Source of the DNA: Solirubrobacteraceae bacterium
Lineage (GTDB): Bacteria; Actinomycetota; Thermoleophilia; Solirubrobacterales; Solirubrobacteraceae
Assembly (NCBI GenBank): GCA_029263125.1
Contig: JAJCYD010000017.1
Coordinates: forward strand, 62,001 to 126,000
DNA length: 64,000 nucleotides
Reading direction: 5' to 3'
Shown: positions 1 to 64,000 of the stretch, piece by piece
Layout: every line of letters starts with the position of its first letter
How positions within the stretch are numbered: position 1 is the stretch's first letter
The notes under the pieces: generated by a model
The model's input: only the letters and a program-made list of their open reading frames with translations
Databases searched by the model: none
What the model was told of the DNA's origin: nothing
Program-made: the position numbers and the translations under genes

Positions 1-2977
1 CCGCCAGCATGTCCTCCAGGGGCGGACCGGTCTCGAGCTGTCCGTCGAGGCGTCGGTAGAGGTACTGCTCAAGGCCCATCAGCGCACTGGCCAGCGCTCG
101 CGGCACCCGCGCGTCGCCGCGGTGCCAGTGCATCACATTGCTGTTGCCCTGCAGCGTGTGCCACTCCCCGTCGAGCAGGATCTCGAAAGCAGCGCCGAGA
201 TCGAGGTCGTCGACGTCGGCCATGTCCGTGTCGGCCCAAGCAGCGGTGGCGTGATCGGCGATCTTGAGCAGAGTCGGTACCGCCACCTCTGGGGCGTGCG
301 TAAACAGCGCCAGCAGCGGACCGTTCTCAGGCAGCGGCGCCTGGCGGGTGATGCGGGTGCCGATCCCGAAGCCCGGCTCCAGCCCCAGATAGCGCTGTTC
401 GCCCGGCTCTCGAAGCAGGCCGACCATCACCAGCTCCGCCGCCGCCTGCGGATGGCGCAGCATCATGGGCACCAGCGGAGTAGGCGCCATCAGCGCCTCG
501 CGCAGCGCGTCGCTGTCCATCCGCCCCCAACCGTCCGCCGCGGGGTCTGCGTTCAAGGCCGCCGTGACGAAGCTCGCCACCTCGTCCGGCAGTTCAGCGC
601 CGGCCGCCAGGAACGCATTCCACAGCTTGTCGCGCTGATCGTCGTCCAGGCGAATGTGGTTGGCGTGGGCGTCGGCGGCGAACTGGCCCGCGGCGAAGCC
701 CAGTCGGGCGGCCTCCTCTCGTCCTGGATAGGCAGTGGGAGCAACCTTCAGCCATAGCTCGGCCATGGCTGCGGTAGCCAGCGGGGCCGCGGCCGCCACC
801 TCATCGCTGCGTGAAGCGAGGGCTCGCAGCACGGGAGGCCACAGCACCCAGGTCGGCAGTCGCCAGAGGGCGGCCATGGCGACCTGAAGATGGTGGTCGC
901 CGCCCTGGGTCAGGAGGGCGGCGCGCGGGTCGGGCACGCTCCCGCTGAGCATGAAGCGGTTGAGCATGCGGGGCAGCAGGGCTTGATCGCCCTCTAGCAG
1001 GATTTGCCAAAGGGCTTCAACGCGATCGGCTGCGTCGGCGGCGAAAAGCGGGGCGTCGAGGTAGAGGTCGGCCGCGATCTCATGTCCCGACTCGCGCAAG
1101 TCGTTGTGCTGCTCGAGCCAGTGCTCGACGCCCTCTTCGCGCAGGATGCGTAAGGCAAAGAGCCGGATGGCCCGATGCCACAGGGGCCGCGTCTCCTGCT
1201 CGCTGATGGTGGCCCGGGCGCCAGGCCAGATACCGAGGCTCTTGAAGCGCGACCAATCCCCGAACAGGTCGTGAGCAAAGCCGTAGGCGTCCTCCTCCGG
1301 CGCCAACGCCTCCTCGCCGCGCAGGTCGTCGATGACGGTGGCGTAGGCGGAGAGCCCGGCCGTGTCGAGTTGCCCGGCGGGCAGAGCCTCGACTAGATGC
1401 TCAGCCGTCCAGGCGGCCAAACCCCGAAGAAACTCGCCGCGCGCGGCGCGTCCGGCCGTGGTTCCAAGCGCAAGTTGGTTCCACCACAGCTCTGCCACTC
1501 CGGCCTCATCGCGGAGGTCCGCCACTGCCGCCTGCTCAGCGCCGCCCATGGCTTCGAGCACCACCTGCAGCAGCTTGGGGCGCCTCAGGACCTCGCGCAG
1601 CGAACCCTGAAAGACCAACTGGTGCAGCTCTTGGCGCTGTTCCAAGACCAATCGGATGTCGTCGTCATCGAGGTCGTCCATGACCACGGTGCTGGGCGTG
1701 GGTGCGTTGCTCTGAGCCATCAGCTGAGATACCCGTCCCACCGCGAAAGACTGACTGGTGACCAGGACCTGCAGCGCGCCGCCGCTTTCGGCGGCGGCAG
1801 ACGCTAGCGCGGCGCCCGCGGCGTGAGCAGCCGGGTCGTAACTGCGGTCCAGCCCGTCGACGACCACCCTGATTGGGGCATGGCCCAGCTCCAGCACATC
1901 CGCCAGGGCGAACCGCAGCCCCAGGCGGTTGCCGAAGCCAAGCAGTCCGTCGCCCAGGTCGCGGGGGCTGAGCCAGAGCTGGCTTGGGGCGGACCGCAGC
2001 CATGCCTTGGCGAGCGCGCTCTTGCCACAACCGGACGGTCCGGTCAGAAAGATGAACGTCGCTGCCGCGACCCCGGCGAGCTGCGCGTGAGCGCTGGTGC
2101 GGGGAAGATGGAGGCCGTCGACGAGTACATCGCGCACAGCGTTCACACGCTCGGTGGTGTGTTGCTCCAGCACCGCCCAATCCGGCGCTGCATCAGCGCG
2201 GCGGGCCAAGGCGAACTCAGCACCCAACTCCCGCTGCGCCCGCGCCCAGGTGATGGACCCGCCCGAGGGCCGAGTCCGAGCCACCAGCTGCAGCACAGCG
2301 TTGTAGAGGTCGTCCGCGCGTGCGGCATGCCCGGTGGACAGGGCGGCCTCACACCAGCTGCGAGCTTGCGCCTCAGCGCTTGAGTCCGCTGAGCGAAAGT
2401 CGAGATGCAGCGGTACCAGCCTTGAGATCAGTGTCGCAGGCGAGGCGTTGCCATTCGGGCCGTGCTGGGTGGCGAGCGCCTGCGGGCACCTGAAGGCCTC
2501 CCACAGCTGCCTGTCGGTGGCGTTGAAGTTGCCGGGGATTGCGATCCGTTCAGCCATCCGCTCCGGCGTGTCGTTTCTGACCGTTTCGATGAGCTCAAGC
2601 AGGCTGGTCCAGTCGTCGCCGGACGTCTGGCCGCAGATGAAGCCCAGGTAGTCGCGACCGAAGTCGAATTGCGGCGAGAGCGCGTGCTCCCAGGCCGCTA
2701 CCACGAAGTCGACCAAGGCCGTCGCCAGCAGGTCGAAGGCCTTAATGGAAGACCACCAGCTGGGCCCGTCGCCGCGAATGACCAGGTCATCCAGTGGACT
2801 GGGAGGCACCTTCTGCTGGAACTCCACAGCGCGCGGGACACCCAGCCCCGCTCCCACCGGCGCCTGCCCCGCCAGCATGGCCGCCAAGACCCACGCGCCC
2901 GCCCGATCCTCGAAGGAGAATCCTCCGCCGCCTGTCGTGAAGGCCGGGCTGACACGCTGCGGATCGGGCTCAGTCAC
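1..2977 (-). CDS. Large nuclease/P-loop NTPase (STAND-like), 3' end beyond window
   Basis: The reading frame stays open from GTG at 2977 to base 1, at least 992 codons, so the C-terminus lies outside the window. A TGA lies in frame just upstream and a weak GAGG precedes the GTG. The N-terminus has a GGGGFSFEDRAGAWVLA block (residues 16-32), then LDDLVI (62-67) and SIK (77-79), which I read as a possible PD-(D/E)xK-like nuclease fold of the kind joined to antiviral STAND ATPases. Walker A GPSGCGKS is at about 313-320 and a Walker B-like VVVDGLD near 371-377. The rest is helical and leucine/alanine rich, like a repeat sensor. A defence role is inference. The frame, the P-loop and the N-terminal block are seen directly. 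Confidence 0.7.
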   Translation of the reverse strand, partial: MTEPDPQRVSPAFTTGGGGFSFEDRAGAWVLAAMLAGQAPVGAGLGVPRAVEFQQKVPPSPLDDLVIRGDGPSWWSSIKAFDLLATALVDFVVAAWEHALSPQFDFGRDYLGFICGQTSGDDWTSLLELIETVRNDTPERMAERIAIPGNFNATDRQLWEAFRCPQALATQHGPNGNASPATLISRLVPLHLDFRSADSSAEAQARSWCEAALSTGHAARADDLYNAVLQLVARTRPSGGSITWARAQRELGAEFALARRADAAPDWAVLEQHTTERVNAVRDVLVDGLHLPRTSAHAQLAGVAAATFIFLTGPSGCGKSALAKAWLRSAPSQLWLSPRDLGDGLLGFGNRLGLRFALADVLELGHAPIRVVVDGLDRSYDPAAHAAGAALASAAAESGGALQVLVTSQSFAVGRVSQLMAQSNAPTPSTVVMDDLDDDDIRLVLEQRQELHQLVFQGSLREVLRRPKLLQVVLEAMGGAEQAAVADLRDEAGVAELWWNQLALGTTAGRAARGEFLRGLAAWTAEHLVEALPAGQLDTAGLSAYATVIDDLRGEEALAPEEDAYGFAHDLFGDWSRFKSLGIWPGARATISEQETRPLWHRAIRLFALRILREEGVEHWLEQHNDLRESGHEIAADLYLDAPLFAADAADRVEALWQILLEGDQALLPRMLNRFMLSGSVPDPRAALLTQGGDHHLQVAMAALWRLPTWVLWPPVLRALASRSDEVAAAAPLATAAMAELWLKVAPTAYPGREEAARLGFAAGQFAADAHANHIRLDDDQRDKLWNAFLAAGAELPDEVASFVTAALNADPAADGWGRMDSDALREALMAPTPLVPMMLRHPQAAAELVMVGLLREPGEQRYLGLEPGFGIGTRITRQAPLPENGPLLALFTHAPEVAVPTLLKIADHATAAWADTDMADVDDLDLGAAFEILLDGEWHTLQGNSNVMHWHRGDARVPRALASALMGLEQYLYRRLDGQLETGPPLEDMLA

Positions 2978-3081
2978 TGGACCTCAGGGCATGCACGTTG
3001 ATCTCCGCTGGCCGCATGACGTGTTCGATCATCACTGGCGCGGCCCCCAACGGCAAGGTTCAGATGCGCTGCCCCACCACT

Positions 3082-3627
3082 TCAGAGCAGGCTTTCGGCT
3101 TGCGCTTCAGGTCTGTAGGCGGCGCCCACCAGCCTCGTTGACACTCGCGATGATCGAACCACCTTCGCCGCCTGCCAGGGGTGGCAGCAACGTGATAGCT
3201 CGGCCGCTCCCGCTTTCCATGCGTGGCGGTCAAGCTCGGGCCAGTGACGGCTGGCTTGGCGGATGCGCGCTTTGGCCAGACTCCGCAGGGAATGGGCTGT
3301 TTCCTGCGACGCGGTCGCCGCAGGCCCGGTCAGTCCTCTTCGGGCGCGGCGGTCGGGTGCCACATGCCCGCCGTCGGGCACGCGAAAGTCCTCCTCGGTT
3401 TCCCCCAGGTTGAAGTCCATGACGGCGAGCAGGCCGGCTGCGCGTGCCGGACCGTCCATCAGCACCGCGAGCTGCTGCGCTACGCGTGCATGCTCGAAGC
3501 TCGGGCCCGGAACCATGTGGTGAACGCCCTGCCAGACCTCGTCGCGGCGATCCACGCCCGCGCGGTGACGGCGTTCGCGAAAGGCTTGCAGCTCGGGGGG
3601 CGGCGTCCCGAGTACGAGGGTTGCCAT
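3082..3627 (-). pseudogene. Decayed Uma2-family endonuclease-like gene
   Basis: The first ~95 residues (ERRHRAGVDRRDEVWQGVHH, then a FNLGE motif and FRVPDGG) match the start of Uma2/DUF820 proteins, a PD-(D/E)xK-fold family common in actinobacteria and cyanobacteria. After FRVPDGG the usual core with the VVEV(V/I)SP and catalytic Asp/Glu-x-Lys motifs is absent. An unrelated basic tail runs to a stop at 3082, and no other frame restores the family sequence. I therefore read this as a 5' fragment joined to foreign DNA, not a simple frameshift. The 104 bases between it and the large NTPase gene hold nothing recognised. Confidence 0.55.
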
Positions 3628-3654
3628 GGCCCAGCGTACCCGGCCTCGCCCGCG

Positions 3655-4866
3655 TCAGTGGCTGACGGCGGCGGCCGCCGCCTCGGACACGAGCGAGTCG
3701 GTGTAGAAGCGCTCCAGCGCGAAGGGCTCGATCAGCTGCGGCGTGCGGCCGGTCGCGATCAGCTCGGCCAGCGTCGTGCCGACGATCGGCGTGGCCTTGA
3801 AGCCGTAGGTCCCCCAGCCGGCGCTGACGACGAATCCGTCGACGTCGGTGAGGCCGAGGATCGGGCTGTAGTCGGGGCTGACATCGCACAGGCCCGCCCA
3901 GCTGCGCAGGACGTTGGCGTGCTCGAGCTGCGGGAAGAGCTCGAGCGTGTGGCGGGTGGCTTCCTGCAGGAAGTTCAGCGTGCCGTTCATGCGATAGGTC
4001 GTCCACGGCTCGATCTCGGCGCCGACGAGGATCTCGCCGCGGTCGGTCTGGGAGATGTAGACGTGCATCTGCGAGGAGACGATCACGACGTCCAGCAGCG
4101 GCTTCAGCGGCTCGGTCACGAACGCCTGCAGGATGTGCGTCGTGATCGGCAGCCGCACCCCGACCATGTCGGCGACGAGCGTGCTCCAGCCTGCCGTCGC
4201 GTTGACGACGGTGCCGGCCGCGACGCGACCGCGGTTGGTCTGCACCGCGCTCACCCGGCCGCCGGAGGTCTCGATGCCGGTCACCTCGGTGTAGGGGTGG
4301 ATCTCAGCGCCGCCGCGGTCGGCGGCGCGCGCGTAGCCCCAGACGACGGCGTCGTGGCGGATGATGCCGCCGGGCGGGTGATACAGCGCGCCCATGATCG
4401 GATAGGTCGCGTCGCCGCGCACCTGCATCTCGGGCGCCAGCGCCTGCACCTCGTCGGGACCGATGAAGCGGCTGTCGATGCCCAGCAGCCGGTTGACCTC
4501 GGCGCGCTCGCGCATGACGAACACCGAGCGGTCGGTGTGCGCGAGCGTCAGATGCCCGTTCTGGGAGAAGAGCAGGTTGAAGTCCAGCTCGGAGGCGAGC
4601 TGCTCGTAGAGCTTGACGCTGGCGTCGTAGAAGCGCGCACCCTCCGGCGTGCGGTAGTTGGAGCGCAGGATCGTCGTGTTGCGACCGGCCGCTCCCGAGC
4701 CGATGTAGTTGCGCTCGAGCACCGCGACGTTCGTGATGCCCCGCTTGGAGAGCTCGTAGGCCGTGGCCAGACCGTGGGCGCCGCCGCCGACGATGACGAC
4801 GTCGTAGGAGGACCGCAGCTCACCGCGCGGGCGCCACATCCGGTGGCGTCGCAGCAGGTCACGCAT
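3655..4866 (-). CDS. soxB: Sarcosine oxidase beta subunit
   Basis: 403-residue FAD-dependent oxidoreductase of the DAO superfamily, the catalytic subunit of heterotetrameric sarcosine oxidase, which oxidatively demethylates sarcosine to glycine and passes the one-carbon unit to tetrahydrofolate on the alpha subunit. The dinucleotide-binding GGGAHGLATAYEL motif lies at about 27-39. GGIIRHDAVVWGYA carries His171, which aligns with the histidine that covalently holds FMN in characterised enzymes. The start ATG overlaps the end of soxG by 8 bases, so the two are translationally coupled. It is the last gene of the operon; many genomes place soxB first. The cytoplasmic location follows from the lack of a signal peptide. 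Confidence 0.93.
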   Translation of the reverse strand: MRDLLRRHRMWRPRGELRSSYDVVIVGGGAHGLATAYELSKRGITNVAVLERNYIGSGAAGRNTTILRSNYRTPEGARFYDASVKLYEQLASELDFNLLFSQNGHLTLAHTDRSVFVMRERAEVNRLLGIDSRFIGPDEVQALAPEMQVRGDATYPIMGALYHPPGGIIRHDAVVWGYARAADRGGAEIHPYTEVTGIETSGGRVSAVQTNRGRVAAGTVVNATAGWSTLVADMVGVRLPITTHILQAFVTEPLKPLLDVVIVSSQMHVYISQTDRGEILVGAEIEPWTTYRMNGTLNFLQEATRHTLELFPQLEHANVLRSWAGLCDVSPDYSPILGLTDVDGFVVSAGWGTYGFKATPIVGTTLAELIATGRTPQLIEPFALERFYTDSLVSEAAAAAVSH

Positions 4867-5575
4867 CGAGCGCCTCGATCGCGTCGCTGCCGGCGAACAC
4901 GGCTGACAGCGGCTCGCCCGCGTCGGCCATGACGGTCCAGACGTACTCCGCCTGGGCGGCTCCGAACAGCACCAGGAAGCCGCTGTCGCGCTCGTGCAGG
5001 ACGACCGCCGGCACGCGCGCGACCGAGCCCGGCAGCAGCGCGCCGACCGGCGCCTCGCGGGCGCGCAGATCCAGCGCGGTCAGCGTCGCGAGCAGGTCCC
5101 GCGCGCGCGGACCGACGACGAGGACCGCTGCCATTCCGGCGCTGACGTCGACGACCGAGGCGAAGTCCAGCGCGCCCGCGGCCTCTTCGAGGCGGTCGTG
5201 CAGCGCCGCGACCCGCGACGGCGGCGCGACGACCAGCAGCCGCCGCGCGGTCAGCGGACACCACCAGCACCCGTCGCCGTCGCGGCGCGCCCGGCCGAGC
5301 TGCAGCGGACCGCCCGCCAGGGTGGCGATGTGCTGGGCGGCGGCCTGCACCTCGATCGTCGCAAGCCATGAGCGATCGGAGATCGCCACGCCGCAGCGCG
5401 CCGCCTGGACCTCGTCGGCGACGGCGCCAAACCGTGTCGCGACGTTCCACCCGTCGCGCACCTCAAAGCTCGCTCCGGCCCTCACGAGCTCGTGCTCGAC
5501 CGGGCTTCGCGCCAGCGGCATCTGTCCCGCGTGCGACCGCGCCAGATGGGGGCTGAGGAACGCTGGGCTAGCCAC
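4859..5575 (-). CDS. soxG: Sarcosine oxidase gamma subunit
   Basis: 238-residue gamma subunit with the GcvT-like fold of the family. The core runs from RSPVEHELV to the FGAAQAEYVWTVM region. The gamma subunit packs against alpha and helps form the folate/channel face; it has no catalytic residues of its own. The GTG at 5575 overlaps the soxA stop (GTGGCTAG). An internal ATG at 5521 would give 220 residues, closer to the usual 200, so the start is uncertain by 18 codons. Its place between soxA and soxB, with overlaps at both ends, supports the assignment more than its weakly conserved sequence does. Confidence 0.85.
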   Translation of the reverse strand: MASPAFLSPHLARSHAGQMPLARSPVEHELVRAGASFEVRDGWNVATRFGAVADEVQAARCGVAISDRSWLATIEVQAAAQHIATLAGGPLQLGRARRDGDGCWWCPLTARRLLVVAPPSRVAALHDRLEEAAGALDFASVVDVSAGMAAVLVVGPRARDLLATLTALDLRAREAPVGALLPGSVARVPAVVLHERDSGFLVLFGAAQAEYVWTVMADAGEPLSAVFAGSDAIEALDA

Positions 5576-8432
5576 GCTGGCGCTCGTTGTCGGGATCGTA
5601 GAACGCGCCGCGCACGACCTCGGCGCTGTAGTGGCGGCCCTCGTCGACGATCGCGATCTGCGATCCGGCGTCGCGCAGCGCGGTCGGCACCCACGCCAGC
5701 CCGATCGCGTGCCCGAGGCGCTCGCTGTGGCGGGCGCTCGTGACGCGACCGACCGGCGCGCCATCGACGACGACGGCGGCGCCCTCGTGCGGCACCGCCC
5801 CGTTGGACATGCGGAAGCCGACGAGCGTCTCGGCGTGCGCGCGCTCGGCGGCGAGCTCGAGCGCCCAGCGCCCGACGAAGTCCTCCTCCTTGTCGAGCTT
5901 GACGATCCACCCCATCGACGCCGAGTAGGCATTGGATTCCCCGTCGGTGTCCTGCCCGACGATGACATGCCCCTTCTGCAGGCGCAGAACGCGCTGGGCC
6001 TCCAGCCCGAACGGCCGGATGGCGTCCTGCGCCCCCGCCTGCGCGATCGCGTCCCACAGCGCCTGCCCGTGGGCGGCGGGAGCGTGGATCTCATAGCCGA
6101 GCTCTCCGACGAAGCCGATTCGCAGGACGAGCGCGGGGATCCCGGCGACGTGCGCCTGGCGCCCGTCGAGGTAGCCGAAGGCGTCGGGCGAGCAGTCCAT
6201 GTCGGTCAGGCGCTGCAGGATCGCGCGAGCGCGCGGGCCGGCGACGTTGACGGCCGCCAGCGTCTGGGTGAGGTCGGTGATGTGCGCGTCCAGGTCCCAG
6301 TCGGCCATCCACCACGAGAACCACTCCTCGACGGCGCCAGCGCCGCTGGAGGTCGTCGTGACGTAGAAGCTGTCCTCGTCGAGGCCGAAGACCGTGCCGT
6401 CGTCCATGATTCGGCCGGCGTCGGAGTTCAGCACGCCGTAGCGAAGCCGCCCGACCTTGAGGTTCGACAGGCGGTTGGGATACAGGCGGTCCAGCAGCTG
6501 GCCGGCCTGCGGCCCGCGCACGAGCAGCTTGCCCAGCGATGAGAGGTCGATGATCCCGGCGGCGTCGTGAACCGCGCGCACCTCCAGTGCCGGATCGCCG
6601 TAGTCATAGGGCCGCCGCCAGTCGCCGGCCCACATGACGTTGGCGCCAAGCGCGCGATGGCGCGCATGGATCGACGAACGCTTGGCGGGTTCAAACGGCC
6701 GGCCGGCGAGCACGCCCATCGCCACCGGCGTCCACGGCGGGCGGGCGGTCGTCTGGCCGACGGCCGGCGCGTCGACGCCGGTCTGGCGTGCGACGGCGCG
6801 GATCGCAGCGAGCTGACACATGCGCCCCTGACAGGGCCCCATCGTGACCGTCGTGTAGCGCTTGGACAGCTCGATCGAGTCATAGCCCTCGGCGACGCTG
6901 TAGGCGATGTCCTTGTCGGTCACGTCCTCGCACAGGCAGACGAAGGCCTTGCCGTCCGCGGCTGCGCCACAGAACGTGGGAGTCACCGCCGGCGTCGCCG
7001 GCCGCGCGAGCATGCGGTCAAGCTCGGTCTGCTCGCCGGCGATGCGGGAGTGCAGCGCTTCGTCCTCGCCCGCGCCGGCGGCGATCGCCGCGCGGGCGCC
7101 CGCGAGCGCACCGGACAGCTCGATCGCCTCGTCGCCGTCGATGCCCGCGAGCTCGCCGGCGGCCTGCACGTGCGCCGGGGTCTCGCCGGGCAGGAACTGG
7201 CCGCTGTGAGGCTCGAAGGCCATCGCCGTTCCGGCCTGCGCCAGCAGCGACGTCGCGGGAGCCGAGCCGCCGGAGACGACGAGCAGGTCGCAGTGCACTA
7301 CCCGCTCACCGCCGCGATCGGCGACGCGCGCAACCGTCACCCGTTGCACGGCGTCGTCGCCGCAGGCGCCGACGACCATCGCGCCCGTCATCACCTCGAT
7401 GCCGTGCTCAGCCAGTGAATCGGCCAGCGCCGTGACGGGCTCGCTGCGCTCGTCAACGACGAGCGCGATCGGCACGCCGGCCGCGTGCAGCGCGAGCGCG
7501 GCCCGCAGCCCGCGGTCGCCGGTCGTCGCGACGACCGCACGCGAACCGGGGCGCACGCCGTAGAGCGCGGTGAGCCGGAGGGCGCCGTCGGACGTCATGA
7601 CGCCGGGCAGGTCGTTGCCGGCGAACACCAGCGGCTGATCGATCGTCCCGGTCGCGGCGACGTGCGCCCGTGCGCGGATCTGATGCAGCACGCCGCCCCG
7701 GCGAACCGGGACGAGGCCGTCGTAGTAGCCCAGCGCCGAGGCGCCCGTCAGGATCTCGACCCCGTGACCCCGCGCGGCGCTCGCCAGCGACCGGGCACGC
7801 TCGTGGGAGCCCTCGTGCAGCAGCCTGCCGCCGGCCTCGGCGCCGTCGTCGACGAGCACGACGTCCGCGCCCAGCTCGGCGGCCGCGACCGCGGCCGACA
7901 GGCCGGCGAGGCCGCCGCCGATCACGAGGACGTCGGCGTGCCGGCGCCGGTAGGAGGTGCGCCATTCGCGCTCGTCGCGCCTGGTGAGCTTGCCCAGGCC
8001 GGCGATGCGCCGCAGGCCCCACTCGAACAGCGGCCACAGGCGGCGCGGACGGATCATCGTCTTGTAGTAGAAGCCCGGCGGCGTGAACGGCCCGCCGACC
8101 TTGTCGACCGCGCGCATGACGTCGCGCTCCAGCGAGGGCCAGGCGTTGAGGTGCTCGACGGCCATCCCGCTGCGCAGCGGCTCGGTGCACGCGCGCACGC
8201 CGGGGCGCCCGTCGACCGCGACCAGGCAGTTCGCGCAGGCGCCGCTGCAGCACAGCAGGCCGCGCGGGCGGTGGTACTTGAAGCTGCGCGAGAACACGCG
8301 CCGCCCGCCGGCGAACAGCGCCGAGGCGATCGTGTCGCCCTCGAACCCCTCGACGCGCTCGCCGTCGAAGCTGAAGCGCAGCGGCGAGCGGCGGTCGATC
8401 CGCTCGCCGGGCTGGGGCTCCAGCCGCGTCAC
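5568..8432 (-). CDS. soxA: Sarcosine oxidase alpha subunit
   Basis: 954-residue alpha subunit. Domains in order: an N-terminal ferredoxin-like segment with FKYHRPRGLLCCSGACANCL (about 50-70); a Rossmann NAD-binding domain with VIGGGLAGLSAA; a cysteine-rich BFD-like segment (VCLCEDVTDKDI, then GPCQGRMCQ); and a C-terminal aminomethyltransferase (GcvT) domain that binds tetrahydrofolate and forms 5,10-methylene-THF. I chose the GTG at 8432 because it overlaps the soxD stop as GTGA and gives the normal family length. A longer frame back to 8552 reads through soxD and is low complexity. The order soxD-soxA-soxG-soxB is tightly overlapped throughout. Confidence 0.94.
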   Translation of the reverse strand: MTRLEPQPGERIDRRSPLRFSFDGERVEGFEGDTIASALFAGGRRVFSRSFKYHRPRGLLCCSGACANCLVAVDGRPGVRACTEPLRSGMAVEHLNAWPSLERDVMRAVDKVGGPFTPPGFYYKTMIRPRRLWPLFEWGLRRIAGLGKLTRRDEREWRTSYRRRHADVLVIGGGLAGLSAAVAAAELGADVVLVDDGAEAGGRLLHEGSHERARSLASAARGHGVEILTGASALGYYDGLVPVRRGGVLHQIRARAHVAATGTIDQPLVFAGNDLPGVMTSDGALRLTALYGVRPGSRAVVATTGDRGLRAALALHAAGVPIALVVDERSEPVTALADSLAEHGIEVMTGAMVVGACGDDAVQRVTVARVADRGGERVVHCDLLVVSGGSAPATSLLAQAGTAMAFEPHSGQFLPGETPAHVQAAGELAGIDGDEAIELSGALAGARAAIAAGAGEDEALHSRIAGEQTELDRMLARPATPAVTPTFCGAAADGKAFVCLCEDVTDKDIAYSVAEGYDSIELSKRYTTVTMGPCQGRMCQLAAIRAVARQTGVDAPAVGQTTARPPWTPVAMGVLAGRPFEPAKRSSIHARHRALGANVMWAGDWRRPYDYGDPALEVRAVHDAAGIIDLSSLGKLLVRGPQAGQLLDRLYPNRLSNLKVGRLRYGVLNSDAGRIMDDGTVFGLDEDSFYVTTTSSGAGAVEEWFSWWMADWDLDAHITDLTQTLAAVNVAGPRARAILQRLTDMDCSPDAFGYLDGRQAHVAGIPALVLRIGFVGELGYEIHAPAAHGQALWDAIAQAGAQDAIRPFGLEAQRVLRLQKGHVIVGQDTDGESNAYSASMGWIVKLDKEEDFVGRWALELAAERAHAETLVGFRMSNGAVPHEGAAVVVDGAPVGRVTSARHSERLGHAIGLAWVPTALRDAGSQIAIVDEGRHYSAEVVRGAFYDPDNERQRG

Positions 8433-8710
8433 GCAGCGCCCTCGCCGCGGTCGGCGACGTCCTCGGGCAGCGCGGTCCAGCTGACGAGGTTGGAGGTCGT
8501 GTCGCGCTGGGCGATGAACCAGGCGCGACAGCCCGAGCGGTGATGCCACCACTCCAGCTGGGCACCCGCGGCGTTGCGGCGCATGTAGACGTAGGTGTGC
8601 AGCTCGCGCTCAGACGGGCGCGAGCGCGGCCGCGCGGTCAGCTCGCCGCCGAAGGCGAAATCCGTGACCTCGCGCGGGCCGCAGTTGGGGCACTGCAGGA
8701 CGAAGGACAC
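8429..8710 (-). CDS. soxD: Sarcosine oxidase delta subunit
   Basis: 93-residue zinc-binding delta subunit. CPNC (residues 7-10) and a later HHRSGCRAWF segment supply the typical zinc ligands, and REVTDFAFGGE and YVYMRRN are family hallmarks. The start is GTG at 8710. No clear Shine-Dalgarno is visible, and the region where one should sit is taken up by a 10-bp inverted repeat (8715-8742). The stop overlaps the soxA start by 4 bases. It is the first of the four subunit genes, 29 bases downstream of the methyltransferase fusion. Confidence 0.92.
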   Translation of the reverse strand: MSFVLQCPNCGPREVTDFAFGGELTARPRSRPSERELHTYVYMRRNAAGAQLEWWHHRSGCRAWFIAQRDTTSNLVSWTALPEDVADRGEGAA

Positions 8711-8714
8711 GCGC

Positions 8715-8742
8715 TAGTGGGCCATCCAGTAGTGGCCCACTA
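8715..8742. promoter_or_regulatory. Perfect 10-bp inverted repeat before soxD
   Basis: TAGTGGGCCA (8715-8724) and TGGCCCACTA (8733-8742) are perfect inverted copies around an 8-base loop. The hairpin contains the stop codon of the methyltransferase fusion and ends a few bases before the soxD GTG. It lacks a U-tract, so it is not a classical terminator. It could stabilise mRNA, limit read-through, or occlude soxD initiation. Confidence 0.6.
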
Positions 8743-10551
8743 CGGCCCGTCCGCCGCGTGCGTGATCTCCAGGATGTAGGCCACCATCACGTCCTCGTCG
8801 GAGAAGGTGAGGTGATAGGCGTCGGATTGGTCCTCGACGCGCTCGATCTGCGACTGGGCGGCCTTGAAGACGTCGCCGAAGGCAAAGAAGCTGAAGTCGA
8901 CGACCCGTGCGCGCAGGCCGCGCTCGCGCAGCAGCTGGTCGGTCCAGCGCTGGCTGAGGATCGACAGCTGCATGATGTAGGCGACGCCGCCCGCGGCGAG
9001 CGTCGCCGGCAGCAGCGAGATGAGGTGGTCGACGAGGTTGCGCCCCCAGTAGTCCAGCGGACGGTGGGTCACCGTCTGCTCGTAGGGGTCGACGGGCATC
9101 TGGTACAGGCTCGCCACGATGACGTCGTAGCGCTCCTCGGGCACCCACAAGAAGAGGTCGACGTCGCTGCCGCTGACACGATCGGCGACACCGTTGCGAA
9201 ACGCGTTGGCCAGCGTGTTGGCGACCGCCGCGCGGTCAAGGTCGATCGCGTGGACATGGGTGGCGTCGTTGAGCGCGAGCTGGACGGCGAGGATCCCCGC
9301 GCCGCAGCCGATGTCCAGGCAGCGTTTGCCCGCGCCGACGCGCCCGGAGAAGAGGTGCTTCCAGACGAGGAAGCTGCCCTGCGTGGGCACGAAGACGTCG
9401 GGCTCGCAGATGATCTCGGGAACCTCGAGCGGGTACAGCAGGCGCCCGCCGTCGTTGCGCCATGGCTGCGGGGGGACGGGGACCTCGAGCTTCAGCGGCC
9501 GCGTCGATGCGCGCGGCAGCTGCGGCCGTCGAACGGGATCGGGCTTGGCATCGGCCAGCACGAGCTGCGCGGCGGCGATGTGCGCGGGCGTCACGCCGCA
9601 GCAGCCGCCGATGATCTGCGCGCCCTCCTCGCGCCAGCCCAGCGCGGTGGCCGCGAACTCCGCCGGTCCGATGTCCTGGTCGGACTTCCAGCCCGCCTGC
9701 GTGTAGTAGCCGAGATTCGGATAGACGCCGAGCGGCAGGTCGGTGAAATCGCGCATCCACGAGACCATCCCGGGGACGTGGTCGGGCGGCAGGCAGTTGA
9801 TCAGCAGCGCGCCGACGCCCATCTGCTCGAAGCGGTGCGCGGCACGGCCGAAGGCGTCGCCCTCCGGGCCGCCCCAGTGCTGGCCGTGGACGCCGCAGAC
9901 CCCGAGCCGGCAGCGGCGGAAGCTCAGCCACACCGGCAGGCCAGTGCGCAGCAGGCTCTCGACGGCGGCGAACGTCACGTCGTCGCGGATGAGCGACAGC
10001 GTCTCGACGAGCAGCAGATCCGGACGGTCGTACTCAAACGCGCGCCCCAGCAGGTCCAGCGTCTCCACGCGACCGGGATCGAAGGCGTCGGGACCCAGGC
10101 TGAAGGCCAGCGCGACGTCGTCGCGCTCGTGCTGCGCGATCGCCTCGCGCCCGAGCTGGATCCCGCGGCGGGCGGCGTCCATCCAGTGCAGCGGCCTGGC
10201 GGACCCCATGAGCGCCTGGTCGACGAGGCCGGGATCGCCGAACAGCCCCCAGGTGTTCGTCGTCAGCACGTGGCATGCCGCGTCCAGGTAGCGGCGGTGA
10301 AGGTCCATGACCGCCTCGGGGGCGTTATAGAGCGCGCGCGTGCCCCAGATGCGCTCGTCGTCATGGCTGCCCGACATCGGCAGCGCCGCGTCGAGCTCGG
10401 TCCCCATGGCACCATCCAGGACGACGCAGCGCTGCGAGGCGAGCATGCTCTCGATGCGCGCGTAGGGCTCCGCGGACACCGGCCCGACCTGGTCCACGGA
10501 GCTCATCCGTGGGCCGCCGGCAACGGGCGTGAGATTGCACGTTCTCGGCAT
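8740..10551 (-). CDS. Homocysteine S-methyltransferase / class I SAM methyltransferase fusion
   Basis: 603 residues with two domains. The N-terminal half (about 40-330) is a zinc-dependent homocysteine S-methyltransferase barrel with LDGAMGTEL near the start, NCLPPDHV and GGCCG, which supply the three zinc cysteines. The C-terminal part (about 390-600) is a Rossmann methyltransferase with motif I LDIGCGAGILAVQLAL, nearest in look to PrmA/PrmC-type enzymes. A betaine:homocysteine methyltransferase here would yield dimethylglycine, two steps above sarcosine, which suits its place ahead of soxDAGB; this is inference. The substrate of the second domain is unknown. ATG at 10506 is an alternative start that removes 15 weakly supported residues. 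Confidence 0.8.
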   Translation of the reverse strand: MPRTCNLTPVAGGPRMSSVDQVGPVSAEPYARIESMLASQRCVVLDGAMGTELDAALPMSGSHDDERIWGTRALYNAPEAVMDLHRRYLDAACHVLTTNTWGLFGDPGLVDQALMGSARPLHWMDAARRGIQLGREAIAQHERDDVALAFSLGPDAFDPGRVETLDLLGRAFEYDRPDLLLVETLSLIRDDVTFAAVESLLRTGLPVWLSFRRCRLGVCGVHGQHWGGPEGDAFGRAAHRFEQMGVGALLINCLPPDHVPGMVSWMRDFTDLPLGVYPNLGYYTQAGWKSDQDIGPAEFAATALGWREEGAQIIGGCCGVTPAHIAAAQLVLADAKPDPVRRPQLPRASTRPLKLEVPVPPQPWRNDGGRLLYPLEVPEIICEPDVFVPTQGSFLVWKHLFSGRVGAGKRCLDIGCGAGILAVQLALNDATHVHAIDLDRAAVANTLANAFRNGVADRVSGSDVDLFLWVPEERYDVIVASLYQMPVDPYEQTVTHRPLDYWGRNLVDHLISLLPATLAAGGVAYIMQLSILSQRWTDQLLRERGLRARVVDFSFFAFGDVFKAAQSQIERVEDQSDAYHLTFSDEDVMVAYILEITHAADGP

Positions 10552-10630
10552 GTGCCATAGAAGGCCATCGAAGAATCAGTGTATGCAGGTTCGGGCTTCA
10601 GTTGCCCCGCGACCGACCCACGCAGCGGGC

Positions 10631-11695
10631 CTACAGCGGCAGGGCCAGCTGGTCGGTCGTCTCGGCGACCTCGCCCGTATGCAAGGCGGCGACGCGAACG
10701 CCCAGGAGTCGAACGGGACGCGGCGGCGCGTACTCGCGCAGCAGCGCCACCGCGACCGCGCAGACCACGGCGGCGTCGTTTGTGAAGGCATCGATCGTGC
10801 GCGCCCGCGTCACCGTCGTGAAGTCGCTCAGGCGGACCTTGATCGCGATCGTCCGCCCGCGACGCTCCTGCGTGGCGAGCCGCTCGCAGAGCTGTGCGGC
10901 CAGATCGGTCATCGCGGCCTCCAGGCGCGCGGGATCAGCGATGTCGGTGTCAAACGTCGTCTCGCGCGACTCCGAGACCGCGATCCGCGCCGGCGTCAGC
11001 ATGGCCGATCCCTCAAATCGCGCGCGTGATCGCAGGTCCGGCCCGTGCCGCGAACCGAACTGCGCGACGAGTGCGTCCTCAGAGGCGCCGGCGAGCGCTG
11101 CCAGCGTCGTGATCCCCATGCGCTCGAGCCGCGCCACGGTCTTCGGACCGATGCCGGGCACGAGCCCGGGCTGGTCTGAGCCGAAGCGCTCGCACGCCTG
11201 CTCGCGCGTCAGGCAGACGAAGCCGCGCGGCTTGTCGGCGTCCGAGGCGACCTTCGCCACGAGCCGGTTCGGGCCGATGCCGACCGAGCAGTCAAGGCCG
11301 GTCTCGGCGCGGATCTCCTCCACCAGACGGCGCATCGCCGCGCGCGGCGCGACGAGCCCGGCGAGGTCCAGGTAGGCCTCGTCGAGGCCCACGACCTCGA
11401 CGCACTCGACCTGCCGGCGTACGCGATCCATGACCGCGACCGACGCCTCCCGATAGGCCGGGAAGTCCGGCGAGACCAGGATCGCGTCGGGGCACAGCCG
11501 CCGCGCCCGCGCCGTCGGCATCGCCGAGCCGACGCCGAAGCGGCGCGCCTCATAGGAGGCGGTCGTCACGACCGCGCGTGGCCCACTGCCCGACACGATC
11601 ACCGGCAGCCCGCGCAGCTCGGGCCGCCGGAGCAGCTCGACGCTCGCATAGAACGCGTCGATGTCGAGGTGGGCGATCGGCGGCACGGACCGCAC
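10631..11695 (-). CDS. dinB: DNA polymerase IV (Y family)
   Basis: 354-residue error-prone translesion polymerase. The N-terminal HLDIDAFYASVE carries the first catalytic aspartate and the YASVE steric region; VEVVGLDEAYLDL carries the second acidic pair; SVGIGPNRLVAKVASDADKP and the helix-hairpin-helix VPGIGPKTVARLERMGI follow; the little-finger domain closes the protein. The C-terminal QLALPL resembles a beta-clamp-binding motif (QLxLPL). I chose GTG at 11695 because the homology starts there; the frame extends far upstream but is antisense to the acyltransferase gene. It is divergent from that gene, with 42 bases between the starts. No LexA box was evident. Confidence 0.92.
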   Translation of the reverse strand: MRSVPPIAHLDIDAFYASVELLRRPELRGLPVIVSGSGPRAVVTTASYEARRFGVGSAMPTARARRLCPDAILVSPDFPAYREASVAVMDRVRRQVECVEVVGLDEAYLDLAGLVAPRAAMRRLVEEIRAETGLDCSVGIGPNRLVAKVASDADKPRGFVCLTREQACERFGSDQPGLVPGIGPKTVARLERMGITTLAALAGASEDALVAQFGSRHGPDLRSRARFEGSAMLTPARIAVSESRETTFDTDIADPARLEAAMTDLAAQLCERLATQERRGRTIAIKVRLSDFTTVTRARTIDAFTNDAAVVCAVAVALLREYAPPRPVRLLGVRVAALHTGEVAETTDQLALPL

Positions 11696-11699
11696 ACGA

Positions 11700-11729
11700 T
11701 GACGTGTCGCGCGGAGGTCTCCGTACACT
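11700..11729 (+). promoter_or_regulatory. Predicted promoter for the WS/DGAT gene
   Basis: A TACACT -10 element (11724-11729) ends 8 bases before the ATG at 11738, with TGACGT at 11700-11705 as a possible -35. The spacing implies a leaderless mRNA, which fits the absence of a close Shine-Dalgarno; the only GGAGG is 20 bases upstream. Confidence 0.35.
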
Positions 11730-11737
11730 CGACCGCA

Positions 11738-13189
11738 ATGGGCCACGGGCATCGGATCTCCCCGGTCGACGCGTCGTTCCTCGAGCGCGAGAAGGCCGGC
11801 GCGCGGCTGCACGTCGCATCGGTCGCGGTCTTCGAGGGCCCGGCCCCGTCGTGGGACGCCGTGCGCGAGCACGTCGAGGCCCGCCTGCATCTCGTGCCGC
11901 GCTTTCGCCAGCGCCTCGCCGAGGTGCCCCTGAACCAGGGCCGGGCGGTATGGGTCGACGACCCGCACTTCAACCTGCGCTACCACCTGCGCCACGCGGG
12001 GCTGCCGGCGCCCGGCGACGACGAGGAGCTGAAGGTGCTCGCGGGCCGGATCTTCGCGCAGTCGCTGGACCGCACCAAGCCCCTGTGGGAGATGTGGCTC
12101 GTGGACCGTCTCGGCGACGGCGGCTTCGCCCTGATCTTCAAGAGCCATCACGCGCTCGTCGACGGCATCGACGCCGTCGACATCACCCAGGTCCTTTTCG
12201 ACACCGAGCCCGACGCGCCGCCGCCCGCGCCGCCCGAGCATCCGTGGGTCGCGCGTCCGCTGCCCACCCCGGCGCAGCTGCTCTCCGACGCGCTCATCGA
12301 GCGCGCCACGCACCCGCAGGCACTCGCCCACAGCGCGCGCGCCGCGCTGGACGTCCCGCGCCGCATTGCCGACACGGCACGCGACCGTCTCGCAGACGCC
12401 GGCGTCCTCTCCTTCGCCGCGCGGGCGTCCGCGCCGCCGACGCCGTTGAACGTCAAGGTCGGACCGCACCGCCGCTACACATGGGTCGACGCCGAGCTGT
12501 CACAGCTGCAGGCGATCAAGGACTCGCTGGGCGGTACGGTCAACGACGCGATCCTCGCCGTCGTCGCCGGAGCGCTCGGGCGCTACCTGCGCCATCGCGC
12601 CGTCGACACCCGCGATCTCGTGCTGCGCGCCCTGGTGCCGATCGCCGTGCCCGCCGACTCCGACGACGCGGCGCTGGGCAACGAGGTCCGCGCGCTGGCC
12701 GCGCCGCTGCCCGTCGGCCTCGAGGACCCCGTCGCCCAGCTGCGCGCGATCCGCGACAGCATCGCCGAGCTCGACGAGACCAGTGACGCCGTCGGGGCGC
12801 GGCGCCTGACCGAGCTGCAGGGACTCGCCTCGCCAACGATCATGAGCCAGGCCGCGCGGCTCGCCCAGCGCCAGCAGGGCTACAACCTCGTCGTGACCAA
12901 CGTGCCCGGTCCGCAGGTGACCCTGTACCTGCTCGGCCGCCGGCTGCGCGCGCTGTATCCGGTCGTCCCGATCGCCGAGCGCCAGGCCCTGGGGATCGCG
13001 GTCGTCAGCTACGACGGGCGCCTGGGCTTCGGATTGCTCGCCGACTACGACGCGCTCGGTGACCTCGACGTGCTCGCGCGCGAGTTGCGCGCCGCGATCG
13101 ACGCGCTTGGAGCCGGCGCATCGATCTCGCAGCGAGCGGCCAGCGGGCGCAGCAAGGCGGCGCGCACCCCCGATCCGAGCGCGGTGTGA
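11738..13189 (+). CDS. Wax ester synthase / diacylglycerol acyltransferase (WS/DGAT)
   Basis: 483-residue acyl-CoA:alcohol/diacylglycerol acyltransferase of the actinobacterial WS/DGAT family, which makes triacylglycerol or wax-ester storage lipid. The catalytic HHxxxDG motif is SHHALVDGID, with His137-His138 and Asp142-Gly143. The family N-terminus ISPVDASFLERE and a C-terminal block NLVVTNVPGPQ are both present. The start is the ATG at 11738, which begins the family homology; an upstream in-frame extension is antisense to dinB. The next gene starts inside its stop codon (GTGTGA). Confidence 0.92.
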   Translation: MGHGHRISPVDASFLEREKAGARLHVASVAVFEGPAPSWDAVREHVEARLHLVPRFRQRLAEVPLNQGRAVWVDDPHFNLRYHLRHAGLPAPGDDEELKVLAGRIFAQSLDRTKPLWEMWLVDRLGDGGFALIFKSHHALVDGIDAVDITQVLFDTEPDAPPPAPPEHPWVARPLPTPAQLLSDALIERATHPQALAHSARAALDVPRRIADTARDRLADAGVLSFAARASAPPTPLNVKVGPHRRYTWVDAELSQLQAIKDSLGGTVNDAILAVVAGALGRYLRHRAVDTRDLVLRALVPIAVPADSDDAALGNEVRALAAPLPVGLEDPVAQLRAIRDSIAELDETSDAVGARRLTELQGLASPTIMSQAARLAQRQQGYNLVVTNVPGPQVTLYLLGRRLRALYPVVPIAERQALGIAVVSYDGRLGFGLLADYDALGDLDVLARELRAAIDALGAGASISQRAASGRSKAARTPDPSAV

Positions 13190-13599
13190 CGGCTCGCCGA
13201 CTGATCGGCGTGCTGGGCGTGCTCGTTCTCGGCACGCTGCTCGTCATCCTGGCATTGGCGTTCTTCAGCGCTCGCGACGACTCGACCATCGAGGCCTCCG
13301 ACGGCCCCGGCACCGAGCGGGCCGAGGGCGCCTCACCCGAGGTCAAGGCCGGCAACGTCGTCCTGTTGTTCAGCGACGAGCGACTGACACGGAGCCTCAA
13401 CGACCTGGCGGAGCAGACCGGTGGCGCGCAGACGCCGGCGCTCGTGTCCGCCGGGCAGGCGGTCATCGTGATGCGCCAGGAGGGACTGCGGGTTCCCGTG
13501 CGAGCCGTCAGCGCGAGCCATCAGCTCGACGCCGGCGGGGCCGAGGATCCGGCCCTGCGCGCGTTCGTCGAGCACTGGCTCGGCCGTGCCGCCGGGTAG
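13186..13599 (+). CDS. Single-pass membrane protein of unknown function
   Basis: 137 residues. A short basic N-terminus is followed by a hydrophobic segment (about 6-28, LIGVLGVLVLGTLLVILALAF), then a polar extracytoplasmic domain of about 105 residues with no cysteines and no motif I recognise. The GTG overlaps the stop of the acyltransferase gene, so the two are probably co-translated. It may act at the envelope or in lipid handling by association only. Confidence 0.65.
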   Translation: MTARRLIGVLGVLVLGTLLVILALAFFSARDDSTIEASDGPGTERAEGASPEVKAGNVVLLFSDERLTRSLNDLAEQTGGAQTPALVSAGQAVIVMRQEGLRVPVRAVSASHQLDAGGAEDPALRAFVEHWLGRAAG

Positions 13600-13612
13600 C
13601 GGGACGGCGGGC

Positions 13613-15343
13613 GTGATCGGCACGCTGCGCATCGCCCTGGCCCAGACCAACGCGGTCGTCGGCGACATCGCCGGCAACGAGGCCTGCATCGCCGAGCAGA
13701 TCGCGGCCGCGCGGGACGGCGGCGCGCAGCTCGTCTGCTTCCCCGAGCTCGCGCTGACCGGCTACCCGCCGGAGGATCTGCTGCTCAAGGAGCACTTCCT
13801 CGCCGACGCGCACGCCGCGCTGCTGCGCCTGGCGGCGGCGACCCGCGGCATCGTCGCCGTCGTCGGCTACCCCGAGCGCGCCGAGGACGTCCACAACGCC
13901 GCCGCGATCCTCGCCGAGGGCGAGCTGGCGGCCAGCTATCGCAAGCTGCACCTGCCCAACTACGGCGTCTTCGACGAGCTGCGCTACTTCCAGCCGGGCG
14001 CTCGCGGGGCGACGATCGAGATCGACGGGGTGACGATCGGCCTGACGATCTGCGAGGACATCTGGCAGCCGGGGCCCCCGCTGTCAGACGAGGCGCTGGC
14101 CGGAGCGCGGCTGATCGTCAACATCTCCGCGTCCCCCTACCACGCCGGCAAGGGCGCCGAGCGCGAGCGGATGATCGCCCAGCGCGCGCGCGACGAGTTG
14201 GCGACGGTGGCGTTCTGCGGCCTGGTCGGCGGTCAGGACGAGCTCGTCTTCGACGGCCACTCCGTCGTCGTCGACCACGAGGGCGTCGTGCTCGCGCGCG
14301 CGCCGCAGTTTCAGGAGGCGCTGCTGTTCGCCGATGTCGACACGGTCGCCGCGGGCACCGCCCGCCTGCGCGACAGCCGCCGGCGGGCTCCCGCCCGAAC
14401 CGCACGCGCGACGATCGACGAGCTCGGAACCTTCGGCGTGCGTGACGGCACGGGCATCACCGGTCCGCGCGCGCCCGTCATCGCGCCAGTTCTCGGCGAC
14501 GTCGAGGAGGTCTACGCGGCGCTCGTCCTGGGGACGCGCGACTACGTCCGAAAGAACGGCTTCGAGCACGTCGTGCTCGGCCTCAGCGGCGGCATCGACT
14601 CGACGCTCGTCGCGCTGATCGCGACGGACGCCGTCGGCGCCGACGCGGTGACGTGCGTGACGATGCCCTCGCCCTTCTCGTCGACGGGCACGCGCACAGA
14701 TGCCCACACGCTGGCGGCGAACCTCGGCGTGCAGCTGCTCGAGCTGCCGATCGCGCCGATGATGGAGGGCTTCGCCACCGCCCTCGCCGACTCGTTCGCC
14801 GGTCGCGAGCCCGACCTCACCGAGGAGAACCTCCAGGCGCGCATCCGCGGCAACCTGCTGATGGCGCTGTCCAACAAGTTCGGCTGGCTCGTCCTGACGA
14901 CCGGCAACAAGTCGGAGATGTCGGTGGGCTACTCGACGCTCTACGGCGACAGCGCCGGCGGCTTCGCCGTCATCAAGGACGTGCCAAAGCAGCTCGTCTA
15001 CCGCCTGGCGCGGGCTCGCGACGAGCGAGCGGGAGGCGAGCTCGTGCCTCCCGAGCTGTTCACGCGCCCGCCGTCGGCTGAGCTTCGCCCCGATCAGCGC
15101 GACGACGACTCGCTGCCGCCCTACGAGGTGCTTGACGCGATCCTGGAGGGCTACGTCGAGCACGATCTCGGCCGCGAGCAGCTCGTCGCTCGCGGCCTGC
15201 ACCCCACCGACGTCGACCGCGTGATCGGCCTCGTCGACCGGGCCGAGTACAAGCGCCGCCAACAGCCGCCGGGCATCAAGATCACCACCCGGGCGTTGGG
15301 CCGCGACCGGCGCGTGCCGATCACCAATCGCTATCGGGGCTGA
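13613..15343 (+). CDS. nadE: Glutamine-dependent NAD+ synthetase
   Basis: 576 residues. The N-terminal nitrilase-type glutaminase domain has the Glu-Lys-Cys triad in CFPELALTGYPPEDLL, YRKLHLPNYGVFDE and GLTICEDIWQ. The C-terminal NAD synthetase domain has the pyrophosphatase loop LGLSGGIDSTL, then TTGNKSEMSVGYSTLYGD. It amidates nicotinic acid adenine dinucleotide to NAD+ using ammonia channelled from glutamine. GTG at 13613 opens the homology (IGTLRIALAQTN); GTG at 13586, inside the previous gene, would add nine residues. The 3' end overlaps the convergent thioesterase gene by 13 bases, leaving no room for a shared terminator. Confidence 0.95.
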   Translation: MIGTLRIALAQTNAVVGDIAGNEACIAEQIAAARDGGAQLVCFPELALTGYPPEDLLLKEHFLADAHAALLRLAAATRGIVAVVGYPERAEDVHNAAAILAEGELAASYRKLHLPNYGVFDELRYFQPGARGATIEIDGVTIGLTICEDIWQPGPPLSDEALAGARLIVNISASPYHAGKGAERERMIAQRARDELATVAFCGLVGGQDELVFDGHSVVVDHEGVVLARAPQFQEALLFADVDTVAAGTARLRDSRRRAPARTARATIDELGTFGVRDGTGITGPRAPVIAPVLGDVEEVYAALVLGTRDYVRKNGFEHVVLGLSGGIDSTLVALIATDAVGADAVTCVTMPSPFSSTGTRTDAHTLAANLGVQLLELPIAPMMEGFATALADSFAGREPDLTEENLQARIRGNLLMALSNKFGWLVLTTGNKSEMSVGYSTLYGDSAGGFAVIKDVPKQLVYRLARARDERAGGELVPPELFTRPPSAELRPDQRDDDSLPPYEVLDAILEGYVEHDLGREQLVARGLHPTDVDRVIGLVDRAEYKRRQQPPGIKITTRALGRDRRVPITNRYRG

Positions 15344-15735
15344 GGGCGCACGGCGATCGTCATCCGCGACAGCGCGCACCGGCGGCCGTCGTCATCGCTG
15401 ATCTCGACGTCCCAGATCCACGTCGTCGCACCGCGGTGGCGGCGGATCGCCCGGGCGTGGATCGTCCCGTCGGCGATCGGCCGCACGAAGGACGTCTGGT
15501 TGGACTGTCCCAGCGCCGCCATTCCCTGCGGTCCGACGACGACGGCCGTGCCGACCGATGCGAGCGTCTCGGCGATCGAGGCGAACACCCCGCCGTGCAC
15601 GAGACCGAATGGCTGGCGCAGCTCATCGCGCACGGCAAGCTGCGCGCGGACGAGTTCCTCGGAGCACTCGACCAGTCGCAGGCCCAGCAGCGCGTCGAAG
15701 CCGACCGGCCGCGAGAGGATGTCGTCGGGGTCCAC
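15331..15735 (-). CDS. PaaI-type hotdog thioesterase
   Basis: 134-residue single-hotdog protein of the PaaI/YbgC-like group. HGGVFASIAETLAS has the conserved HGG and catalytic-acid region (Glu in ASIAE), and GQSNQTSFVRPIADG is the typical central strand. Such enzymes hydrolyse aryl- or acyl-CoA thioesters; 1,4-dihydroxy-2-naphthoyl-CoA (menaquinone pathway) is one known substrate, but no menaquinone genes are nearby, so the substrate is open. It is monocistronic and convergent with nadE. Confidence 0.82.
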   Translation of the reverse strand: MDPDDILSRPVGFDALLGLRLVECSEELVRAQLAVRDELRQPFGLVHGGVFASIAETLASVGTAVVVGPQGMAALGQSNQTSFVRPIADGTIHARAIRRHRGATTWIWDVEISDDDGRRCALSRMTIAVRPQPR

Positions 15736-15813
15736 GACGGCCGACCCTACCGGTGGCAGCAGCGCGAGCGCGGGCGTCCCGCGTCACGCCCGAGGTCGCT
15801 AGGGTTGGCGCCG

Positions 15814-16812
15814 ATGGCGAGCCTCAGCGATTCCCAGCGGGCCATCCTTCAGCTGCTGCTCAGGCGGGCCAAGTCCTACGACGAGATCGAGACGATGCTC
15901 AAGCTGGAGGAGGGCGCGGCCCGCGAACGCGCCCACGGTGCGATCACGGCGCTGGGGCCCGAGCAGCCCCAGATCGGCGAGGCGCGCCGCAAGGAGCTCG
16001 CCGACTACCTGCTCAGCCAGCAATCCGATGCGGTCCGTGCCGCGACGCTGGAATATCTCCGTGACTCCCAGGAGGGCCGGACGTGGGCACGCGAGGTCGC
16101 CGGCGAGTTGCAGCCGATCGCGGGTGACGATGTCCCGATCGTCCCGCCCGACCCGCAGGAGGACCCGGCGCCGGCCGCAACGCCCTCCCCGCCGAGCTCC
16201 ACCGCGCCCGCCGGGGCAGCGTCCTCCCGGACGCGACCGGGAGCTGAGGGCGGCGGTATGGAGACCAGCACCAAGGTCCTGCTCGGCGTGCTGTGCCTGA
16301 CCGTCGTGGTCGTCCTGACGCTGGCGCTCGGGGTCTTCGGGGACGACGGCGACAAGTCGACGACCTCCACCGTGACCCGCACGACGGACACGACGCCGGC
16401 CAACTCCCCGCAGACGATTGCCCAGGGCAATCTGACCGATCCCGACGGCGGCGAAGCGACGGCCGAGACCGGCGTCATCCGCTATCCGGCAACGAACAAC
16501 TTCAAGCTCCTGGTGGCCGCGAAGAACCTCCAAGCGCCGGCCGAAGGCTCGGCCTACGCAATCTGGCTGTACACCTCGGAGTCCGAGAAGCTGTTCCTCG
16601 GATTCCCGGAGGCGACCGTCAGCGACAAGGGCGAGCTGGATGTCGTCGCGGACCTGACTCCAGACACCCCGAACTTCGACGAAGTGCTCGTCACGCGCGA
16701 GACCAGCGAGCAGCCGTCGACCCCCGGAGACATCGTGCTGCGCGGCAGGCTGGCCGTGGCGACGACCTCGCAGGGCGCGTCCCCGACGCAGACGCAGACC
16801 CAGCCCGGCTGA
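15814..16812 (+). CDS. Anti-sigma-K (RskA)-like membrane protein with N-terminal helical domain
   Basis: 332 residues. The cytoplasmic part (1-100) is helical and may hold an HTH-like unit (SDSQRAILQLLLRRAKSYDE). A Pro/Ala-rich linker leads to one transmembrane helix (about 155-176, VLLGVLCLTVVVVLTLALGVFG). The outer domain (about 210-325) has the RskA/anti-sigma-K pattern: conserved AIWLYTSESEKLFLGFPE, a GELDVVADL turn, and VTRETSEQPSTPGDIVLRG. It lacks the zinc anti-sigma HxxxCxxC motif, and no sigma factor gene adjoins it, so its partner is unknown. The ATG at 15814 begins the coherent protein. Confidence 0.7.
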   Translation: MASLSDSQRAILQLLLRRAKSYDEIETMLKLEEGAARERAHGAITALGPEQPQIGEARRKELADYLLSQQSDAVRAATLEYLRDSQEGRTWAREVAGELQPIAGDDVPIVPPDPQEDPAPAATPSPPSSTAPAGAASSRTRPGAEGGGMETSTKVLLGVLCLTVVVVLTLALGVFGDDGDKSTTSTVTRTTDTTPANSPQTIAQGNLTDPDGGEATAETGVIRYPATNNFKLLVAAKNLQAPAEGSAYAIWLYTSESEKLFLGFPEATVSDKGELDVVADLTPDTPNFDEVLVTRETSEQPSTPGDIVLRGRLAVATTSQGASPTQTQTQPG

Positions 16813-16823
16813 GCCCCGGCGGC

Positions 16824-17360
16824 CTACTCGGCGTCGTAGCGGATCAGCGCGTGCACGTCGTGGGGCTCAAGCACCTCGCGACCGCCGAGAAACGCCAGCT
16901 CGATCAAGAAGACGCAGCCCACGACCTCGCCGCCGAGCTGCTCGACGAGCCGGCAGAGGGCGCGAGCGGTGCCCCCCGTCGCGAGCAGATCATCGTGGAC
17001 GAGCACGCGCGATCCCGGTGAGATCGCGTCGGCGTGCAGCTCCAGCGAATCCGCGCCGTACTCCAGCGAGTAGTCGGCGCTGATCGTGTCGAACGGCAGG
17101 TTGCCGGGCTTGCGCGCGGGCACGAAGCCCGCTCCGATCTCGCGTGCGATCGCCGGCCCGAAGAGAAAGCCCCGCGCCTCGGGACCGATCACGATGTCCG
17201 GCGTGCGGTCGCGTGCGGCCGCGGCCAGCGCGGTGGTCGCCGCGTCGAGACCGTGGGGACTTGCCAGCAGCGGTGTGATGTCGCGGAAGACGATGCCCGC
17301 CTTGGGGAAGTCCTGGATGCTGCGGATGTGGCCGTTCAGCGGAGCCTGCTGTGGCGTCAT
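16824..17360 (-). CDS. apt: Adenine phosphoribosyltransferase
   Basis: 178 residues, normal length for Apt, which converts adenine and PRPP to AMP in purine salvage. Hallmarks: IRSIQDFPKAGIVFRDITPL near the N-terminus, GPEARGFLFG, RKPGNLPF, and the PRPP loop VLVHDDLLATGGTA. It starts 12 bases downstream of ftsR on the same strand and is convergent with the RskA-like gene 11 bases away. Confidence 0.95.
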   Translation of the reverse strand: MTPQQAPLNGHIRSIQDFPKAGIVFRDITPLLASPHGLDAATTALAAAARDRTPDIVIGPEARGFLFGPAIAREIGAGFVPARKPGNLPFDTISADYSLEYGADSLELHADAISPGSRVLVHDDLLATGGTARALCRLVEQLGGEVVGCVFLIELAFLGGREVLEPHDVHALIRYDAE

Positions 17361-17371
17361 GCCGTGTCTCC

Positions 17372-18136
17372 TCAGTTCGCGATCCGGCGCAGGTCGCGGA
17401 TCAGCAGCAGGTGCTTGAGGTGCGACGCGACGGCCGCGAGGTTCTCCAGCGCCTCGAGCGCCTCCTTGCGGCGCTCGGGATTGCGCGAGCGCAGCGCCGG
17501 GGCGAGGATCTGCTGCAGCAGCGCGGCCTCGCGATCGGCCGACGAGCGAAAGACGCGCAGGTTGCGTCCACCGACGCCGTAGCGCGCGAGCTCGGTGACG
17601 GCGCGGATGATCTCGCGCTCGGTCTCGTCGTAGTGCGGCGCGCCGGCACGCAACTCGCCCTTGATGACGCCGTAGTCCTCCAGTTCGCGGACGAGCTCGA
17701 GGCTCGCTCGCGTGTCCTCGAGGACGTCCTCGAGGGCGTACATCGCCCCGCCGTCCCGCACCGAGACGCTGGCGCGGCGCTTGCGCTTGCCGGCGCCCGA
17801 CGTGCTGGCCCCCGACGTCACGGTCGCGTCGGGGTCGCCCGCCCGGCCTGAGGCCAGCTCTTGGCGAATGACGCGAAGCGGCAGGAACTCGTCGCGTTGA
17901 AGGCGCAGGATCGTTCGCAGCCGCACGACATCGGAGGGCGTGTAGAGGCGATAGCCGCCGGGCGTGCGCCGCGGATTGAGCAGCTTCTGATCCTCGAGAT
18001 AGCGGATCTTCGAGATCGAGATGTCGGGAAACTCCTGCGCCAGCGACTTGCAGACGGCGCCGATCGTCATCGACTTCTGCGGACGCTCGCCGTCGAGTTC
18101 GAGGTCGGGCGTCAGGGTCTGGTCGGTGGACGCCAT
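17372..18136 (-). CDS. ftsR: MerR-family regulator, FtsR-like
   Basis: 254 residues. The N-terminal winged HTH (about 22-95) reads MTIGAVCKSLAQEFPDISIS then KIRYLEDQKLLNPRRTPGGYR and VVRLRTILRLQRDEFLPLRVI, typical of the FtsR group next to GarA/OdhI in actinobacteria (Rv1828 in M. tuberculosis). The C-terminal half is a helical effector/dimerisation domain without metal-binding cysteines. In Corynebacterium FtsR activates ftsZ; here that role is inferred from family and synteny. The gene follows garA by 12 bases and is probably transcribed with rsiG and garA. Confidence 0.85.
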   Translation of the reverse strand: MASTDQTLTPDLELDGERPQKSMTIGAVCKSLAQEFPDISISKIRYLEDQKLLNPRRTPGGYRLYTPSDVVRLRTILRLQRDEFLPLRVIRQELASGRAGDPDATVTSGASTSGAGKRKRRASVSVRDGGAMYALEDVLEDTRASLELVRELEDYGVIKGELRAGAPHYDETEREIIRAVTELARYGVGGRNLRVFRSSADREAALLQQILAPALRSRNPERRKEALEALENLAAVASHLKHLLLIRDLRRIAN

Positions 18137-18148
18137 GTCGCGATCCGA

Positions 18149-18622
18149 TCAGCGCGAGAGGAACGTGAGCTTGTACTTGCCGACCTGCAGCTCATCGCCG
18201 TCCTGCAGGCGGTGGGTGTCGATGCGATGGCGGTTGACGTAGGTCCCGTTCAGCGAGCCGAGGTCGTCGAGATGCCAGTCACCGCCGCGATGCACGATCA
18301 GCGCGTGATCGCGCGAGACCGTGACGTCGTCGAGGAAGACGGCGCTGTCGGGCCGCCTGCCGATTGTGAGCCGTTCGGCGTCCTCGGCCAGCGCGAAGCT
18401 CTCCCCCACGCGGCCGCCGCCAGCGCGGATGACGAGCGCCGCGCCCTGCGCGACGACATCCTCGAGCTCGACCGGGATCAGATCACCGGTCTCGTCGATG
18501 CGGTAGGTCGCGGTGACGGGGTCCTTCGGCGACTCCGCCGGCCCGACGAACGCGCCGCACTTCTGGCAGTAGTTGGCGCCCTCAGGGTTGACGAACCCGC
18601 ACTCGGGGCAATGAAGCGCCAT
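18149..18622 (-). CDS. garA: FHA-domain protein with N-terminal zinc ribbon (GarA/OdhI-like)
   Basis: 157 residues. An N-terminal CPEC...CQKC zinc ribbon (Cys5, 8, 19, 22) replaces the disordered tail with the ETTPP-type phosphorylation site of mycobacterial GarA; I see no such threonine motif. The FHA domain (about 75-157) has LTIGRRPDSAVFLDD, VSRDHALI and GSLNGTYVN, the phosphothreonine-binding residues. GarA/OdhI switches 2-oxoglutarate flux by binding dehydrogenase E1 or glutamate dehydrogenase. Without the Thr switch the control may differ. ATG at 18622 overlaps the rsiG stop (TGATG); a GTG one codon earlier is possible. Confidence 0.82.
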   Translation of the reverse strand: MALHCPECGFVNPEGANYCQKCGAFVGPAESPKDPVTATYRIDETGDLIPVELEDVVAQGAALVIRAGGGRVGESFALAEDAERLTIGRRPDSAVFLDDVTVSRDHALIVHRGGDWHLDDLGSLNGTYVNRHRIDTHRLQDGDELQVGKYKLTFLSR

Positions 18623-18867
18623 CACTCCTGGGCGGTGCGCCCCGCCAGGATGTCAGTCAGGCGCTGCACGTCCGCGCCCGAGATCAGATCCTCGCCGTCC
18701 TCGTTCTTCTTGCGCAGCCGGTTGACGAGCTCTGCCCGAAGGATGTCGATCTTGCCGTGGAGGATGCGGCGACGGTAGGAGACCTCGACCTCCTCCTCGG
18801 TGAGCTGTTGAATGAGATCCTTCAGCTCCTGGTCTGCCAGCGAGCCGAGGTCGGGGAACGTGTCCAT
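18622..18867 (-). CDS. rsiG: RsiG-like anti-sigma factor with one c-di-GMP motif
   Basis: 81 residues, predicted as a helical hairpin. Residues 26-41 read E-x3-S-x2-R-x3-H-x3-D (Glu26, Ser30, Arg33, His37, Asp41), the signature by which Streptomyces RsiG binds cyclic-di-GMP, with His in place of Gln. Streptomyces RsiG has two copies; deep-branching actinobacterial homologues have one and act as homodimers, and this fits the short single-copy form. RsiG with c-di-GMP sequesters the sporulation/motility sigma factor WhiG; no sigma gene is in the window. The AGGAG near its 3' end can serve the overlapping garA start. It begins the rsiG-garA-ftsR group. Confidence 0.72.
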   Translation of the reverse strand: MDTFPDLGSLADQELKDLIQQLTEEEVEVSYRRRILHGKIDILRAELVNRLRKKNEDGEDLISGADVQRLTDILAGRTAQE

Positions 18868-19046
18868 CGCTGATGCTCTCCTTGAGAAGAAGGGCCTGCG
18901 GCCCGGGCATCGGCGAGCATACCAGCGACCTGGCCTTCAAGTTCAGCTTGAGGCTCAGAAGTCGCCCGCGCCGGTCAGTCGAGTCGCGGACCGTCTGCCC
19001 CCGACCATAGGCTTGCCCTTCCATTCGCCGACGCGGTGACCTACTC

Positions 19047-19060
19047 TTAGGTGCCCCTAA
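19047..19060. promoter_or_regulatory. TTAGG-N4-CCTAA palindrome at the HTH gene start
   Basis: TTAGGTGCCCCTAA ends one base before the ATG at 19062 and would overlap the transcription start of a leaderless mRNA (possible -10 TACTCT at 19042-19047). The same TTAGG-N4-CCTAA form recurs at 24837-24850. It matches the first 14 positions of the DtxR/IdeR iron-box consensus, but the outer CCTAA half is missing. The rest of the 194-base gap from rsiG shows nothing else. Confidence 0.5.
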
Positions 19061-19061
19061 T

Positions 19062-19994
19062 ATGACCAGTCAGACCGCCAGCAGCCCGATCTTCGACACG
19101 ACAGCCGACATCGACGTCGACATGGACGTGGTCGCCGCCGCGGGCACCCCTGAGCGGATTCTGCAGATCAGGGTGCTGCGCGAGCGGGGTTGGAGCCTGG
19201 ACGAGATCGCCGGCCGCTACGGCGTCTCCCGCGAGCGCGTGCGCCAGATCCTGCGCGCTCACGGCGCGCCCGATCCCGAGATCGTCGCCGACGCGCGCCG
19301 CCGGCGCAGCGAGCAGTTGGCCGAGGTGCGCGTCGACGAGCTGCTGGCGCTGTGGCGCTCCGGTGCGCAGACCGGCAGCGCTGCAAGCGAGCTCGGGTTG
19401 CAGGCGGCGGCCTGCAGGAGCACGATCGCGCGTTTCGCGACCGACGTCGACCGCGCGGCCCGCAAGGCCAGCATGTCCGGAGCTCGCGGATCCCAGCAGT
19501 ACTCCGAGCGCGACATCCTCGTCGCCCTGCGAGCGGTGGCCGCCGGCCTCGGCCGAGTTCCCGCCGCCAAGGAGTACGCGATGCTCGCGCGCGGCCTGGA
19601 GCTTCCCAGCCTGCCGACCGTCCTCAATCGCATGGGCGGCTGGACGCGGGCAGTGACGGCCTCGGGCCTCAAGCCCCGGCCCGCGACCGGCGCCAGGCGT
19701 CGGCGGCGCTGGACGACGACGGCGTGCTGGGCGGCGGTGCGGCGTGCAGCGGACGAGCTGCAGCGGATCCCGACCGTCGTGGCCTACGAGCGCCACGCCG
19801 CCGGTCGCGACGACCTTCCGTCCGCCGCGACGCTGCGCAACCGTCTCGGGCGCTGGAGCGCGATCACCGCCCAGCTCGCGGCCGAGCGCGAGCTCGCCCA
19901 TCACGCGCAGCCGTCCGGCTTCCCCGTGGGACCCGCGATCGTCGACGCGGTCGGGGACGCTCAGCCCTCGGCGGCCCGCGACGCGCGCAGCTGA
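19062..19994 (+). CDS. HTH protein with two HNH/homing-endonuclease-associated repeats
   Basis: 310 residues. A sigma-region-4-like helix-turn-helix lies at about 44-66 (WSLDEIAGRYGVSRERVRQI). Two homing-endonuclease-associated repeats follow at about 147-203 and 217-272; each has the pattern alanine-rich helix, (G/Q)R(V/I)P, EY or AYE, PS, then G(G)W or GRW. No HNH nuclease core is present, so it is probably a DNA-binding regulator and not an endonuclease. The short distance to a palindrome at the start codon suggests autoregulation. The 3' end overlaps convergent pgsA by 34 bases. Confidence 0.65.
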   Translation: MTSQTASSPIFDTTADIDVDMDVVAAAGTPERILQIRVLRERGWSLDEIAGRYGVSRERVRQILRAHGAPDPEIVADARRRRSEQLAEVRVDELLALWRSGAQTGSAASELGLQAAACRSTIARFATDVDRAARKASMSGARGSQQYSERDILVALRAVAAGLGRVPAAKEYAMLARGLELPSLPTVLNRMGGWTRAVTASGLKPRPATGARRRRRWTTTACWAAVRRAADELQRIPTVVAYERHAAGRDDLPSAATLRNRLGRWSAITAQLAAERELAHHAQPSGFPVGPAIVDAVGDAQPSAARDARS

Positions 19995-20626
19995 GCGCGG
20001 CCGTCGCGGACGTACAGCATCACGGCGTAGTAGGACAGCACGAGCCCGATGTAGAGCAGCACGGCCGCGAGCGTCAGCAGCCCGGCGAGCCCGAAGAAGA
20101 TCGCCGACATCGTCGGCCAGACGGCAGCCCGGCCGGGCCAGTTGATCCTCAGCTCATAGCCCTTGCGCAGCGCGACGTTGCCGGCGATCAGCAAAAACAG
20201 CTCCCGCGCGACAAGCAGCGCGATCGCCCACCGCGGCAGCAGCTCAAAGTTCCAGCACACCAGCAGCCCGGCCACGACGAGCAGCCGGTCCACGAACGGA
20301 TCGAGCAGCGCGCCGAAGCGGCTGTACTGGCCGGTGAGGCGAGCGGCGAGCCCGTCGAGGTAGTCACTCCAGGAGATCACCGCGAAGATCACGGCGGGCA
20401 GCGCGTCGGTCCCGGATTCCGAGCCCAGGGCAAGGACGACGAACATCGGGATCAACGCCAGCCGCACGAAGCCGATCGCGTTGGGGATCGTCTTGACGTT
20501 CCACGGCTGGTCCTTGAGCGTCTGTGGCGGGGGCGGCCCGGAGCGATCGAGGCCGGTGAGGCGGCGGAAGGTCAGCCGCGCCCGCGTCGCGCGATCCCCG
20601 GCCGCTCCGAGCGGGGCCTCGTTCAC
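19961..20626 (-). CDS. pgsA: CDP-alcohol phosphatidyltransferase (PgsA-like)
   Basis: 221-residue membrane enzyme with about six hydrophobic helices. The catalytic signature D-x2-D-G-x2-A-R-x8-G-x3-D-x3-D is complete in DYLDGLAARL...GALLDPFVD. Family members condense CDP-diacylglycerol with glycerol-3-phosphate, inositol phosphate or a similar alcohol; phosphatidylglycerophosphate synthase is the likeliest here, but the acceptor cannot be read from sequence. I chose the GTG at 20626 that overlaps the proS stop as GTGA; the longer frame is antisense-like and arginine rich. Confidence 0.85.
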   Translation of the reverse strand: MNEAPLGAAGDRATRARLTFRRLTGLDRSGPPPPQTLKDQPWNVKTIPNAIGFVRLALIPMFVVLALGSESGTDALPAVIFAVISWSDYLDGLAARLTGQYSRFGALLDPFVDRLLVVAGLLVCWNFELLPRWAIALLVARELFLLIAGNVALRKGYELRINWPGRAAVWPTMSAIFFGLAGLLTLAAVLLYIGLVLSYYAVMLYVRDGRAQLRASRAAEG

Positions 20627-22308
20627 CGAACGCTCGGCCACAGCTGCCTCACCGCGTCCGCGGCGCCGTCGAGGGACACGCCGCCGTCGACGTCCTGGCG
20701 GCCTCGCCGGATCTGGGCCTCGGCCGCGCCCGCAGCCAGCGAGCGCTTGCCGACGGTCAGTCGCAGCGGGCATCCGAGCAGCTCGGCGTCGGCGAACTTC
20801 GCACCCGGACCGGCGTCGCGGTCATCGAGCAGCACGTCGTAGCCTGCGTCGCGCAGCTCGTCGTAGAGACGCTCGGAGGCCGCGAGCTCGTCGCTGCCCG
20901 CCTTGCCAAGCGCCACGACCTCGACGTCCCAGGGAGCAAGGGCCTTGGGCCACGCGATCCCGTGCTCGTCGGCGAACTGCTCGACCGCTGCGGCCGCGAT
21001 CCGGGCCGGGCCGAGGCCGTAGGACGCCATCCAGACGAGCTGCTCGGTCCCGCTCTCATCGAGATACGTCGCGCCGAGCGCCTCGGAGTAGCGGGTCCCG
21101 AGCTTGAAGATGTTGCCCACCTCGATCGCGGGCTCGATCGTGATCGGGTGCCCGCCGACAGTGTCACCGGCCTGCACCGTGCGGACATCAGCGCGCTGGA
21201 AGGCGAAGTCGCGTCCGGGCTGCACGCCGCGCAGGTGATGGTCGGGCTCGTTGGCCCCGACGACGTAGCCGCCGTCGGCGACGCCGTCGTCGAGCAGCAC
21301 GCTGACGTCAGCGCCGACCGGCCCCACGAATCCCGCGGGTCCGATACTGCGCAGATCCTCGTCGTCGGCGTGGCGAAACGCCTCGCCGAGCGCGAGCGCG
21401 AGCTTGATCTCGTTGACGTGGTGGTCGCCGCGCACGAGCACGAGCACCAGCCCACGGCCGTCGGTCACGACCGGGAAGGCTTTCAGCAAGCCGCCCGCGG
21501 GAACCCCGAGCAGCCGCGAGACCTGGTCGATCGTCGTCGCGCCGGGGGTATGCACGCGCTCTGGCGACACGAGCGGCTCGGCGACGTCGACCGGCTGGGC
21601 TTGTGCGCTGGCGACCTCGACGTTCGCCGCGTAGCCGGGAGCCAGCGCGACGTCGTTCTCACCCGCCCCGCAAGGCGCCATGTATTCGTGCGCGCCGAAG
21701 CCGCCCATCATCCCGACGTCCGCCTCGACGCTGTACCACTCCAGGCCGCTGCGCTCGAAGATCTTCCCGTACGCGATGACGTGGCGCTCGTAGCTCACAT
21801 CGAGCCCGTCGCGGTCGCGATCAAAGCTGTAGGAGTCCTTCATCACGAACTCCCGCGTGCGCATGATTCCCGCGCGCGGGCGCGGCTCGTCGCGCTCCTT
21901 GACCTGGAAGTGGTACAGGATCAGCGGCAGGTCGCGGTAGGAGCGCACGAGCTGCGCAACGTGCGTGGTGACGCATTCCTCGTGGGTCATCGCCAGGACC
22001 ATGTCGGCATGCTTGCGGTCTGAGAGCTTGAACAGCTCGTCGACCTCGTAGCGGCCGGTGCGCCGCCACGCGTCGGCCGGCTGGAGCACCGGCATCAGCA
22101 TCTCCTGACCGCCGATCGCGTCGATCTCCTCGCGGATGATCTGCTCGATCCGGCGGTGCACCCTCCAGCCCGCGGGGAGCCACGTCCACAGCCCCGCGCC
22201 CACCTGGCGGACCAGTCCGGCGCGAACCATGAGCTTGTGCGACAGCGCCTCGGCGTCGGCCGGCGGCTCGCGCTCGGTGGGCAGCAGCAGATGGGTGAGG
22301 CGCGTCAT
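20623..22308 (-). CDS. proS: Prolyl-tRNA synthetase
   Basis: 561-residue class II synthetase of the bacterial type. Motif 1 and 2 regions (GLWTWLPAGWRVHRRIEQII; QVKERDEPRPRAGIMRTREFVMKDSYSF) and motif 3 (YGLGPARI) are present, with the bacterial editing (INS) domain between motifs 2 and 3 (roughly 220-400) and the anticodon-binding domain at the C-terminus. It charges tRNA-Pro and should clear Ala-tRNA-Pro through the INS domain. It is divergent from sodA, with 64 bases between the starts, and is followed by overlapping pgsA. Confidence 0.96.
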   Translation of the reverse strand: MTRLTHLLLPTEREPPADAEALSHKLMVRAGLVRQVGAGLWTWLPAGWRVHRRIEQIIREEIDAIGGQEMLMPVLQPADAWRRTGRYEVDELFKLSDRKHADMVLAMTHEECVTTHVAQLVRSYRDLPLILYHFQVKERDEPRPRAGIMRTREFVMKDSYSFDRDRDGLDVSYERHVIAYGKIFERSGLEWYSVEADVGMMGGFGAHEYMAPCGAGENDVALAPGYAANVEVASAQAQPVDVAEPLVSPERVHTPGATTIDQVSRLLGVPAGGLLKAFPVVTDGRGLVLVLVRGDHHVNEIKLALALGEAFRHADDEDLRSIGPAGFVGPVGADVSVLLDDGVADGGYVVGANEPDHHLRGVQPGRDFAFQRADVRTVQAGDTVGGHPITIEPAIEVGNIFKLGTRYSEALGATYLDESGTEQLVWMASYGLGPARIAAAAVEQFADEHGIAWPKALAPWDVEVVALGKAGSDELAASERLYDELRDAGYDVLLDDRDAGPGAKFADAELLGCPLRLTVGKRSLAAGAAEAQIRRGRQDVDGGVSLDGAADAVRQLWPSVR

Positions 22309-22372
22309 GAGTGGCCACCAAGCCTACGGGTAGAGTCCGCAGACAGACCGCGCAACCCAAGGAGACAGCCCG

Positions 22373-22975
<603 letters not shown>

Positions 22976-23091
22976 GTCGGACCGATACATGGCGCGGAAC
23001 TCCGCGTCTCCCGCGGTGTTTGCATTCTCGCGGGCGGCAACCCTGCCCGTCCCGCGAGCCCGCGTTCATATCCCCGTCTGCCAGGAGCTCC

Positions 23092-24741
23092 ATGTCGCGC
23101 ACGATTCGTACGCTCATCCTCGCACTCGCCGTCGGCGCTGTGCTGGCGCCGGCCGCGCACGCGAGCCCGCAGCAGACGTCGATCATGATGGACGACGATC
23201 TGCTGCTCTACCGTGGCGACGATGTCGCCGCGCGGGCGCTGGCGCAGATGAAGAAGCTCGGCGTCGACACCGTGCGCGTGACGGTGCTGTGGAGCGTCGT
23301 GGCGGAAAACGCGCGCCTGTCCGCCGCCGACATCAAGCGGCTGAAGCTCAAGGGCAAGTTCAAGTCGGCAGCTCGCAGGCAGGCCAGGCAGTTCAAGGGC
23401 AAGGACCCGGGCACCTATCCGGAGCGCAACTGGGACCGCTACGACAATCTCGTGCGCTCCGCCGCCAACAACGGCATCCGCGTCTACTTCAACCTCACCG
23501 GCCCCGGCCCATCGTGGGCGCACGAGAAGGCGCCGAAGAAGTTCCGCAGCCTTCGCAAGACGTGGAAGCCCAAGCTCGGCGCCTTCAAGGAGTTCTCGCA
23601 GGCGGTCGGCCGGCGCTATGACGGCACCTACAAGGACGAGAACGGCGAGAAGGACACGATCCCGAGGGTCAGCTTCTGGTCGCTGTGGAACGAGCCCAAC
23701 CAGGCCGGCTGGCTGTCGCCGCAGTGGGAGCGCATCAACGGCCGCATGGTGGCGGCATCCCCGGCGCGCTACCGCAAGCTCCATCAGTTCGGCTACAAGG
23801 GCCTGCGCGCGAGCGGTCACAACACCAACCGCGACATCATCCTGATGGGCGAGACCGCGCCACTGGGCTCCAGCAGGAAGACCGAGAAGTCTCCGATGCG
23901 CCCGGCGCGATTCCTGCGCGAGCTCGGGTGCTTGGGCTCAAACGGCAGGACCTACAAGGGCAAGTCCGCGAAGATCCGCGACTGCAACGACTTCGAGCGG
24001 CGCGGATCGCTGAAGGCCAACGGCTACGCGCATCACCCGTACACCAAGAATCTGCCGCCGAGGGTTCGCGACAAGCACTCCGACTCGCTGACGATGGCGA
24101 ACATCAACGAGCTCGGGACCCTGCTCGATCGCGTGTCGGCCAAGACACGGGGCGGGATCCCCACCGACCTCAAGCTCTTCATGACGGAGTTCGGCTACGA
24201 GACCAAGCCTCCGGACCCGTTCTCGGGCGTGTCGCTCCTCGATCAGGCGAAGTTCAACACGATCGGCGAGTACCAGGCCTTCCAGAACCCGCGCATCCTG
24301 TCCCAGGCGCAGTTTTTGCTACGCGACGTGCCGCCGCTACGCAAACACACGAAGAACACCAAGGCCTACTGGTTCACCTACCAGTCGGGCCTGTTCCATC
24401 TCAGCGGCACCGAGAAGCCGGCTGCCAGCGCGTACGCGCTGCCGTTCCTGGCGTTCGACAGCAAGCAGACCGACCCGGCGACGGGCGGTGCGGTGTTCGG
24501 CATCTGGGGTCAGCTGCGGCTGCTGGCCAATGACGTCGCCGCCAATGCGACGATCCAGTGGCGCCCCAAGGACGCCACGAGTCCGTGGCGGGCGGTCGGC
24601 GAACCGATCCCGATCAACCCGATGGGCTACTTCCAGGCGACGGTCGTCGCTCCCGGTCCCCCGCCATATGAGTGGCGCTCGGCGATCGTGCTGCCCGACG
24701 GCACGGTGGCAGCCGCGAGCCGGGGCACGACCGGCGACTGA
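23092..24741 (+). CDS. Secreted TIM-barrel glycoside hydrolase
   Basis: 549 residues with a signal peptide (1-25, cleavage near AHA/SP). The barrel shows the clan GH-A pattern: Asn-Glu in SLWNEPNQAGW (Glu201, acid/base) and the nucleophile in FMTEFGYET (Glu366). RNWDRYDNLVRSAANNGIRV is a typical early barrel segment. The family is nearest GH39/GH5 by motif; the substrate is unknown. The C-terminus (about 440-549) looks like a small beta domain. ATG at 23092 follows CCAGGAGCTCC, a good ribosome site. A perfect 14-bp hairpin follows the gene, so it is probably a single-gene unit. Confidence 0.78.
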   Translation: MSRTIRTLILALAVGAVLAPAAHASPQQTSIMMDDDLLLYRGDDVAARALAQMKKLGVDTVRVTVLWSVVAENARLSAADIKRLKLKGKFKSAARRQARQFKGKDPGTYPERNWDRYDNLVRSAANNGIRVYFNLTGPGPSWAHEKAPKKFRSLRKTWKPKLGAFKEFSQAVGRRYDGTYKDENGEKDTIPRVSFWSLWNEPNQAGWLSPQWERINGRMVAASPARYRKLHQFGYKGLRASGHNTNRDIILMGETAPLGSSRKTEKSPMRPARFLRELGCLGSNGRTYKGKSAKIRDCNDFERRGSLKANGYAHHPYTKNLPPRVRDKHSDSLTMANINELGTLLDRVSAKTRGGIPTDLKLFMTEFGYETKPPDPFSGVSLLDQAKFNTIGEYQAFQNPRILSQAQFLLRDVPPLRKHTKNTKAYWFTYQSGLFHLSGTEKPAASAYALPFLAFDSKQTDPATGGAVFGIWGQLRLLANDVAANATIQWRPKDATSPWRAVGEPIPINPMGYFQATVVAPGPPPYEWRSAIVLPDGTVAAASRGTTGD

Positions 24742-24768
24742 CAGCGCCCGGCTCTCACCACCGGCGCC

Positions 24769-24804
24769 GGCGCGTCCGCGTGTCCTCGGGCACGCGGACG
24801 CGCC
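24769..24804 (+). terminator. Perfect 14-bp GC-rich hairpin after the hydrolase gene
   Basis: GGCGCGTCCGCGTG (24769-24782) and CACGCGGACGCGCC (24791-24804) pair perfectly around an 8-base loop. There is no U-tract, as is usual for actinobacterial L-shaped or tail-less terminators. It separates the hydrolase from the imelysin operon promoter. Confidence 0.7.
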
Positions 24805-24836
24805 GTCCGGCGGAATGCGCGCGCCTTCGACATCGG

Positions 24837-24863
24837 TTAGGCTGCCCTAATTAGGGATCCCTA
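24837..24863. promoter_or_regulatory. Overlapping palindromic operator of the imelysin operon
   Basis: Three palindromes overlap: TTAGG-N4-CCTAA (24837-24850), CCCTAATTAGGG (24845-24856, perfect) and TAGGGATCCCTA (24852-24863, perfect). They lie 39-65 bases before the imelysin ATG, where a promoter should be (TAATTA at 24848-24853 is a possible -10). The first palindrome resembles the DtxR/IdeR box, which fits an iron-related operon. Binding is inferred. Confidence 0.65.
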
Positions 24864-24901
24864 CATGGGGCCGATGCCGACCAACGCGCAGGGGGAACCG
24901 C

Positions 24902-26056
24902 ATGAACAGGTTGGTCGCCGCGCTTGCGGCATCTGGACTGCTGGTGGCCGGTTGTGGATCGGATGACAACGGTGCAACGACACCGGCACGCGACGACGTC
25001 GCAGCCGTCGCGGCGACGTACGCAGATCTCGTCGTCGCCGCCTACGACGCGTCGCGTGCGAGCACCGAGACGATGCGCAAGCGGATCGGCGCGTTCCTGG
25101 ACGACCCGAGCTCCTCGACCCTCGAGGCCGCCCGCGAATCCTGGCTGGCCGCGCGCGACGACTACATCGTCACCGAGCCGTTTCGCTTCTACGGCGGGCC
25201 GATCGACGATCCCGACAACGGGCCCGAGGGCCTGATCAACGCGTGGCCGATGGACGAGGCGTACATCGACTACGTCGAGGGCAACGCCGAGGCGGGGATC
25301 GTCAACGATCGCGAGGGGTATCCGAAGATCACCGCGGCCGTCCTCGTGGAAGCCAACGAGCAGGGTGGCGAGACGAACATCTCCACCGGCTGGCATGCGA
25401 TCGAGTTCCTGCTCTGGGGCCAGGACCGGTCCAAGACGGGCCCCGGCAACCGGCCCGTCACGGACTACACGAGCGAAGCCAACGCCACGCGACGGGCCGC
25501 CTACCTTCGACTCGCCACCACCCGGCTGGTCGCCGACCTCAACAGCGTCCGCGATCGATGGGACCCCGAGAGCGGCGACTTCCGGACCGCGTTCCTCTCC
25601 GACCCCGACCGCGCGCTGCGGCGCATCATGCGCGGCATCGGCGCCCTGAACAGCGGCGAGCTGGCCGGCGAGCGGATGGCGGTCGCGTTGGAGAGCAAGG
25701 ATCAGGAGGACGAGCACTCCTGCTTCAGCGACAACACCAACGCCGACGTCGTCAACGACATCAAGGGCATCCGGATGGTGCTGCTCGCCGACTTCCCGGG
25801 CGTCCGGGGGCCAAGCCTGGACAGCCTGGTCGCGGACGCCGACCCCGAGCTGGCAGAGCGGATGCGCAGCGAGATCGACGCGACGCTCGCCAAGGCGCAG
25901 GCATTCCCCGCCACGTTCGAGACGATGATCGCCGCCGATGACCGATCGCCCGAGCGCGAGGCCATCGCAGCGGTCATCAGCGCCCTGGAGGCGCAGGGCG
26001 ACACGCTCGCCGACGTGGCCGAGGCGCTCGGGGTCAAGGTCGGCTTCGAGGTCTGA
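24902..26056 (+). CDS. Imelysin-family lipoprotein (iron-regulated, peptidase M75-like)
   Basis: 384 residues with a lipobox LLVAGC (Cys18), so lipid-anchored outside the membrane. The imelysin signature GxHxxE is TGWHAIEFLLWGQD (His165, Glu168), and a second conserved block is the region around ELAGERMAVALESKDQEDEHSCFSD. Such proteins (ICMP/IrpA) occur in iron-regulated operons and are thought to bind iron or heme or to help uptake; protease activity is doubtful. A GGGGGA Shine-Dalgarno precedes the ATG. The next gene starts 5 bases downstream, and the pairing with a di-heme protein is a known conserved neighbourhood. Confidence 0.88.
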   Translation: MNRLVAALAASGLLVAGCGSDDNGATTPARDDVAAVAATYADLVVAAYDASRASTETMRKRIGAFLDDPSSSTLEAARESWLAARDDYIVTEPFRFYGGPIDDPDNGPEGLINAWPMDEAYIDYVEGNAEAGIVNDREGYPKITAAVLVEANEQGGETNISTGWHAIEFLLWGQDRSKTGPGNRPVTDYTSEANATRRAAYLRLATTRLVADLNSVRDRWDPESGDFRTAFLSDPDRALRRIMRGIGALNSGELAGERMAVALESKDQEDEHSCFSDNTNADVVNDIKGIRMVLLADFPGVRGPSLDSLVADADPELAERMRSEIDATLAKAQAFPATFETMIAADDRSPEREAIAAVISALEAQGDTLADVAEALGVKVGFEV

Positions 26057-26061
26057 GTCCC

Positions 26062-27453
26062 GTGCGCCGCTGGGCCCTGGCGCTGAGTGCGCTGATCGCG
26101 TGCGCGGTCACGGTCACCTCCCTGTCAGGTCGCCAGACGGCGGCGTCCAGCGAGGATCTCGCGCTCTCCGGCGGTTCGAGCGCGACGATCTTCGACACGA
26201 CCGCCGACGCGTTCGCGCGCTCGCTGCCCAAGCTCACCAACAGGCGGCGGCGGGAGTTCGCGGTCGGCAACAGCTTCTTCAACCGCAACTGGGTGAGCGC
26301 GCCGGCATCGACCACGGGCCGCGACGGCCTCGGCCCGACGCTCAATGCCCAATCCTGCTCGTCGTGTCACTTCAAGGACGGGCGCGCACAGCCCCCGACA
26401 CGACGGCGTGTGCCCCAGCTCGGGCTGCTGCTGCGCCTCAGCGTCCCGGGACCCGACGGCAAGCCACGCGATGTCCCCCACTACGGAGGCCAGCTGCAGG
26501 ATCGCTCGATCAACGGCGTCCCGGCCGAGGGCGCGATCAGAATCACCCATCGCCGCGTGCGCGGCCGCTACGACGACCGCACGCCCTACGAGCTGCTGCG
26601 CCCGAGCTATGAGATCGTCGACCGCCGCTTCGGACCGCTGCCCGACGACGTGCAGATCAGTCCGCGGGTGGCGCCCGCGGTCTTCGGCGTCGGCCTGTTG
26701 GAGGCCGTGCCCGAGCAGGCGATCCTCGCCCATGCCGATCCGCAGGACCGCGATGGCGATGGCATCTCCGGCCGCGCCAACCGCGTGCTCGACGCGCGTA
26801 CCACGCGCACGGCGCTCGGGCGCTTTGGCTGGAAGGCCAACGTCCCGACCGTCGAGCAGCAGAACGCCGGCGCCTTCAACGGCGACATCGGGATCACGAC
26901 GCCGATCTTCACCAAGCAGAACTGCCCCGAAGGCCAGGATGCCTGCCGTGACGCGCCCGACGGCGGCAGCCCCGAGGTCGACGCCCGGACGCTCGAGCGC
27001 GTGACGACCTACACCCGGACGCTCGCCGTCCCGGCCCGCCGCAAGGTCGGCGATCACGCCACGCGCGCCGGCGAGCGCACGATCGCGCGCCTCGGCTGCA
27101 CGGCATGCCACCTGCCCGAGCTGCGGACCGCCGGCAGCGACATCCCGGCGCTCGCCGACCAGACGATCCGGCCCTACACCGACCTGCTGCTGCACGACAT
27201 GGGCCCCGGTCTTGCCGATGGGCGACCCGACGGACTGGCCACGGGATCGGAGTGGCGCACGGCGCCGCTGTGGGGCATCGGCCTCGTGCAGCGCGTCAAC
27301 CGCCACACGCGCTTCCTGCATGACGGCCGGGCGCGCGACCTCGAAGAGGCGATCCTCTGGCACGGCGGCGAAGCCGCGGGCGCGACGCGGGCGTTCGGTG
27401 CGCTGCCGCGCGCCGAGCGCGCCGACCTGCTCACGTTCCTGCGATCGCTGTGA
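26062..27453 (+). CDS. Secreted di-heme oxidoreductase (DUF1111/DHOR)
   Basis: 463 residues with an N-terminal signal/anchor (about 6-24). Two c-type heme sites are present, CSSCH (Cys99-His103) and CTACH (Cys346-His350), together with family blocks RFGWKANVPTVEQQNAGAFN, DLLLHDMGPGLADG and RTAPLWGIG. The fold is related to MauG/cytochrome c peroxidases. The role is unproven; with imelysin it probably changes iron or heme redox state outside the cell. The start is GTG at 26062, directly coupled to imelysin. Heme attachment requires a cytochrome c maturation system, not seen in this window. Confidence 0.88.
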   Translation: MRRWALALSALIACAVTVTSLSGRQTAASSEDLALSGGSSATIFDTTADAFARSLPKLTNRRRREFAVGNSFFNRNWVSAPASTTGRDGLGPTLNAQSCSSCHFKDGRAQPPTRRRVPQLGLLLRLSVPGPDGKPRDVPHYGGQLQDRSINGVPAEGAIRITHRRVRGRYDDRTPYELLRPSYEIVDRRFGPLPDDVQISPRVAPAVFGVGLLEAVPEQAILAHADPQDRDGDGISGRANRVLDARTTRTALGRFGWKANVPTVEQQNAGAFNGDIGITTPIFTKQNCPEGQDACRDAPDGGSPEVDARTLERVTTYTRTLAVPARRKVGDHATRAGERTIARLGCTACHLPELRTAGSDIPALADQTIRPYTDLLLHDMGPGLADGRPDGLATGSEWRTAPLWGIGLVQRVNRHTRFLHDGRARDLEEAILWHGGEAAGATRAFGALPRAERADLLTFLRSL

Positions 27454-27467
27454 GCGCTCGGGCTCTG

Positions 27468-28724
27468 TTATGCGCGGGTGAAGCGCCGTCCGGCGACGGG
27501 CGAGACATCCTCGTCGAGCGCGGCGAGGACGTCGTCGCCGCCGTCGTGAGCCTCGGCCTCGGCCTTCTCCAGTGCGGCGAGGCGCTCGGGGGTCATCGCC
27601 GTCGCGTCCTCGTTTGCCGCAAGCCACGCCGCGCCCTCGGCCGCCGCGTGCTCGTCGACGGCGATCTTCTTGGTGGAGGCGTACTTGTCGATCTCCTCGA
27701 AGAGCACGTCGACGAGCTGTGCCGTGGGGACCTTGCGCAGCGCCTTGCCGCGACTGAAGATCAGCCCCTCGTTCTTGGCGCCCGTGATCCCGAAGTCCGC
27801 GTGCGACGCCTCGCCGATGCCGTTGACCGCGCAGCCGAGCACGGCGACCTCGATTGGATCCTCATAGGCCTCCAGCCGGCGCTCGATCTCGGTGACGACG
27901 GTGTCCATGTCGAACTGCAGGCGTCCGCACGTCGGGCAGGCGATCAGCACCGGGCCGCGCTCGCGCAGCTGCAGCGCCTTGAGGATCTCCCAGGCGACCT
28001 TGACCTCCTCCTCGGCGTGGAAGGTCGACAGGCTGATGCGGATCGTGTCGCCGATCCCGTCGGCCAGCAGCGTGCCGAGGCCGACGGCGGACTTCAGGCT
28101 GCCCGACCACTTCGTCCCCGCCTCGGTGATCCCGAGGTGCAGGGGATGATCAATCTTCGCGCTCAGCAGCCGGTTGGAGGCGATCGTGTTGGGCACGTTG
28201 GTGGACTTGATCGAGACCTTGAAGTCCGTGAAGTCCAGGCGGTGCATGAGCTCGACGAACTCGGTCGCCGCGGCGGTCAGCGCCTCGACGGGGCTCTCGC
28301 GCTCCAGCGCGTGCAGGTGCTTGGGCAGCGAGCCCGAGTTCACGCCGATGCGCATCGGCGTGCCGGCCGCCTTGGCGCGCGCGACGACCTCGGCGACCTT
28401 GTCGGGTCCTCCGATGTTGCCGGGGTTCAGGCGGATGCAGTGCGCACCGGCATCGATCGCCTTCAGCGCGAGCGTATGGTTGAAGTGGATGTCGGCGATG
28501 ATCGGGATCGGCGACCGCGCGACGATCGTCTTCAGCGCCTCGATGTCGTCGTCGCGCGGGACGGCCACGCGCACGATGTCGGCGCCGGCGTCGGCGACCT
28601 TGAGGATCTGCTCCATCGTGGCCGCCAGGTTGGCGGTCTCGGTCTTGGTCATCGTCTGCACCGCGACGGGTGCGCCGCCGCCGATCGGGACGTTGCCGAC
28701 CATGATCTGTCGCGTGGAAGCCAT
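27468..28724 (-). CDS. ispG: 4-hydroxy-3-methylbut-2-enyl diphosphate synthase (IspG/GcpE)
   Basis: 418-residue [4Fe-4S] enzyme of the MEP isoprenoid pathway, reducing MEcPP to HMBPP. The N-terminal barrel has VAVQTMTKTET and IADIHFNHTLAL. The cluster ligands are in CPTCGR and GCAVNGIGEA, followed by a conserved acidic Glu. The last ~60 residues are an Ala/Glu-rich tail longer than in E. coli IspG. It is divergent from the GGCT-like gene (45 bases) and converges with the di-heme gene (14 bases). The full MEP pathway is not in the window. Confidence 0.95.
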   Translation of the reverse strand: MASTRQIMVGNVPIGGGAPVAVQTMTKTETANLAATMEQILKVADAGADIVRVAVPRDDDIEALKTIVARSPIPIIADIHFNHTLALKAIDAGAHCIRLNPGNIGGPDKVAEVVARAKAAGTPMRIGVNSGSLPKHLHALERESPVEALTAAATEFVELMHRLDFTDFKVSIKSTNVPNTIASNRLLSAKIDHPLHLGITEAGTKWSGSLKSAVGLGTLLADGIGDTIRISLSTFHAEEEVKVAWEILKALQLRERGPVLIACPTCGRLQFDMDTVVTEIERRLEAYEDPIEVAVLGCAVNGIGEASHADFGITGAKNEGLIFSRGKALRKVPTAQLVDVLFEEIDKYASTKKIAVDEHAAAEGAAWLAANEDATAMTPERLAALEKAEAEAHDGGDDVLAALDEDVSPVAGRRFTRA

Positions 28725-28769
28725 GTCTGCTCATTCTACGGGCGCTCCACGGCCCCCGATCACGCCGCT

Positions 28770-29342
28770 GTGAACGCGGCACCCCAGTTCGTCTTCGGCT
28801 ACGGGTCGCTCGCCGTCGCTGGCGAGGGCTGCCACGTCGCGACGCTGCGCGGCTACCGCCGGACCTGGGGAGTGGCGATGGACAATCGAATCGACCTGCC
28901 CGGCTACAAGACCTATCGGCTGCGTGCCGACGGCAGCCGCCCCGCGATCTTCGTGGCGTTTCTCGATATCGAGCCCGCCCCTGACGGCGGAATCACGGGA
29001 CGCTGCATGCCCGTCGACGAGCAGCGCCTGCGCGAGCTGGATGAGCGGGAGCGCAACTATGACCGCGTCGATGTCTCCGACGCGATCGATGTCCCCCGCG
29101 GGCGCGTGTGGACATACCGCGGCTGTGCTGCGGGGCGGGCGCGGCTACGCCACGGCGTGCGGCATCGCTGCGCCGCGGTCAGCCGCGACTACGCCGACGA
29201 TGTGCGAGCCGCGCTCGACGAGATCGCCTCACCCGAGGAAGCCGCATCGGTGGAGTCCCTGATCGGCGCGTGCGGCCTGGAGGTGCTCGCACTGCGACGC
29301 GTCGAGATTGGCGCGTCCGCGGAGCCGTCGCCTGGCGCGTAG
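28770..29342 (+). CDS. Gamma-glutamylcyclotransferase-like protein
   Basis: 190 residues of the GGCT/AIG2 fold. FGYGSLA (residues 9-15) is the substrate-binding loop, and LDERERNYDRV carries the catalytic acid (Glu94) in the D-x2-E-x2-Y pattern. The second half of the protein is an extra helical/basic region. Such enzymes cyclise gamma-glutamyl amines to 5-oxoproline, but many bacterial members are uncharacterised. GTG at 28770 opens the homology; longer frames are antisense to ispG. Confidence 0.75.
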   Translation: MNAAPQFVFGYGSLAVAGEGCHVATLRGYRRTWGVAMDNRIDLPGYKTYRLRADGSRPAIFVAFLDIEPAPDGGITGRCMPVDEQRLRELDERERNYDRVDVSDAIDVPRGRVWTYRGCAAGRARLRHGVRHRCAAVSRDYADDVRAALDEIASPEEAASVESLIGACGLEVLALRRVEIGASAEPSPGA

Positions 29343-29476
29343 TCGTGTTCGAACGCGCCAGCGCGGCTTCGCGCGGCGCACGAGGTGCTTGATCGTCGTA
29401 TCGACGGGCAGCTGGCGCAGCTTCCAAGCGTCGTGGTCAGATCGTGCCGTCGAGGATGCGGTCGCCGACGTGGTGT

Positions 29477-29947
29477 TCAGAGCGGCGCGGTTCGTCGTCG
29501 CGCATGTGCGAGTCGGCGATCGGGGTGATGCGCGTCCTGGGGGGCGTGCAGTTCACACCAGACGTTGGTGGGGGCGCTGCTGGTACCCCAACGGTCGGCG
29601 ACGCGGTCGACGATCATCAGGCCGAAACCGCCGTGTTCGCCGGGGTGCGCCGATGGGCGCAGCGTGGCGTTGCCGTCGTCGTGGACGGCGAAGCGAGCGA
29701 CGTGGTCGTGCAACGAGATCGTCAGCCGGATCTCGCCGTGGCCGTGGCGGTAGGCGTTGGTGACCAGTTCACTGACAAGCAGGCACGCATCGTCGGTGCG
29801 CCGTTGGCCGAGTTGGCAGGCGAAGGCGCGCACGGCGGCGCACGCGGTGATGCTGATCCCCGCAGAGCGTGGGAGCGCCACGATCATGCCGGCCACGAGC
29901 GAGGCGCTGCGCCCGCGGCTCATGGCGGCTGGTGTGCAGCTGTCCAT
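29477..29947 (-). CDS. RsbW-like ATP-binding anti-sigma / regulatory protein
   Basis: 156 residues of the HATPase_c_2 type. The N-box is SELVTNAYRHG (Glu60, Asn64), the G1-type turn is HDDGN, and GGFGLMIVDRVADRWG is the glycine lid. These small kinases (RsbW/SpoIIAB relatives) bind ATP and phosphorylate an anti-sigma antagonist or hold a sigma factor. There is no partner STAS or sigma gene next to it. The first ~25 residues match no family, so the start could be later. A 134-base gap separates it from the convergent GGCT-like gene, with nothing recognised. Confidence 0.8.
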   Translation of the reverse strand: MDSCTPAAMSRGRSASLVAGMIVALPRSAGISITACAAVRAFACQLGQRRTDDACLLVSELVTNAYRHGHGEIRLTISLHDHVARFAVHDDGNATLRPSAHPGEHGGFGLMIVDRVADRWGTSSAPTNVWCELHAPQDAHHPDRRLAHARRRTAPL

Positions 29948-30341
29948 TGCATCTCAGTGCCGATTGCGCGCACGCCGATGATGTCGTGTGTGTGGGCGAT
30001 GGACCGTCGTGCCCCGGGCTGCGGGGTACTGCGTCTCACCGCCAAGGCCACCCCGCAAGCCCGCTGCGTGCGGACCTCCAAGAGCCCCCCGACCCTATGG
30101 AGCTTTCACTGCACAGTCAATCCCCCCTGTCGATGGGAGGCGTGGGCGCGGCGGCCGTCGGGCGCGTGGGACGGTCGCGCCGGCGGGCGCGATCGCGCCT
30201 CGTCGCCGGCAGCGGCCGGGCTGGCCGCTTTTGGCGGAGTGCCTACACTCGTGTCGTAGCGCCGTCGGCGCGCGGGTCTTTAGTGTCTTCCTCGCCTGTG
30301 AGCCACGTCATGGTTGTGAGGGGGGCGAGAGAGCGGGCATC
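29948..30341 (+). other. Gene-free stretch with a possible structured leader
   Basis: 394 bases with no convincing CDS. Two potential hairpins lie near its right end: GCGCC/GGCGC (30259-30271), and a longer one closed by CTCGCC (30291-30296) and GGCGAG (30324-30329) with an inner CCA/TGG pair. They precede the MpsC-like gene by 12 bases and could form a 5' leader. No known riboswitch core was recognised. Confidence 0.3.
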
Positions 30342-30746
30342 ATGCCCGACGTACCCGACACACCCATCCAGCCCGACAGGACGGTCGGGTCGATGTCGGC
30401 GGCGATCTCCAACGCCGTCGTCGGTCTGCTGCACGACTACACGGGTCGCGGCCCAACGCACGCCCGCACGACGATCGGGCCGGACACGATCGTCGTGACG
30501 TTGCGCGACAGCTTGACCAAGGCAGAACGTACGCTCGCCAGTCGCGGCCAGGACGTCGAGGTGCTGGCGATGCGCCGCGCCTTTCAGAACACGATGCGCG
30601 ACGACATGATCGCCGCCGTCGAAGCCCTGACCGGCCGCTCTGTGGAGGCGTTTCTCAGCGACAACCTGCATGACCCCGATGTCGCCGTCGAGATCTTCCT
30701 CATGCACCGCTCAGATCACGACGGCCAGCACCCGGCCGGCGCGTAG
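30342..30746 (+). CDS. MpsC/DUF2294 family protein (copy 1)
   Basis: 134 residues. The core runs from SAAISNAVVGLLHDYTGRGP through IVVTLRDSLTKAERTL to TGRSVEAFLSDNLHDPDVAVEIF, matching the DUF2294 family, some members of which are annotated as MpsC, a part of sodium-translocating membrane-potential systems in firmicutes. It has no transmembrane segment, so a cytoplasmic accessory role is likely. The true function in actinobacteria is unknown. ATG at 30342 is used because upstream sequence is low complexity. Confidence 0.75.
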   Translation: MPDVPDTPIQPDRTVGSMSAAISNAVVGLLHDYTGRGPTHARTTIGPDTIVVTLRDSLTKAERTLASRGQDVEVLAMRRAFQNTMRDDMIAAVEALTGRSVEAFLSDNLHDPDVAVEIFLMHRSDHDGQHPAGA

Positions 30747-30895
30747 GCATCCGCACTGAGCCAGCGTGGTGTGGGTCCGTCGCCTCTCGCGCCCGAAGCA
30801 CCGTCAGATCGCCAAGCATGCACAGGCAGTCCGCCGCCGGCCGCCACCGTTGCCCGGCGCCCGGCCTGCCCGCGCCGAGCGCTACGGCGGGTGCT

Positions 30896-31279
30896 CTATT
30901 GCGGTTCGGCGGGGTGCGCGGTGGACGGGCCGAGGCGAAAGAGCTCGGCGACGAACGGCGGGTCGATGTGGGTGTGGCTGGCGAACGCGACGACGCGCCG
31001 ACCGGTCGCGCGTTCCACGACGGCCGTGAAGCTCGCGGCCTCGGCCATCTGCACGGCGTGACGCAACTCGTGCACGAGCTCGCCCTTGCCGAACTCGATC
31101 ATCCGCTTCTCGATCAGCGACAGATCGATATCGAGGACCGCGACGACGAGATCATCCAGGATGTGCGTGACCGCGTGCTTGACGGGCGTGTCGTAGGACT
31201 CGGTGTGGATCAGCGCGATCTGCTCAGAGATCGCGGCCGCTGCCGCGGGATCTGTCCCGCGTTCGCCGGGGTCGCTCAC
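30896..31279 (-). CDS. MpsC/DUF2294 family protein (copy 2)
   Basis: 127 residues, a divergent paralogue of the DUF2294 protein 150 bases away on the other strand. Shared features: an Ile/Ala-rich N-terminal helix, VVAVLDIDLSLIEKRMIEFG aligned with the VTLRDSLTKAER region, a central helix ending in TAVVERATGRRVVAFASHT, and a Pro-rich C-terminus. The GTG start overlaps the zinc-ribbon gene stop as GTGA, so those two form a transcription unit. The 149 bases between the converging copies show nothing. Confidence 0.7.
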   Translation of the reverse strand: MSDPGERGTDPAAAAAISEQIALIHTESYDTPVKHAVTHILDDLVVAVLDIDLSLIEKRMIEFGKGELVHELRHAVQMAEAASFTAVVERATGRRVVAFASHTHIDPPFVAELFRLGPSTAHPAEPQ

Positions 31280-31512
31280 CGTGGCCCCCGCGCGGCGACC
31301 GGCCGCCGCTCCAACAGCCCGCCGCTCTCTCGCTCGGCGCGCCCGACGCCGTGATCGCGCGTGATCCGCGCGGTGAGGCGCGCCGCGACCATGTGGGCGT
31401 CATCGACCGGGCCGCTACATGCTCGGCAGCGGTCGGGTGCGGGGACGTCGCGGCGAACCACCTGATAGGCCCACAGACGCAACCGGCAGCTCGGACAATG
31501 GATCTCTTGCAT
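31276..31512 (-). CDS. Small zinc-ribbon protein
   Basis: 78 residues with CPSC (Cys6, Cys9) and CRAC (Cys29, Cys32), a classic paired-knuckle zinc ribbon, followed by a basic, Arg-rich tail. No wider family is recognised. A strong GGGAGG is placed 7 bases before the ATG at 31512, which decides this start over an upstream one. It is overlapped by MpsC copy 2, so it may serve the same process. Confidence 0.6.
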   Translation of the reverse strand: MQEIHCPSCRLRLWAYQVVRRDVPAPDRCRACSGPVDDAHMVAARLTARITRDHGVGRAERESGGLLERRPVAARGPR

Positions 31513-31832
31513 CGAAGATCCTCCCACGTAGAGGACGACTCCGACGCTCACACAAGCCCGCTATGGACACCGCGCGCATCCCGGAGGGGATGACCGGCCC
31601 CGCCCACATGTTCCCATCCACGTGGCCAGTGCCTCACGTCAGACCCTAGCGCTTCATGCACACCGGCGCCCAGATTTTCATAGGTGCCGCGCAGCATCTT
31701 CGCCCGTCGGGCCCTGCCATCCCCGATCCGCTCCCGACGACCCTGTTGTCGAGGGAATCCGACGAGGAATCCAACCGGTGACCGAGCCTCTCATCGGGAA
31801 CCTTCAGAACGTGCGCGGCGTAGCGTTGGTGC
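31513..31832. other. Divergent intergenic region
   Basis: 320 bases between the zinc-ribbon gene and the secreted-protein gene. GGGAACC (31796-31802) followed after 16 bases by CGTA (31819-31822) resembles an ECF-sigma promoter for the rightward gene. Nothing else is seen. Confidence 0.3.
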
Positions 31833-32492
31833 ATGAGGACTGCAAAGGTCACGGCGATAGCGGGTGCGGTAGCCGTGACGACGACCGTTGCGGTGGTGCT
31901 TGTCGTGTCGGTCGGGTCGCCTGCGCCGTCCCCGTCTGGAGCACCCGCTGCTGGCGACGAGCGGGCAGCCACGGCGGCGGCGACCCATTCGGCAAGGGCG
32001 CGGGAGGACTGCTCCACGCGCTCGGAGGCGCGGTTCCCCGGTGCCTTCACCGACGACCGAAACCTCGTCGTAGGGCCGCTGGTCCTGATCGGCGGCACCT
32101 ACACCGACGCGAGCACGGTGCGGAAGTTCGGCGGAAACAAGTTCCCGCTGCTCGTCAAGGCCGGGCACACCGTGACCGTGCGGCTCGCCCGACGCGGACG
32201 ACGGGTCGCCGGGCTCGGTTACGGGCCGCATCGAGGGACGACGGTGCGCGCCGCGATGCTGAAGGACACCTACCAGCGTGTGACCTTCGTGGCCTGCCGG
32301 CCCGGCAAGCCGTCTGGGCGCTACAGCCCGAACGGCCCGTCCGGGAGCTCTGCGGACGACGTAGCGGTCACGTTCTGGTCGGGCTTTGTCTTGACCAGCA
32401 CCCCGTCGTGCGTCCCGCTGGACATCTACGTGGACAACGAGCCGTCAGCGAGACGCGTTGGGCTGTCGCTCGGGCGCCGCTGCCCTCGGTAG
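31833..32492 (+). CDS. Membrane-anchored or secreted protein of unknown function
   Basis: 219 residues. An N-terminal hydrophobic segment (about 6-28) is followed by a Pro/Ala/Ser-rich spacer, then a compact domain with three cysteines and motifs NLVVGPLVLIGGTYTDAST, GNKFPLLVKAGHTVTVRL and VTFWSGFVLTSTP. I recognise no enzyme. The pattern suggests an extracytoplasmic beta-rich domain, possibly disulphide bonded. An ECF-type promoter-like pair precedes it. The 212 bases after it, up to the convergent gene, hold nothing. Confidence 0.6.
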   Translation: MRTAKVTAIAGAVAVTTTVAVVLVVSVGSPAPSPSGAPAAGDERAATAAATHSARAREDCSTRSEARFPGAFTDDRNLVVGPLVLIGGTYTDASTVRKFGGNKFPLLVKAGHTVTVRLARRGRRVAGLGYGPHRGTTVRAAMLKDTYQRVTFVACRPGKPSGRYSPNGPSGSSADDVAVTFWSGFVLTSTPSCVPLDIYVDNEPSARRVGLSLGRRCPR

Positions 32493-32704
32493 CTCGCGCC
32501 CCATTCTCCCCTACCGCGTGCCGCCTTCCTGGCTGCGCGTGTTCCGCGACTCAAGTGCACAGCGATGAGTTCGGTCATGATCGCCACCGCACAACCTCGC
32601 GAGCGTCCACGCGTCCATCCAATCGACCGTTTCGCGCTACCTCGGGGCTGCTGACCGGCGCCGGGGAATGGTGGGGGCGCGGCGGGTTGGCCAGGCTTGG
32701 GCGC

Positions 32705-33106
32705 TCAATGGAGGCCGTCGCGCCGCTCGCGCCAGCGGCGACCGGAATCGACGAGCGCCCGATCGTCGTCCTTCAGCGCGTCGGTGAACCGGCGATCGAC
32801 CCGCGCGCTGCCGAACCGCTGGTCCTCCCACAGCGTGACGACGAGCAACTCGCGCGCCGCGCGATCGTGCCGGCAGGCGAAGATGACGCCGCGATCGACG
32901 AGATCGCGGACATAGACCGATCCCCGAGCCGCATCCCCGTCGGCACCGGGCGGCGGGCGATCGCTGAAGCGCCCGGCGGCCCACGCCTCGCTGACGCGGC
33001 CGGCGATCTCGGGCTTGACGTCCAAGCCACCGACCCGTGAGCCAACGCGCTGGCGGAAGCGCTCGGCGGCGTGATCGGTGACCGCGACCGTGATGCCCTC
33101 GCTCAC
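32705..33106 (-). CDS. Small protein of unknown function, overlapping dapB
   Basis: 133 residues. The N-terminus VTDHAAERFRQRVG and a central YVRDLVDRGVIFACRHD...LLVVTLWED recall the DUF4258/RNase-toxin-like pattern (His...Arg-x-x-x-Arg, then two beta strands), but the match is weak and no antitoxin partner is visible. The GTG start overlaps the dapB stop (GTGA), so it is expressed with dapB, the M16 peptidase and pnp. Confidence 0.5.
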   Translation of the reverse strand: MSEGITVAVTDHAAERFRQRVGSRVGGLDVKPEIAGRVSEAWAAGRFSDRPPPGADGDAARGSVYVRDLVDRGVIFACRHDRAARELLVVTLWEDQRFGSARVDRRFTDALKDDDRALVDSGRRWRERRDGLH

Positions 33107-33765
33107 TCGTCGAAGAGGAGGTGCTCGAGCCCGGTCATGGGCGACTGCTCAAGCTCCCCCACCCGCCGAATGGCCAGCAGCACGCCCGGCATGAACGACT
33201 CGCGTTGCATCGAGTCGTGGCGGATCGTCAGCGTCTGGCCGAGGTCGCCGAGGATGACCTCCTGGTGGGCCACGAGGCCCGGCAGGCGCACGGAGTGGAT
33301 CGGCACGTCGCCCTCCATCAGCTCGGCGGTGCGTGCCGCGGTGCCCGATGGCCTGTCCAGCTTGCGGTCGTGATGCAGCTCGACGATCTCCGCCTTGGAC
33401 ATGTGCTTGGAGGCCTCGGCGGCGAAGCGCATCATCAGCACGGCGCCGATCGCGAAGTTCGGCGCGAAGAACACGTTGGCCCGCGTGCGCGCTTCGTGTG
33501 CGTACAGGGGCTTCATGTCAAAGCCCGACGTCCCGATGACGACGTGCACGCCCGCGGCGACGCACTCCAGGGCATTGCCGAGCGCCGTGTCGGGCCGCGT
33601 GAAGTCGACGACGACGTCGGCATCGCCGAGGACGTCGGCGAGCGCGGTTCCGAGGGCTGGATCGGCTCGACCGGTCAGCCGCATGTCCTCGGCGGCCTCG
33701 ACGGCCGCGCAGACCGCCTGGCCCATCCGTCCGGCGGCACCGGCCACCGCGACGGCGATGCTCAC
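33103..33765 (-). CDS. dapB: 4-hydroxy-tetrahydrodipicolinate reductase
   Basis: 220 residues, a short DapB of the lysine/diaminopimelate pathway. The NAD(P)H-binding GAAGRMG is near the start, GTSG and APNFAIGAVLMM lie in the middle, and the substrate loop is ELHHDRKLDRPSGTA (catalytic His-His, Lys). It supplies meso-DAP for peptidoglycan. The start overlaps the M16 gene stop by 4 bases; the order pnp - M16 peptidase - dapB is common in actinobacteria. Confidence 0.94.
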   Translation of the reverse strand: MSIAVAVAGAAGRMGQAVCAAVEAAEDMRLTGRADPALGTALADVLGDADVVVDFTRPDTALGNALECVAAGVHVVIGTSGFDMKPLYAHEARTRANVFFAPNFAIGAVLMMRFAAEASKHMSKAEIVELHHDRKLDRPSGTAARTAELMEGDVPIHSVRLPGLVAHQEVILGDLGQTLTIRHDSMQRESFMPGVLLAIRRVGELEQSPMTGLEHLLFDE

Positions 33766-35087
33766 GCGAGCGCCATCGTGCTCGTGGCCAGCACGGGCGC
33801 GAGCGCTCCGCGAACGACGTCCTCGTCGACGCCGACGGCCGCGGCGCTGAGCCGCTCGGGCGCCAGCAGCTCCGCGACGAGATCGAAGAGGTCCTCGAGC
33901 GTGACCTTGTCGATGCGATCGACCGCCTCGTCGATGCTCAGCAGCGGCATGTCGTTGAGCAGCGCGGCACCGAGCCGGTTCATGCGCGCCGCCGTGGATT
34001 CCAGCGACAGCACCATCCGTCCCTTGACGTTCTCCTTGGAGCGCTGCAGCTCTTCGGCGGTGAACCCGTCGCGACGCAGCAGTGCGAGCTCGTCGGCGAC
34101 GACCTGCAGGGCCGGCGCGACGTTGTCGGGCCGGGTGCCCAGGTAGATGCCGATCTGCCCGGTGGTCGCGAACAGCGACTGAAACGAGAAGACGTTGTAG
34201 GCCAGGCCACGGCGCTCGCGAACCTCTTGAAACAGCCGCGACGACGACGTGCCGCCGAGGATGTTGTCCAGCACGCGCGCGGCGAAGCGCCGGTCGTCGT
34301 GGCGCGACAGGCCGGGAGCTCCGAGCGTCAGGTGATACTGCTCGGTGTCCTTGGCCAGGAAGCGGATCCGAGGCTCCAGCAGCGGTGCCACGATCTCGGG
34401 GGCGCTCGCCGATGAGCGCTCGGGCACCTCCATGGCGCGCGCCAGCTCGACGACCGCCTCGTGCTCCAGCGACCCCGCGGCGGCGATGACGATGTCGCCG
34501 GGGAGATAGTGCGAGGCGTGAAAGGCGGCCAGGCCCTCCGCGGGCGTGCCCGCGACGACCTCCGCCCGACCGATGACCGGCCTGCCCAGCGGATGATCGC
34601 CGAAGACGGCCTCGCCGAGGACGTCGAAGACCTGGTCCTGCGGGTCGTCCTCGTACATCGCGATCTCCTCGAGCACGATCTCACGCTCGTTGGCGAGATC
34701 CTCGGCGTCAAAGCGCGGCTGCCAGACCATGTCGGAGACGACGTCGAAGGCCTGCGGGAGGTGCTCGTCGATGACGCGGGCGTACACCGACGTGGACTCC
34801 TTGCCGGTGCCCGCGTTGAGCTCGGCGCCCATCGTGTCGAAGATCTGGTCGATCTGAAGCGACGCGAACCGGTGCGTACCCCGGAAGAGCATGTGCTCGA
34901 CGAGGTGCGACAGGCCGGCCTCGGCGACGGTCTCCGCCGCCGAGCCGGTTGCGATCCAGAACCCGAGTGTCACGGATCGGACGGTGGGCATGGCCTCCGT
35001 CACGACCCGGACACCGGAGTCCAGGACTGTCAGCCGATGATCGCTCAGCGGGCTAGCCCTCGCCGTGGCGCGGGCGACCGGAGCCAC
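33762..35087 (-). CDS. M16-family zinc peptidase
   Basis: 441 residues of the pitrilysin/MPP-like family. The inverted zinc motif H-x2-E-H is SHLVEHMLFRGT (His61, Glu64, His65), with the distal Glu in the REIVLEEIAMYEDDPQD helix. The second half is the inactive homologous domain with ILGGTSSSRLFQEVRERRGLAY. Start: no ATG, GTG or TTG lies after the pnp stop before the homology begins. The nearest legal start is GTG at 35087, inside the pnp 3' end (35-base overlap), or a rare CTG further on. Substrate unknown. Confidence 0.88.
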   Translation of the reverse strand: MAPVARATARASPLSDHRLTVLDSGVRVVTEAMPTVRSVTLGFWIATGSAAETVAEAGLSHLVEHMLFRGTHRFASLQIDQIFDTMGAELNAGTGKESTSVYARVIDEHLPQAFDVVSDMVWQPRFDAEDLANEREIVLEEIAMYEDDPQDQVFDVLGEAVFGDHPLGRPVIGRAEVVAGTPAEGLAAFHASHYLPGDIVIAAAGSLEHEAVVELARAMEVPERSSASAPEIVAPLLEPRIRFLAKDTEQYHLTLGAPGLSRHDDRRFAARVLDNILGGTSSSRLFQEVRERRGLAYNVFSFQSLFATTGQIGIYLGTRPDNVAPALQVVADELALLRRDGFTAEELQRSKENVKGRMVLSLESTAARMNRLGAALLNDMPLLSIDEAVDRIDKVTLEDLFDLVAELLAPERLSAAAVGVDEDVVRGALAPVLATSTMALA

Positions 35088-37314
35088 GCCGGCCGCGGTC
35101 GCCGCCGTTGCGGTCGCCGCCGCCGCGCGGAGGCCGTCCGCCACGATCGCCGCCGCCGCCGCGAGCGCCGGCACCGGCCGTGACGAGCTCGTCCTTGGTC
35201 TTGCCCGCGACGTCTGGGTCGATGGCCAGGCGTAGCCCGATGCGGCCGCGCTCGCGGTCGACCTCGAACACGCGAACGTGGATCTCGTCGCCCTTGTTGA
35301 GCACGTCCTCGACGGTGTCGACGCGCTGGCCGGGCGACACGTTGGAGATGTGCAGCAGGCCGTCGGTGCCCTTGGCGAGCTCCACGAACGCGCCGAACGT
35401 CGTCGTCTTGACGACCTTCGCGGTGGGGAACTCGTCGCCGACCTCGACCTCCTTGGTCATCGACGCGATCCGCGCGGCCAATGCCTCGCCGAGCGTGCCG
35501 TTTGCCGAGTAGATCAGCACCTGGCCCTCGTCGTTGACGTCGATCTGGGACTCGAACTCCTCGGCCAGGCCGCGGATCGTCTCGCCACCCTTGCCGATCA
35601 GCAGGCCGATCTTGTCGGTGTCGATCTGCACGGTCATGATCCGCGGCGCGTGTTCGCTGAGCTCCGCGCGCGGCGCGGCGATGACCTTGGCCATCTCGCC
35701 GAGGATGAACGTGCGGGCCTTCAGCGCTTGGGTCAGCGCGTCGCGCAGGATGTCGAACGTGACGCCCGTGATCTTGATGTCCATCTGCAGGGCGGTGATG
35801 CCCTCCGACGTGCCGGCGACCTTGAAGTCCATGTCGCCGAGGTGATCCTCGACGCCGGCGATGTCGGTCAGCACGACGTAGTCGTCGCCCTCCTTGATGA
35901 GCCCCATCGCGATGCCCGCGACCGGCCGCTTCAGCGGCACGCCCGCGTCCATCAGCGACAGCGAGGAGCCACAGACCGACGCCATCGACGACGAGCCGTT
36001 GGACTCCAGGATGTCCGACACGACGCGAATCGTGTAGGGGAACTCCTCGGTCGTCGGCACGACCGCCACCAGCGCGCGCTCGGCGAGCGCCCCGTGACCG
36101 ATGTCGCGGCGCTTGGGACCGCGCATGAACCCGGCCTCCCCGACGCAGAACGGCGGGAAGTTGTAGTGGTGGAAGTAGAACTTGTGCGTCTCGAGACTGA
36201 GCGTGTCGAGGCGCATCTCCTCCTTCAGCGTGCCCAGCGACGCGACCGACAGCGCTTGGGTCTGGCCACGCGTGAACAGCGCCGAGCCGTGTGCGCGCGG
36301 CAACAGCCCCGCGTCGATGGAGATCGGCCGGATCTCGTCCTCGGCGCGGCCGTCCGGGCGCTTCTTGTGGACGGCGATGCGCTGGCGGATGATCCCCTTC
36401 TCGAGCTTGTCGACGGCCATCTGCGCTGCGGCCTTGCGCTCGCCGAACTCGGCGTCCTCGGGATCGCCGGAGTGCGCCGCGACGGCCTCGTCCATGACGC
36501 GCGAGCACTCGTTCTGGCGATCGAGCTTGTCGAAGATCTGCGTCGCCTCGTCCAGGGCGGCGCCGTGGCTCTCCGAAACGGCGGCGAGCAACCCCTCGTC
36601 GACCTTCGGGACCTCGATCTCGGTCTTGTCCTTGCCGGCCTTCTCACGCAGCTCGTGCTGCAGCGCGCACAGCTTCTTGATCTCACCATGAGCGATGTCC
36701 AACGCGTCGAGGATCTCGGCCTCGGAGATCTCGTTGCAGCCCGCCTCGACCATCAGGATGGCCTCTTCGGTGCCGGCGACGATGAGGTCCAGATCGGAGT
36801 TGTTCAGCGAGTCTTCCTCGTTGGGGTTGACGACGAAGTTGCCGTCCACCTTGCCGATCCGCACCGCGCCGACGGGCATCGGGTAGGGGATGTCGGAGAT
36901 CATCAGCGCGGCGGATGCGCCGTTCATCGCGAGGATGTCAAACGGATGCACATGGTCGACGCTCAGCGTCACGGTCACCAGATGCGTCTCGCGCCGCCAG
37001 CCCTTGGGAAACAGCGGGCGCAGCGGGCGGTCGATCATTCGAGCGACGAGCGTGCCCTTCTCGCTGCCCCGTCCTTCGCGCTTGAAGAAGGAGCCGGGGA
37101 TCTTGCCCGCGGCGTACATGCGCTCCTCGACGTCCACCGTCAGCGGGAGGAAGTCGACGTCGCGGAGGTTGCCCGCGGTCGCTGTACTCAGAACCACGGT
37201 GTCGCCCTGGCGGACGACGACGGCGCCGGAGGCCTGCTTGGCCATCTTGCCGGTCTCGAAGGAGATCTCTGATCCAGCGATCTCCACGGAGACACGGGTC
37301 TCGGCAGTACTCAT
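35053..37314 (-). CDS. pnp: Polyribonucleotide nucleotidyltransferase (PNPase)
   Basis: 753 residues: first RNase PH domain with the FFKREGRGSEKG loop, an alpha-helical linker, the second RNase PH domain with SLSLMDAGVPLKRPVAGIAMG and its catalytic Asp residues, a KH domain (LIGKGGETIRGLAEEF), an S1 domain (TTFGAFVELAKGTDGLLHIS) and a Gly/Arg-rich tail (about 710-753) typical of actinobacteria. It degrades RNA 3' to 5' by phosphorolysis. The ATG at 37314 has AAAGGAC about 9 bases upstream; a longer frame is not homologous. In many bacteria pnp follows rpsO directly; here they are about 3 kb apart. Confidence 0.96.
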   Translation of the reverse strand: MSTAETRVSVEIAGSEISFETGKMAKQASGAVVVRQGDTVVLSTATAGNLRDVDFLPLTVDVEERMYAAGKIPGSFFKREGRGSEKGTLVARMIDRPLRPLFPKGWRRETHLVTVTLSVDHVHPFDILAMNGASAALMISDIPYPMPVGAVRIGKVDGNFVVNPNEEDSLNNSDLDLIVAGTEEAILMVEAGCNEISEAEILDALDIAHGEIKKLCALQHELREKAGKDKTEIEVPKVDEGLLAAVSESHGAALDEATQIFDKLDRQNECSRVMDEAVAAHSGDPEDAEFGERKAAAQMAVDKLEKGIIRQRIAVHKKRPDGRAEDEIRPISIDAGLLPRAHGSALFTRGQTQALSVASLGTLKEEMRLDTLSLETHKFYFHHYNFPPFCVGEAGFMRGPKRRDIGHGALAERALVAVVPTTEEFPYTIRVVSDILESNGSSSMASVCGSSLSLMDAGVPLKRPVAGIAMGLIKEGDDYVVLTDIAGVEDHLGDMDFKVAGTSEGITALQMDIKITGVTFDILRDALTQALKARTFILGEMAKVIAAPRAELSEHAPRIMTVQIDTDKIGLLIGKGGETIRGLAEEFESQIDVNDEGQVLIYSANGTLGEALAARIASMTKEVEVGDEFPTAKVVKTTTFGAFVELAKGTDGLLHISNVSPGQRVDTVEDVLNKGDEIHVRVFEVDRERGRIGLRLAIDPDVAGKTKDELVTAGAGARGGGGDRGGRPPRGGGDRNGGDRGRRGSGRPRHGEG

Positions 37315-37363
37315 ATGAAATTGTCCTTTACTCGGGCGGGCCCGTCGGTCGGCCGGCCTGCTT

Positions 37364-37897
37364 CTAGCTTGTCTTCGGTATCCGAACCGGGTCATCGTAG
37401 CCCAGGCGTGCCAGGTAGTCGCCGTCGGGCACGCCAGGATGAACCGCTCCGCCGGCGAACAGCATCGGCGTCGTCGTCGCGCCGGCGGCGAGCGCGGCGC
37501 GCGTGTCGCGCTGCACGCGAGCGGCCACCGGCGGGCTCCGGCGATCGCGGTCGAAGCCGTCGATGTCCAGGCCCAGCGCGCGTGCCCGTGCCCACAGATG
37601 CGGATCGTCGAGGTGGCCCTGGTCGGCGTACAGCGCGTCGGCGAACGCCCAGAATGCCCCCTGCGCGGCGGCGGCCTCGGCGGCGCAGGCCGTCGGCAGG
37701 GCACGCTCGTCCTTGGCGCGCAGCGCCATGTGACGGAAGGCGACGTGCGCGCCGGCCGCGGTCAGCCGATCGTGGGCGACGGCGCAGCGCGGACACGTGA
37801 AGTCGGCGTAGAAGACGACGAGCTCGCCGCCCGGGTCGCCACGGACGTGGTCGTCCTCGCGCAGCGTCGGAGGCGCCGCGCTGCGTAGATCCTTCAT
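37364..37897 (-). CDS. DsbA-family thioredoxin-fold protein
   Basis: 177 residues without a signal peptide. VVFYADFTCPRCAVAHDRL holds the CxxC (CPRC) active site, and TTTPMLFAGG has the conserved cis-proline region. The helical insert and HLWARARALGLDIDGFDRDR fit the DsbA/FrnE-like group and the thioredoxin domains fused to some NhaA antiporters. It is a likely cytoplasmic disulphide isomerase or oxidoreductase. ATG at 37897 begins the coherent protein. It lies 49 bases upstream of the pnp start on the same strand. Confidence 0.8.
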   Translation of the reverse strand: MKDLRSAAPPTLREDDHVRGDPGGELVVFYADFTCPRCAVAHDRLTAAGAHVAFRHMALRAKDERALPTACAAEAAAAQGAFWAFADALYADQGHLDDPHLWARARALGLDIDGFDRDRRSPPVAARVQRDTRAALAAGATTTPMLFAGGAVHPGVPDGDYLARLGYDDPVRIPKTS

Positions 37898-37921
37898 CGG
37901 CTCCTGAGCGTAACCACCCGC

Positions 37922-38041
37922 ATGAGCGTCAATGTGCACACCTTGCTGGCAGAGCAGCGCCTGCCGGGCTCGCCCGCCGAGGTCTTCGACTTCTGCGGCG
38001 AGGATCACCCGCCAGCCACCACAGCTACAGCTCGTCGCGAA
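37922..38041 (+). pseudogene. Fragment resembling the N-terminus of an SRPBCC/START protein
   Basis: A 39-codon frame with strong third-position GC contains RLPGSPAEVFDFCGE, close to the PGSPEEVF opening of SRPBCC ligand-binding proteins, then ends 17 bases inside the 3' end of the convergent SGNH gene. The rest of the fold is missing, so this looks like a truncated remnant. A chance frame cannot be excluded. Confidence 0.35.
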
Positions 38042-39941
38042 TGAGCTTGGCGAGCACCTTGGCGGCGATCGCGGTCCCCTCGACGTTGAGGTGCACGCCG
38101 TCGACCTCGCGCACGAGGACGTTGCGCCCGCGGTAGCGGATCGAGTCCGTGTAGCCCTTGGGCGTGAACAGCAGATCGAAACGCACGAGGCTCACGCCCT
38201 TCACGCCGGCAGCCGCTCGCGCGATCGCGGTGTTCACGGCCATGCTGATCGTCTGGCGTGCCGCGGTCTTGGGCAGCGGCAGCGTCGCCCAGAAGACCTT
38301 CGCGCGGCCCTTGCGCAGATAGGTGGCCATCATCGCTCGCACCCTCCGGGTGTACTCGGCGATCCACGGCTCCTCGCAGCAGTCGATCTTCGCGCCGCCC
38401 GGCGTCGTCATCGGGAAGCCATCGACCGCGCCGATCATGATCGCCGTGTAGGTCGGCTTCGTCTTGGCGGTCTGCTCGGCGGCGATCGTCGTCCAGTCGT
38501 TGCCGGGCCTCGTCAGCCCACCACCGGGACGCACGTCTGGACGCACGTCGGCATCGCCCGCGAGCTCGTCGGTGAGGAAGCTGTCGACCCCGAGCATCAT
38601 CGAGTCGCCGGTGACGATCACGCGCGGCAGCGCCCTGACCTTGGCGGCGCCCTTACCGACTCCGACCTTCGCGCGCACGCGGCTGGATCCGATGCGCAGC
38701 TCCAAGCGCCAGCTGCCGCGCTTGGACGCGCGGAACCTGCGCGAGACGACCGTCACCGCGCTGCGGAACTTCAGCGTGCGGCACGACCGGCTCTTCGACG
38801 GCGGCGTCACGCACAGCTTCGGCGAGATCCCGCCGTTGCCCCAGCGGTCCACGACGCGCACCGAGAACGTCTTGCCGGGCGACACCTTCGCCGGGGCGCT
38901 GACGCGAAAGCGCGTCGCACACGACGGCGTCTGGATCGTGTCCGATCCGGAGCCCGGCGTACCGTCGGGCAATGTCGTGATCGCGACGAAGCGGCGCGTG
39001 CGTCGCGTACAGCTCCACATCGTCGCGTTCTCCAACGTGGTCACCTCGCCCGGCGTGCCGCGGACGCTGCCGAGCTTGCGCAGCCGATCGTCGATGCGCT
39101 CGAAGAAGTCCACCTTCGCGCCGCCGGCGTCCCCAAGAAACAGCGTGCGGATCACGCCGAGCTGCGTGGCGTAGGCGCGAACGAGCGTCGTCTCGGGAGC
39201 GATGGCGCGCGGATCGCTGGCGATCAGCCGCGACTGCAGTGGGCGAAAGCTTACGCGGGCCTTGGAGCCGCGACCGGTCACGCTCATGCGTCGGTGCACG
39301 TACACCCCGGTCTTGGGCTGGCGGTAGGTGCGCTTGGAGGTCAGCCACAGATCCCACCTGCCGCGGCGCTCGCGGTCCTTGGGCAGGGTGCGCAGCGCGA
39401 ACCTCAGCCGGCCGCAGGGATCCGCGGCCTGGCCGACCTTGACGGTCCTGACGGTCTTGCCGGCACGGCGGAAGTGTGCCCACAGGCGCGTGCCGTCGGG
39501 CAGTCCGGTGACGCTCCAGCGCTCGACCTTGCCGGCGGTGCCGCGCGACGCGCTCGGCGCGAAGGACACCCCGCGAGCTGCGGTGAACAGCCGCGCGTCG
39601 GCGAGCGTCGCCTGCAGGCCCACGCCGCGCACGCGCACCGCGCGCGCGACCCGCTTGGTGTCCTGCGACGGCGGCACGTCGAGCAGAGCGCTGAGCTCGC
39701 CGGCGGCGTTCGCCGTCAGCTCGCTGGTGGCCAGCGGCGTCCCGGCATCGGGATCGGCCGTCGCCATCACGTCGACGAGCAGCTTCTGGCCCGGAACAAA
39801 GCCGCTCAGGCTGGCGGCGAACTTCCCGCCGGCGTACTCGCAGTTGCCGATGACGGTCAGCGTCGGCGCCGCCGACGCCGGAGCCGCCGCTAGGAGCATG
39901 GCGGCGATGCCCGCCAGCAGCACGCGTGTTGCGCGGCGCAC
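38025..39941 (-). CDS. Secreted SGNH-hydrolase-like protein (long paralogue)
   Basis: 638 residues with a signal peptide (about 1-24, APASA/AP). The N-terminal ~240 residues are beta-rich repeats with Lys/Arg-rich strands. The middle (about 250-440) is shared with the second paralogue (TLVRAYATQLGVIRTLFLG, WSCTRRTRRF, VRVVDRWGNGGISPKLCV). The C-terminal SGNH/DUF459-like domain has TGDSMMLGVDSFL (Ser447) and DGVHL (Asp614, His617) as catalytic serine and Asp-His pair. It may deacylate cell-wall glycans; the substrate is unknown. Its start is 7 bases after the peroxiredoxin stop. Confidence 0.75.
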   Translation of the reverse strand: MRRATRVLLAGIAAMLLAAAPASAAPTLTVIGNCEYAGGKFAASLSGFVPGQKLLVDVMATADPDAGTPLATSELTANAAGELSALLDVPPSQDTKRVARAVRVRGVGLQATLADARLFTAARGVSFAPSASRGTAGKVERWSVTGLPDGTRLWAHFRRAGKTVRTVKVGQAADPCGRLRFALRTLPKDRERRGRWDLWLTSKRTYRQPKTGVYVHRRMSVTGRGSKARVSFRPLQSRLIASDPRAIAPETTLVRAYATQLGVIRTLFLGDAGGAKVDFFERIDDRLRKLGSVRGTPGEVTTLENATMWSCTRRTRRFVAITTLPDGTPGSGSDTIQTPSCATRFRVSAPAKVSPGKTFSVRVVDRWGNGGISPKLCVTPPSKSRSCRTLKFRSAVTVVSRRFRASKRGSWRLELRIGSSRVRAKVGVGKGAAKVRALPRVIVTGDSMMLGVDSFLTDELAGDADVRPDVRPGGGLTRPGNDWTTIAAEQTAKTKPTYTAIMIGAVDGFPMTTPGGAKIDCCEEPWIAEYTRRVRAMMATYLRKGRAKVFWATLPLPKTAARQTISMAVNTAIARAAAGVKGVSLVRFDLLFTPKGYTDSIRYRGRNVLVREVDGVHLNVEGTAIAAKVLAKLIRDEL

Positions 39942-39948
39942 GGGGCTC

Positions 39949-40416
39949 CTACGCCGCGCCGGCGGACAGCCCGTCGAAGATCAGGTTGGCGCCGGGCAGG
40001 ACGCCCGGGTGCTCACCGATCCACGACCACGTGACGACCTGATCGGGACCGGTGATCACCAGCGCTCGCGTCGACACGCCGGTGGGCTCGAAGTAGGCGC
40101 CGAACGCTCTGGATGCGCGACCCTTGGGCTCGAAGTCCGACAGCATCCCGATCGTCACGCCGAGCGACTGGGCAAACGCCGTCTGACTGTCGCTCTGATC
40201 GCAGGACACGCCGTACAGCGTCGCGCCCTGGCCGGTGAAGTCCTCCAGAACCTCCTGGTAGATCTGGAACTGATCGGTGCAGACCGAGCTGAAGGCGGCC
40301 GGGTAGAAGACGAGGACGGTGGTCCCGCCGGCGAGGTCCTCGCGCGTGAACGGCTCGCCCTGATCGGTCTTCAGCGTGAACTCGGGAGCCCCCTCCCCCG
40401 GCGCGATGATGCTCAC
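39949..40416 (-). CDS. Peroxiredoxin (AhpE-like)
   Basis: 155 residues. The peroxidatic cysteine is in [13 protein letters not shown] (Cys46), with the conserved Pro, Thr/Ser and later Arg (STRALVITG) of the active site. ADFEPKG-like [17 protein letters not shown] is characteristic of AhpE. A CSCD-type Cys (GVSCDQ) occurs further on and might act as a resolving partner. It reduces peroxides using a thiol donor. The GTG overlaps the rpsO stop (GTGA), so it is coupled to the ribosomal protein gene; no OxyR site was seen. Confidence 0.88.
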
Positions 40417-40682
40417 CGGCGAAGCCCCAGCTCCTTGATGAGCGAACGGTATCCCTCGAGGTCGTTCTTGTGGAAGTAGTTGAGCAGCCGGCGGCGGCGG
40501 CCGACGAGCATCAGCAGCCCGCGGCGCGAATGGTGGTCCTTCGAGTTCGAGCGCAGATGCTCGGTGAGCTGGTTGATGCGCTCGGTCAACAACGCGACCT
40601 GCACGCGCGTGCTGCCCGTGTCGTGATCGTCGGATCCGAACTGCGTGACCAGCTCTTGCGTGCGTTCCTGTGTCAATGCCAT
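40413..40682 (-). CDS. rpsO: 30S ribosomal protein S15
   Basis: 89 residues, full length for S15, which binds 16S rRNA helices 20-22 and bridges to the 50S subunit. [43 protein letters not shown] and [14 protein letters not shown] are diagnostic. It is the first gene of a unit with the peroxiredoxin. No autoregulatory pseudoknot could be judged by eye. Confidence 0.97.
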
Positions 40683-40709
40683 AGCGACGGGCTACTGTAG
40701 CGAGGTCAC

Positions 40710-40745
40710 GGCGCCACGGCTCCCACCAGGCCACGTGGCAGCGCC
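40710..40745 (-). terminator. Possible imperfect hairpin between rpsO and the SGNH paralogue
   Basis: GGCGCCACG (40710-40718) can pair with CGTGGCAGCGCC (40734-40745), leaving a 3-base bulge and a 15-base loop. There is no U-tract. It lies just after the stop of the short SGNH gene and upstream of rpsO, so it could terminate the former. Weak evidence. Confidence 0.3.
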
Positions 40746-40747
40746 GC

Positions 40748-42004
40748 TCACGAGCCCGACCCGCGGATCAGCTCGGCGATGAGCTTGGCCGCGATCGCCT
40801 GTCCGCGGAAGTTCAGGTGCAGTCCGTCGTCCTCGCGCACGACGACCAGGCGGCCGCGGTAGCGGACGAGCCTGCTGTAGCCGTCGGGCGTGAAGAAGCG
40901 ATCCAACCGGACGATGCTCACGCCATCCAGGCTGGCCGCCGCGCGCACGACCGACCGGTTGACGGCCTTGGCGACGTACAGTCGCTGCTCGTCGCGTGGA
41001 AGCGCCATCGTCGCCCAGATCACGCGTGCCGAGCCGCCCTGGATGTAGGTCTCCATCATCACGCGGGCGCGGCGCGTGTACTCCAACTCCCACGGCAGCT
41101 CGCAGCATTGCACCTCCACGCCGTCGGGCGTCATCATCGCGTAGCCGTCGGCGCCGCCGATCAGCATGACGCTGATCGCGGGGCGATGGGAGAGCACCTG
41201 CCCGCCGGCGATCAGCGTCCAGTCCGCCGTCCACTTGGAGATGCCGCGCCCGGGGCGCGCGTCGGCGATCACCTGCGCTCTGCCCGCCAACTCGTCGCCG
41301 AGGAAGCGGTCAACTCCCAGCATCAGGGAGTCGCCCGTCGCGAGCACGCTCGGCCCCGACGCGGCCGACACGTACTGCGGGTCCACCCGGACGGTCTTGG
41401 AGATCTTCACGGAGCCGAGCGTCAGCTCGATTCTCCAGGTGCCCTCCTTGGTCGCGCGGAAGCTGCGCGTGCCGATCGTGACGGCATTGGGAATCACGAC
41501 CCGGCGACAGGACTTGCGCTTGGCCGGTGAGGTGACGCAGAGCGTCGGCGAGATCCTGCCGTTGCCCCAGCGATCCACGACGCGGATCGTCACCTGCGTT
41601 CCCGGCGTGACGACCCTCGGCACGCGGACGCGGAAGCGGCGCGTGCAGGCCGGCGTGCGGACGGTTCCGCGCCCGGTGACGGTCGAGCCGTTGGGCCGCG
41701 TCGCGATCGCCAGGAAGCGGCGCGTGCGGCGGGTGCAGCTCCACGTCGTCGCGTTGTCGAGCGCCACGACCCTGTCAGACGGAACCTGCACGGTGCCCAG
41801 GCGCTTGAGTCGCGTGCCGTTCAGGCGCTCGTAGAAGGTGACCGGACCGCCACCGGCCTCACCGACGAAGGTCGTGCGGATCAGGCCCAGCTCGCGCTTG
41901 TCGATGCGGATCGACGCGCTGTCGTCCGCCGTCGCGGTGACCGCGCCCAGCCCCGCGAGCAGTGCCACGACGCAGGCGCCAAGGCGCGCAGCGCGCGTGG
42001 TCAT
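40748..42004 (-). CDS. Secreted SGNH-hydrolase-like protein (short paralogue)
   Basis: 418 residues, a paralogue of the C-terminal two thirds of the gene at 38025-39941. There is a signal peptide (about 1-27), no N-terminal repeat region, the shared middle module (WSCTRRTRRF, VRVVDRWGNGRISPTLCV), then SGNH motifs TGDSLMLGVDRFL (Ser226) and DGLHL (Asp393, His396). Both copies also share (D/E)(V)xCCE(E/L)PW near the active site. ATG at 42004 has better signal-peptide context than one 33 bases upstream. A promoter with an inverted repeat lies about 110 bases upstream. Confidence 0.75.
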   Translation of the reverse strand: MTTRAARLGACVVALLAGLGAVTATADDSASIRIDKRELGLIRTTFVGEAGGGPVTFYERLNGTRLKRLGTVQVPSDRVVALDNATTWSCTRRTRRFLAIATRPNGSTVTGRGTVRTPACTRRFRVRVPRVVTPGTQVTIRVVDRWGNGRISPTLCVTSPAKRKSCRRVVIPNAVTIGTRSFRATKEGTWRIELTLGSVKISKTVRVDPQYVSAASGPSVLATGDSLMLGVDRFLGDELAGRAQVIADARPGRGISKWTADWTLIAGGQVLSHRPAISVMLIGGADGYAMMTPDGVEVQCCELPWELEYTRRARVMMETYIQGGSARVIWATMALPRDEQRLYVAKAVNRSVVRAAASLDGVSIVRLDRFFTPDGYSRLVRYRGRLVVVREDDGLHLNFRGQAIAAKLIAELIRGSGS

Positions 42005-42111
42005 CCGCCGTCTCTCATCGTCGACGCATCGTGTCAACCGATCCGGTCGTCCCCGCAGAGCGCGCGCCGGGACTGTTCTGCGCGCTCGATCAGCTCGACG
42101 GTCACCGAGTG

Positions 42112-42141
42112 AGCCTATGAAGGTTGACGGTAACGGTCAAC
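42112..42141 (-). promoter_or_regulatory. Predicted promoter with inverted repeat for the short SGNH gene
   Basis: On the minus strand TTGACC (42140-42135), a 17-base spacer and TAGGCT (42117-42112) match actinobacterial -35/-10 elements. GTTGAC and GTCAAC form an inverted repeat (42123-42128 and 42136-42141) that covers the -35 and spacer, a good place for a repressor or activator. Confidence 0.5.
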
Positions 42142-42184
42142 AGCGCACCGTCATCGTGCGCATCGGCGGACTACAGCGGCTGTC

Positions 42185-43078
42185 TCACACACAGATCGCG
42201 CGGGCGCTCTGCACGTCGATGGCCATCTGGTCGATCAGGGCATCGACGGTCTCGAAGCGCTTCTCTCCCCGCAGGCGCTTGCAAAACGCCAGCTGCAGGG
42301 TGGCGCCGTACAGGTCGCCGTCGAAATCCAGCAGATAGGCCTCGATCAGCTCGCCGCGCCCGGTGACGAACGTGGGCCGCACGCCGATGCTGACCGCGGC
42401 CGGGATCGCGGTCTGCACCGGTCCGCCGTCCAGCGTTCGAGCCAGCGCCGCGTAGACGCCGTGCCCGGGGGTGACGTAGGCAGCGTCCGGGACGATGTTG
42501 GCGGTCGGGTAGCCGAGCTCGCGCCCGCGCCGGTCGCCATGGACCACCTCGCCGGACATGGTGAACGGGTCGCCCAGCAGGTGGCCCGCGTACTCAACGG
42601 CGCCGCCGAGCACGAGGCCGCGGATGTGACTGGAGGAGACGACTTCGCCGTCGACCTCCTGCAGCTGCACGACGCGCGTATCAAAGCGCGCGTCGGCGCG
42701 CAGCAGGTCGGCGTCCCCGAGCGCCTTGTGACCGAAACGGAAGTTCTCACCAACCGACACGTGCGTCGCCCCGAGCGCGCCGACGAGCACATCGTCGATG
42801 AACTGCTGGGCGCTGCGCGCCGCGAAGTCGCGGTCAAACGCGATCACGACGAGCTCTTGCACGCCCAGCGACGCCGCCAGGTCCGCCTTGCGCGGCAGGT
42901 CGGTCAGCATGCGCGGCGCTGCCTCGGGCTGCACGACCGCCGTCGGGTGCGGTTGGAAGGTCAGCATCGTGTCGGCGCCGGCGATGACCTCGCGATGGCC
43001 GAGGTGCACGCCGTCGAACGTGCCGACCGCGACCCTGCGCGGGCGTCGCTGCAGGTCCGCGAGGCTCGTGATCTTCAC
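42185..43078 (-). CDS. ribF: Bifunctional riboflavin kinase / FAD synthetase
   Basis: 297 residues. The N-terminal FAD synthetase (nucleotidyltransferase) domain has VGTFDGVHLGHREVI and, later, SSSHIRGLVLGG. The C-terminal riboflavin kinase domain has GDRRGRELGYPTANI (PTAN motif) and GVYAA...SIGVRPTF. It makes FMN and FAD, relevant to the FAD/FMN enzymes in this window. It starts inside the truB stop region (4-base overlap) and is the last gene of the rimP-to-ribF cluster. Confidence 0.95.
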   Translation of the reverse strand: MKITSLADLQRRPRRVAVGTFDGVHLGHREVIAGADTMLTFQPHPTAVVQPEAAPRMLTDLPRKADLAASLGVQELVVIAFDRDFAARSAQQFIDDVLVGALGATHVSVGENFRFGHKALGDADLLRADARFDTRVVQLQEVDGEVVSSSHIRGLVLGGAVEYAGHLLGDPFTMSGEVVHGDRRGRELGYPTANIVPDAAYVTPGHGVYAALARTLDGGPVQTAIPAAVSIGVRPTFVTGRGELIEAYLLDFDGDLYGATLQLAFCKRLRGEKRFETVDALIDQMAIDVQSARAICV

Positions 43079-43872
43079 GCGCGGAAGCCTACGACGGGCT
43101 TGTAGGCGCCGTTGCGTGGCTCGGCGACGGCGATCGGACCGTCGCCGTCGACGAGCAGCACGACGCCCTCGTCGTTCTCGGGCGCCGCGCCGACGGCAAC
43201 ACCGTGGGAGGCCTGGCGTGCCTGGTCATGGGGCAGCGTCACCGCGGGCATGAACCCCAGGGCGTCGGCGAGCGGCAGCAGTCGCGCGGGGTCGGCATCG
43301 CCGATCGCAAACGGCCCGATCGCGGTGCGCCGCAGCTGCTCGCAGTAGGCGTCGCCCAGATCGGCGATCAGCGTGCGCACGTACGTGCCGGCGGAGCACT
43401 CGATCGCGAAGGCCGCACGATCCTCCTCGCGCCACAGCTGCTCGAAGCGGTGGACGGTGACCGGCCGCTCGTCAAGCGTGACCTCCTCCCCTGCTCGTGC
43501 TCGTTCGTAGGAGCGCCGGCCGTCGACCTTGACGGCACTGAAGGCGGGAGGGCGCTGGAGCAACTCGCCCAGCGGCAGGTCCGGCGGGTCGGCGGGGAGA
43601 CGCCCGGTCTGGACGATCTCGCCCTCCGGGTCGCCGGTCGTCGATGTCGCGCCCAGGCGGGCGATCGTCTCGTAGGTCTTGGGCAGGGCCATGAGGTAGC
43701 GCTGGATGCGCGTCGCGCGACCCACGAGGACGAGCAGCAACCCGGTCGCGAACGGATCAAGCGTGCCCGCATGGCCGACGCGCCGGCCGCGATGATCGCG
43801 ACGAACGGCGGCGACGACGTCGTGGGAGGTCTTGCCTGCCGGCTTGTCGATGAGCAGGACGCCGTCGGTCAC
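43075..43872 (-). CDS. truB: tRNA pseudouridine-55 synthase
   Basis: 265 residues. The catalytic Asp39 sits in GHAGTLDPFATGLLL; KPAGKTSHDVV, PPAFSAVKVDGRRSYERAR and CSAGTYVRTLIADLG are further family blocks. It forms pseudouridine at position 55 of the T-loop in most tRNAs. It overlaps both neighbours by 4 bases. The short C-terminal domain (about 215-265) replaces a full PUA domain. Confidence 0.95.
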   Translation of the reverse strand: MTDGVLLIDKPAGKTSHDVVAAVRRDHRGRRVGHAGTLDPFATGLLLVLVGRATRIQRYLMALPKTYETIARLGATSTTGDPEGEIVQTGRLPADPPDLPLGELLQRPPAFSAVKVDGRRSYERARAGEEVTLDERPVTVHRFEQLWREEDRAAFAIECSAGTYVRTLIADLGDAYCEQLRRTAIGPFAIGDADPARLLPLADALGFMPAVTLPHDQARQASHGVAVGAAPENDEGVVLLVDGDGPIAVAEPRNGAYKPVVGFRA

Positions 43873-44873
43873 GAAGGCGCGTCCAGCTGCGCCGCGACCT
43901 GCTCACGCATGAACGCGACAAGCTCGTCGCGATCCATCTCTGTGGCAAAGCCCGCGGCCTGGCGATGGCCGCCTCCGCCCTGCACACGCGCGATCTCCGA
44001 CACGTCGACGCCGTCGTCGGTGGCACGCAACGAGACCTTCGAGCTGCCGTGACGGTCGTCGCCGGTGAGCTCGCGGGCCAGCGCCGCGACCTTCGTGCCC
44101 TGCACCGAGCGCAGGTGGTCGATGATGCCCTCGGTGAAGGACTCCTCGGCTCCGGTGGCGGCGAAGTCCTCGCGCGTCAGGCGCGCGAGCGTCAGCCGGC
44201 CGTCGTCGTAGCGCTGCACTGCGGCCAGTGCGCGCGTGAGCAGCGCGAGTTTGGGCTCGGGCACGCCTTCGTAGAGGCGACGGTAGATCTCGTGGACGTC
44301 GACGCCGGCCGCGATCAGGTCGGCCGCCATGATGTGCGACCGCGACCCGGTGTTCTCGTACATGAAGCGGCCCGTGTCGGTCACGAGACCGACGTACAGC
44401 GCCTCGGCGATCGTCGTGGTCAGCGCGACGCCGAGCCCCTGCATGAGGTCCCACACGATCTCCGCGGTGCTCGACGAGCCGGGATCGACGTAGTTGATCG
44501 TGCCAAAGCGCGTGTTGTCGTGGTGGTGATCGATGTTCACGATCGTCGCGCCGCTGACCTCGACGGGATTGCGATCGACGTTCCCGCAGTCCAGGAAGAC
44601 GAACGTGCGCTCAGCGACGTCGCCCGGCATGTCGGCGATCAGGTCCTCGCCGAACTGAAAGGACGCGTATTCGTAGGGAAGCGGGAACTCGTCGCGCGCC
44701 ATGTACATCAGGCTGTCCTTGCCCATGGCCAGCAGCACGGCCTGCATCGCGACGAGCGAGCCGAGCGCGTCACCGTCGGGGTTCTCGTGGGTGACGAGCA
44801 CGAAGCGCAGGCCGTCGCGCAAGGCGGCGATCGTCTCATCGCGGGCCGTGGCGCTGAGCTCCGCGCTGGTCAC
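43869..44873 (-). CDS. nrnA: DHH-family oligoribonuclease / pAp phosphatase (NrnA-like)
   Basis: 334 residues. The DHH domain has HENPDGDALGS, FLDCGN, and the motif III NIDHHHDN; DHHA1 at the C-terminus ends with GGGGHRQAAGF, the substrate-binding glycine motif. NrnA enzymes degrade 2-5 nt RNAs and 3'-phosphoadenosine 5'-phosphate; some actinobacterial members act on cyclic dinucleotide products. The position between rbfA and truB is a conserved actinobacterial arrangement. It overlaps rbfA and truB by 4 bases each. Confidence 0.92.
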   Translation of the reverse strand: MTSAELSATARDETIAALRDGLRFVLVTHENPDGDALGSLVAMQAVLLAMGKDSLMYMARDEFPLPYEYASFQFGEDLIADMPGDVAERTFVFLDCGNVDRNPVEVSGATIVNIDHHHDNTRFGTINYVDPGSSSTAEIVWDLMQGLGVALTTTIAEALYVGLVTDTGRFMYENTGSRSHIMAADLIAAGVDVHEIYRRLYEGVPEPKLALLTRALAAVQRYDDGRLTLARLTREDFAATGAEESFTEGIIDHLRSVQGTKVAALARELTGDDRHGSSKVSLRATDDGVDVSEIARVQGGGGHRQAAGFATEMDRDELVAFMREQVAAQLDAPS

Positions 44874-45217
44874 GCGCCATCCGCCTCGCGCTCGAGGATC
44901 TCTTCCAGGCGCATCGCGCGGTCGGTCGTGTCGTCGTAGAGGAACTCCAGCGTGGGTGTGCGCTTCAGGCGCAGGTCGCGCGCCAGGCGGCGCTGCAGCG
45001 CGCCGTGAGCGGACGTCAGTCCGGCCAGCGTTGCGGCACGCTGCGCCTCGTCCCCGAGGACGCTGACGTACACACGGGCTTGTCGTAGGTCTGGGCTGGT
45101 CTTGACGCTCGTCATCGTGACGAATCCGATCCTGGGGTCTTGCAGATCCTGTGCGACCGCGTCGGAGAGCACCTGTCTGACGGCCTCGTCGACGCGCCGC
45201 ATGCGGTCACTGGCCAT
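44870..45217 (-). CDS. rbfA: Ribosome-binding factor A
   Basis: 115 residues, KH-like fold. RMRRVDEAVRQVLSDAVAQ opens the protein and DPRIGFVTMTSVKTSPDLR with ARVYVSVLGDE are diagnostic. It assists 16S rRNA 5' end maturation and cold adaptation. ATG at 45217 lies one base after the DUF503 stop, with a GAGGAG in the preceding gene's end; the upstream frame adds ten unlikely residues. Confidence 0.94.
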   Translation of the reverse strand: MASDRMRRVDEAVRQVLSDAVAQDLQDPRIGFVTMTSVKTSPDLRQARVYVSVLGDEAQRAATLAGLTSAHGALQRRLARDLRLKRTPTLEFLYDDTTDRAMRLEEILEREADGA

Positions 45218-45218
45218 C

Positions 45219-45527
45219 CTAACTTGATAGCTCCTCGAAAGAAGCAAGGGTCCGCTCTATGTGACACGTATCGGGAAAGCGGTCGAGGAGGAACCGCTCG
45301 ACGCGGTCGGTGGCGCGCTCCAACACCGCGACCGATCCGCCCGTCAGCGCGGCCGCCAGGGTCGAACGCTGCCACAGATCCTGATGGTCGACCTCGGCGA
45401 CCGCGACGCCCATCCGCCCATGCAGCTGAGCCTTGACCGACGCCAGATCCTTGCGCTTGGCCTTCAAAGAACCGGCCTGCGGAAAATGCAGATGGACCAG
45501 CAGCAGCGCGACGTAGGCGTCGGCCAC
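45219..45527 (-). CDS. DUF503 (YlxP-like) protein
   Basis: 102 residues of the DUF503 family, a small ferredoxin-like protein regularly placed between infB and rbfA. HLHFPQAGSLKAKRKDLASVK and GVAVAEVDHQDLWQRS are typical. Proposed to act in ribosome assembly, as its context suggests, but without firm evidence. The GTG at 45527 lies 8 bases after the infB stop, and longer frames read back into infB. Confidence 0.85.
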   Translation of the reverse strand: MADAYVALLLVHLHFPQAGSLKAKRKDLASVKAQLHGRMGVAVAEVDHQDLWQRSTLAAALTGGSVAVLERATDRVERFLLDRFPDTCHIERTLASFEELSS

Positions 45528-45535
45528 GAGGTCAC

Positions 45536-47914
45536 CTAGGCGAGGGCGCGATCGACCTTGCGCGTCTCGTAGACCTCGAGCACGTCGCCTTCCTTGACGT
45601 CCTGAAAGTTGCGCAGCACGATGCCGCACTCGAAGCCGGCGGCGACCTCGCGGACGTCCTCGGAGATGCGCCGCAGCGAGGCGATCTCGCCGTCGTAGAC
45701 GATCGTGCCGTCACGAACCAGACGCGTCTTGGCGCCGCGCGTGATCTTGCCGTCGGTGACGTAGGAGCCGGCGATGATGCCGATCTTCGAGGCGCGGAAG
45801 ATCTGGCGGATCTCGACGGTGCCCAGCGAGTCCTCGACCTCCTCGGGCTCCAGCATGCCCTCCATCGCCGCGCGCAGCTCGTCGAGCACCTTGTAGATCA
45901 CCGAGTAGTTGCGGATGTCGACGCCCTCGCGCTCGGCCACCGAGCGCGCGTCGCCCACCGGCCGCACGTTGAAGCCGATGATGATCGCCTCGGAGGCGGC
46001 CGCGAGCATGACGTCGGACTCGTTGATGCCGCCGACACCGGTGCGGATGATGTTGACCGCGACCTCGTCCTGGGGCAGCTTGGCGATCTCGTCCTCCAGC
46101 GCCTCCGCCGAACCGGCGACATCGGCCTTGACGAGCAGGTTGAGCTCCTTGAGCTCGCCCGTCTGGATGTCCTTGAAGATGTCCTCCAGCGAGCGCTTGC
46201 GGCCCGAGCGGCGCGCGTGCTGCTCCTGCTTGAGGCGCTGCTCGCGCTCGTGGGCGAGCTGGCGCGCGCGACGGTCGTTCTCGACGGCGCGGACGAGCTC
46301 GCCGGCCTCGGGTACGCCGTCGAAGCCCAGCGCCTCGACCGGATCGCCGGGATGGGCTGCCTTGAGGCGCTTGCCCGTGAAGTCGTGCATCGCTCGCACG
46401 CGGCCCCAGTTGGCGCCTGCCACGAGCGCGTCGCCGACGCGCAGCGTGCCGCGCTGGATCAGGATCGTGACGACGGGGCCGCGACCCGGATCGAGCTTGG
46501 ACTCCACGACGATGCCCGACGCCGCCGCGCCCGCGTTTGCCTTGAGCTCCTCGACCTCGGCGACGACCTGCAGCGTGTCCAGCAGCTCGCCGAGGCCAAC
46601 CTTCGTCTTGGCCGACACGTCGACGAACTCCGTCTCGCCGCCCCACTCCACCGGTTGCAGCCCGCGCGTGGTCATCTCGGTGCGCACGCGCGTCGGGTCC
46701 GCGCCCTCCTTGTCGATCTTGTTGACGGCGACGACGATCGGGACCTCGGCGGCCTTGGCGTGGTCGATCGCCTCGGCCGTCTGCGGCTTGACGCCGTCAT
46801 CCGCGGCCACGACGATGACGGCGATGTCCGTCACGCGGGCGCCGCGGGCGCGCATCGCGGTGAAGGCCTCGTGGCCCGGGGTGTCCAGGAACGTCACGAG
46901 CTTGTCGTTGTGATGGACCTGGTAGGCGCCGATGTGCTGCGTGATCCCGCCGGCCTCGCCGGCGACGACCTCCGTCGAGCGGATCGCGTCCAGCAGCGAC
47001 GTCTTGCCGTGATCGACGTGACCCATGATCGTGATCACCGGTGGACGCTCGGTCAGATCCTCGTCGGCGTCCTCGTGGACCGGCTCGGTCTCGACGTCGT
47101 CGGCCGCGTGGACGATCTCGACCTCCTTGCCGAACTCCTCGGCGAGGACGTGCACGGCGTCGTCGGGCAGCGTCTGCGTGAGCGTTGCCATCTGGCCGAG
47201 CATCATCAGCTTCTTGATGATCTCGGGCACCGGAACGCCCATCGACTCGGCGATGTCCTTGACCGTCGAGCCGGAGTTGATGCGGACGAGATCGGTGTGC
47301 GTGGCCGCGGCTTCGTCGAGCGGCCGGATCGTGTCGTCGTAGGTGCCACGACGGCGACGTCCGCGTCGCTGGCGACGGGGAGGCTGGGACTGCTGGCCGG
47401 GCGTGCGACGCGACGCCTGCGAGTCGATGACCACACGGCGCCGGCCTCCGGGGCCGGGCGCGCCTGGTGCGCGTTCGCCCGACAGGGAGGAACGCGTCGG
47501 ACGCTGCTTTGCGGCGTCGCCCGAGGCCGCGGCCGGCTGGTCGGGCGTGCCGCCCGCCGGGGGCTTGGCGGATGCGTCCTTGGAAGCGCCGGGCCCACTC
47601 GCACCGCCCGCAGCCGGGGTGCGGTCGTCGCGCGGACGCGACGGGGCCGCCGGACGGTCAGAGATCGCGGGCGGCGGCGGCGGTCCGCGACGGATCGTCA
47701 CCGGCGGGGGCACCGGCTCCGCCGGCTTGACGGGTTCAGAGACCGTGCCGTTCGTGGGCAGTGGCCGGCCCTCGATCGCGGCGGACGCCTGGTCGACGTC
47801 GACCGCCGAGGCCGGTGCCTTCACGGAGATCCCGGCCGCGCGCAGCTTGTCGAGCACGTCCTTGGAGGACATGTTGTGCGTCTTGGCGAGTTCGTGAACG
47901 CGTACCTTGGCCAT
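45536..47914 (-). CDS. infB: Translation initiation factor IF-2
   Basis: 792 residues. N-terminal IF2N subdomains (MAKVRVHELAKTHNMSSKDV, and a second one, INSGSTVKDIAESMGVPVPE) flank a Pro/Ala-rich and Arg-rich linker. The GTPase domain has GHVDHGKTSLLD, DTPGHEAF and NKID. The C-terminal domains bind fMet-tRNA. It places initiator tRNA on the ribosome. ATG at 47914 overlaps the ylxR stop by one base (TGATG); 30 further upstream codons in the frame belong to ylxR antiparallel composition and are ignored. Confidence 0.97.
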   Translation of the reverse strand: MAKVRVHELAKTHNMSSKDVLDKLRAAGISVKAPASAVDVDQASAAIEGRPLPTNGTVSEPVKPAEPVPPPVTIRRGPPPPPAISDRPAAPSRPRDDRTPAAGGASGPGASKDASAKPPAGGTPDQPAAASGDAAKQRPTRSSLSGERAPGAPGPGGRRRVVIDSQASRRTPGQQSQPPRRQRRGRRRRGTYDDTIRPLDEAAATHTDLVRINSGSTVKDIAESMGVPVPEIIKKLMMLGQMATLTQTLPDDAVHVLAEEFGKEVEIVHAADDVETEPVHEDADEDLTERPPVITIMGHVDHGKTSLLDAIRSTEVVAGEAGGITQHIGAYQVHHNDKLVTFLDTPGHEAFTAMRARGARVTDIAVIVVAADDGVKPQTAEAIDHAKAAEVPIVVAVNKIDKEGADPTRVRTEMTTRGLQPVEWGGETEFVDVSAKTKVGLGELLDTLQVVAEVEELKANAGAAASGIVVESKLDPGRGPVVTILIQRGTLRVGDALVAGANWGRVRAMHDFTGKRLKAAHPGDPVEALGFDGVPEAGELVRAVENDRRARQLAHEREQRLKQEQHARRSGRKRSLEDIFKDIQTGELKELNLLVKADVAGSAEALEDEIAKLPQDEVAVNIIRTGVGGINESDVMLAAASEAIIIGFNVRPVGDARSVAEREGVDIRNYSVIYKVLDELRAAMEGMLEPEEVEDSLGTVEIRQIFRASKIGIIAGSYVTDGKITRGAKTRLVRDGTIVYDGEIASLRRISEDVREVAAGFECGIVLRNFQDVKEGDVLEVYETRKVDRALA

Positions 47915-48141
47915 CAGACGGAGTCTACGAGGTCGGCATCGATTCGCACCGCGCTGCGAAACGAGCGCTGAAAGCCGGAGCGAGCGACCGCCCGCCGGGC
48001 GCACGCGCCGTCACAGACGTACGCGCCGCGGCCCGGCCGGCGCTGTGCGGGGTCGGCTTCGACGCGTCCCTCGACGAGCACCACGCGTCTCAGGTGAGCC
48101 TTCTCGACGCGCGCGCCGCAGCCGACGCAGCGGCGCAGCAC
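47914..48141 (-). CDS. ylxR: YlxR/RnpM family RNA-binding protein
   Basis: 75 residues, DUF448. RRCVGCGAR starts the protein and GRGAYVCDGACARRAVARSGFQRSFR is the basic RNA-binding region of the family; B. subtilis RnpM binds RNase P RNA and lowers its activity. It always lies between nusA and infB. The start is GTG at 48141, 8 bases after the nusA stop. Cysteines in CVGC and CDGAC could bind a metal. Confidence 0.9.
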   Translation of the reverse strand: MLRRCVGCGARVEKAHLRRVVLVEGRVEADPAQRRPGRGAYVCDGACARRAVARSGFQRSFRSAVRIDADLVDSV

Positions 48142-48149
48142 GGCGGCTA

Positions 48150-49541
48150 TCAGGACGCCTCCGGCTCGCGGGCGGGCTCCAGCGCGTCCTCCGCGGGAAC
48201 CTCCACGGGCGAGGCGCTGGCCTCGGCGCCACCGTCTGAGGGCAGCTCGACGTCCTCGTCGGACGCCGACGCGAGCTCCTCGGCAGAGGGCGCGATCTCG
48301 TCGGTGGGCTGGTCGGCGAGCGCCTGGTGGGTGTCCAGGCCGCAGTAGCGCGAACCGGGCAGCGCGGCGTTCGGGCAGCGCCGGCCGGTCGACATGACCG
48401 CCGCGCAGCGGCCCTGGGTCTCCTCCTCCTCGTAGCCGGACTCCTGCTCCTCCGCGGCGAACTCGGTCTCGGACTTGATGTCGATGCGCCAGCCCGTCAG
48501 GCGCGCGGCCAGTCGCGCGTTCTGGCCCTCGCGCCCGATCGCCAGCGAGAGCTGGTCGTCTGGGACGATGACCGTCGCCTGCTTGCCGTCGTCGTCGACG
48601 AGCACCTCGCGCACACGCGCGGGTGACAGCGCCTTGGCAACGAAACGGGCAGGCTCGTCGTTGTAGGGGATGATGTCGATCTTCTCGCCGCGCAGCTCCG
48701 AGACGACCATCCGCACGCGCGAGCCGCGAGGGCCGACGCAGGCGCCGACCGGATCGACGCCGTCGGCGTGCGAGACGACCGCGATCTTCGAGCGGTAGCC
48801 CGGCTCGCGGGCGACGTTCGCGATTTCGACAAGCCCGTCGGCGATCTCGGGGACCTCCAGCTCGAAGAGCTTCTTGATCAGCTCGGGGTCGCGGCGGCTG
48901 ACGATGATCGACGGGCCCTTCGTCGACGCGGAGACCTCCTTGATGACGGCCTTCACGCGCTGGGAGTGGTCGTAGCGCTCGCCCTCGACCTGCTCGGACT
49001 TCGGCAGCAGCGCCTCGACGCGCTCGCGCAGCTGCACGAGCGTGTAGCGGCTGTCGGACTGCTGGACGATGCCGGTGATCAGCTCGCCGACGCGGTCACG
49101 GTACTCCTCGAACATCATGTCGCGCTCGGCCTCGCGGATGCGCTGCAGGATGACCTGCTTGGCCGTCTGCGCCGCGATCCGGCCGAAGTCGCCGGGGGTG
49201 ACGTCCTGCTCGGAGATCTGGTCCTTGTACTCCTCGAATTTCGCCGGATCGATCTCGGGGTCCGAGGGCTCGATCATGTCGCCGGTCTCGGGGTCATAGA
49301 CGGTGCCCTCGTCGATCGTCTCGACGATCAGGTGCGCCTCCAGGCGTTCGGGGATGATCAGCTCGATGACGCGGAAGTCCGCGGTCTCGGGATCGAGCTC
49401 GACGCGCGCATACTTGGCGCTGTCGGGCTGCTTCTTGTAGGCCGACAGCAGCGCGTCCTCCAGCGCCAGCCGAAGCTTCTCCGGGGCGATGCCCTTCTCG
49501 CGTCCAAGGACCGTCATCGCATCAAGGATCTCGCGGGACAT
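48150..49541 (-). CDS. nusA: Transcription termination/antitermination factor NusA with Cys/His tail
   Basis: 463 residues: NTD (about 1-125), S1 domain (about 130-200, with the family block [19 protein letters not shown]), KH1 and KH2 ([37 protein letters not shown]). It controls pausing, termination and antitermination. After KH2 (about 345) comes an unusual tail with C-x9-C-x10-C-x4-H (Cys379, Cys389, Cys400, His405) in a [15 protein letters not shown] context, followed by an acidic Glu/Asp-rich end of about 55 residues. The Cys/His unit looks like a small zinc motif and is absent from E. coli or Bacillus NusA. Confidence 0.95.
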
Positions 49542-49575
49542 CAGTGGCTCCTCCTGTCAATCCGTGTGCGCATGC

Positions 49576-49992
49576 TCACTCTTCGATCAGGTGGGAACGC
49601 TGGATCTCGGCGTACGGGATCGCGACGACGCCGCTGTCGACGGCGATCGTCACCTCCTCCTCGGAGGCGCCGACGAGCTCGCCGGTGAAGGACCGGTGCC
49701 CGTCACGGGCCTCGCGCATGCGAACGCGGGCGCGGCGGCCCAGAAAGCGCCGGAAGTGCTGCGGCTTTGAGAGCGGGCGCTCGGTCCCCGGGGAGGAGAC
49801 CTCCAGCGCGTAGCGTTCGCGCAGGTCCACCAGGGTGTGGGTCACGCGCTCGCACAGCTCAAGCGTGACGCCGTCTGGATGGTCGATGAAGAGCCGGACA
49901 GTCTGGCCGCCGAGCACTTCAGCGAGAAGCACCTCGACGTCGGGCTCGCTGGCGGCGAGCCGGGCCTCGATATCGGATTGCATGGTGCTCAC
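49576..49992 (-). CDS. rimP: Ribosome maturation factor RimP
   Basis: 138 residues. Two-domain family: LFIDHPDGVTLELCERVTH and ALEVSSPGTERPLSKPQHF (the VSSPG motif) are diagnostic. It helps assemble the 30S subunit. The GTG at 49992 is favoured because GGAG lies 7 bases upstream; an ATG three codons later would sit 16 bases away from it. It is the first gene of the rimP-nusA-ylxR-infB-DUF503-rbfA-nrnA-truB-ribF series and has an attenuator-like terminator just upstream. Confidence 0.93.
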   Translation of the reverse strand: MSTMQSDIEARLAASEPDVEVLLAEVLGGQTVRLFIDHPDGVTLELCERVTHTLVDLRERYALEVSSPGTERPLSKPQHFRRFLGRRARVRMREARDGHRSFTGELVGASEEEVTIAVDSGVVAIPYAEIQRSHLIEE

Positions 49993-50015
49993 TGGAAATC
50001 TCCGCATTAGACAAC

Positions 50016-50041
50016 AAAAAAAGTGGGCGAGCGCCCACTTT
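50016..50041 (-). terminator. Intrinsic terminator / attenuator in front of rimP
   Basis: On the minus strand AAGTGGGC, GCTC and GCCCACTT form an 8-bp stem and 4-base loop followed by TTTTTG (50020-50015), a textbook intrinsic terminator and rare at this GC. It lies 24 bases before the rimP start. It could end upstream transcription, or attenuate the operon if the transcript starts further upstream. Confidence 0.8.
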
Positions 50042-50075
50042 CGGTCCTGCCACCGGTGCAATCCCGGTGCGAAAG
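50038..50075 (-). promoter_or_regulatory. Candidate antiterminator stem in the rimP leader
   Basis: On the minus strand CTTTCG (50075-50070) pairs with CGAAAG (50043-50038), and inside it CACCGG (50069-50064) pairs with CCGGTG (50056-50051), leaving a 7-base bulge. The 3' arm shares three bases with the terminator 5' arm, so the two folds partly compete. No known riboswitch family is recognised. Confidence 0.4.
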
Positions 50076-50172
50076 CTGTCGGTCGAGGATAGCACCGCCT
50101 GCCGCAAGCCCCGTCGCTTGTCCGCGACCCCGGCACGCGCTCGTGGACGGGCGGCGAGCGCCGGCGGGGGCC

Positions 50173-50330
50173 TCAGCGGCGTGCGGTGACGATGCGCCGC
50201 GCGAGGCTCTCGCGGCCGTCGGCTTCGCGCGCGCCGATCTCCACGCGCGTGCGGATCCTGCGCCGCTTCTTCAGCCGTCGGCCGGCCCTGCGGTCGGCTG
50301 CAGGGCGACCTCGACGGCGTCGTATGTCAT
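50173..50330 (-). pseudogene. Frameshifted or recoded small gene after the TPR protein
   Basis: An ATG overlapping the TPR stop (ATGA) opens a 19-codon frame (MTYDAVEVALQPTAGPADG) that stops at 50271. From there the -1 frame continues with equally strong GC3 as RLKKRRRIRTRVEI to a stop at 50173. Joined, they would give a basic protein of about 52 residues. This is either a decayed gene, a sequencing error, or programmed -1 recoding at GGC-TGA. No family recognised. Confidence 0.35.
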
Positions 50331-50695
50331 GCGGCGCGCGCCCGCGCGCGATCGCGGTACAGCCGGTAGTCGGCGCGCTCGGGGCGCAGGCAGCACGCCA
50401 GCGCAAGTGGCTTTCGCGCCTCGTCGTGGCGGCCGAGCTGCTGCAGGCAGCGTCCCAGGCAGAACAGCGCGTAGTCATTCGTGGGCGCGCGCTCCACGAC
50501 GGCCTCGAACTCCGCGACCGCCTCGCGGTAGCGATGGGAGTCGAACAGCGCGCGGCCAAGCGCCTCGCGGATCGAGGTCTTGTCGGGCTCGGCGTCGCGC
50601 ACACGCGCCAGTGGCACGGCGGCCGCGTGGAAGTCGTGCTGCTCGAGCAGGCGCATGCCGTTGCGAAAGAGCTCGTAGAGATCGTCGGCGGCCAT
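50327..50695 (-). CDS. TPR-repeat protein
   Basis: 122 residues made mostly of three tetratricopeptide-like repeats: AAVPLARVRDAEPDKTSIRE, YREAVAEFEAVVERAPTNDY and GRHDEARKPLALACCLRPER. These form a protein-binding superhelix; the partner is unknown. It is a conserved small protein in this position in actinobacteria, but no activity is known. ATG at 50695 starts the repeat domain. It lies 37 bases after the coaBC stop. Confidence 0.75.
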   Translation of the reverse strand: MAADDLYELFRNGMRLLEQHDFHAAAVPLARVRDAEPDKTSIREALGRALFDSHRYREAVAEFEAVVERAPTNDYALFCLGRCLQQLGRHDEARKPLALACCLRPERADYRLYRDRARARAA

Positions 50696-50732
50696 GCCTG
50701 CGAGCTTACGGATCAGCCCTCTGGCAACCCCG

Positions 50733-52010
50733 TCACGCGGCGGGGTCCGGCGATCCAACGCGTGCACGCATCGCGATCACGGCGTCCAGCACCACACGCG
50801 CGACGTCGGCCTTCGACGCACGAGCGACATGCGTCTCGCCCGTGGCGGTGAGGATCGTCACCTCGTTGTCGGCGGACTCGAAGCCGATGTCCGCGCGAGC
50901 GATGTCGTTGACGACGACGGCATCGACACGCTTGCGCGCGAGCTTCTCGCGCCCGCGCTCGATCGCTCCCTCGCCGTGCTCGGCCGCGAAGCCGACGAGC
51001 GTCTGGTCGGCGCGGCGCCTGCCGGCGAGGCCCGCGAGGATGTCCGGCGTGCGCTCGAGGTCCACGCGCATGCGCTCGTCGGCGGCCTTCTTGAGCTTGC
51101 CCGAGAAGCTGCGCGCCGGCCGGAAGTCGGCGATCGCGGCGGCCATCAGCAGGATGTCGCAGCGCTCGAAGGACGCCGCGCACGCCTCCTGAAGCTGCGC
51201 GGCGGTCTCGACGTCGACGTAGGTCACGCGCTCGTCGCGCGGGAGGGCGATGTTCGCGGCGACGACCGTGACGGCGCCGCCCAGCTGCGCTGCGCGCTGA
51301 GCGAGCGCGAAGCCCATGCGCCCCGACGAGCGGTTGCCGACGAAGCGCACGGCATCGATCGGCTCGCGCGTGCCGCCCGCGGTGACGAGCACGCGCAGAC
51401 CGACGAGGTGCGGCTGCCCGGCCGCAGCGGCCGGTGCGCCTGCCAGCAGGGTCTCGATCGCCTCGAGGACGCCGGCGGGCTCGGGCAGGCGACCGGGCCC
51501 GGCCTCGCCACGCGATGCCAGCCGTCCGACGCCGGGCTGCAGCACGGTCGCGCCGCGGGCGCGCAGCGTCGCGATGTTCGCCTGCGTCGCGGGATGGCGC
51601 CACATGGCGTCGTTCATCGCGGGCGCGACGAGCAGCGGGCAGGTCGCGGCGAGGGCGGCGCTGGTCAGGAGGTTGTCGGCGAGTCCGGTCGCGAGCTTGG
51701 CGATCGTGTTGGCCGACGCCGGTGCGACCGCGAACACGTCGGCGTTGGCCACGAGCTGCAGATGGCTCAGCGGGTCATGGTCGGGAGCGCTCTGCCCGGG
51801 GAACGCCCCGCGCATGGGGTCGCGCTCGAACTCCTCGATCAGCACTGGGGCGCCGGTCAGCGCGGCGAACGACGCGGTGCCCACGAAGCGCGTGCTGGCC
51901 GGCGTCTGGATGGCGCGTACCGCGTGGCCGGCCGCGGTCGCCAGGCGCACGAGCTCCAGCGCCTTGTACGCCGCGATCCCACCGCTGACACCGAGCAGGA
52001 TGCGGGCCAT
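50733..52010 (-). CDS. coaBC: Phosphopantothenoylcysteine synthetase/decarboxylase
   Basis: 425 residues. The N-terminal CoaC flavoprotein domain has GVSGGIAAYKALELV and the PAMNDAMW clamp; the C-terminal CoaB ligase has TAGGTREPIDAVRFVGNRSSGRMG and AIADFRPA...KLKK. Together they make 4'-phosphopantetheine from phosphopantothenate and cysteine for coenzyme A. It follows rpoZ by 18 bases, a common actinobacterial arrangement. Confidence 0.95.
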   Translation of the reverse strand: MARILLGVSGGIAAYKALELVRLATAAGHAVRAIQTPASTRFVGTASFAALTGAPVLIEEFERDPMRGAFPGQSAPDHDPLSHLQLVANADVFAVAPASANTIAKLATGLADNLLTSAALAATCPLLVAPAMNDAMWRHPATQANIATLRARGATVLQPGVGRLASRGEAGPGRLPEPAGVLEAIETLLAGAPAAAAGQPHLVGLRVLVTAGGTREPIDAVRFVGNRSSGRMGFALAQRAAQLGGAVTVVAANIALPRDERVTYVDVETAAQLQEACAASFERCDILLMAAAIADFRPARSFSGKLKKAADERMRVDLERTPDILAGLAGRRRADQTLVGFAAEHGEGAIERGREKLARKRVDAVVVNDIARADIGFESADNEVTILTATGETHVARASKADVARVVLDAVIAMRARVGSPDPAA

Positions 52011-52028
52011 GGCGGTCGGGCGCGCCGG

Positions 52029-52256
52029 CTAGCGGTACTGGTACTTGATCTTGCCGGCGGCGACTTCCTCGAGCGCGATCGTGAGGTAGTTCTTGGAGCC
52101 GGTGTCGACCATCGGGGGCGGGAACTCGTCGAAGGTCCCCTCGCCGAGGTTGTGGTAGTAGGAGTTGATCTGGCGCGCGCGTTTGGCCGCGACGAGAACG
52201 GAGGCGTAGTTGGAGTCGACGTTCTCGAGGAGGCGGTCGATGCGAGGAGAGATCAT
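52029..52256 (-). CDS. rpoZ: RNA polymerase omega subunit
   Basis: 75 residues. ISPRIDRLLENVDSNYASVLVAAKRARQIN is the diagnostic helix of omega, which chaperones beta-prime assembly, and SKNYLTIALEEVAAGKI completes it. ATG at 52256 is chosen for the family start; a GTG at 52286 overlaps the gmk stop and would add ten residues. The order gmk-rpoZ-coaBC is conserved. Confidence 0.94.
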   Translation of the reverse strand: MISPRIDRLLENVDSNYASVLVAAKRARQINSYYHNLGEGTFDEFPPPMVDTGSKNYLTIALEEVAAGKIKYQYR

Positions 52257-52282
52257 GCCCTCAGGGTACCGGGCGGGCCGGG

Positions 52283-52843
52283 TCACTCCGCAGCGGTCGC
52301 CGCATCCACGACCCAGACGAGCTCGTCGACCGCATCCTCGAGGCGGTCGTTGACGACGACGCGGGCGAACTCGCCCTGCGCGTCGAGCTCGCGCTCGGCG
52401 GTGCTCAGCCGCGCCTCGACCTGCTCGGGCGTGTCGAGCCCACGACCGACCAGGCGTGCGCGCAGCGCCTCGCGCGACGGTGGGGCGATGAAGACCTGGA
52501 CGGCCTCGGGCATCGTCTTTCGCACCTGCCTGGCACCTTGGACCTCGATCTCAAGCAGCACCGGCTTGCCCGACGCGCGCCGCGTCTGAAGCTCGGAGCG
52601 CAGCGTGCCGTAGCGCGCGCCGGCGTAGTCGGCGTACTCGACGAAGTCGCCGTCGCAGACGTGGCGCTCGAACTCCTCCTCGGACATGAAGTGGTAGTCG
52701 ACGCCCTGGGTCTCCCCCGCCCTCGGCATCCGCGTCGTCGCGGAGATCGAGAGCTGCAGGTCGGGCATGCGCTCGCGCAGCGAGCGGATCAACGTGCCTT
52801 TGCCGACACCGGAGGGGCCGGTGATGACCACCGCGCGGGGCAC
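52283..52843 (-). CDS. gmk: Guanylate kinase
   Basis: 186 residues. P-loop ITGPSGVGKGTLI, GMP-binding SISATTRMPRAGE and GVDYHFMSEEEFE, and the EYADYAGARYGT region are present. It converts GMP to GDP with ATP. GTG at 52843 gives the normal family length; the frame further up overlaps mihF. It follows mihF by 11 bases. Confidence 0.95.
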   Translation of the reverse strand: MPRAVVITGPSGVGKGTLIRSLRERMPDLQLSISATTRMPRAGETQGVDYHFMSEEEFERHVCDGDFVEYADYAGARYGTLRSELQTRRASGKPVLLEIEVQGARQVRKTMPEAVQVFIAPPSREALRARLVGRGLDTPEQVEARLSTAERELDAQGEFARVVVNDRLEDAVDELVWVVDAATAAE

Positions 52844-52854
52844 GATGGAGCTGC

Positions 52855-53196
52855 TCAGCAGCGCAGCAGCGAGACGAGCTCGTCGCGCTGGCGCTGCGAC
52901 AGGCCGCCGATCGTCTTGCTCGGCGAGATGCGGCACTGCGTCAGGACCTTGTTGACCTTGACGCGCCCGTACTTCGGCACCGCGAGCAGCATGTCGAAGA
53001 CCTTGGCCGTCTCGACGTAGTCCGGCGGGTCGGTCAGCAGCGACTGGATCGAGCAGCGGCCGGCCTTGAGGTCGCGCTTGAGCGCTGCGCGCTTGGTGCG
53101 CACGATGTTGGCCCGCTCGAGGGCGTCCAGGCGCTGGGTGAGCGAACGTTCGGGGGCCGCCGAGTGCTTGGTGGCGGTGTCAGAGAGCGGCGGCAT
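52855..53196 (-). CDS. mihF: Actinobacterial integration host factor (mIHF)
   Basis: 113 residues. The C-terminal helix-two-turn-helix region (about 60-105) has VPKYGRVKVNKVLTQCRIS and SKTIGGLSQRQRDEL, the family signature of mIHF, an essential nucleoid protein unrelated to bacterial HU/IHF. The N-terminus has the extended helix RLDALERANIVRTKRAALKRDLKAG. ATG at 53196 is only 11 bases downstream of a predicted -10, so the mRNA may be nearly leaderless. Confidence 0.95.
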   Translation of the reverse strand: MPPLSDTATKHSAAPERSLTQRLDALERANIVRTKRAALKRDLKAGRCSIQSLLTDPPDYVETAKVFDMLLAVPKYGRVKVNKVLTQCRISPSKTIGGLSQRQRDELVSLLRC

Positions 53197-53207
53197 GCGA
53201 CGGCGCG

Positions 53208-53235
53208 ATACTACATCTTCACTTGTAGGCTGCAA
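53208..53235 (-). promoter_or_regulatory. Predicted mihF promoter
   Basis: On the minus strand TTGCAG (53235-53230), a 16-base spacer and TAGTAT (53213-53208) fit an actinobacterial promoter. The -10 ends 11 bases before the mihF ATG. It would make mihF-gmk-rpoZ-coaBC independent of the pyr operon upstream. Confidence 0.45.
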
Positions 53236-53241
53236 CCTCAA

Positions 53242-54174
53242 TCAGGCCGAATCTCCGGAATTCACATCTACCTCGACCTGAGCTTGAGCCGCGTTCACGG
53301 TGGTCGAGCCTGATCCCGCAATTTGCAGGGATTTCAGCTCCTCCCAGATCCGACAACCGGCCGCCGGATCGCGGAAGCTCTCGGTCCCCACGGCCACCAG
53401 GGTTGCACCCGCAGCAATGAGATCTGCAGCATGCGCGCCCGAGGACACGCCGCCCATCCCGACGATCGGGAGGGATACCCGGCGAGCGACCGCCGCAACC
53501 TGCGCCAGCGCGATCGCCCGGATCGCGGGCCCCGAGAGGCCTCCGGTCACGCCGCCCAGCCAGGGAGCTCCGCTGCGATCCAGCGCCGTTGCCCGCAGCG
53601 TGTTGATCAGCGACACGGCGTCGGCGCCTTCGGTCTGCGCGGCGAGCGCGACCGCCGCCACGTCGGCCGTGTTGGGCGTGAGCTTCACGATCAGCGGCTT
53701 GCCCGTCAGCGGGCGCACCGCGCGCACGAGCGCGGCGAGCGAGCCGGGGTCCGCCCCGATGTCCAGGCCCGTGGCGACGTTCGGGCAGGAGACGTTGAGC
53801 TCGATCGCGGCGACCTCGTCGCGATCGTCGAGCGCCTCGACGAGCTGGGATACCTCGGCGGCCGTGGAGCCCATGACGTTCGTGATCAGCGGCACGCCGA
53901 GCTCGGCGAGCTGTGGCAGGTCGTGTTCGAGATAGCCGTGCAGACCGCGGTTGGGCAAGCCGATCGAGTTGATCATGCCCGCCTGCGCCTCCCACAGCCG
54001 CGGCGGCGGGTTCCCCTCGCGCGGGCTCAGCGTGATGGTCTTCGACACGAAGGCCCCGAACGGGAAGTCGCGCAGCAGCGCGACGCCGAACGCGCGCCGG
54101 GCCGCGATCGCATCGAAGGTGCCCGAGCCGTTGACGATCGGGCGCTTCAGCGTGATGGCGCAGAAGTCGACCAT
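53242..54174 (-). CDS. pyrD: Dihydroorotate dehydrogenase, class 1B catalytic subunit
   Basis: 310 residues. The FMN barrel has NGSGTFDAIA at the N-terminus, IELNVSCPNV with the catalytic cysteine (class 1 base), IVKLTPNTADVA and IVGMGGVSSGAHAADLI. With PyrK it forms the NAD+-linked class 1B enzyme that oxidises dihydroorotate to orotate. ATG at 54174 overlaps the pyrK stop by one base (TGATG). pyrE and pyrF are not in the window. Confidence 0.94.
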   Translation of the reverse strand: MVDFCAITLKRPIVNGSGTFDAIAARRAFGVALLRDFPFGAFVSKTITLSPREGNPPPRLWEAQAGMINSIGLPNRGLHGYLEHDLPQLAELGVPLITNVMGSTAAEVSQLVEALDDRDEVAAIELNVSCPNVATGLDIGADPGSLAALVRAVRPLTGKPLIVKLTPNTADVAAVALAAQTEGADAVSLINTLRATALDRSGAPWLGGVTGGLSGPAIRAIALAQVAAVARRVSLPIVGMGGVSSGAHAADLIAAGATLVAVGTESFRDPAAGCRIWEELKSLQIAGSGSTTVNAAQAQVEVDVNSGDSA

Positions 54175-54976
54175 CAGTGCGCGGGGATCGCGTCCACCCG
54201 GGAGGCGTCGAGGACCGGCCCGTCGACGCAGACGCGGACATAGCCGCCCTCGCGGACGGGCACGACGCAGCCAAAGCAGGCGCCGAAGCCGCACGCCATG
54301 CCGGCTTCGAGCGCGAGCTGCGCGCTGACGCCGCGCTGCTCGCACAGCGCACGCACGGCTTCGAGCATGCGCGGAGGTCCGCAGGCGTAGACGACCGCCG
54401 CGGCGTCGCGATCCAGCTCGGCCGACAGCAGCTCGGTGACGAGGCCGTGGTGGCCGACGGAGCCGTCGTCGGTCGCGACTGCCTGCGGACAACTCGCCGG
54501 CACCAGGCGCGCGCCCTCCGCGTGGTGTGCGTCGCGGAACCCGAGCACCGCCGCGACCGCGACGTCGCCGGCTCCCAGCGTTCCGGCCCATGCCGCCAGG
54601 GGCGGGATCCCGACGCCGCCGCCCGCGAGGATCGCCCGCTGCCCGTCGGGCGGGGCCGCGAAGCCGTTGCCCAGCGGACCGGTCAGCCACAGCTCGTCGC
54701 CGGCGACGAGCCCGCACAGGCGCCTCGTGCCCGGTCCGACCTCCTCGAACATGAAGCTCAGGCCCCCGCTCGCCGCCCCGAGGAACGACAGCGCCCGCGG
54801 CAGAAACGGGCGCTCGTCCTCCCCCGCCCCCCAGCCGGTCGCCGCGGCGAGCATGTAGAACTGCCCCGGCGCCGGCACGGGACCGTCGGGGTCAGCCGCG
54901 TGCAGCACGCGGTAGGCGCCCACGTCGTCGGCGCCGGTCACCGCAACGCGGCGCCGGCCGAACGGCGCCGTGACCC

Positions 54977-54980
<4 letters not shown>
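54174..54980 (-). CDS. pyrK: Dihydroorotate dehydrogenase electron transfer subunit
   Basis: 268 residues. A ferredoxin-reductase-like FAD domain ([15 protein letters not shown]), an NAD-binding domain ([31 protein letters not shown]) and a C-terminal [2Fe-2S] cluster with CGFGACFGC plus a later Cys (VRVC) are all present. It passes electrons from PyrD to NAD+. ATG at 54980 overlaps carB's stop (ATGA). Confidence 0.93.
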
Positions 54981-58091
<3,111 letters not shown>

Positions 58092-58099
<8 letters not shown>

Positions 58100-59300
58100 G
58101 CGCGGCGATCTGCTCGAGGAAGCGGTCGAAGAGGTAGAGGCTGTCGTTGGGTCCCGGCCCGGCCTCGGGGTGGTACTGGACCGTGGCGCCGGCGACGTCG
58201 AGCAGGGTCAGGCCCTCGACCGTGCGGTCATAGAGGTTGATGTGGCTGAGCTGGGCAGCGCCGAAGTCCGTCTCCCAGCGCACCGGCTCGTCGGCGGCGA
58301 CCGTGCGCTCGCCGCCCGGGCCGAGCACCGCGAAGCCGTGGTTCTGGGAGGTGATCTCGATCTTGCCCGTTTGCAGGTCTTTTACCGGGTGGTTGCCGCC
58401 ACGATGGCCGAAGGGCAGCTTGAACGTGTCGAGGCCAACCGCCCGACAGAGCAGCTGGTGGCCGAGGCAGATGCCGAACGTCGGCTTGCGCCCGACGAGG
58501 TCACGCAGCGTGTCGACGACGTAGTCCAGCGCCGCGGGGTCGCCGGGGCCGTTGGCGAGGAAGATCGCGTCGGGGTCGTTGGCGAGGAGCTCCTCCGCCG
58601 AGGTCGCGCACGGGTGCAGCTCGACGACCGCGCCGCGCGCGACGAGGTTGCGCACGATCGACAGCTTGATGCCGGTGTCGATCGCCGCGATCCGCGGGCC
58701 GTCGCCCGAGCCGTGGACGGTCATCTGCGATGGGCTCACGACCCGCGCGAGGTCCAGGCCGTCCATCGGCGTCTCGGCGCGCACGCTGTCCATCGCGTCG
58801 GTTTCGCTCATCGCGCCGGGAAAGACGCCGCCGCGCATCGAGCCGGCCTCGCGGATGTGGCGCACGAGCGCGCGCGTGTCGACGCCCGAGATCGCCGGGA
58901 TGGCGCAGTCGGTCAGCCAGTCCAGCCAGCCGCGCTCGGCGTCGGGCGCGTCTTCGGTGTTCATCGCCGCGCGCATGATCACCGCGCGCGCCCAGATGCG
59001 CTCGGACTCCATCGCCTGCTCAGACACGCCGTAGTTGCCGATGTGCGGGTAGGTGAACGTGATGATCTGGTTGGCGAAGCTCGGGTCGGTCACGGACTCC
59101 TGATAGCCGGACATCCCGGTCGTGAAGACGACCTCGCCGGTGGCGGCCTCCGGCGCTGCGCACGCGACGCCGTCAAAGCGCGTCCCGTCCTCGAGGAGGA
59201 CATAGGCGTTTGGACCTGCGGCCCTCGCAAGCTCGGAAGTCGTGTTTCGTCCTACCGTCCTCGCAAGCTCGGACGTCCGGACGACGTGAGGTGCGCTCAT
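58092..59300 (-). CDS. carA: Carbamoyl phosphate synthase small subunit with extended N-terminus
   Basis: 402 residues. The glutaminase domain has GICLGHQ (catalytic Cys) and [10 protein letters not shown] (His, Glu); the N-terminal domain has [13 protein letters not shown]. It supplies ammonia to CarB. Residues 1-31 precede the normal family start ([13 protein letters not shown]) and consist of two 12-residue repeats, [12 protein letters not shown] and [12 protein letters not shown]. The ATG at 59300 is supported by its overlap with the pyrC stop (ATGA) and by the lack of any legal start between the repeats and the homology. Confidence 0.95.
59208..59279 (-). repeat. Two 36-base SELAR repeats in the carA 5' end
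   Basis: Two adjacent 36-base units (59279-59244 and 59243-59208 on the minus strand) share TCCGAGCTTGCGAGG and a G(G/T)(A/C)...AAAC end, coding TSELAR. The core is the inverse of CCTCGCAAGCTCGGA seen on the plus strand at 59223-59237 and 59259-59273. No other copy is in this window. Confidence 0.7.
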
Positions 59301-60652
59301 GCGGCGCTCAGCAGGATCGACCGCTGGCGGTAGGCGACCGCGCCCGCCGCGACCGTCAGCAGGACACGGCTTTTCAGCGTGCGGCCCGCGAAGCAGCAGT
59401 TCTCCGAGCGGCTCTCATAGCCGGCCTCCCCCACCACCCACTCGGCGGCGAGGTCGACGAGCACGAGGTTCGCCGGCTCGCCGACCGCGATCTGCGGGAC
59501 GAGCAGGTCGATACAACCCATCCCCGCGGTGAGCTTCTCGACGACGAGACCCAGCGACAGCGTACCCGGCAGCACGAGGTCGGTGTAGACGGCCGAGAAC
59601 GCGCTCTCAAGACCGGTCGTCCCCATCGGCGCCCGCTCGAAGGGCACCTCCTTCTCGTCGCGCGCGTGCGGCGCGTGGTCTGTCGCGATGCAGTCGATGA
59701 CGCCGCTGCGCAGCCCGTCGATCAGCGCCTCGCGGTCGCCCGCCTCGCGCAGCGGCGGGTTCATCTTGCGGCGCGTGTCCAGCTCGCGCACGTCCTCGTC
59801 GAGCATCGTGAGGTGATGCGGGCTGGCCTCGCAGGTGACGGCGACGCCCGAGGCCTTCGCGGCGGCGATCGCCTCGACGGACTCGCGCGCCGACAGGTGC
59901 TGGATGTGGATCCGCCCGCCTTCATACAGCGCCAGCGCGCAGTCACGCGCGACCATCGTGGACTCCGAGATGCTCGGGATGCCGGCGACCCCGAGCAGTG
60001 CGCTGACGGCGCCCTCGTGCATCGCGCCCTCGCCCGACAGCGACGGATCCTCCTCGTGCAGCGCGAGCACGCCGCCGCACAGGCGCTGGTATTGCAGCGC
60101 ACGGCGCATGACGCCGGCGTTGACGACCGGGCGGCCGTCGTCGGTGAAGCAGGCGGCGCCGAGCGCGCGCAACTCGGCCATCTCGGTGAGCTCCGCGCCG
60201 TCCATCCCCCGCGTGATGCAGGCGCTGAAGCCGACCGGAATGCGCGCCTCGCGGGCGCCGGCATCAAGCAGCGCGCCGATGATCGGCGCACAGTCCACGA
60301 CCGGCGCGGTGTTCGGCATCGCGACGATCGCGCAGTAGCCGCCGGCCGCGGCTGAGCGGGTGCCGGTCTCGAGGTCCTCCTTGTGCTCCTGGCCGGGCGT
60401 GCGCAGATGCACGTGCGGATCGACGAACGCCGGGAACAGGTGGCGCCCCGACCCGTCGATGACCTCGCAGCCCGCGGGTGCCGCGAGCGAGCCGGGCGCC
60501 CCGATCTCGGCGATCTGCCCATCGCGCACGAGCACGTCGTGCTCGCCGTCGATGCCGGTTCGCGGATCCAGCGCGTGTGCGCCGCGGACGAGCAGGTCGG
60601 CCGAGCGTGTGGGCGCGCAGACAAGTCGGGCACCGCAGTCGCGCGCGCTCAT
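59297..60652 (-). CDS. pyrC: Dihydroorotase
   Basis: 451-residue amidohydrolase of the class I type. FPAFVDPHVHLRTPG carries the first zinc histidines, then EASPHHLTML and IATDHAPHA. The usual carboxylated lysine is not obvious near the metal site, as in class I enzymes that use Asp. It cyclises carbamoyl aspartate. Overlaps pyrB and carA by 4 bases each. Confidence 0.95.
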   Translation of the reverse strand: MSARDCGARLVCAPTRSADLLVRGAHALDPRTGIDGEHDVLVRDGQIAEIGAPGSLAAPAGCEVIDGSGRHLFPAFVDPHVHLRTPGQEHKEDLETGTRSAAAGGYCAIVAMPNTAPVVDCAPIIGALLDAGAREARIPVGFSACITRGMDGAELTEMAELRALGAACFTDDGRPVVNAGVMRRALQYQRLCGGVLALHEEDPSLSGEGAMHEGAVSALLGVAGIPSISESTMVARDCALALYEGGRIHIQHLSARESVEAIAAAKASGVAVTCEASPHHLTMLDEDVRELDTRRKMNPPLREAGDREALIDGLRSGVIDCIATDHAPHARDEKEVPFERAPMGTTGLESAFSAVYTDLVLPGTLSLGLVVEKLTAGMGCIDLLVPQIAVGEPANLVLVDLAAEWVVGEAGYESRSENCCFAGRTLKSRVLLTVAAGAVAYRQRSILLSAA

Positions 60653-61596
60653 GCGAGCTGGCGAGCGGTTGGGCGCGCGGGCCTCTGGCGCAAGCTGGGC
60701 GCGCCGCCGGCGAGCACCTCGTAGAGGACGGCCATCCGCACGACCACGCCGGACTTGACCTGCATCGTGATGACCGCCTGGGGCGAGTCGACGACCTCGC
60801 CCGACAGCTCGACGCCGCGGTTGACCGGACCAGGATGCATGAGCACCTGGCGCGGCCCCAGCCGGCGGCCGTTGATCTGGTACTGGGCGGCGTACTCGCG
60901 CAGGCTCGGGACGAAGTGCTGGTCCATGCGCTCGTGCTGCATGCGCAGGGCGTAGACGACGTCGGCCTCGCGCAGGTCGTCGAGGTCATAGCGCACCTCG
61001 CAGCCCAGCGCCTCGATGCCGCGCGGGATCAGCGTCGGCGGGCCGCAGACGGTGACGTGTGCGCCCATCATCCGGAAGGCGAGCACGTTGGAGCGCGCGA
61101 CGCGCGAGTGCGCGACATCCCCCACGATCCAGATGTTGCGGCCCTCCAGCGAGCCGAGCTTGCGGCGCAGCGTGTGGACGTCCAGCAGCGCCTGGGTCGG
61201 GTGCTCGCGCTTGCCGTCGCCGGCGTTGATGATCGCCGCCGTCGTCCAGCCCGCGACGAGCGCGGCCGCGCCCGCGTTGGGCGTGCGGATGACGATCGCG
61301 TCGGGCGAGTGCGCGGTGAGCGTGAGGACGGTGTCCTTCAGCGACTCGCCCTTCTCCACGCTCGACCCGCTGGCGGCGAAGTTCACGACGTCCGCGGACA
61401 GGCGCTTGGCGGCCAGCTCGAAGGACGAGCGGGTGCGCGTCGAAGCCTCATAGAAGAGGTTGAGCACGGTGCGCCCGCGCAGTGCCGGGACCTTCTTGAT
61501 GTCGCGGTCGGAGACCTCCTCGAAGGCCGCGGCGCGGTCGAGGATGCGTTCGATGTCGTCGCGGGTGAGGTCGGCGATCGAGAGCAGGTGTCTCAT
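60649..61596 (-). CDS. pyrB: Aspartate carbamoyltransferase catalytic subunit
   Basis: 315 residues. Carbamoyl-phosphate site YEASTRTRSSFE, HPTQALLD in the middle and MHPGPVNRGVEL near the end are diagnostic. It joins carbamoyl phosphate to aspartate, the committed step. No pyrI regulatory subunit is next to it. The last ~20 residues are a basic tail. It starts 13 bases after the pyrR stop. Confidence 0.96.
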   Translation of the reverse strand: MRHLLSIADLTRDDIERILDRAAAFEEVSDRDIKKVPALRGRTVLNLFYEASTRTRSSFELAAKRLSADVVNFAASGSSVEKGESLKDTVLTLTAHSPDAIVIRTPNAGAAALVAGWTTAAIINAGDGKREHPTQALLDVHTLRRKLGSLEGRNIWIVGDVAHSRVARSNVLAFRMMGAHVTVCGPPTLIPRGIEALGCEVRYDLDDLREADVVYALRMQHERMDQHFVPSLREYAAQYQINGRRLGPRQVLMHPGPVNRGVELSGEVVDSPQAVITMQVKSGVVVRMAVLYEVLAGGAPSLRQRPARPTARQLA

Positions 61597-61609
61597 CGTG
61601 GATCCGTGC

Positions 61610-62161
61610 TCATGCCGCGGCCGCCGCCGGCTCGGTGATCGTCACGCTGTCCTCGCCGTCGAGCTCGGTGACGCGCACGTAGACGCGCTCGCCGCGGGCC
61701 GTCGGCAGGTTCTTGCCGACGTAGTCGGGGCGCAGCGGCAGCTCGCGGTGGCCGCGGTCGGCGAGCACGGCGAGCTGCACGCGGGCGGGCCGCCCGTAGT
61801 CAAACAGCGCCTCGATCGCCGCGCGCACGGTGCGCCCGGTGAACAGCACGTCGTCGACGATCACGATCGTGCGCGCGTCGACGTCGAAGTCCAGGTGGGT
61901 GGCGTGCACGACCGGCGCTCCGGTGCGCGTGGTCACGTCGTCGCGGTAGAAGGAGATGTCCAGGTCGCCCAGCGGCACGTCGATGTCGTGCAGGTCGGCG
62001 AGCAGCTCACGCAGGCGGGCGGCGAGCACGGCGCCGCGGCGATGGATGCCGACGAGCGCGAGACGATCGGCATCGCCGCCGTTCTCCACGATCTCGTGGG
62101 CCAGGCGCGTCAGCGTGCGGCGCATGTCCTCGCTGTCGAGGACGACCTTCGGGTCGGTCAT
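61610..62161 (-). CDS. pyrR: PyrR bifunctional regulator / uracil phosphoribosyltransferase
   Basis: 183 residues. The PRPP loop IVIVDDVLFTGRTVRAA and the basic RNA-binding face (GIHRRGAVLAARL) are present. PyrR binds UMP or UTP and the pyr mRNA leader; a matching RNA element lies just upstream, so this operon is probably autoregulated. It is the first gene of the pyr operon. Confidence 0.95.
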   Translation of the reverse strand: MTDPKVVLDSEDMRRTLTRLAHEIVENGGDADRLALVGIHRRGAVLAARLRELLADLHDIDVPLGDLDISFYRDDVTTRTGAPVVHATHLDFDVDARTIVIVDDVLFTGRTVRAAIEALFDYGRPARVQLAVLADRGHRELPLRPDYVGKNLPTARGERVYVRVTELDGEDSVTITEPAAAAA

Positions 62162-62167
62162 GTGATC

Positions 62168-62205
62168 TCGTCCTTCCTGGCCTCACGGGACCGGGTTAAA
62201 GGAGC
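62168..62205 (-). promoter_or_regulatory. PyrR-binding leader of the pyr operon
   Basis: On the minus strand the RNA reads TCCCGTGAGGCC (62190-62179), which matches the conserved PyrR-recognised loop (UCC-N-G-N-GAGG). It is closed by CC-GG pairs with a bulged A, as in the family. It overlaps the ribosome-binding AGGAAGGA before the pyrR ATG, so control is likely at translation start, as described for mycobacteria. No terminator follows, unlike in Bacillus. Confidence 0.75.
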
Positions 62206-62224
62206 TGATGGTGCGGTGCGGATG

Positions 62225-62230
62225 AGCCTA
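62225..62230 (-). promoter_or_regulatory. Possible pyr operon -10 element
   Basis: TAGGCT on the minus strand lies about 20 bases before the PyrR-binding element. No good -35 is visible at the right distance. Confidence 0.3.
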
Positions 62231-62292
62231 GCAGCGAGGGCGGCGGCGGCCGGCTCACGCGGGGCGGTCAGCGCATCGGCTCTCGGGCGCGC

Positions 62293-62778
62293 TCAGCGAT
62301 CGTCGATGCCCGAGTCGACGTCCTGTAGCGCCGCCTCGAGCTCGTCGATCACAAGGCGCTTACGCGTCTCGGCGACGGTGTCGCGAGGCAGCTTGGGCAG
62401 CTTGAACGTCGTGATGCCAAAGCGGCTGGCAAGCTCGGCCTGCGCGGCGTCGTATGCCGCCCTCGCCCGGTCCCAGTCGCTGCCCTGCCCGGTGAGCTGC
62501 AGTCGCTCCCCGGCCGAGCTGTAGCGCAGCGTCAGGCGCGCTGACTCCTCGTCGATGTGCGACAGGATGATGTCCATCGAGCGGACGCGATTGCGGCGCA
62601 GGTGCGCGCTGGCCTCCTCGAACGTGTCGACGCTGAAGGGGTCAAACTCCTCGTCGAACACGATCTCGCAGAGCGGCGGATCAAACGGTCCGGCCTCGAT
62701 CGCCGCGCGCGCCGCGACGAAGATCGCGTCGAGATCTCTCCAGTTGGACCACCGTTCGCTGAGCTCGAAGTCGCCCAT
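62293..62778 (-). CDS. Conserved hypothetical protein
   Basis: 161 residues, acidic, with no signal peptide or membrane segment. The N-terminal half (SERWSNWRDLDAIFVAARAA) is followed by EIVFDEEFDPFSVDTFEEAS and an Arg-rich stretch RRNRVRSMDIILSHID, then a helical C-terminus. I recognise no family. ATG at 62778 is used; an upstream frame of 33 codons looks non-coding. It lies 62 bases upstream of the pyr promoter region and is probably separately transcribed. Confidence 0.55.
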   Translation of the reverse strand: MGDFELSERWSNWRDLDAIFVAARAAIEAGPFDPPLCEIVFDEEFDPFSVDTFEEASAHLRRNRVRSMDIILSHIDEESARLTLRYSSAGERLQLTGQGSDWDRARAAYDAAQAELASRFGITTFKLPKLPRDTVAETRKRLVIDELEAALQDVDSGIDDR

Positions 62779-63179
62779 AGCTTCAGGATAGGCGCCCGCG
62801 GTCATGGCGAGACTGCCCGGCCTTCGATGGCGCGTACGCGTGGCCGACGGGGCCGATCGGCTACGGGTCACTATCACCCCGTGCCGTTTATGTGCGCCAA
62901 CAGGCTCAGGGGGTCATTTCGTGGGCGCGCGCTCAACGAGGCGCGGCGCCTGAGGAGCAGACGCGGTCTCTCGCATCAGCCGGCTTGTGGCCACTTATCG
63001 TGGGAGTGACCTTTCGATTCAGGATGCTGCAGATGACGGGCGTGCGCTGGCGAGATCGTCACACGTCGTTGCTCTGCGGGGTTAGTAGTTGCAGCTATGA
63101 TGCGCGCCGTAGTAGGTTCGGCCGATAGCCAAGCCGATGACGTGCAATTCGCCGTGACGTGGGCAGGGGGCAGGGGCAG
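62779..63179. other. Gene-free stretch
   Basis: 401 bases, clearly lower in GC than the flanks around 62880-63150. No tRNA, hairpin terminator, repeat or convincing CDS was seen. A GGGCAGGGGGCAGGGGCAGG run (63161-63180) just precedes the next gene and may be its ribosome site. Confidence 0.4.
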
Positions 63180-64000
63180 GTGGCGCTAGCGCAACGACGA
63201 ATTCTGGTGCTCGGCGGGGGCGGCGTGGTCACGCACGTGGCGGATTGGTCACAGCGCGTGGTTGCGGCCGCTTCACGTCATGACGTCGCGCTGGAGGTTG
63301 CCGGGCCGCCCGACGAGCTGGTGCACTTACGCCGAGACGGGTCCGCGGCCCTCTGGGAACTCGATTTCCGCGACTCCGAACTCGCCGCCGAACTCGCTGC
63401 GCAACGCGCTGTCGCCGACGGCCCTCCGCTGATAGCGGTGACAAGTTTTCGCGAGCTTGGCGTTGAAGCGGCAGCCGCTGCCGCGCGTCGCGCCGGTGTG
63501 GCATGGAACACGCCTGAAGCCGTCGGGATCGTGCGTCGCAAAGAGCGCAGCCGCGCGTGCCTCAGCGCTGCTGGTCTGCCGCAGCCTGAGTGTCGTGCAT
63601 TCGAGGACCGCAACGAGGCGACGCGCTTTCTCGCATCGGCGCGCGGTGTATGGGTTGTCAAGCCAAGCAACTCGCTCGGTAGCCTCGGCGTATCGGTCGT
63701 CCGCGGGCCCGAGGACGCCGCCGCCGCACTGGACGCTGCCGCGCCGTTCGCGCCGCCGTTTCTCGTCGAGGGCTTTGTGGATGGCGAGGAGTTCAGCGCC
63801 GAGGGCGTCTTCCTTGGCGGCGACCCCCATGTCGTCGCGGTAACGCAGAAGCGACTTGCGCCGCAGCCGTACTTCGTCACGCTCGGCCACCAGATACCGG
63901 CGCAGATCGACGCGGCCACCCGTGAGCGAGCATGCGTGTCGCTGAAAGCAGCACTCAAAGCCGTGGGCTTGACGCACTCGGCGTTTCATGCCGAGTTCTG
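63180..64000 (+). CDS. ATP-grasp ligase, 3' end beyond window
   Basis: At least 273 residues, open to the right edge. An N-terminal Rossmann-like domain starts RILVLGGGGVVTHVADW; the ATP-grasp domain has NTPEAVGIVRRKERSRACLS, VVKPSNSLGSLGVSVV (the Lys-x-x glycine-rich phosphate loop) and PPFLVEGFVDGEEFSAEGVF with HAEF near the end. This is the carboxylate-amine/L-amino-acid ligase type (BacD-like), used for dipeptides or natural products. The GTG at 63180 is the first start in frame after a GGGGCAGG; a longer GTG at 63159 is possible. Substrate and cluster cannot be judged. Confidence 0.75.
   Translation, partial: MALAQRRILVLGGGGVVTHVADWSQRVVAAASRHDVALEVAGPPDELVHLRRDGSAALWELDFRDSELAAELAAQRAVADGPPLIAVTSFRELGVEAAAAAARRAGVAWNTPEAVGIVRRKERSRACLSAAGLPQPECRAFEDRNEATRFLASARGVWVVKPSNSLGSLGVSVVRGPEDAAAALDAAAPFAPPFLVEGFVDGEEFSAEGVFLGGDPHVVAVTQKRLAPQPYFVTLGHQIPAQIDAATRERACVSLKAALKAVGLTHSAFHAEF

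Follow-up and report, generated by a model that had tools for sequence, protein, structure and literature searches.

A homocysteine S-methyltransferase–class I methyltransferase fusion recurrently clustered with soxDAGB in Thermoleophilia, a candidate component of a methyl relay

Animals return the methyl group of S-adenosylmethionine (SAM) to folate via sarcosine, and we know of no commonly described route by which bacteria do the same. Several described systems nevertheless resemble parts of the locus considered here, among them the heterotetrameric sarcosine oxidase SoxBDAG (PDB 2gag, 1vrq). In the N-methylglutamate pathway (MgsABC and MgdABCD), glxBCD encodes a putative N-methylglutamate synthase and soxBDAG a putative N-methylglutamate dehydrogenase (PMC3160333). 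In the S-methylmethionine (SMM) cycle of plants, a class I methyltransferase (MmtN/MMT) is paired with a homocysteine S-methyltransferase (HMT), and SMM cycling outside plants has been proposed (PMC9135737). The window analysed here, a 64,000-nucleotide stretch of a Solirubrobacteraceae genome, encodes a single protein with both HMT and class I methyltransferase domains directly upstream of soxDAGB. No description of this fusion was found in the open literature, which is weak evidence given that open papers alone were covered.

The locus and its counterparts in Thermoleophilia

Five genes make up the locus, all on the minus strand: the fusion (8740..10551), soxD (delta subunit, 8429..8710; 93 aa, GTG start, CxxC and HxxxC motifs), soxA (alpha, 5568..8432; 954 aa), soxG (gamma, 4859..5575; 238 aa, divergent, with a weak Pfam SoxG match at E 1.1e-7) and soxB (beta, 3655..4866; 403 aa). 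The original prediction placed the genes correctly, with exactly 29 bases between the fusion stop and the soxD start, and its claim that the four subunits are translationally overlapped in the order D-A-G-B, with soxB last, also held, the overlaps being 4 bp for soxD/soxA (GTGA), 8 bp for soxA/soxG (GTGGCTAG) and 8 bp for soxG/soxB (ATGCGTGA). This order was ruled out as a novelty, as it is the usual one in Thermoleophilia and was found in every relative from the class that belongs to the window's SoxDAGB clade and has all four genes. The unusual feature of the locus is the fusion, not the sox gene order.

The fusion was identified in 38 of 399 Thermoleophilia genomes, and SoxDAGB of the window's clade in 27 of these 38 versus 50 of the other 361. 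A survey of how often the two lie together, suggested with the original prediction, gave eight pairs within about 25 kb of each other on one contig, and sox-linked fusions fell into at least three separate, divergent lineages in a fusion tree that left out a more distant fourth (G358/L098). For example, HMT-MT, metK, pfkB, soxD, soxA, soxG and soxB lie on one strand in G289 (L083), where 4-bp overlaps join the first three genes and the soxD start lies 6 bp beyond pfkB, and G406 (L080) has the same arrangement up to its contig end. More generally, genes for SAM synthetase, an adenosine-kinase-like protein, PurU and FolD recur where the fusion adjoins soxDAGB, a clustering that supports that part of the original prediction in which a methyl-transfer module feeds the tetrahydrofolate (THF) one-carbon pool. 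However, 11 of the 38 fusion genomes are without soxDAGB of the window's clade, and at L030, L031 and L032 the fusion is clustered with metK, pfkB and GcvT-like genes and no sox; the fusion therefore also has a role independent of SoxDAGB. Protocatechuate genes adjoin the fusion at L032, L033 and L047. As these neighbours are confined to a single genus, aromatic O-demethylation was dropped as a general role and is kept as a lead only.

At the fusion-soxD junction, a perfect 10-bp inverted repeat lies within the gap and covers the fusion stop codon, and the extended hairpin (8705..8752, minus strand, no U tail) has a stem that reaches the soxD GTG (-36.5 kcal/mol, z -4.3). With so strong a hairpin over the soxD start, transcription may or may not run across this junction. 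Neither a consensus promoter nor a U-tailed terminator was found at the operon, although such a search is uninformative at this G+C. A riboswitch or known RNA was dropped as a candidate, since nothing at the operon matched Rfam at gathering scores, and a single microRNA match (E 0.043) is at chance level. The hairpin would suit a fusion that merely lies upstream of soxDAGB, with a terminator-like element of its own and with SAM-cycle genes on another contig as its partners. The window genome does carry metK and pfkB on a different contig (L006) from the fusion and soxDAGB, and the fusion genomes without sox point the same way, but the linkage recurs in separate lineages and the operon is tight in G289 and G406, making the absence of any functional link at the locus improbable. 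The hairpin and the separate contig also count against the methyl relay proposed below.

SoxDAGB and its upstream partners

The four subunits have the standard sarcosine oxidase domains, with Fer2_4, FAD/NAD domains, SO_alpha_A3 and the GcvT-like folate domains (GCV_T, GCV_T_C) in the alpha subunit. Their NCBIfam scores nonetheless all lie below the curated cut-offs (soxA 758.5 versus 1164, soxB 446 versus 529, soxD 76.5 versus 116.5 and soxG 45 versus 144 bits). SoxB shares 45% identity with sarcosine oxidase and keeps the equivalents of 2gag_B Arg70, Lys359 and the FMN-linking His173. Other operons of this SoxB clade often start with N-methylglutamate-synthase-like genes, and within it SoxB proteins from fusion-linked operons are intermixed with those from mgs-linked ones and have near-identical substrate-site segments. 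A midpoint-rooted tree with long branches places the window's SoxB outside the alphaproteobacterial mgs-linked clade and apart from the known mgs-linked SoxB of Proteobacteria. Because the same SoxDAGB follows MgsABC-like genes in many relatives, the name N-methyl amino acid demethylase, with N-methylglutamate or sarcosine as putative substrate, suits it better than that of a proven sarcosine oxidase, and the sarcosine-oxidase end of the originally predicted betaine route is weakened to that extent. A divergent GlnT gene and nearby PurU and FolD genes were also seen at the GlxB-GlxC-GlxD/SoxDAGB loci of close relatives.

The fusion and mgs genes interchange upstream of this one SoxDAGB clade: MgsC is present there in relatives, and absent from the window genome and from G289, G406, G358, G284 and G329. 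Replacement of MgsC by the fusion amounts to no more than a tendency (Fisher p 0.012, without correction for relatedness), because 16 of the 27 genomes with both the fusion and soxDAGB also carry MgsC.

The folate domains kept in SoxA would suit a flow in the reverse direction, in which SoxDAGB demethylates an imported N-methyl compound, the resulting methylene-THF is reduced to methyl-THF for methionine and then SAM synthesis, and this SAM is spent by the fusion on some product. MTHFR and MetH are present and metK adjoins the fusion in relatives. However, PurU and Fhs/FchA beside sox operons suggest C1 oxidation or folate cycling rather than methyl synthesis, and to use methyl-THF the HMT half would need a cobalamin or pterin domain, which it lacks, so that reverse flow appears rather unlikely.

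The two halves of the fusion protein

The fusion is 603 aa long from the ATG at 10551, or 587 aa from that at 10503 (the form to which cysteine numbers refer), and comprises an N-terminal HMT domain (Pfam S-methyl_trans, E 1.3e-39, residues 43-328), a linker and a C-terminal class I SAM methyltransferase domain (PrmA/MTS/Methyltransf_25 matches, residues ~392-486). A PDB sequence search with the 699-aa C18 protein gave no match. The Zn cysteines expected of betaine-homocysteine methyltransferase (BHMT) are present as C237/C301/C302, and the Zn ligands are invariant among fusions. A domain search found no pterin- or B12-binding domain of the MetH type in the fusion, and the genome's MetH is encoded elsewhere. 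The window's HMT half scores below every curated cut-off among the HMT family models, its best score being for the MmuM-type model (106 versus an equivalog cut-off of 215 bits), which matches 30 of 30 fusion members.

These features bear on the original prediction of a route from betaine through dimethylglycine to sarcosine, with the fusion as BHMT and SoxDAGB as dimethylglycine/sarcosine oxidase. The conserved His, Arg and Lys equivalents in SoxB are consistent with this route, as are glycine-betaine-type ABC transporter genes close to the L053 fusion and, 7.7 kb downstream of soxB, a BHMT-like gene that has IclR as a neighbour and whose family co-occurs with the fusion in 19 of 29 genomes. 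However, the aligned position of Tyr77, a betaine-site residue of BHMT (PMC3871600), is Gly, Ala or Ser in 30 of 30 fusions and that of Tyr160 is Thr, the BHMT model is among the weaker HMT matches, the separate BHMT-like gene would itself perform the betaine step, and the class I half would be left without explanation. Betaine conversion by the fusion is thus the least probable of the readings considered. Because a BHMT-like gene lies downstream of soxB here and similar ones adjoin fusions in relatives, betaine may instead enter elsewhere in the module.

In the class I half, the SAM motif D-x-G-x-G-x-G and the acidic residue after strand 2 are present, with D397, G401, G403 and D421 invariant. 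Its structure matches HEMK2 with Z 22 (2.1 A over 187 residues); other matches include MmtN (Z 17.5). The NPPY motif of HemK/PrmC glutamine methyltransferases is absent from the fusions, which have A-S-L-Y/P-Q-x-P at this site, where the solved MmtN sequence, the only one used here, has G-C-L-P-Q. Relative to the GC(L/I)PQ motif and Met-binding Glu127/Arg132 of MmtN/MMT, the Q is common, C is replaced by S and Glu127 has no clear equivalent; apramycin N-methyltransferase also aligns here, its Q one residue further on. Reading the substrate from the fold was abandoned, as HEMK2, METTL5, PrmA, MmtN and AerE all match.

The main rival to a relay is a one-protein SMM cycle tuning SAM and methionine levels, in which methionine and SAM would yield SMM on the class I half, its methyl would pass to homocysteine on the HMT half, and soxDAGB is a mere neighbour in a C1 region. 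This would account for the MmuM-type matches, the Q motif and MmtN similarity, and the clustering with metK, ahcY and pfkB, which fits SAM homeostasis, and it has a precedent in the proposal of SMM cycling beyond plants. Nevertheless, it leaves the repeated coupling to soxDAGB, PurU and FolD unexplained, the fold is nearer HEMK2 than MmtN, the Q motif is not unique and the Glu127 equivalent is unclear, making such a cycle unlikely.

A candidate methyl relay and known systems

The reading preferred here, held tentatively at a probability of roughly 0.4, is that the fusion, with its intact Zn and SAM motifs and recurrent clustering with metK, pfkB and soxDAGB, forms with SoxDAGB a methyl-relay module leading from the methionine/SAM cycle through an N-methylated amino acid to folate. 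The HMT half, nearest in sequence to MmuM, a user of sulfonium donors, would methylate homocysteine to methionine from a presumed methyl donor; SAM synthetase would produce SAM; and the class I half would move the methyl group of SAM onto an amino acid, most likely glutamate or glycine, releasing S-adenosylhomocysteine to be cleared by AhcY and a PfkB-type nucleoside kinase. In line with this scheme, AhcY and MTHFR occur in 10 of 10 genomes tested. SoxDAGB would then oxidise the N-methyl group and deliver it as 5,10-methylene-THF for processing by FolD/PurU/Fhs. The fusion would thereby stand in for the MgsABC N-methylglutamate synthase of other class members as an alternative supplier of SoxDAGB substrate. 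We infer the methyl donors and acceptors, the direction of flux and the production of SoxDAGB substrate by the class I domain. Against the relay, that domain has a HEMK2/PrmA-like fold and a Q motif in common with MmtN, and amino acid N-methylation is only proposed for it.

More doubtful is the fuller proposal that one bifunctional chain combines homocysteine remethylation with SAM-dependent amino acid N-methylation and, with SoxDAGB, drains SAM methyls into folate. Such a module would parallel the liver BHMT-GNMT-sarcosine dehydrogenase loop in clustered and partly fused form, and would add to MgsABC a second means of feeding a sarcosine-oxidase-type demethylase. If the fusion does make the N-methyl amino acid used by SoxDAGB, soil actinobacteria would have a clustered version of the animal sarcosine route, and many 'sarcosine oxidase' annotations would need re-reading as demethylases with different suppliers (MgsABC or HMT-MT).

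Compared with SoxBDAG, the window's SoxDAGB has the same four subunits and domains but forms a separate, D-A-G-B-ordered clade below the curated cut-offs and differs in a substrate-site loop (EIEPWTTYR against GIDSYNGYG). Its close relatives follow GlxB-GlxC-GlxD genes as in the N-methylglutamate pathway, from which the window departs in lacking MgsC and in a SoxB outside the alphaproteobacterial mgs-linked clade. The fusion resembles MmuM (PDB 5dmm) in its best-matching HMT model and Zn ligands, but reaches about half the curated score and is joined to a class I methyltransferase. The latter has a fold like that of the protein methyltransferases HEMK2/N6AMT1 and PrmA, yet has lost NPPY to A-S-L-Y/P-Q-x-P. 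In combining a class I methyltransferase and an HMT, and in the Q motif ending strand 4, the fusion resembles MmtN/MMT and HMT, which in known cases are separate proteins without a sox link, while the overall fold is nearer HEMK2. GNMT belongs to a methyltransferase family different from that of the fusion. The liver BHMT/MAT/GNMT/SAHH/ADK system (PMC5203850) with sarcosine dehydrogenase would nonetheless share the job proposed here, disposal of excess SAM methyls via an N-methyl amino acid, with the difference that in Thermoleophilia two of the steps are fused and the genes are clustered.

Gene array and fusion–soxD junction

The five-gene array of the original prediction was confirmed, with every gene on the minus strand: a homocysteine S-methyltransferase (HMT)–class I methyltransferase fusion (8740..10551) precedes soxD (8429..8710) by 29 bases, followed by soxA (5568..8432), soxG (4859..5575) and soxB (3655..4866), with frame overlaps of 4, 8 and 8 bases. 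Pfam assigned S-methyl_trans and class I methyltransferase domains to the fusion and a complete heterotetrameric sarcosine oxidase domain set to D, A, G and B. Each subunit matched its NCBIfam sox subfamily below the curated cut-off, and SoxDAGB is therefore a divergent member. The 29-base gap is almost wholly one inverted repeat, TAGTGGGCCA-CTACTGGA-TGGCCCACTA, spanning the fusion stop. The resulting hairpin (8705-8752, minus strand) has a perfect 10-bp repeat with arms extending imperfectly to 20 nt, its extended stem reaching the soxD start (−36.5 kcal/mol, z −4.3; folding energy matched by 10 of 1048 same-strand tiles), and it carries no U tail. It could either end transcription or gate soxD translation, which leaves a single transcript across this junction no more than possible.

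Beyond soxB by 27 bp lies an ORF (3082-3627, minus strand) that is Uma2-like by eye, possibly truncated and without a Pfam match. A 1678-aa ORF crossing the window start (1-2977, minus strand; weak AAA_16 match) separates soxB from a BHMT-like gene.

Distribution of the fusion and its linkage to soxDAGB

Full-length or partial fusions were found in 38 of 399 Thermoleophilia genomes and, setting the window genome aside, in one of 216 sampled phylum genomes; named carriers comprise Thermoleophilaceae, Thermoleophilia, other Actinomycetota MAGs and one Rubrobacteraceae. The window-type soxDAGB clade occurs in 27 of the 38 fusion genomes versus 50 of 361 others; because common descent inflates the p-values (~1e-13), linkage that recurs across lineages carries more weight. 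Surveying adjacency gave eight fusion–soxDAGB pairs within ~25 kb, and the fusion tree places sox-linked fusions in at least three separate lineages. Genome G289 has the order HMT-MT, metK, pfkB, soxD, soxA, soxG, soxB, with 4-base overlaps and one 6-base gap, then PurU, and G406 shares this arrangement up to its contig end. In G358, soxDAGB, PurU, FolD and a fusion follow one another on one strand. G021 has a single cluster of two fusions, pfkB, soxDAGB and metK, in which FolD and PurU run on the other strand.

Frequent fusion neighbours are SAM synthetase, PfkB kinase (nearest solved relative 3kd6, a nucleoside kinase), LuxR/GAF regulators and small GcvT-like proteins, with AhcY in some loci; those shared are parts of the methionine/SAM cycle. 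Several GcvT-like proteins divergent from the fusion (L083:10275-11249, L031:9950-10717 and others) lack the C-terminal barrel. At three loci of one genus (L032, L033, L047), protocatechuate-degradation genes adjoin the fusion, a LuxR pair and a GcvT-like gene, a hint that methyl groups may come from aromatic O-demethylation.

A second fusion, sharing 53% identity with the first, lies on contig C18 of the window genome between MT699 and a LuxR/GAF regulator, which PfkB kinase and SAM synthetase follow in turn. The adjacent 699-aa protein (L006:1552-3648) has an apparently MetE-type N-terminal barrel in a low-confidence model and a C-terminal class I methyltransferase. It would be another, unrelated case of a SAM methyltransferase joined to a methionine-synthase-like barrel. 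The genome's MetH is divided between two ORFs (L007:1798-5352, contig C32): one of 367 aa carries the homocysteine domain, the other of 808 aa the pterin, B12 and activation domains.

SoxDAGB type and the two fusion halves

Window SoxB shares 45% identity with sarcosine oxidase 2gag, 41% with a Paracoccus SoxB linked to N-methylglutamate synthase (mgs) and 74-79% with compared loci of its class-wide clade. In SAR11, glxBCD and soxBDAG are a putative N-methylglutamate synthase and dehydrogenase, respectively (PMC3160333). GlxB-GlxC-GlxD directly precedes soxD in seven clade loci and GlxD alone in one more; most glx-soxDAGB loci carry a divergent GlnT gene, and PurU/FolD or Fhs/FchA often follows soxB in the clade. 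The window genome lacks MgsC, as do G289, G406, G358, G284 and G329; G021 and G005 encode it. Fusion-linked and mgs-linked SoxB interleave in the tree, with almost identical substrate-site segments; read plainly, SoxDAGB is probably the same kind of enzyme in both contexts, demethylating N-methyl amino acids that come from two different suppliers.

The original prediction allowed either a betaine–dimethylglycine–sarcosine route or another methyl-transfer module feeding THF. The recurrent soxDAGB and SAM-cycle linkage favours such a module, and betaine use by the fusion loses support: the position of Tyr77 in the BHMT betaine site (PMC3871600) holds Gly, Ala or Ser in every member, so the HMT half (nearest model MmuM, 106 of 215 bits) is not a canonical BHMT. 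A separate BHMT-like gene (L005:6871-7962; protein E 1.8e-57 to human BHMT) lies beyond the window edge, beside a divergent IclR gene and 7.7 kb downstream of soxB. Fusions occur in 19 of the 29 genomes with this family, which is often divergent from them, as are homologues in other families of the class (f7).

Although the class I half shares the HEMK2 fold (Z 22), A-S-L-Y/P-Q-x-P takes the place of NPPY. Methionine S-methyltransferase (MmtN) has G-C-L-P-Q at this position and apramycin N-methyltransferase A-N-L-P-R-Q; given both likenesses, the acceptor may be nitrogen or sulfur. No variation was seen among 30 members at C237, C301 and C302 (the Zn ligands), in the SAM motif or at W85, E167, T168, Q468, P470 and P473; such conservation of both halves is expected if each is active.

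A putative methyl relay

The relay we infer, in donor, acceptor and direction alike, would begin with conversion of homocysteine to methionine by the HMT half and of methionine to SAM by MetK; the class I half would then pass the methyl group to form an N-methyl amino acid, SoxDAGB would demethylate this to yield methylene-THF, and AhcY and the kinase would clear SAH. An S-methylmethionine cycle is the strongest rival, as it accounts for the two halves and for the neighbours from the SAM cycle, although not for soxDAGB. The proposed relay would combine known enzyme families in a new way and is specific and testable; in mammals the liver removes surplus methyl groups by such a route, with GNMT (PMC5203850).

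What the first reader, a model, noticed from the sequence alone, without database searches (positions are those of the whole stretch)
8740..10551. Two unlike methyltransferases in one chain
The N-terminal domain keeps all three zinc cysteines; the C-terminal domain has its own SAM motif (DIGCGAG). A thiol methyl acceptor joined to a SAM-dependent enzyme could couple methionine synthesis and SAM use. I know of no well-characterised protein with this architecture.
Basis: partly seen in the sequence, partly recalled or inferred. Interest (0 to 1): 0.55.

Follow-up and report, generated by a model that had tools for sequence, protein, structure and literature searches.

The report
Two methyl-transfer enzymes in one protein
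A soil bacterium and relatives from several phyla carry one protein that joins a zinc enzyme of the kind that makes methionine to an enzyme of the kind that spends methionine's activated form, and its gene often sits beside genes that recycle that activated form or strip methyl groups from betaine-like compounds; the exact substrates are not known.

Summary
ORF 8740-10551 (-) encodes PF02574 (residues 43-328) followed by a class I SAM methyltransferase (about 380-565). It is no assembly join: of 56 loci found across 84,980 genomes, 50 are full-length fusions and 6 run off contig ends. Zinc cysteines are complete in 49 of 52 fusions and the SAM motif in 52 of 52; the exceptions, all Opitutales, lost zinc ligands.

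The C-terminal domain is HemK2/N6AMT1-like, but the NPPY motif is gone (0 of 52 fusions; 13 of 13 stand-alone relatives have it), so its acceptor has changed. The N-terminal domain is nearest to MmuM.

Context supports coupling: 13 of 58 loci have MetK, SAH hydrolase or a PfkB kinase nearby, some abutting; 20 of 58 have betaine or sarcosine genes. In the window a sarcosine-oxidase-like soxDAGB set follows.

Best reading: the N domain methylates homocysteine from an onium donor, and the C domain spends SAM on a small acceptor, within demethylation or SAM-cycle operons. Donor, acceptor and activity are untested. Nine paper searches found no report of this architecture.

The parts
8740..10551 (-). 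fusion ORF, 603 aa as called; likely start ATG at 10506 (588 aa)
   Evidence: homologues begin at or after this Met
9568..10425 (-). N-terminal homocysteine S-methyltransferase domain (PF02574), residues 43-328
   Evidence: E 1.3e-39; fold matches MetH, MmuM and BHMT
10345..10347 (-). W69, in the place of MmuM's LW tryptophan; W in 51 of 52 fusions
9868..9918 (-). fusion-specific loop RRCxxGxCxVxGxHWGG (C214, C219, H225), 52 of 52 fusions, 0 of 10 other PF02574 proteins compared
9793..9795 (-). zinc ligand C253 (N-C motif)
   Evidence: sequence, 49 of 52
9598..9603 (-). zinc ligands C317 and C318 (GGCCG)
   Evidence: sequence, 50 and 49 of 52
9427..9525 (-). variable linker between the domains (about residues 343-375)
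   Evidence: low conservation; pLDDT under 50 at residues 327-340 of the model, which starts at M16 of the ORF
8869..9414 (-). C-terminal class I SAM-dependent methyltransferase domain, about residues 380-561
9295..9315 (-). SAM motif I DIGCGAG, residues 413-419
   Evidence: sequence
9094..9111 (-). SLYQMP in the place of the NPPY acceptor motif, residues 481-486
9040..9054 (-). DYWGR motif, residues 500-504, D[YF]WGR in 52 of 52 fusions
8429..8710 (-). small ORF in the position of a sarcosine oxidase delta subunit (assigned by position only, no HMM run)
5568..8552 (-). sarcosine oxidase alpha-like subunit (SoxA; true start probably near 8435)
   Evidence: TIGR01372, 758 bits, below its cut-off of 1164
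4859..5540 (-). sarcosine oxidase gamma-like subunit (SoxG; start approximate, within frame 4859-6094)
3655..4866 (-). sarcosine oxidase beta-like subunit (SoxB)
   Evidence: TIGR01373, 446 bits, below its cut-off of 529

Best explanation
It is a bifunctional enzyme of the methionine/SAM cycle. The N-terminal zinc barrel activates a thiol, most likely homocysteine, and takes a methyl group from a small onium compound (sulfonium or quaternary ammonium) rather than from folate. [quoted passage not shown] The chain thus holds both the methyl-in step (homocysteine to methionine) and the methyl-out step (SAM to SAH); MetK, SAH hydrolase and a PfkB kinase (presumably an adenosine kinase) close the loop. 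In betaine/sarcosine operons, such as the one in the window, this would allow demethylation to run without piling up methionine: methyl groups moved onto homocysteine leave via SAM onto an amine that the sarcosine-oxidase-like enzyme can oxidise. Shown here: both domains with intact motifs, conserved fusion, loss of NPPY, gene context. Inferred: homocysteine as thiol, onium donor, small acceptor, direction of flux.
For: Domains and motifs. The fusion is conserved, and N and C parts evolve together (pairwise identities correlate, r 0.71; 0 of 2000 permutations reach it). The N domain's profile ranks MmuM first in the PDB, and it shares W69 with MmuM and one MmuM-like protein, which the BMT, YitJ, MetH and HMT2 proteins compared lack. 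There are no folate or cobalamin domains. NPPY is absent in 52 of 52 fusions and present in 13 of 13 stand-alone relatives. Context: 13 of 58 loci have MetK, PfkB or SahH within 11 kb; 20 of 58 have betaine or sarcosine markers; 13 of 58 have formate dehydrogenase or PurU; 32 of 58 have either of the first two kinds. L084 has fusion-MetK-PfkB-Sox in a row. Within 299 genomes of the class, a SoxA match occurs in 21 of 25 fusion genomes against 47 of 274 others, and a BHMT-like HMT2 in 11 of 25 against 9 of 274. The window's genome has HMT2, a DAO-family oxidase and an IclR regulator about 13 kb from the fusion, three metK matches and SAH hydrolase.
Against: No biochemistry exists. A separate BHMT-like gene (HMT2) often accompanies the fusion, so the N domain is probably not the main betaine enzyme. 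Twenty-six of 58 loci show neither kind of context, though several are short contigs. Three Opitutales lack zinc cysteines. The Fisher tests ignore shared ancestry. The domain arrangement in the model is not reliable (pTM 0.54).
Confidence: 0.5

Rival explanations
1. A whole S-methylmethionine (SMM) cycle in one chain: the C domain methylates methionine with SAM to SMM, the N domain uses SMM to turn homocysteine into methionine, as plant MMT and HMT do as separate enzymes. It would buffer the SAM/methionine ratio.
For: The N domain is nearest to MmuM, an SMM-using enzyme. MmtN, a methionine S-methyltransferase, is among the best Foldseek matches of the C domain (7vvx rank 3, E 2.7e-11, TMq 0.61, the highest TMq of the 50 rows). 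PMC9135737 (passages read) predicts an SMM cycle where mmtN and HMT genes are neighbours. MetK, SahH and PfkB neighbours fit.
Against: By VIA-align N6AMT1 is closer (Z 20.8 against 16.4). MmtN is not among the 60 of 64 sequence-profile hits shown. An SMM cycle does not explain Sox, betaine transport and formate dehydrogenase neighbours, and moves no methyl group out.
Confidence: 0.2
2. The C domain binds SAM as a sensor and tunes the N domain's methionine synthesis, without methyl transfer of its own.
For: The NPPY motif is lost; the domains are always joined.
Against: A complete SAM motif and invariant new residues (Q484, P486, D500, W502, G503, R504; 52 of 52) look like a new acceptor site. 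In three Opitutales the domain that would be regulated is damaged while the C domain is kept.
Confidence: 0.1
3. The N domain is mainly a scaffold: its loop (RRC..C..H) helps build the C domain's acceptor site, and zinc chemistry is secondary.
For: The loop is invariant in 52 of 52, including the three Opitutales without a full zinc site.
Against: The zinc Cys are kept in 49 of 52, over several phyla. The loop has low model confidence, so contact is unproven.
Confidence: 0.12
4. An assembly join of two neighbouring genes.
For: The related records are metagenome-assembled genomes (titles).
Against: 50 full-length fusions in separate records and a paralogue in the same genome.
Confidence: 0.01

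Closest known systems
MmuM / HMT (homocysteine S-methyltransferase, PF02574)
   Same: Barrel fold, three zinc Cys, LW tryptophan; best PDB profile hit (5dml, E 2e-23)
   Different: Below the NCBIfam cut-off for PRK09485 (106 against 215 bits); extra RRC..C..H loop; fused to a SAM methyltransferase
YitJ-type homocysteine methyltransferase / methylene-THF reductase fusion (PRK08645)
   Same: PF02574 domain fused to a second one-carbon enzyme
   Different: The partner is a folate reductase, not a SAM methyltransferase; 80 bits against a cut-off of 453
Methionine synthase MetH
   Same: N-terminal homocysteine domain; top structural match of the N domain (3bof, Z 30.5)
   Different: No folate or cobalamin domain
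Betaine-homocysteine methyltransferase (BHMT, Bmt)
   Same: PF02574 and neighbourhood with betaine or sarcosine genes
   Different: 49.5 bits against a cut-off of 338; a separate BHMT-like HMT2 is present nearby in several loci
HemK2/N6AMT1 and PRK14968 methyltransferases
   Same: Closest fold (Z 20.8) and closest family of the C domain
   Different: NPPY replaced by SLYQMP; DYWGR motif new
MmtN (methionine S-methyltransferase)
   Same: Foldseek E 2.7e-11, TMq 0.61
   Different: No sequence-level link found; stand-alone and trimeric (PMC9135737, passages)
Plant S-methylmethionine cycle (MMT plus HMT)
   Same: The same pair of activities under rival 1
   Different: Separate enzymes in plants (PMC9135737, passages)

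Membership tests
PF02574 homocysteine S-methyltransferase | match to the family model over the domain | tested here: met
   137 bits against a cut-off of 22
PF02574 homocysteine S-methyltransferase | three zinc-binding cysteines | tested here: met
   window has all three; 49 of 52 fusions
PF02574 homocysteine S-methyltransferase | methylation of homocysteine | not testable with these tools
   needs an assay
MmuM (PRK09485 equivalog) | score over the curated cut-off | tested here: not met
   106.3 against 215
BHMT (PRK07534 equivalog) | score over the curated cut-off | tested here: not met
   49.5 against 338
MetH | folate- and cobalamin-binding domains | tested here: not met
   no such Pfam hit
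Class I SAM-dependent methyltransferase | motif I and acidic ribose residue | tested here: met
   D413, G415, G417, G419, D437 in 52 of 52; fold
HemK/PrmC/N6AMT1 | NPPY motif | tested here: not met
   0 of 52 fusions; 13 of 13 stand-alone relatives have it
MmtN / MMT | methionine-binding residues and activity | tested here: inconclusive
   fold match only; no residue-level alignment available
Activated methyl cycle operon | linkage to metK, SAH hydrolase and a nucleoside-type kinase | tested here: met
   13 of 58 loci; SahH by Pfam in L037; PfkB family only, adenosine kinase not shown; not seen directly beside the window's copy

The most novel reading that the evidence does not exclude
One chain works as a methyl shuttle for aerobic demethylation: the N domain loads methyl groups from an onium compound onto homocysteine, MetK turns the methionine into SAM, and the C domain discharges SAM onto glycine or a like amine, so that the sarcosine-oxidase-like enzyme and formate genes can burn the methyl group. 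This would be a bacterial counterpart of the liver's BHMT plus glycine N-methyltransferase (recalled), fused into one protein.
Probability: 0.2. Interest if true: 0.75.

Novelty: new variant of a known kind. Interest (0 to 1): 0.5.

Why it matters
If the coupling is real, it names an enzyme for an awkward step in growth on betaine by the homocysteine route: what becomes of the methionine that is made. It would also give a single protein in which methyl entry to and exit from the SAM cycle are physically joined, useful for engineered methylation. It adds function to Thermoleophilia, Rubrobacteraceae and Gemmatimonadota, groups with few cultured members.

Tried and rejected
Assembly join: rejected. 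BHMT identity of the N domain: rejected as a membership claim, and a separate BHMT-like gene exists. Folate-dependent MetH-type function: no folate or cobalamin domain. HemK-type glutamine or adenine methylation by the C domain: unlikely, NPPY lost. MmtN by sequence: not among the rows of a profile search (60 of 64 shown), nor of one with the second half of the C domain (7 rows, best E 0.24, six of them N6AMT1). Plasmid tblastn gave 604 records but none covering 80% of the query. Domain interface from the model: not used, pTM 0.54. Paper searches gave no report of this architecture. PMC9135737 and PMC12366255 were read as passages only. PMC7857596 was seen as a listing and abstract start only.

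Limits: in the class surveys only the best candidates of a first look were scored (at most 9 per genome, 2, 6). Neighbour genes come from ORFs chosen by cross-locus similarity, not from a gene caller, and cluster names rest on one or two annotated members each; cluster 1 (ABC ATPases) was left out of the counts as too mixed. The cut-off for a 'fusion genome' was a C-terminal score over 320 bits: 25 of the 37 genomes listed with a match; the other 12 have only the stand-alone relatives (75-99 bits). Of the 56 loci, 50 went into alignment A2 with the window and L002. The NPPY comparison used 13 stand-alone C-domain relatives out of those fetched. The PF02574 comparison used 10 non-fusion proteins and 15 fusions.

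Full report
What is there. The ORF at 8740-10551 on the minus strand is real. It has 603 codons as called, but homologues suggest a start at ATG 10506, 588 aa. Pfam finds PF02574 at residues 43-328 and SAM-methyltransferase models over about 392-505. The zinc cysteines are C253, C317 and C318. The SAM motif DIGCGAG is at 413-419.

It is a conserved fusion, not a join. A scan of one genome for each of 84,980 species returned 56 loci. Fifty are full-length fusions and six are cut by contig ends. Record titles name Solirubrobacterales, Gaiellaceae, Rubrobacteraceae, Euzebyales, Gemmatimonadota, Latescibacterota, Chloroflexi, Poribacteria, Planctomycetota, Opitutales and a proteobacterium; all are metagenome assemblies, so single labels may be wrong. 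The window's own genome has a second copy, 52% identical. In 299 genomes of the class, 25 hold the fusion-type C domain (over 320 bits, 28 matches). Twenty-five of those matches lie in frames of 582 aa or more, and the other three are at contig ends. Pairwise identities of N and C parts correlate at r 0.71 over 1326 pairs, with 0 of 2000 permutations as high, as expected if the halves descend together.

Catalytic residues. In 52 aligned fusions all three zinc Cys occur in 49, and the SAM residues in 52. The exceptions are L067, L068 and L074, the three Opitutales: two or three zinc Cys are replaced, while the SAM site and the loop RRCxxGxCxVxGxHWGG are kept. That loop is in 52 of 52 fusions and in 0 of 10 other PF02574 proteins compared. 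It follows a predicted barrel strand (192-196 of the model), but its model confidence is low, so I leave its role open.

The N domain. Its profile finds E. coli MmuM first in the PDB (E 2e-23), then Thermotoga MetH. Structurally, MetH, BHMT and MmuM all match (Z 25-30). In a comparison with ten relatives, the fusion shares a tryptophan (W69, 51 of 52) with MmuM and an Agrobacterium MmuM-like protein, while BMT, YitJ, MetH and HMT2 have none in that place. MmuM uses S-methylmethionine (PMC12366255, passages). This favours a small onium donor. It is an inference.

The C domain. All 14 members scanned hit PRK14968, PrmA and HemK-like models. The modelled domain (pLDDT 88, pTM 0.87) is nearest to N6AMT1/HemK2 by VIA-align (Z 20.8, rmsd 2.4, 185 aligned). 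By Foldseek, MitM, MmtN and N6AMT1 are nearly tied at the top, and MmtN has the highest TM-score on the query side of the 50 rows (0.61). Thirteen of 13 stand-alone relatives carry NPPY; none of 52 fusions do. The fusions have SLYQMP-like residues and D[YF]WGR instead. So the acceptor probably differs from the glutamine or base of the parent family.

Neighbours. In the window the next genes on the same strand are a sarcosine-oxidase-like set (soxD by position, soxA, soxG, soxB). About 13 kb further lie a BHMT-like gene (HMT2), a DAO-family oxidase and an IclR regulator. Elsewhere there are two kinds of context. One is SAM-cycle genes: L043 has fusion-metK-pfkB-purU with shared or abutting ends; L036, L044, L047 and L084 have metK directly after the fusion; L056 has metK-pfkB-sahH-fusion; L037 has sahH-fusion. 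The other is betaine or sarcosine genes: OsmF/ProVW-type transporter, HMT2, DAO, Sox, often with formate dehydrogenase. Counts within 11 kb: 13 of 58 SAM-cycle, 20 of 58 betaine or sarcosine, one of 58 both (L084), 26 of 58 neither. The paralogue's contig carries a pfkB and one of three metK matches of the genome.

Association across genomes. SoxA matches occur in 21 of 25 fusion genomes and 47 of 274 others (odds ratio 25, p 1e-11). HMT2 occurs in 11 of 25 and 9 of 274 (p 1e-8). Shared ancestry inflates both.

Mechanism. I take the protein to hold the methyl-in and methyl-out steps of the methionine/SAM cycle. Motifs, fusion and context are shown. Homocysteine as thiol, an onium donor and a small acceptor are inferred. 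In betaine operons the homocysteine route makes one methionine per betaine; something must spend SAM to regenerate homocysteine, and a small-amine methyltransferase next to a sarcosine oxidase would do so. Against this stand the separate HMT2 gene, the 26 loci without such context, and the Opitutales. The one-chain SMM cycle is the main rival: MmuM-like N domain, MmtN among the fold matches, and a published prediction of SMM cycles in other prokaryotes (PMC9135737, passages). It does not explain Sox and formate genes.

Novelty. Each domain is of a known kind; the pairing was found in no paper by nine full-text searches of open-access papers, which miss most subscription journals. I rate it a new variant of a known kind.

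Noticed in passing
L101 (G000:C32:1825-5205): The window genome's one near-full-length MetH homologue has an in-frame TAG at about codon 362, and no MetE match was found; methionine may depend on other routes, or it is an assembly error.
   Followed up: partly
L072:7798-9903, L073:7774-9879, L002:1-1386: Beside the paralogue type lies another fusion: about 400 residues without a Pfam match (no credible PDB match either for the one tested), then a SAM methyltransferase. A motif HLCYGD recalls MetE-like zinc sites (recalled, not tested).
   Followed up: partly
L067, L068, L074 (Opitutales): The fusion has lost zinc cysteines but kept the SAM site and the loop motif; neighbours include a fumarylacetoacetate-hydrolase-like gene.
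   Followed up: partly
G000:C18, C25, C45: Three metK matches in one 3.75-Mb genome, one of them on the paralogue's contig.
   Followed up: no
window 2-2977 (L112:11941-16977): A 1678-aa ORF on the minus strand beside the sox set; the stretch GPSGCGKS suggests an NTPase; not annotated here.
   Followed up: no
L042, L045, L046, L049: Four near-identical gene orders in Gemmatimonadota and Latescibacterota records: formate dehydrogenase-like genes, fusion, two SDRs, an N,N-dimethylformamidase-beta-like protein, HMT2, a TPP enzyme, DAO; perhaps breakdown of some other N-methyl compound.
   Followed up: no
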